NCBI GenBank assembly: GCA_030625925.1 | Contig: DAOUPY010000021.1 | Coordinates: 1 to 11,167, forward strand | Reading direction: 5' to 3' | Length of the DNA stretch: 11,167 nt | Source: Fusobacteriaceae bacterium | Lineage (GTDB): Bacteria; Fusobacteriota; Fusobacteriia; Fusobacteriales; Fusobacteriaceae | Shown: positions 1 through 11,167 of the stretch, one piece after another | Layout: each line of letters starts with the position of its first letter | How positions within the stretch are numbered: position 1 is the stretch's first letter | The notes under the pieces: model-generated | Told to the model about the DNA's origin: nothing | Database searches by the model: none | The model's input: the letters and a program-made list of their open reading frames with translations, nothing else | Translations under genes and position numbers: made by a program

Positions 1-1
1 A

Positions 2-103
2 ACTGCTATAGCAGTTTCAAATGGTGATTTAGAATTGGTTTTAGAATCAAAGGTTGCTGATGGTGTTAAAAGTACAGAAGGAAAACTTTGGTTAGATTAC
101 TAA
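2..103 (+). CDS. C-terminal end of an unidentified protein (5' partial)
   Basis: An open frame enters from the left edge and ends at TAA (101-103), giving 33 residues that finish in ..STEGKLWLDY. An intrinsic terminator starts about 20 bases after the stop, which supports this being the real end of a + strand gene. The fragment is too short for me to recognise a family: it shows no obvious membrane segment or catalytic motif. It converges with gshF. The frame is supported by ordinary codon use for this genome and by the terminator; the function is unknown. Confidence 0.6.
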   Translation, partial: TAIAVSNGDLELVLESKVADGVKSTEGKLWLDY

Positions 104-122
104 AAAAATAAATTAGATATTA

Positions 123-152
123 AAAAGGGTTTGAGATTTCTCAAACCCTTTT
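123..152. terminator. Bidirectional intrinsic terminator between convergent genes
   Basis: A perfect 13-bp stem (123-135 with 140-152) has the core GGGTTTGAG and a 4-base loop ATTT. It carries A tracts on the left and T tracts on the right, so it can act on both strands. It ends the + strand gene stopping at 103 and the - strand gshF stopping at 157, and sits exactly between the two stop codons. Confidence 0.93.
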
Positions 153-156
153 AATT

Positions 157-2484
157 TTAAAATCCCAAACTATCCAGAATTTTTTCTCCTAAATCTCTAT
201 TTTTACCCTTATATGGATAGCAGTGAATATGGATAGCAGGATTAAAGTTGATCTCGATTATCCCATGATTACTGTCGTTAGGAAGTTCTTTAATATCATT
301 GATCATCATATCTACACCGCAGATAACAGCACCGGCAGCCTTGGCTGAATCTATAGCGATCTGTTTGTATTCATCTAAAATATCATCGGTAAAATCTATA
401 CTGTCTCCTCCAGTACTGATGTTGGAATTTTCTCTCAGGTATATAGTTTCATTTTCTTTTGGAATATAGTCAAAATCTAAATTTTGAACAGCTAAAAATG
501 TCTCCTCAGCCTCTCCTAAAACAATTTTCTGTAAGGGCTTTTTGTAGCCTGTTCCCCTTAAAACATCCTTGTTTTTTTCTTCCACTAATGTTCTGATAGA
601 GTGCTTTCCGTTTCCTATAACATTTGCCGGGACTCTATGCAGGATTCCTACAACCTTATCATTTAACACAAAAATCCTGTATTCCTTCCCCTCTATAAAT
701 TCTTCAATCAGGATGGAATCATCTTCTCCAAAGGCAAAATTTAAAGCATTTTGATAATCTTTTGGAGTAAATTCTTTAGGCAGGATAGTTATACCTAATC
801 CAAAATTAGTAGAATTGGGTTTAACCACTGTTTTAGCCCCCTGATATTTGTAAAAATCATCCACAGCATCTTGGGAATTGGTATAATATCCCCCTTCAGG
901 AACTTTTATCTTGCTTTTTTCCAATATTTTTTTAGTGACTAATTTATTTTCCATGATTAGTACTGTACTATATGAATCCAGGGAAGTTTTAGTAGCTTGG
1001 ACTACATATTCTGTCTTTTCACCCTTACTTAACGAGATAAAATTTTCCTTTCGATCCAAGATCTCAAATTTGACCCCCCTTTTAATGGCATCCTTGAGTA
1101 AAATCTGGGTAGAGAGTTCCAGATCTTCATATCCTCTTAGGGCGAAGTTATCAACCTGACTTTCTTTATAGTGTTTTTTAGCTAAATCCAAGTTGAAATC
1201 TATAAACCCCTTCTCTCTAATTCCGCTTTCAATTTGGCTGGAGACAAGCAGGTCAGTATTATAGAATGACTCTACAGCCTCTCTCAGGGTGTTTGTGTAA
1301 TTTAAATTAGAAATTCCTAAGTCTTCTACAGTTTTTTCTATCTTAGAAATCATATCTAATCCTAAGTCTTTTAAAAACTTAAATTCCCCATTATCGAATA
1401 ATTCTAAGTCTTTTTTTCTGCCATAGTGGGCCACAAGATTGTGATTTTTATTTCCTTCCCAGATCTCTTTCTCTGTGAGGTCATTTTCATCTGTAAACAG
1501 ACAGAACAATAAAAATAAGTGTACAAAGTATAACTGATCTATGGACATTCCTGTTTTTATCATGGGATTTAAATCTAATAATCTGACTTCTAAATATTCA
1601 ATTCCATCTTCTTCGATGGATTTTAATAAGTTTGTATTATCTTTAGCTTTTAATCTGATTGGGCTATAGTATTCCTTCTCACTGATTAATTTTTCCTGAG
1701 ATATCAATTTTTTGATGTCTTCTACATATTCTGCCCTGGAATTGTATGAGATGTTAAAAACTTCCTTGTTTTTATACCCGCACATTCCATTTCGAAAGGA
1801 GTTACCTGAGGTGTAGGAGAATGAATCAAGTGCCACCTCATCTAACATATCCACACATTTTCTACTGTATGTGCCGTGGATACTTGGATTGGCTCCAAAT
1901 AAGTATATAAGGATCCATCTATATTTAAAGAAATTCCTGGATGTTTTCAGATAAATTTCATCTTTGAATAACTTGAAATCAGAACTCCCAGACTCCTTGT
2001 ATAATAGATTTAAAAATTCATCTTTAAAGGAAAAGTTATAGTGGATTCCCGATAAAAGTTGTTTTTGTTTACCATATTTTTGAGAAAGATAGTCTCTATA
2101 TTTTTGAGCACGATTTCCCTCGCAGGTTTCTTCAAATGTAGAGACAGGAATATCCTCCTCAGCTGGCAGTGATGGGGGAGTACTTTGAGGCCAGAGATAT
2201 TCGTCTTTTAGCTCCAAACTCACAAGATCGTGTAAACTTTCTAAAAAATTATAAGTTTCCTCAATAGTATCCATAGAGGGGGTAATCATCTCTATTTGAC
2301 TCTCAGAAAAATCAGTTGTGATATATGGATTTTTCAATTTATTACCAAAGACACCAGGATGTTTTGTCATGGCAAGATGACCATGAGAGTCTACCCTGAC
2401 GTTTTCCTTTTCTATCCCGAAATTACATTTAGTTAAAAATCTATTTAATTTTTTCTTTTTGATTATATTTATTAAATTTTGCAT
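157..2484 (-). CDS. gshF: Bifunctional glutamate-cysteine ligase / glutathione synthetase (GshF type)
   Basis: The 775-residue protein matches the usual GshF length of about 750-780. It should carry out both ATP-dependent steps of glutathione synthesis in the cytoplasm: Glu + Cys to gamma-glutamylcysteine, then addition of Gly. The N-terminal half is a GshA-like ligase, with FGIEKENVRV near residue 22, TDFSESQIEMITP near 57, FGANPSIHGTYSRK near 196 and SYTSGNSFRN near 223. The C-terminal half is an ATP-grasp domain: VVKPNSTNFGLGITIL near 553, EEFIEGKEYRIFVLNDKVVG near 594, NSNISTGGDSIDFTD near 687, and the metal/ATP motif GIIEINFNPAIHIH near 741. The ATG at 2484 has a GGGGG Shine-Dalgarno about six bases upstream. 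It is a single-gene unit ending at the shared terminator. Both domains look intact. In an anaerobe-like genome a glutathione pathway suggests thiol-based oxygen or electrophile defence, which is an inference. Confidence 0.95.
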   Translation of the reverse strand: MQNLINIIKKKKLNRFLTKCNFGIEKENVRVDSHGHLAMTKHPGVFGNKLKNPYITTDFSESQIEMITPSMDTIEETYNFLESLHDLVSLELKDEYLWPQSTPPSLPAEEDIPVSTFEETCEGNRAQKYRDYLSQKYGKQKQLLSGIHYNFSFKDEFLNLLYKESGSSDFKLFKDEIYLKTSRNFFKYRWILIYLFGANPSIHGTYSRKCVDMLDEVALDSFSYTSGNSFRNGMCGYKNKEVFNISYNSRAEYVEDIKKLISQEKLISEKEYYSPIRLKAKDNTNLLKSIEEDGIEYLEVRLLDLNPMIKTGMSIDQLYFVHLFLLFCLFTDENDLTEKEIWEGNKNHNLVAHYGRKKDLELFDNGEFKFLKDLGLDMISKIEKTVEDLGISNLNYTNTLREAVESFYNTDLLVSSQIESGIREKGFIDFNLDLAKKHYKESQVDNFALRGYEDLELSTQILLKDAIKRGVKFEILDRKENFISLSKGEKTEYVVQATKTSLDSYSTVLIMENKLVTKKILEKSKIKVPEGGYYTNSQDAVDDFYKYQGAKTVVKPNSTNFGLGITILPKEFTPKDYQNALNFAFGEDDSILIEEFIEGKEYRIFVLNDKVVGILHRVPANVIGNGKHSIRTLVEEKNKDVLRGTGYKKPLQKIVLGEAEETFLAVQNLDFDYIPKENETIYLRENSNISTGGDSIDFTDDILDEYKQIAIDSAKAAGAVICGVDMMINDIKELPNDSNHGIIEINFNPAIHIHCYPYKGKNRDLGEKILDSLGF

Positions 2485-2608
2485 ATATATCCCCCTGACG
2501 GCTCTTAGCCCAATGAATAGATGAAAATGAATAATGAATGATTAAATTCAAAACATTTTTTTTGACACTAATCTACACCAATTAAAGTCTTATTTTTACT
2601 ACTGATGT

Positions 2609-2848
2609 CACGAATTTTAACGAATAAAGCAATAGAACACGGATGACACGGATTTAATGGATAAAATCAGATTTAGAAACTCTAAGTTTTTAAATTAAAA
2701 TTCACTAAGATATTTTTTTATATTTTTAATTTTTTTATATTCTTCGTGTAATTAGTGACTAAGGTTTGGTCTTATCTATTTTTAATCTGTGTATACTTTA
2801 GTATCCGTGTTCTATTTCTTTTTTATATATTCATTTGCGTTATTCGTG
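2609..2848. repeat. Large imperfect inverted repeat made of CACGAAT/CACGGAT-type units
   Basis: The 327-bp gap between gshF and the MATE gene holds no gene. Its ends are CACGAAT (2609-2615) and ATTCGTG (2842-2848). Nested inside is a perfect 14-bp pair, AATAGAACACGGAT (2631-2644) and ATCCGTGTTCTATT (2803-2816). Between the arms lie further degenerate units such as CACGGAT, CACAGAT, CACTAAT and CACGAAG, spaced roughly 10-12 bases apart on one strand or the other, around a very AT-rich centre. Similar units continue left to about 2562. The right arm overlaps the 3' end of the MATE gene. It looks like a non-autonomous dispersed intergenic repeat (MITE-like). I see no transposase. Confidence 0.7.
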
Positions 2849-4224
2849 GTTAAGGTTTTAATTTCTTTAAAGTTTACTTGCAGTATGTTATTTTCTTTAA
2901 ATCTTTTTAGATGGATTATAAACCAAATAGGAAGTACTATTCCTTTGAGTATACTGCTAATTGTGATACTCCACCAAATACCATTTAACTCTAATGCTGT
3001 TGCAGATAGTAGGAGAGCCATAGGTATCCTAGCTCCTGTAAGAATTATACTTACAATAGACGGTGGCAATGTCTTCCCAATACCTTGGAATCCTCCTACT
3101 GTGGTCATTTCAATTACCATAAATAGTTGTGATACCCCTAATATTCGAAGATAACTAGTTCCTAATTTGACTATATAATCATCCTGTAAAAATATCCTAA
3201 ATATCGGTTCTGGGAAGACTATCAAGATGAAACTTACAAAGACTCCCAATACAGAGATGATTCCAATGGCATTGAAATATCCTTTTTTTATCCTGTCATA
3301 TTTTTTAGCACCATAGTTTTGACCTACAAAGGCGGCTAACGCTCCTTGAAACCCACCTGCTGTAATCCATGAAATGGATTCTATTTGGACACCAATCCTT
3401 TGAACTGCTATGGCATCTGCTCCCCAGTTAGCGATGATTCTGGCAATAAACACAGAAAACCCTGTGAAAAGAATTCTTTGAGCAGCTATGGGAGTACCCA
3501 TTTTAATGATGTCTCTGGTTTTTTCCATATCATATCTAAATCCATGGGTAAATATATGATGTTTTTTTCTCAAATATATAAATAAAATAGTAGAAACTAT
3601 TGTCTGAGCCAAGACTGTGGCTATTGCAGCTCCTACGACTTCCAGCCTTGGGAATCCAAATAATCCAAAGATCAAGATTGGATCTAAGACTATATTTAGG
3701 ATAAGGCCGATACTTGTTATTAAAAATGGTGTTTTACTGTCTCCATGACCATTGAATATCCGTGTGAAAACCAGTGATAGGGATGAAAAAAATATCCCAA
3801 AGGCTGTAATGGTCATATAATCTATGGCCATTTTTTCAATTTCTGGATTGTTTAATTTGAAAAATCCTATAAGCTGGTATCTGGAAATTAAAATTAAGAT
3901 TATAAAAACAGTGATAATACCTATGGTATTGATAATAGAGGTTTCAGCATAGGAATTTGCTTTTTTATAATTTTTTTCTCCGACCGACTGAGATGTTCTG
4001 ATCCCTGTCCCTATAAAAATGAGGGCAGTTATTGCAAATCCAAATTTCAGGAAAAATCCTGCTGTACCAACGGCAGCTACAGCTCCATTTCCCAGCCGTC
4101 CAATCCAAATCATATCTATCATATTGTATGCCATCTGAATCAATGACATCCCCATGATAGGCAGGGAAAGGAGGGTTAGTTTATAGAGTATATTTCCCTC
4201 GGTTAAATCATATTTTTTTTTCAT
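2812..4224 (-). CDS. MATE family multidrug/cation efflux transporter
   Basis: The 470-residue inner-membrane protein has the length and repeated hydrophobic segments of a 12-helix MATE antiporter, which exports drugs or metabolites in exchange for Na+ or H+. The N-terminus (ILYKLTLLSLPIMGMSLIQM, then NMIDMIWIGRLG) is the characteristic MATE first helix and loop. The second half repeats the pattern (GTPIAAQRILFTGFSVFIA, then GFQGALAAFVGQNYGA). The frame is open 34 codons further upstream, but those residues are Arg/Glu-rich and come from an intergenic repeat. The ATG at 4222-4224 has a strong AAAGGAGG five bases upstream and begins MKKKYDLTEGNILYKL, as MATE proteins do. It follows queA after 213 bases. 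The last 12 codons and the TAG stop lie in the inverted repeat 2609-2848, so the C-terminal tail (TTNNANEYIKKK) is repeat-derived. The substrate cannot be told. Confidence 0.92.
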   Translation of the reverse strand: MKKKYDLTEGNILYKLTLLSLPIMGMSLIQMAYNMIDMIWIGRLGNGAVAAVGTAGFFLKFGFAITALIFIGTGIRTSQSVGEKNYKKANSYAETSIINTIGIITVFIILILISRYQLIGFFKLNNPEIEKMAIDYMTITAFGIFFSSLSLVFTRIFNGHGDSKTPFLITSIGLILNIVLDPILIFGLFGFPRLEVVGAAIATVLAQTIVSTILFIYLRKKHHIFTHGFRYDMEKTRDIIKMGTPIAAQRILFTGFSVFIARIIANWGADAIAVQRIGVQIESISWITAGGFQGALAAFVGQNYGAKKYDRIKKGYFNAIGIISVLGVFVSFILIVFPEPIFRIFLQDDYIVKLGTSYLRILGVSQLFMVIEMTTVGGFQGIGKTLPPSIVSIILTGARIPMALLLSATALELNGIWWSITISSILKGIVLPIWFIIHLKRFKENNILQVNFKEIKTLTTNNANEYIKKK

Positions 4225-4239
4225 GTTTCCTCCTTTAAC

Positions 4240-4437
4240 CCTCTCTCGCCTGTCGGCACTCTCTTTACTCCTCCCTCTTACAGTTTCTCTAAAAATAGAG
4301 AAACCAACGTAAATGCTTCGAAGCAATTTCGATAGTTTCCTCTGATATCACATTTAGAAAATTCTTTTTAACTATAAGAATTTTTAATATTCGTAACCTC
4401 GTGGAACCGACAACAAGGAAGGAGTTAAAGTCGAGAA
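4240..4437 (-). repeat. Structured intergenic repeat, copy B (queA-MATE spacer)
   Basis: This element starts right after the queA stop and ends just before the Shine-Dalgarno of the MATE gene. Read on the - strand it opens with CCTTCCTTGTTG. It then carries a perfect 12-base palindrome TGCTTCGAAGCA (4314-4325) and a 9-bp hairpin GTTTCTCTA/TAGAGAAAC (4283-4291 with 4296-4304), followed by purine-rich GGGAGGAGT and AGAGAG. Copy A at 5514-5625 has the same order of parts in the same orientation. Copy B also has an extra segment with a 9-bp AT-rich hairpin (4358-4366 with 4376-4384). Confidence 0.6.
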
Positions 4438-5505
4438 TTAATATATAAACATTGCATCTCCAAAACTAAAAAATTTATATTTTTCTTTTACAGCTTCTTC
4501 ATAAACACTAAACATGAAGTCCTTTTCAGACAGTGCTGAAACCAACATAAGCAAGGTCGACTTAGGTAGATGAAAGTTTGTAATCAATGCATCCACTATT
4601 TTAAACTCATATCCCGGATATATAAATATCTCAGTATCTCCAGAGGCTGCCATTAGCTTCCCATAACTATCAACAGCCGATTCCAACGTTCTTATAGACG
4701 TTGTTCCTACTGCAACTACCCTTCTTCCCTCTGCCTTTGCTCTATTTACAACTTCTGCTGTTTTTTCTGGGACTTCAAAAGTTTCAGAATGCATCTTATG
4801 TTCCAATACATTTTCAGTCTGCACAGGCCTGAACGTTCCCAGTCCAACTTCTAAATATACATCTACTATCTCTACACCTTTTTGAGCTATTTTTTCAAAC
4901 AATTCCTCGGTAAAATGCAAGCCAGCTGTAGGAGCTGCTACTGATTCGCCTTTTTCGGCATAAACAGTCTGATATCTATCGCCATCTTCTAATTTTTCCG
5001 TAATATATGGCGGCAATGGCATCTGCCCTAATTCATGAATTATTTCTTCAAAAACTCCATCAAAAGTAAATTCTAAGATTCTGTTTCCATCATCCTTTAC
5101 CTCTTTTAAGGTAGCTTTTAATTGGCCTTCTCCAAATATTATCGTTTGATCTAACTTTAATTTTTTAGCACGTCTTACCAGACATTCCCATCTATTTAAT
5201 TCCAGCCTTTTTAATAAAAATACTTCCATTACTGCTCCACTTTCTTTTTTACCTATAAGTCTTGCAGGAATTACCTTGGTAGAATTTCGAACGAGAACAT
5301 CTCCCTCATTTAGATAATCTAAAATATTATAGAATTTTTTATGTTCTATCTCTTTTTTGGTTTTATCTACTACTAATAATCTAGAATGGTCTCTTGGCAT
5401 TGTAGGAGTTTGTCCTATCAATTCCTTCGGCAGGTGATAGTCGTAATCTGACAGTAATATTTCCTCTTTTATCTCTTTTTGAATCTCTTCTTTTTTTTTA
5501 TCCAA
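4438..5505 (-). CDS. queA: S-adenosylmethionine:tRNA ribosyltransferase-isomerase (QueA)
   Basis: QueA transfers and isomerises the ribose of SAM onto 7-aminomethyl-7-deazaguanine at position 34 of GUN-anticodon tRNAs (Asn, Asp, His, Tyr), giving epoxyqueuosine. Family motifs run in order: [16 protein letters not shown] (about 19-34), [28 protein letters not shown] (about 68-85), MPLPPYI, the strongly conserved [14 protein letters not shown] (about 190-203), [10 protein letters not shown] (about 219-228), [11 protein letters not shown] (about 266-276) and [17 protein letters not shown] (about 308-324). At 355 residues it is slightly longer than the usual 340-345, because of a Lys/Glu-rich extension of about 17 residues before the conserved start. 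The start codon is TTG (5503-5505), with AGAGG about eight bases upstream; no ATG lies between it and the first motif. It sits between two copies of a structured repeat and is probably co-transcribed with hflC. Confidence 0.95.
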
Positions 5506-5513
5506 TTTCTATA

Positions 5514-5625
5514 CCTCTTTCTCGACTCTTCCTTTTTATAGTTTCTCTTCGCAAAAGAAACTAAAGCTAAAATATCTAGCCTTAGTTTTCCTTTTACATC
5601 GAGAAAAACGCCAACAAGGAAAGGG
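5514..5625 (-). repeat. Structured intergenic repeat, copy A (hflC-queA spacer)
   Basis: The repeat begins right after the hflC stop and runs to the queA Shine-Dalgarno. On the - strand it has CCTTTCCTTGTTG, then hairpin 1 (CTAAGGCTA/TAGCTTTAG, + strand 5561-5569 with 5577-5585), hairpin 2 (GTTTCTTTT/AAGAGAAAC, 5541-5549 with 5553-5561), then purine-rich AAGGAAGAGT and GAGAAAGAGG. Each hairpin contains one G-U pair that works only in the - strand RNA and would be an A-C mismatch in the opposite transcript. The order of parts matches copy B at 4240-4437. Confidence 0.6.
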
Positions 5626-6471
5626 TTATTTTGTTTGTAACATCTTCCATAATTCTGAATCTGTAGATAATATCACCTTAGTTTTACTATCCATAATTGC
5701 CTCATAGGCTTCCAAAGTTTTCATAAATTTATAAAATTCAGGATCTCTATTATATGCATCTGCATATATTACTAGAGCTTGTGCATCTCCTTCACCTTTT
5801 AATTCCTCTGATTTTCTATAAGCTTCTGCTAATATTATAGTCTTTTCCTGGTCAGCTTGAGAAGTTATTTCCAGTGATTTTTCTCTTCCTTCAGCTCTAT
5901 ATTTTTTAGCCTGTTGATTTCTTTCTGCTTCCATCCTTTTATAGATGTTTTGTTCATTTTCTTTTGGTAGTTCTACCCTTTTTATCCTTACATCTATTAT
6001 ACTAATCCCTGAAGATTTAGCTTTTTCTCTACTTTCCTCAGTTACATTTTTCATAATAGCATCTCTTTTAAAAGATATTATCTCAGACAGAGTATATTTC
6101 CCCATCTCTCTTCGAAGTTCAGAATATACAATGTCATCTAATCTTGCTTGAGCTCCCGCTATATTTTGTACACTTTGTAAAAATAATAGAGGATCTGCAA
6201 TTTTCCATCTAGCATAGTTATCTATTACTATACTTTTCTTTCCTTTAATTATAATTCCCTTAGGTGCTGCATCATAGTTTAACAACCTTTTATCAAAATA
6301 TCTAACATTATCGATAAATGGAACTTTTACATATAATCCAGGTTCCATTACGACTCTTTTTGGTTTCCCCAATCTAATCACAACAGCATTTTCAATTTCT
6401 GAAACTTGAAATAAAGATGTAGATGACACTATTACAACCATTGCTAGAATACTAATTATTAGTTTTTTCAT
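5626..6471 (-). CDS. hflC: HflC, SPFH-domain modulator of the FtsH protease
   Basis: The 281-residue protein has an N-terminal signal anchor (KKLIISILAMVVIVSSTSLF). A SPFH/band-7 domain follows: VSEIENAVVIRLGKPKRVVMEPGLY from about residue 23, DNVRYFDKRLLNYDAAP near 54, and RWKIADPLLFLQSV near 88. After it comes a charged coiled-coil region rich in Glu/Arg/Ala (MEAERNQQAKKYRAEGREK..) and the HflC-type GDAQALVIYADAYNRDPEFYKFMKTLEAYE block. With HflK it forms a large membrane cage around FtsH that controls degradation of membrane proteins. The frame extends seven codons upstream to a TTG, but no ribosome binding site precedes that. The ATG at 6469-6471 has GGGGGAGG upstream, although at a rather long spacing. 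This start overlaps the hflK 3' end by 20 bases, which suggests translational coupling. The protein is shorter than E. coli HflC (about 334). Confidence 0.92.
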   Translation of the reverse strand: MKKLIISILAMVVIVSSTSLFQVSEIENAVVIRLGKPKRVVMEPGLYVKVPFIDNVRYFDKRLLNYDAAPKGIIIKGKKSIVIDNYARWKIADPLLFLQSVQNIAGAQARLDDIVYSELRREMGKYTLSEIISFKRDAIMKNVTEESREKAKSSGISIIDVRIKRVELPKENEQNIYKRMEAERNQQAKKYRAEGREKSLEITSQADQEKTIILAEAYRKSEELKGEGDAQALVIYADAYNRDPEFYKFMKTLEAYEAIMDSKTKVILSTDSELWKMLQTK

Positions 6472-7537
6472 TAGCTCCCACACCTCCCCCAATTAAGTTT
6501 ATAATACTTCCTTTTAATCCAGGATCTACTATTATTTTTTCAACATTTGGCATTGTTTTTTCCATAGTTTCCAGATACATCCTTGTTTTTGTAACCTCTT
6601 TACCCAATGAATATTTTTCACTTAATTTTATAAATTTCGCTACATCACCTTGTGATTCTTTGACTCTTTTTTCCTTATAAGCTTCCGCTCTATTCACCAT
6701 TTGAGATGCCTGTCCACGAGCATTAGGAATAATATCATTTCTATAACCATTAGCTTCATTTATAAATCTAGCTCTATCTTCACGAGCATTAGCTACTTCT
6801 TTAAAAGCCTGCATAACTTCTTCTGGCGGCCCTACATCTTGCAGCTGCAATCCTATTATCAGTATTCCAGTTCCATAACTATCCAGTATTTCCTTTAATT
6901 TTTCACGTGTTTCCTCTTGAATTCTCTCTTTTCCAACGGTTAGAGTTTCCTCTATTCCTTTACTTCCTACAACCTGTCTAAGAGCCGATTCAGATGCACT
7001 TTTTATCGTTTCATACTGATCTCTTACATTGAATATATAATCTTTTAAGTTACTGATTTTATATTGAACACTAAAATCAACATCGATCATATTTTCGTCC
7101 CCTGTAAACATCAATGATTCCTCTGGGATATTTTGATATCTTGCAGGTGGTCCAGCCTCAACAGTTTCAAACCCTATCTCTACCCTATAGACTTTTGTTG
7201 TTTTAACAACATATCTTTTTCCAATTGGGCTGGGAAAATACCAGTGCATTCCAGGTCCTACAGTTTTAGAATATTGTCCAAATCTAAGAAGTACTCCCTC
7301 CTCATCTGGTCCAACTTGATATATACCAGTTCCTAAAAAAACAAGAAACAATATTACTATTATTCCTCCCAGTCCACCTTTCATACGATTCCTAGAAGAT
7401 TTTCTTGGTCCCCCTCTCCCAGGATCATCATCCTCTGGCGGTTCATCTTGATCATTTCTTTCCTCACCCTTGCCGTAGAATATTTCTCTTATAAATCGTT
7501 TAACATCTTCTAAATCATCAAACCTTATCTCACCCAT
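6452..7537 (-). CDS. hflK: HflK, SPFH-domain modulator of the FtsH protease
   Basis: The 361-residue partner of HflC has a short cytoplasmic N-terminus that is acidic and Gly/Pro-rich (DEPPEDDDPGRGGPRKSS, about 31-48), as is typical of HflK. One transmembrane helix (GGLGGIIVILFLVFLGTGIY, about 54-73) and the SPFH domain follow: VGPDEEGVLLRFGQYSKTVGPGMHWYFPSP (about 75-104) and FTGDENMIDVDFSVQYKI. The C-terminal helical region includes the family hallmark IIGLQLQDVGPPEEVMQAFKEVANAREDR. In E. coli the HflK-HflC complex surrounds FtsH. The ATG at 7535-7537 has GGGGGAG five bases upstream. The gene follows prmC after 44 bases and overlaps hflC, so the pair is clearly one unit. A short element just upstream of its Shine-Dalgarno resembles that in front of gshF. 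Confidence 0.93.
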   Translation of the reverse strand: MGEIRFDDLEDVKRFIREIFYGKGEERNDQDEPPEDDDPGRGGPRKSSRNRMKGGLGGIIVILFLVFLGTGIYQVGPDEEGVLLRFGQYSKTVGPGMHWYFPSPIGKRYVVKTTKVYRVEIGFETVEAGPPARYQNIPEESLMFTGDENMIDVDFSVQYKISNLKDYIFNVRDQYETIKSASESALRQVVGSKGIEETLTVGKERIQEETREKLKEILDSYGTGILIIGLQLQDVGPPEEVMQAFKEVANAREDRARFINEANGYRNDIIPNARGQASQMVNRAEAYKEKRVKESQGDVAKFIKLSEKYSLGKEVTKTRMYLETMEKTMPNVEKIIVDPGLKGSIINLIGGGVGANEKTNN

Positions 7538-7581
7538 AATGCTCCCCCTTGACGACTTAAAGCCGACTGATTAATCTTCAA

Positions 7582-8751
7582 TTATCTGTTAAGTTTTCCG
7601 ATTACCATTCTTTGGTGTTCTGCATAGTCATAATATACTGTTATATTTAAAAAATCATTTTTTTCCATTATTTTTTTTACAGCTTCCCCCTGATTGTAAC
7701 CTATTTCAAAAGCCAAATACCCGCCTTTCACCAGGTGGTCAGGAGCATTTTTGGAGATCTCTTCATAGAAATACAAACCATTATCAGGAGCAGTCAGAGC
7801 TAATTTAGGCTCATATTTTAATACTTTCTCCTCCAATACTTCATATTCATAGTCAGGAATATAGGGCGGATTAGAAACTATCAGGTTAAACTTCTTATAT
7901 TCTACATCCTTTAGTATATCAGACCTCATAAATTTCACATTGGCGGCACTATTTTCTATCTTATTTTTGTTGGCTACCGCCAAGGCTTTCTCGCTTATAT
8001 CCACTCCTAAAACCATAGATTTAGGAAGTTCTTTCCCTAAACTTATAGAAATAGCTCCACTGCCGCTGCCGATATCTAATATCTTAGGTTCTTCTATATC
8101 ACCCATTATTTCTATACATTTTTCAACCAATAATTCTGTTTCAGATCGCGGAATAAGAACCGATTCATCTACATAAAATTTATAGCCGTAAAACTCCTCA
8201 AACCCCAAAACATATTGAAGGGGTCTCTTATTTTTTCCTATCTCCAGGAGCATCTCTCGAATTTCTTTTTTTTCTGCCTCTGTTATTTCCCTTTCAAAAT
8301 TCAGAGTCATCTCCATCCTAGAAACTTTTAAAACATGACTAAATACATGTTCTACATCTAGTTTCGCTTCCTTAGAACCATGTTTTTTTAGATATACTAT
8401 ACTCTTAGTCAGGAGTTCTAAAAACTCCTTCCTGTTATTTCTTTTGGTTTTATCACTCTCTAGGTCTTTCATCATTTCATTATTTTCAATTTTTATATCT
8501 TTGTTTTCAAGACTCTCATGCCTTAGGAGTTCATCAAATCCAATTTTTTTCTTTATCATTTTTAATATATACTTTTTAATTTCCACCCTTTCATCATCTA
8601 TAAGGGGTCTGTCATATTCTGCATAGAGTAATATCCTGTCGATAGATAAGACATGAGATATTACCTTTTCTGCTTCTAATCTAGGTTTAGAAAAGGAGTA
8701 TTTTTTAAAATACTCCTCACTCCATCTCAATATGTCGAGTAGATCTTTCAT
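7582..8751 (-). CDS. prmC: PrmC, release factor N5-glutamine methyltransferase, with duplicated N-terminal domain
   Basis: PrmC methylates the glutamine of the GGQ loop in release factors, using SAM. The C-terminal catalytic domain is complete: GFEEFYGYKFYVDESVLIPRSETE (about 183-206), SAM motif I ILDIGSGSGAISISLG (about 224-239), the acidic ribose-binding D251 in LGVDIS, and the substrate motif NPPY (about 294-297). At 389 residues it is about 100 longer than the usual 275-290. The excess is explained by two copies of the N-terminal helical domain: residues about 3-76 and about 109-182 align without gaps over 74 residues and share KK.....L..E...SHVL. The copies are joined by a Lys/Glu/Asn-rich linker. 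The ATG (8749-8751) overlaps the prfA stop in TAATG, so translation is probably coupled to that of its substrate RF1. Confidence 0.95.
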   Translation of the reverse strand: MKDLLDILRWSEEYFKKYSFSKPRLEAEKVISHVLSIDRILLYAEYDRPLIDDERVEIKKYILKMIKKKIGFDELLRHESLENKDIKIENNEMMKDLESDKTKRNNRKEFLELLTKSIVYLKKHGSKEAKLDVEHVFSHVLKVSRMEMTLNFEREITEAEKKEIREMLLEIGKNKRPLQYVLGFEEFYGYKFYVDESVLIPRSETELLVEKCIEIMGDIEEPKILDIGSGSGAISISLGKELPKSMVLGVDISEKALAVANKNKIENSAANVKFMRSDILKDVEYKKFNLIVSNPPYIPDYEYEVLEEKVLKYEPKLALTAPDNGLYFYEEISKNAPDHLVKGGYLAFEIGYNQGEAVKKIMEKNDFLNITVYYDYAEHQRMVIGKLNR

Positions 8752-9824
8752 TAGTCTACCATACTTTGTAGTTGATCTGCCTGGTCAAATGTTATTAATC
8801 CATCGATTATCTCATCTAAATCTCCATCTAGGATATAGTCTAACCTATGAAGGGTAAGCTTGATTCTATGGTCAGTTACTCTTCCTTGTGGGAAGTTATA
8901 TGTTCTTATTTTTTCAGATCTAGCTCCAGTTCCTACTTGTAACTTTCTATTTCCCTCTACCTCTGACCTTTGCTTTTCTACCTCTGCCTCAAATATCTTT
9001 GCAGCTAATATTTTCATAGCTTGTTCTCTGTTTTTTAATTGTGATCTACCATCTTGACATTGAACGATAGTTCCTGTTGGCATATGTGTTATTCTTACTG
9101 CCGAATCAGTAGTATTTACATGCTGACCACCTGATCCACCTGCTCTGTATGTATCTATCTTTAGGTCAGATGTTTTTATAGCTGTTTGTGCTACGTCATC
9201 TATCTCAGGTAAGATTGCTACTGTAATTGTAGAAGTATGGATTCTTCCAGATGCTTCTGTAGCTGGTACTCTTTGTACTCTATGTACTCCTGATTCAAAT
9301 TTTAATCTAGAGTAAGCTCCCTGACCTTTGATCAAGAAAATTATTTCTTTCAATCCACCTACACCAATTTCATTTTTATCCATTATCTCTATCTTCCATT
9401 TTCTTCTTTCAGCATATCTACTATACATTCTGAATATATCTCCAGCGAATAGGGCAGCCTCATCTCCACCTGCTCCACCTCTTATCTCTACGATTACGTT
9501 TTTATCATCGTTAGGGTCCTTTGGGAGTAATAATACTTTCATTTCTTCTTCCAGCTCAGGTAATCTTTCATCTATTTCATTTTTTTCCTCTAACATCATC
9601 TCTTTCATTTCTTCATCTTTTTCATCTTTTAAATTTTCCTTGATGAATTCTAATTCCTCACAATACCCTTTATATTCCCTATATTTCAATACAATCTCTT
9701 CCATGTCATTTATGGCCTTATTGTATTCGATCATTCTCTTATGATCTGTAGCCACCTCTGGAGTCGCTAACAATGCATTTAATTCATCATATTTCTTTGC
9801 TACGTCATCTAATTTTTTAAACAT
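8751..9824 (-). CDS. prfA: Peptide chain release factor 1 (RF1)
   Basis: RF1 reads UAA and UAG stop codons and triggers peptide release in the ribosome. The protein has 357 residues, the normal length for the family. It has a helical N-terminal domain (1-100, Lys/Glu-rich), VEIRGGAGGDEAALFA (about 112-127), the codon-recognition PAT tripeptide in HRVQRVPATEASGRIHTS (about 181-198) that marks RF1 rather than RF2, and the catalytic GGQ at 232-234 in YRAGGSGGQHVNTTDSAVR. The ATG at 9822-9824 is preceded by AGGAAGG about nine bases upstream. It is the first gene of the - strand cluster, with a putative promoter about 110 bases upstream. Its last base pair overlaps prmC, whose product modifies its GGQ. 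No frameshift site or internal stop is seen. Confidence 0.97.
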   Translation of the reverse strand: MFKKLDDVAKKYDELNALLATPEVATDHKRMIEYNKAINDMEEIVLKYREYKGYCEELEFIKENLKDEKDEEMKEMMLEEKNEIDERLPELEEEMKVLLLPKDPNDDKNVIVEIRGGAGGDEAALFAGDIFRMYSRYAERRKWKIEIMDKNEIGVGGLKEIIFLIKGQGAYSRLKFESGVHRVQRVPATEASGRIHTSTITVAILPEIDDVAQTAIKTSDLKIDTYRAGGSGGQHVNTTDSAVRITHMPTGTIVQCQDGRSQLKNREQAMKILAAKIFEAEVEKQRSEVEGNRKLQVGTGARSEKIRTYNFPQGRVTDHRIKLTLHRLDYILDGDLDEIIDGLITFDQADQLQSMVD

Positions 9825-9936
9825 CTATTCATCCCTTCCTACAACTTTATTTTTTTACAATATCTATTATTATTCTATTTTATTCTTAAGATTTATAAAA
9901 GTATATACCTTTAAAATCCAATACTTTAACTTATAA

Positions 9937-9965
9937 AGTATACCATAATATGTTATTAAAAACAA
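9937..9965 (-). promoter_or_regulatory. Putative sigma-70 promoter of the prfA cluster
   Basis: On the - strand, TTGTTT (9960-9965) and TATACT (9937-9942) are separated by 17 bases, with an extended -10 TG one base upstream of the TATACT. Transcription would start near 9930, leaving a leader of about 105 AT-rich bases before prfA in which I see no strong structure. The -35 box is weak (3 of 6), so the extended -10 carries most of the support. Confidence 0.6.
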
Positions 9966-9995
9966 TTTTACCTAAACAACTGAAATTTCGCATTA

Positions 9996-10073
9996 TCACT
10001 AGCCTTTGAAACCTCGGATTTTTCATAAGTAATTTGAAAAATTATGACAAAGTTAGGGGTTAACAGCTAGTGA
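9996..10073. repeat. Nested inverted repeat in the prfA-asnA divergent region
   Basis: The outer arms TCACTAGC (9996-10003) and GCTAGTGA (10066-10073) are perfect complements. They continue on the left directly into CTTTG (10004-10008), which pairs with CAAAG (10048-10052), leaving a 13-base bulge on the right. An inner 8-bp stem, ATTTTTCA (10018-10025) with TGAAAAAT (10035-10042), closes a 9-base loop. It lies upstream of both divergent promoters, so neither transcript contains it. It could be a remnant mobile element end, a protein-binding site or an older terminator; I cannot decide. Confidence 0.45.
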
Positions 10074-10106
10074 AGTACCATTTTTTCAGCACTATAATAT
10101 TTATTA

Positions 10107-10135
10107 TTGACATAAGAAAGAAAATGGTTTATACT
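10107..10135 (+). promoter_or_regulatory. Sigma-70 promoter for the asnA leader and asnA
   Basis: A consensus -35 TTGACA (10107-10112) is followed after exactly 17 bases by TATACT (10130-10135), which matches the -10 consensus at 5 of 6 bases. Transcription should start near 10142, about 24 bases before the leader ORF and about 270 before asnA. A promoter this strong upstream of a terminator fits regulation after initiation. Confidence 0.88.
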
Positions 10136-10165
10136 TCTTACAAATAGATTATAAGGAGTAAGATT

Positions 10166-10237
10166 ATGTTTAAATTAATTTCAATTTCTAACAATAATAA
10201 TAATAATAATAATATGAGGGGATTTGTAGACAGATAA
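10166..10237 (+). CDS. Asparagine-rich leader peptide of asnA (putative attenuator peptide)
   Basis: This short ORF of 23 codons encodes MFKLISIS, then eight consecutive Asn (one AAC and seven AAT, 10190-10213), then MRGFVDR and a TAA stop (10235-10237). It has a textbook Shine-Dalgarno, AAGGAG (10153-10158), seven bases before the ATG, and lies about 24 bases after the predicted transcription start. The next + strand gene is asparagine synthetase, so the repeated codon matches the product of the pathway. This is the hallmark of leader peptides such as those of trp, his or thr operons. Ribosomes lacking Asn-tRNA-Asn would stall in the run and change folding of the RNA downstream. The stop codon lies inside the loop-proximal hairpin 10232-10250. 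The peptide itself probably has no function. I do not know a named family for it. Confidence 0.85.
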   Translation: MFKLISISNNNNNNNNMRGFVDR

Positions 10238-10304
10238 CATTTTGTTATCTTTAGGCAAATCCATTTTGTGATAAAAACAAGATGCAGATGCCTAGAACCC
10301 CTCA
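10215..10304 (+). promoter_or_regulatory. Mutually exclusive RNA stems of the asnA attenuator
   Basis: Several complementary stretches overlap. Stem a: GGATTTG (10220-10226) with CAAATCC (10256-10262), capped by a perfect 8-bp hairpin AGATAACA/TGTTATCT (10232-10239 with 10243-10250). Stem b: TTTAGGCA (10250-10257) with TGCCTAGA (10289-10296, one G-U). Stem c: TGAGGGG (10215-10221) with CCCCTCA (10298-10304). Stem d: TGCCT (10289-10293) with AGGCA (10329-10333) in the terminator arm, possibly stacked with CCCT (10299-10302) and AGGG (10316-10319). Stems a and b share bases, and b and d share bases, as expected for an attenuator switch. The pairings are seen by eye and their energies are not computed. 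Confidence 0.6.
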
Positions 10305-10320
10305 ATGAAACTATAAGGGA

Positions 10321-10355
10321 AACCATCAAGGCAATTTTGCTTTGATGGTTTTTTT
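10321..10355 (+). terminator. Intrinsic attenuator terminator upstream of asnA
   Basis: The arm AACCATCAAGGCAA (10321-10334) pairs with TTGCTTTGATGGTT (10337-10350), with one G-U pair in the RNA; the innermost pairs probably open to give a workable loop. A run of seven T (10349-10355) follows directly. It lies about 80 bases after the leader peptide stop and about 58 bases before the asnA ATG. No gene ends here other than the leader ORF, so its position marks it as an attenuator rather than a gene-end terminator. Confidence 0.9.
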
Positions 10356-10412
10356 AATTTATTCTACCTTATTTCCTTATAATCTTAAACAAATATATTC
10401 AGGAGGACAACC

Positions 10413-11167
10413 ATGAAAAAAATAACAGAGAAATATGAAAGCAAATTATCACTATTAGAAACAGAGGTCGCAATAAAAAAACTTAAAGATTTTTTTGAAA
10501 GTTCACTATCTTACGAACTTAACCTAACTAGAGTTTCTGCTCCCTTATTTGTAAAAAGCACATCTGGATTAAACGATGACCTAAACGGAATAGAAAAAGC
10601 AGTTTCTTTTTCAACTGAACATGAGGAGAGACTAGAGATCGTTCATTCTCTGGCAAAATGGAAGAGAATGGCTCTATACAGATACGGATTTAAAACTCAT
10701 ACAGGTTTATATGCCGACATGAATGCCATAAGAAAACACGAAGATCTTTCTGAAATCCATTCTCTATATGTAGATCAATGGGATTGGGAGAAAATAATTT
10801 TAGAAGAAGAAAGAAACATCACAAAACTCAAAGATATTGTTGATAGAATTTACAAAGCCTTTAAAAAGACCGAGAGTTATATTCAAAGGGAATATCCGGT
10901 TCTTACCCTTACTCTCCCTGAAAAGATCCACTATATTACGGCCATTGAATTAGAGAAAAGATACCCTGCTCTTTCTCCTAAAGAGAGAGAACATGCCATC
11001 ACCAAGGAATATGGTGCTGTATTCATAATTGGAATTGGGGATATTCTTCCTTCTGGAGATCGTCATGATGGACGTGCTCCAGACTACGATGATTGGGCAC
11101 TTAACGGTGATATATTATTTTGGAACCCTATATTAAATAAATCTTTGGAGCTGTCTTCTATGGGAAT
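10413..11167 (+). CDS. asnA: Aspartate-ammonia ligase, AsnA type (3' end outside window)
   Basis: AsnA makes asparagine from aspartate and ammonia with ATP going to AMP + PPi, in the cytoplasm. It is a class II aminoacyl-tRNA-synthetase-like enzyme, unlike glutamine-dependent AsnB. The window holds 251 codons of the roughly 330 expected. Family motifs in order: APLFVKSTSGLNDDLNGIEKAV (about 43-64), VHSLAKWKRMAL (about 77-88), GLYADMNAIR (about 98-107), LYVDQWDWE (about 118-126), the active-site region GAVFIIGIG (about 201-209), RAPDYDDW (about 221-228), LNGDILFWNP (about 230-239) and ELSSMG at the cut edge. The ATG at 10413 has AGGAGG (10401-10406) six bases upstream. It is expressed from the promoter at 10107-10135 through the Asn leader and terminator, so control by the supply of charged tRNA-Asn is likely. 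No sign of frameshift or disruption is seen. Confidence 0.97.
   Translation, partial: MKKITEKYESKLSLLETEVAIKKLKDFFESSLSYELNLTRVSAPLFVKSTSGLNDDLNGIEKAVSFSTEHEERLEIVHSLAKWKRMALYRYGFKTHTGLYADMNAIRKHEDLSEIHSLYVDQWDWEKIILEEERNITKLKDIVDRIYKAFKKTESYIQREYPVLTLTLPEKIHYITAIELEKRYPALSPKEREHAITKEYGAVFIIGIGDILPSGDRHDGRAPDYDDWALNGDILFWNPILNKSLELSSMG

Follow-up and report, generated by a model that had tools for sequence, protein, structure and literature searches.

Attenuators of the his and trp type combine a leader peptide rich in the end product with alternative RNA pairings and an intrinsic terminator, and in the trp layout the control codons lie inside segment 1. T-box RNAs follow one design in which specificity is set by a codon; they bind tRNA directly without translation, sense its charging and precede genes for transport, biosynthesis and tRNA ligases. 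Control of asnA is usually ascribed to proteins or to T-boxes.

The architecture of the his leader-peptide attenuator has been summarised for Proteobacteria (PMC9413887), and His leader-peptide attenuators have been described in Bacilli, Peptostreptococcaceae and Erysipelotrichales before hisZ, hisS or his operons (PMC2965389, PMC9413887), with His leaders in Clostridia already published as well (PMC9413887); the word Fusobacteria is missing from the main texts of both papers. Two candidate attenuators, uORFC-8-2 (cysS) and uORFC-13-1 (aroF), are known from Alphaproteobacteria and Acholeplasma, in a paper that, in the part covered here, names Fusobacteria only among the phyla scanned (PMC8632094). 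In the parts covered of two further surveys, leader genes are plotted for Fusobacteria among the groups called too small to read (PMC4833913), and 0 T-boxes are counted in 2 Fusobacteria/Thermotogae genomes (PMC2494555). The original prediction for the present locus knew of no described Asn leader peptide or comparable ribosome-mediated attenuator in Fusobacteriota, and likewise the literature searched, which was mostly open-access and included parts of PMC5009743, describes neither an Asn leader peptide nor a Fusobacteriota attenuator, an absence that is unproven.

In the window, the whole 11,167-nt stretch of DNA analysed here, such a leader precedes asnA on the plus strand (10107-11165). 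A sigma-70-type promoter consists of the -35 element TTGACA (10107-10112) and the -10 element TATACT (10130-10135), which are separated by a 17-nt spacer and match the consensus at 11 of 12 positions, and transcription is expected to start near 10142; attgaca and a TATAMT -10 are retained across the five congeners compared. The Shine-Dalgarno sequence AAGGAG (10153-10158), also retained in congeners, is followed by the 23-codon leader peptide ORF MFKLISISNNNNNNNNMRGFVDR (10166-10237, stop codon TAA at 10235-10237), in which one AAC and then seven AAT codons form eight Asn control codons (10190-10213). Behind the run lie segment 1' TGAGGGG (10215-10221) and segment 1 GGATTTG (10220-10226), the latter formed by the last codons of the leader ORF. 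Segment 2, TTTAGGCAAATCC (10250-10262), offers CAAATCC (10256-10262) to segment 1 and TTTAGGCA (10250-10257) to segment 3, its two pairing uses sharing only 2 nt. Segment 3, TGCCTAGA (10289-10296), can instead pair through TGCCT with segment 4, AGGCA (10329-10333), the 3' end of the first arm of the terminator. The adjoining CCCCTCA (10298-10304) is the partner of segment 1' in the untranslated closed fold, and in the antiterminator its CCCT pairs with AGGG (10316-10319). The intrinsic terminator AAACCATCAAGGCA-ATTT-TGCTTTGATGGTTT spans 10320-10355, with a T run to 10355; a terminator scan, which placed it at 10316-10355, found one in the window leader against a mean of 0.2 in shuffles. The Shine-Dalgarno sequence AGGAGG (10401-10406) then precedes asnA, encoding aspartate--ammonia ligase (asparagine synthetase A, 10413-11165), which was assigned from homologues and from TIGR00669 (E 1.3e-75; 254.7 bits, under the 292.8 cut-off, the gene being cut by the contig end). 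Promoter, ribosome site, Asn ORF, terminator and gene all lie where they had been predicted, and the overlapping complementary segments noted then were resolved by computation into two alternative sets of pairings.

From computation only we conclude, with a probability of roughly 0.88, that asnA is controlled by ribosome-mediated transcription attenuation, that the element responds to charged tRNA-Asn, and that it is one of a modular class of such attenuators in Fusobacteriaceae. Segment 2 is shared by segments 1 and 3, and segment 3 by segments 2 and 4, so that the pairings 1:2 and 3:4 exclude 2:3 and 4:5. With ample Asn-tRNA the ribosome would reach the stop codon and cover segment 1; segment 2 would then pair with segment 3, and the terminator 4:5 would halt transcription. 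When Asn-tRNA is scarce, the ribosome would dwell on the Asn codons, which immediately precede segment 1; segment 1 would pair with segment 2, segment 3 would be free to take segment 4, and RNA polymerase would continue into asnA. The prediction for the window's genus includes a third state: as long as no ribosome is present, or one stands on any of Asn codons 1 to 5, segment 1' would close on CCCCTCA (segment 3') over the 2:3 helix and the terminator would form. Three hallmarks of an attenuator are found at the locus: an ORF that is rich in the end product and has a ribosome site (its translation is predicted), a conserved intrinsic terminator between this ORF and asnA, and an antiterminator that, according to predicted folding and covariation, is exclusive of the terminator and dependent on ribosome position.

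In its end-product codons, alternative pairings and intrinsic terminator the asnA leader resembles the his/trp-type leaders of Proteobacteria; it differs from them in having Asn codons, in that its control codons precede segment 1 instead of forming part of it, and in having no Rfam match at gathering score. It likewise shares with uORFC-8-2 and uORFC-13-1, as far as these are described in the part of PMC8632094 covered, a predicted short ORF with control codons and a terminator. The kind is classical leader-peptide attenuation and is therefore not categorically new. As far as the open literature searched shows, what is new is the Asn specificity, together with a common RNA chassis that is re-addressed from one amino acid to another in Fusobacteriaceae.

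The upstream regions of asnA in related genomes had been proposed as the place to look for a short Asn-run ORF with a terminator behind it. We compared 49 asnA copies, from 47 of 61 Fusobacteriaceae genomes, with 90 copies outside the family, of which 13 (from 22) came from a neighbouring family of the same order and 77 from named non-Fusobacteriaceae records (Clostridia, Bacteroidota and others; 79 loci minus two of Cetobacterium). A leader was scored when an ORF with a ribosome site and at least 4 Asn in 7 residues lay no more than 450 nt upstream of asnA. Such a leader was found at 33 of the 49 family copies versus none of the 90 others, 3 of which have less than 150 nt of upstream DNA. Among 691 control ORFs of 8-70 aa preceded by a Shine-Dalgarno sequence (354,648 bases, both strands, mostly from the same family) only 3 were as rich in Asn, and two of these are leader peptides of other members. 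No Asn leader was found within 450 nt of the remaining 16 family copies (2/2 in g6, 3/3 in g9, 7/12 in g13, 2/3 in g2, 1/2 in g11, plus L022). The leader of L022 (g4) is truncated by the contig end with its Asn run still visible, and that of G070 (g13, scored as a miss) lies about 0.7 kb further upstream with other DNA intervening. Named members with the leader include Fusobacteriia bacterium 4572_74 (L032), an uncultured Cetobacterium sp. (L041) and Cetobacterium sp. UBA6069 (L047). The longest unbroken Asn stretch in the relatives ranges from 3 to 12, and the choice of AAT or AAC and the flanking peptide vary; AAC and other codons break up the AAT runs while Asn is retained. Loss of the Asn ORF from a retained terminator had been named as the outcome that would speak against a leader peptide, and the opposite was seen wherever a leader was found, as the Asn run persists. 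The one congener without the terminator (L007) has a deletion that removed the entire attenuator.

The five-segment layout follows the Asn run in g1, g5, g8 and part of g13 (19 aligned leaders), with the 5' part of segment 2 pairing with segment 3 and with segment 4 at the loop-side end of the first arm of the terminator. The letters change between groups: the off pairing is TTTAGGCA with TGCCTAGA in g1 and GGTACAAATC with GATTTGTACC in g8 (L011, L014), and the corresponding on pairings are TGCCT with AGGCA and TACCCGA with TCGGGTA. The covariance model R1, built on the Asn element, returned the asnA leaders first, followed by a second tier of matches, most of them full-length; the 20 of these that were read are the same RNA with different codon runs. 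From 39 sequences we drew a 28-member alignment (A3), excluding near-identical rows and the Cetobacterium Met leaders. Helix 1:2 is paired in 98.5% of cells in the 19 asnA leaders and in 98.0% in the 28 chassis members. In the asnA leaders alone the ON helices have no excess of double changes (3 pairs vs 3.2 in shuffles, with segment 3 shifted in five g1 rows). Over the 28 members the ON helices, which were not modelled as pairs in the search model, are 93.9% paired, and 38 cells are changed on both sides vs 12.9 in shuffles, with none of 500 shuffles as high. The OFF helices are 84.1% paired, with 82 cells changed on both sides vs 27.3 in shuffles, a figure that is partly selected because the model used to retrieve the second tier already contained these helices.

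The terminator helix is 99.5% paired in the 19 asnA leaders and has changes on both sides at 6 of its 10 pairs, and a terminator with a T run occurs in all 20 folded leaders and in 10 of the Cetobacterium type. This maintenance of the helix bears on a different way of reading the leader ribosome, in which attenuation acts through translation or Rho and the ribosome controls access either to a Rho site or to the ribosome site of asnA. The position of the latter, which begins 46 nt past the T run, would suit such a scheme, and the folds ended before it; given the kept terminator we nonetheless regard control through translation or Rho as unlikely.

For the preferred reading, transcription attenuation by the leader ribosome, we folded 20 sequences with the ribosome A site placed on each codon in turn, the RNA being masked to +13 and ending at segment 4. 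The probability of the 3:4 antiterminator pairing, P(3:4), was computed for segments 3 and 4 picked by hand, also in the comparison with shuffles. In the window, P(3:4) was 52% on Asn 6 and 80% on Asn 7, and 0-1% at all other codons. The equilibrium states predicted there are closed and off when the ribosome is absent or stands on Asn 1-5, open while it stands on Asn 6-7, and off from Asn 8 onward; in the closed fold 10215-10221 pairs with 10298-10304 and 10250-10257 with 10289-10296, which leaves the terminator free. The proposal that an Asn-stalled ribosome permits read-through is supported by predicted folding, with a refinement for the window: the antiterminator opens on Asn codons, but only on the sixth and seventh of eight and not on the first five. 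At equilibrium no read-through is predicted for a ribosome stalled at the first Asn codons, which is hard to reconcile with simple starvation unless the RNA folds under kinetic control, and the predicted state with a ribosome on Asn 1-5 depends on the speed of folding.

In related leaders P(3:4) was highest at Asn 10-11 of 12 in L003, at Asn 3-4 of 5 in L005 and at Asn 7-9 of 9 in L009. In g8 and g13 it was mostly high both on and before the Asn codons and lower afterwards. There are three exceptions: in L124 it was low before the run and 88-97% on the Asn codons until the last, in L115 it is still 87% at the stop codon, and in L112 it reached at most 65% on Asn and 79% on the following codon. 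When footprints from +11 to +16 were used (4 sequences), the peak shifted by about one codon and remained within the Asn run. For the statistic over all asnA leaders we used 19 of the 33, excluding L114 (near-identical to L015), L007 and 12 leaders of the Cetobacterium type, and compared them with 60 dinucleotide-shuffled sets of the middle part, scored identically. The mean switch effect was 0.62 over the 19 leaders, from 17 genomes, vs 0.11 in the shuffled sets (sd 0.06, maximum 0.27). Taken singly, some leaders were unremarkable, with 28 of 60 shuffles as good for L115, 12 for L117, 9 for L118, 8 for L119 and 8 for L125. In the Cetobacterium-type leaders (g4, g2, g11), which do not appear among the R2 matches listed at asnA (R2 being the second covariance model, below), the terminator arm is predicted to be blocked by 44-68% when the ribosome stands in the Asn run, and likewise when it has yet to reach the run. 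This blocking drops at the stop codon in 10 of 10 sequences (weakest in L024, 55% to 48%), a comparison that has no shuffle control. Perhaps these leaders are a different chassis that follows the same logic.

The separation of states at the Asn codons also argues against a riboswitch or T-box-like RNA that would sense tRNA-Asn or Asn directly, the short ORF being incidental. Such an RNA would account for the strength of the structure, since the folding energy of the leader (10142-10362) is -61.3 kcal/mol while shuffled versions average -34.85 (z -6.3, equalled by none of 200 shuffles). Rfam 15, including His_leader (RF00514), gave no match at gathering score in the window or in 20 further loci (18 with the chassis and 2 Cetobacterium-type asnA loci), and the T-box model (RF00230) had no match in the window and none among the at most 31 candidates scored in its incomplete genome. 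Direct sensing is therefore very improbable at asnA, even with T-box candidates before asnS in the same genus. These candidates lie 350-440 nt upstream of asnS in five congeners of the window's genus and score 72-78 bits, below the 93 of Rfam, and most of the antiterminator part is missing from the three copies compared; by eye, their specifier reads as AAC in the alignment. Across the family, T-box matches at E 0.001 occurred in at least 14 of 61 genomes, at least 2 of them above the cut-off, with at most 31 candidates scored per genome. AsnRS itself is present in 57 of the 61 family genomes, including all 7 congeners, and its absence from the window's assembly, which is 81.75% complete, was therefore taken as a gap. 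A loss of AsnRS in the window's genome was considered and rejected; the weak matches in that assembly correspond to open frames of 624 aa and 502 aa. The window's genus seems to have a second reading of tRNA-Asn, through the T-box candidate before asnS.

The chassis extends beyond asnA. We built a second covariance model (R2) from the 28 sequences, of which 14 come from genes other than asnA, with columns that begin at segment 1, so that the control codons were excluded. At E 0.1, 50 of the 61 family genomes had an R2 match; at the stricter E 0.001, of 96 genomes of the order 48 had one, 2 of these being from the neighbouring family. The match in the window (10214-10355; E 5.9e-9, 75.8 bits) arises by construction because the window sequence is in the training set (A3), and the independent evidence is therefore the fit between codons and genes at the other matches. 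There are at least 150 matches, and among the 150 listed 21 are at asnA and 129 elsewhere; 118 of the latter were read (112 with distinct sequences) and 11 weaker ones left out. Two of the matches, L256 and L257, are identical in sequence and mirror each other on a single contig; they probably reflect an artefact of assembly and were counted twice. An ORF was called at segment 1 in 117 of the 118. An ORF with a Shine-Dalgarno of at least 4 ended at segment 1 in 110 of the 118 matches vs 58 of 986 random places, and 4 equal residues in 6 were found in 77 vs 4. A coarse position test of the other classes was positive for 66 of 108, a weak result and biased, as a maximum was compared with one value.

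We sorted the genes downstream of these leaders by similarity to 18 representatives, 17 of which were run against NCBIfam (the Cetobacterium metN representative L185 was left out); scores were often below the cut-offs because the proteins are cut short. A codon run was taken to fit its gene when at least 3 cognate residues occurred in the 12 before segment 1. His runs precede an amino-acid ABC binding protein in 34 of 35 cases and hisZ in 7 of 7. Met runs fit at metN (6/6), metG (2/2), homoserine dehydrogenase (2/2) and O-acetylhomoserine sulfhydrylase (4/4), Thr runs at thrS (9/9), and aromatic residues precede DAHP synthase (4/4). Pro runs fit at putP in 13 of 22, the remaining nine having two Pro; at tyrS, 1 of 4 fits by the rule, and the other three have a run of three to five Tyr just outside the counted stretch. 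Single cases are Trp before an ABC permease without an NCBIfam match (1/1) and Thr/Ile/Met before asd (1/1). Overall 84 of 97 fit, against a permuted mean of 24.8 and a maximum of 38 in 2000, a figure that is circular for the ABC binding protein (35) and the permease (1), as their amino acid was set after the leaders were known. The binding protein resembles, in order, binders of cystine, Lys/Arg/Orn, glutamine, arginine and His, and its His label thus derives from the leader. When only genes that name their amino acid were counted, 49 of 61 fit, where permutation gave 11.5 on average and 23 at most; with L257 left out the count is 49 of 60. Outside the 97 stand 11 AGCS carriers behind Tyr runs, 8 matches without a classed gene and 2 odd genes. 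The same chassis carries His, Met, Pro, Tyr, Thr or mixed aromatic codons before the matching genes for transport, biosynthesis and tRNA ligases, with single matches in which the codons are Trp or Thr/Ile. A rival reading takes the AAT run for a slippage-prone microsatellite in a roleless ORF, with asnA under the terminator alone or a protein; the run is repeat-like, differs in length among relatives and lies in AT-rich DNA (23-34% GC across 19 loci). That homologous RNAs carry other runs, mostly fitting their gene, together with the rarity of Asn-rich control ORFs and the retention of Asn where AAC or other codons interrupt the run, makes this reading highly doubtful.

Outside the family R2 was sparse, with 7 matches at E 0.1 in 5 of 30 genomes of other groups, which had been chosen from the asnA loci of named records. 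In Clostridia and other Bacillota, His runs precede hisZ (L285, L288, L289) and hisS (L287). In L286 a leader rich in Tyr stands ahead of a BrnQ-like branched-chain carrier; these genes were checked with NCBIfam. L290 and L291 (E 0.0992 and 0.0744) have no leader and were taken as false. The two matches in the neighbouring family are His leaders, L293 before hisZ and L292 before the ABC binding protein (by resemblance). The published His attenuators of Bacilli, Peptostreptococcaceae and Erysipelotrichales, like the chassis, occur outside Proteobacteria and place a His run before hisZ or hisS, and L285, L287, L288 and L289 may be the same element. In the parts of those papers compared, the published attenuators are specific for His only, with no common chassis of many specificities; uORFC-8-2 and uORFC-13-1, in the part of their source covered, have a single specificity each, unlike the chassis. 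The closest parallel in scope is the T-box, which shares with the chassis one design, specificity set by a codon, genes for transport, biosynthesis and tRNA ligases, and a response to tRNA charging; the T-box binds the tRNA itself, whereas the predicted reader of the chassis is the ribosome.

Taken together, it is on balance probable that Fusobacteriaceae control their amino-acid genes largely by one inherited, codon-programmable attenuator (asnA, his, met, put, tyr, thr and aromatic), with a three-state device in the window's genus and a second reading of tRNA-Asn there by the asnS T-box candidate. A three-state device that opens only on late Asn codons would answer a slow supply of Asn and close when translation stops. 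Classical attenuators are usually handled operon by operon; here, within one bacterial family, a single RNA precedes genes for no fewer than six amino acids (Asn, His, Met, Pro, Tyr, Thr) as well as a mixed aromatic set, so that the code from codon to gene can be read directly from the genome. This code yields predictions of substrates, such as tyrosine for the AGCS carriers behind Tyr runs, and the chassis offers a test of whether an attenuator can be re-addressed by the exchange of codons alone. In the window's genus, sensing of one tRNA by a T-box and by the ribosome could be compared within one cell. If the reading is true, the chassis of Fusobacteriaceae would be a ribosome-read counterpart of the T-box, re-addressed by exchange of its codon run.

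The window's own genome holds two further members of the chassis, the attenuator RNA shared in Fusobacteriaceae. A His leader lies upstream of the gene for an amino-acid ABC binding protein (L186, G000:C93:3755-3896), and a Thr leader precedes thrS (L270, G000:C363:892-1007).

Upstream of asnA at L007 (= L032), a natural deletion has left the Asn run joined to the ribosome site of this gene. The promoter and the Asn codons are retained there and the switch and terminator are lost, and asnA may therefore be unregulated at this locus. At L116 and L164 (G070), the Asn attenuator and asnA are set apart by a stretch of other, partly masked DNA approximately 0.7 kb long. The Cetobacterium-type asnA leaders (L021, L024, L026, L041, L047, L127, L130, L131 and L133-L136) have runs with as many as 22 Asn codons, interspersed with Cys codons, and the chassis as modeled by R2, a covariance model that excludes the control codons, was not seen in these leaders. 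A T-box search of the window's genome, an incomplete assembly, gave no match. In five congeners (L294-L298) a T-box candidate was observed upstream of asnS, with a sequence in the specifier position that looks like AAC; the same genus has the Asn leader at asnA.

Outside Fusobacteriota, a chassis match in Peptostreptococcaceae bacterium VA2 (L286) combines a Tyr/Phe-rich leader with a downstream BrnQ-type carrier (TIGR00796). At L247 and L266 the leaders hold many Trp, Phe and Tyr residues. The genes that follow encode an oligopeptide-type binding protein and a dehydrogenase resembling GldA, and neither has an obvious connection to these amino acids. L256 and L257 (G082:C5) are identical in sequence and occupy mirror positions within one contig, and their duplication is probably an assembly artefact.

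Leaders with five Tyr codons were found upstream of AGCS carriers at L178, L235, L236, L239, L244, L246, L248, L249, L255, L262 and L269. At L178 another short ORF, also carrying a Tyr run, lies beyond the first terminator and may form a tandem attenuator. A long gap separates leader and gene at L235, L236 and L239, and may hide a similar second ORF. The carrier was assigned by TIGR00835 for L178 and by similarity for the remaining loci. Because five-Tyr leaders precede their genes, tyrosine is suggested to be the substrate that these AGCS carriers take up.
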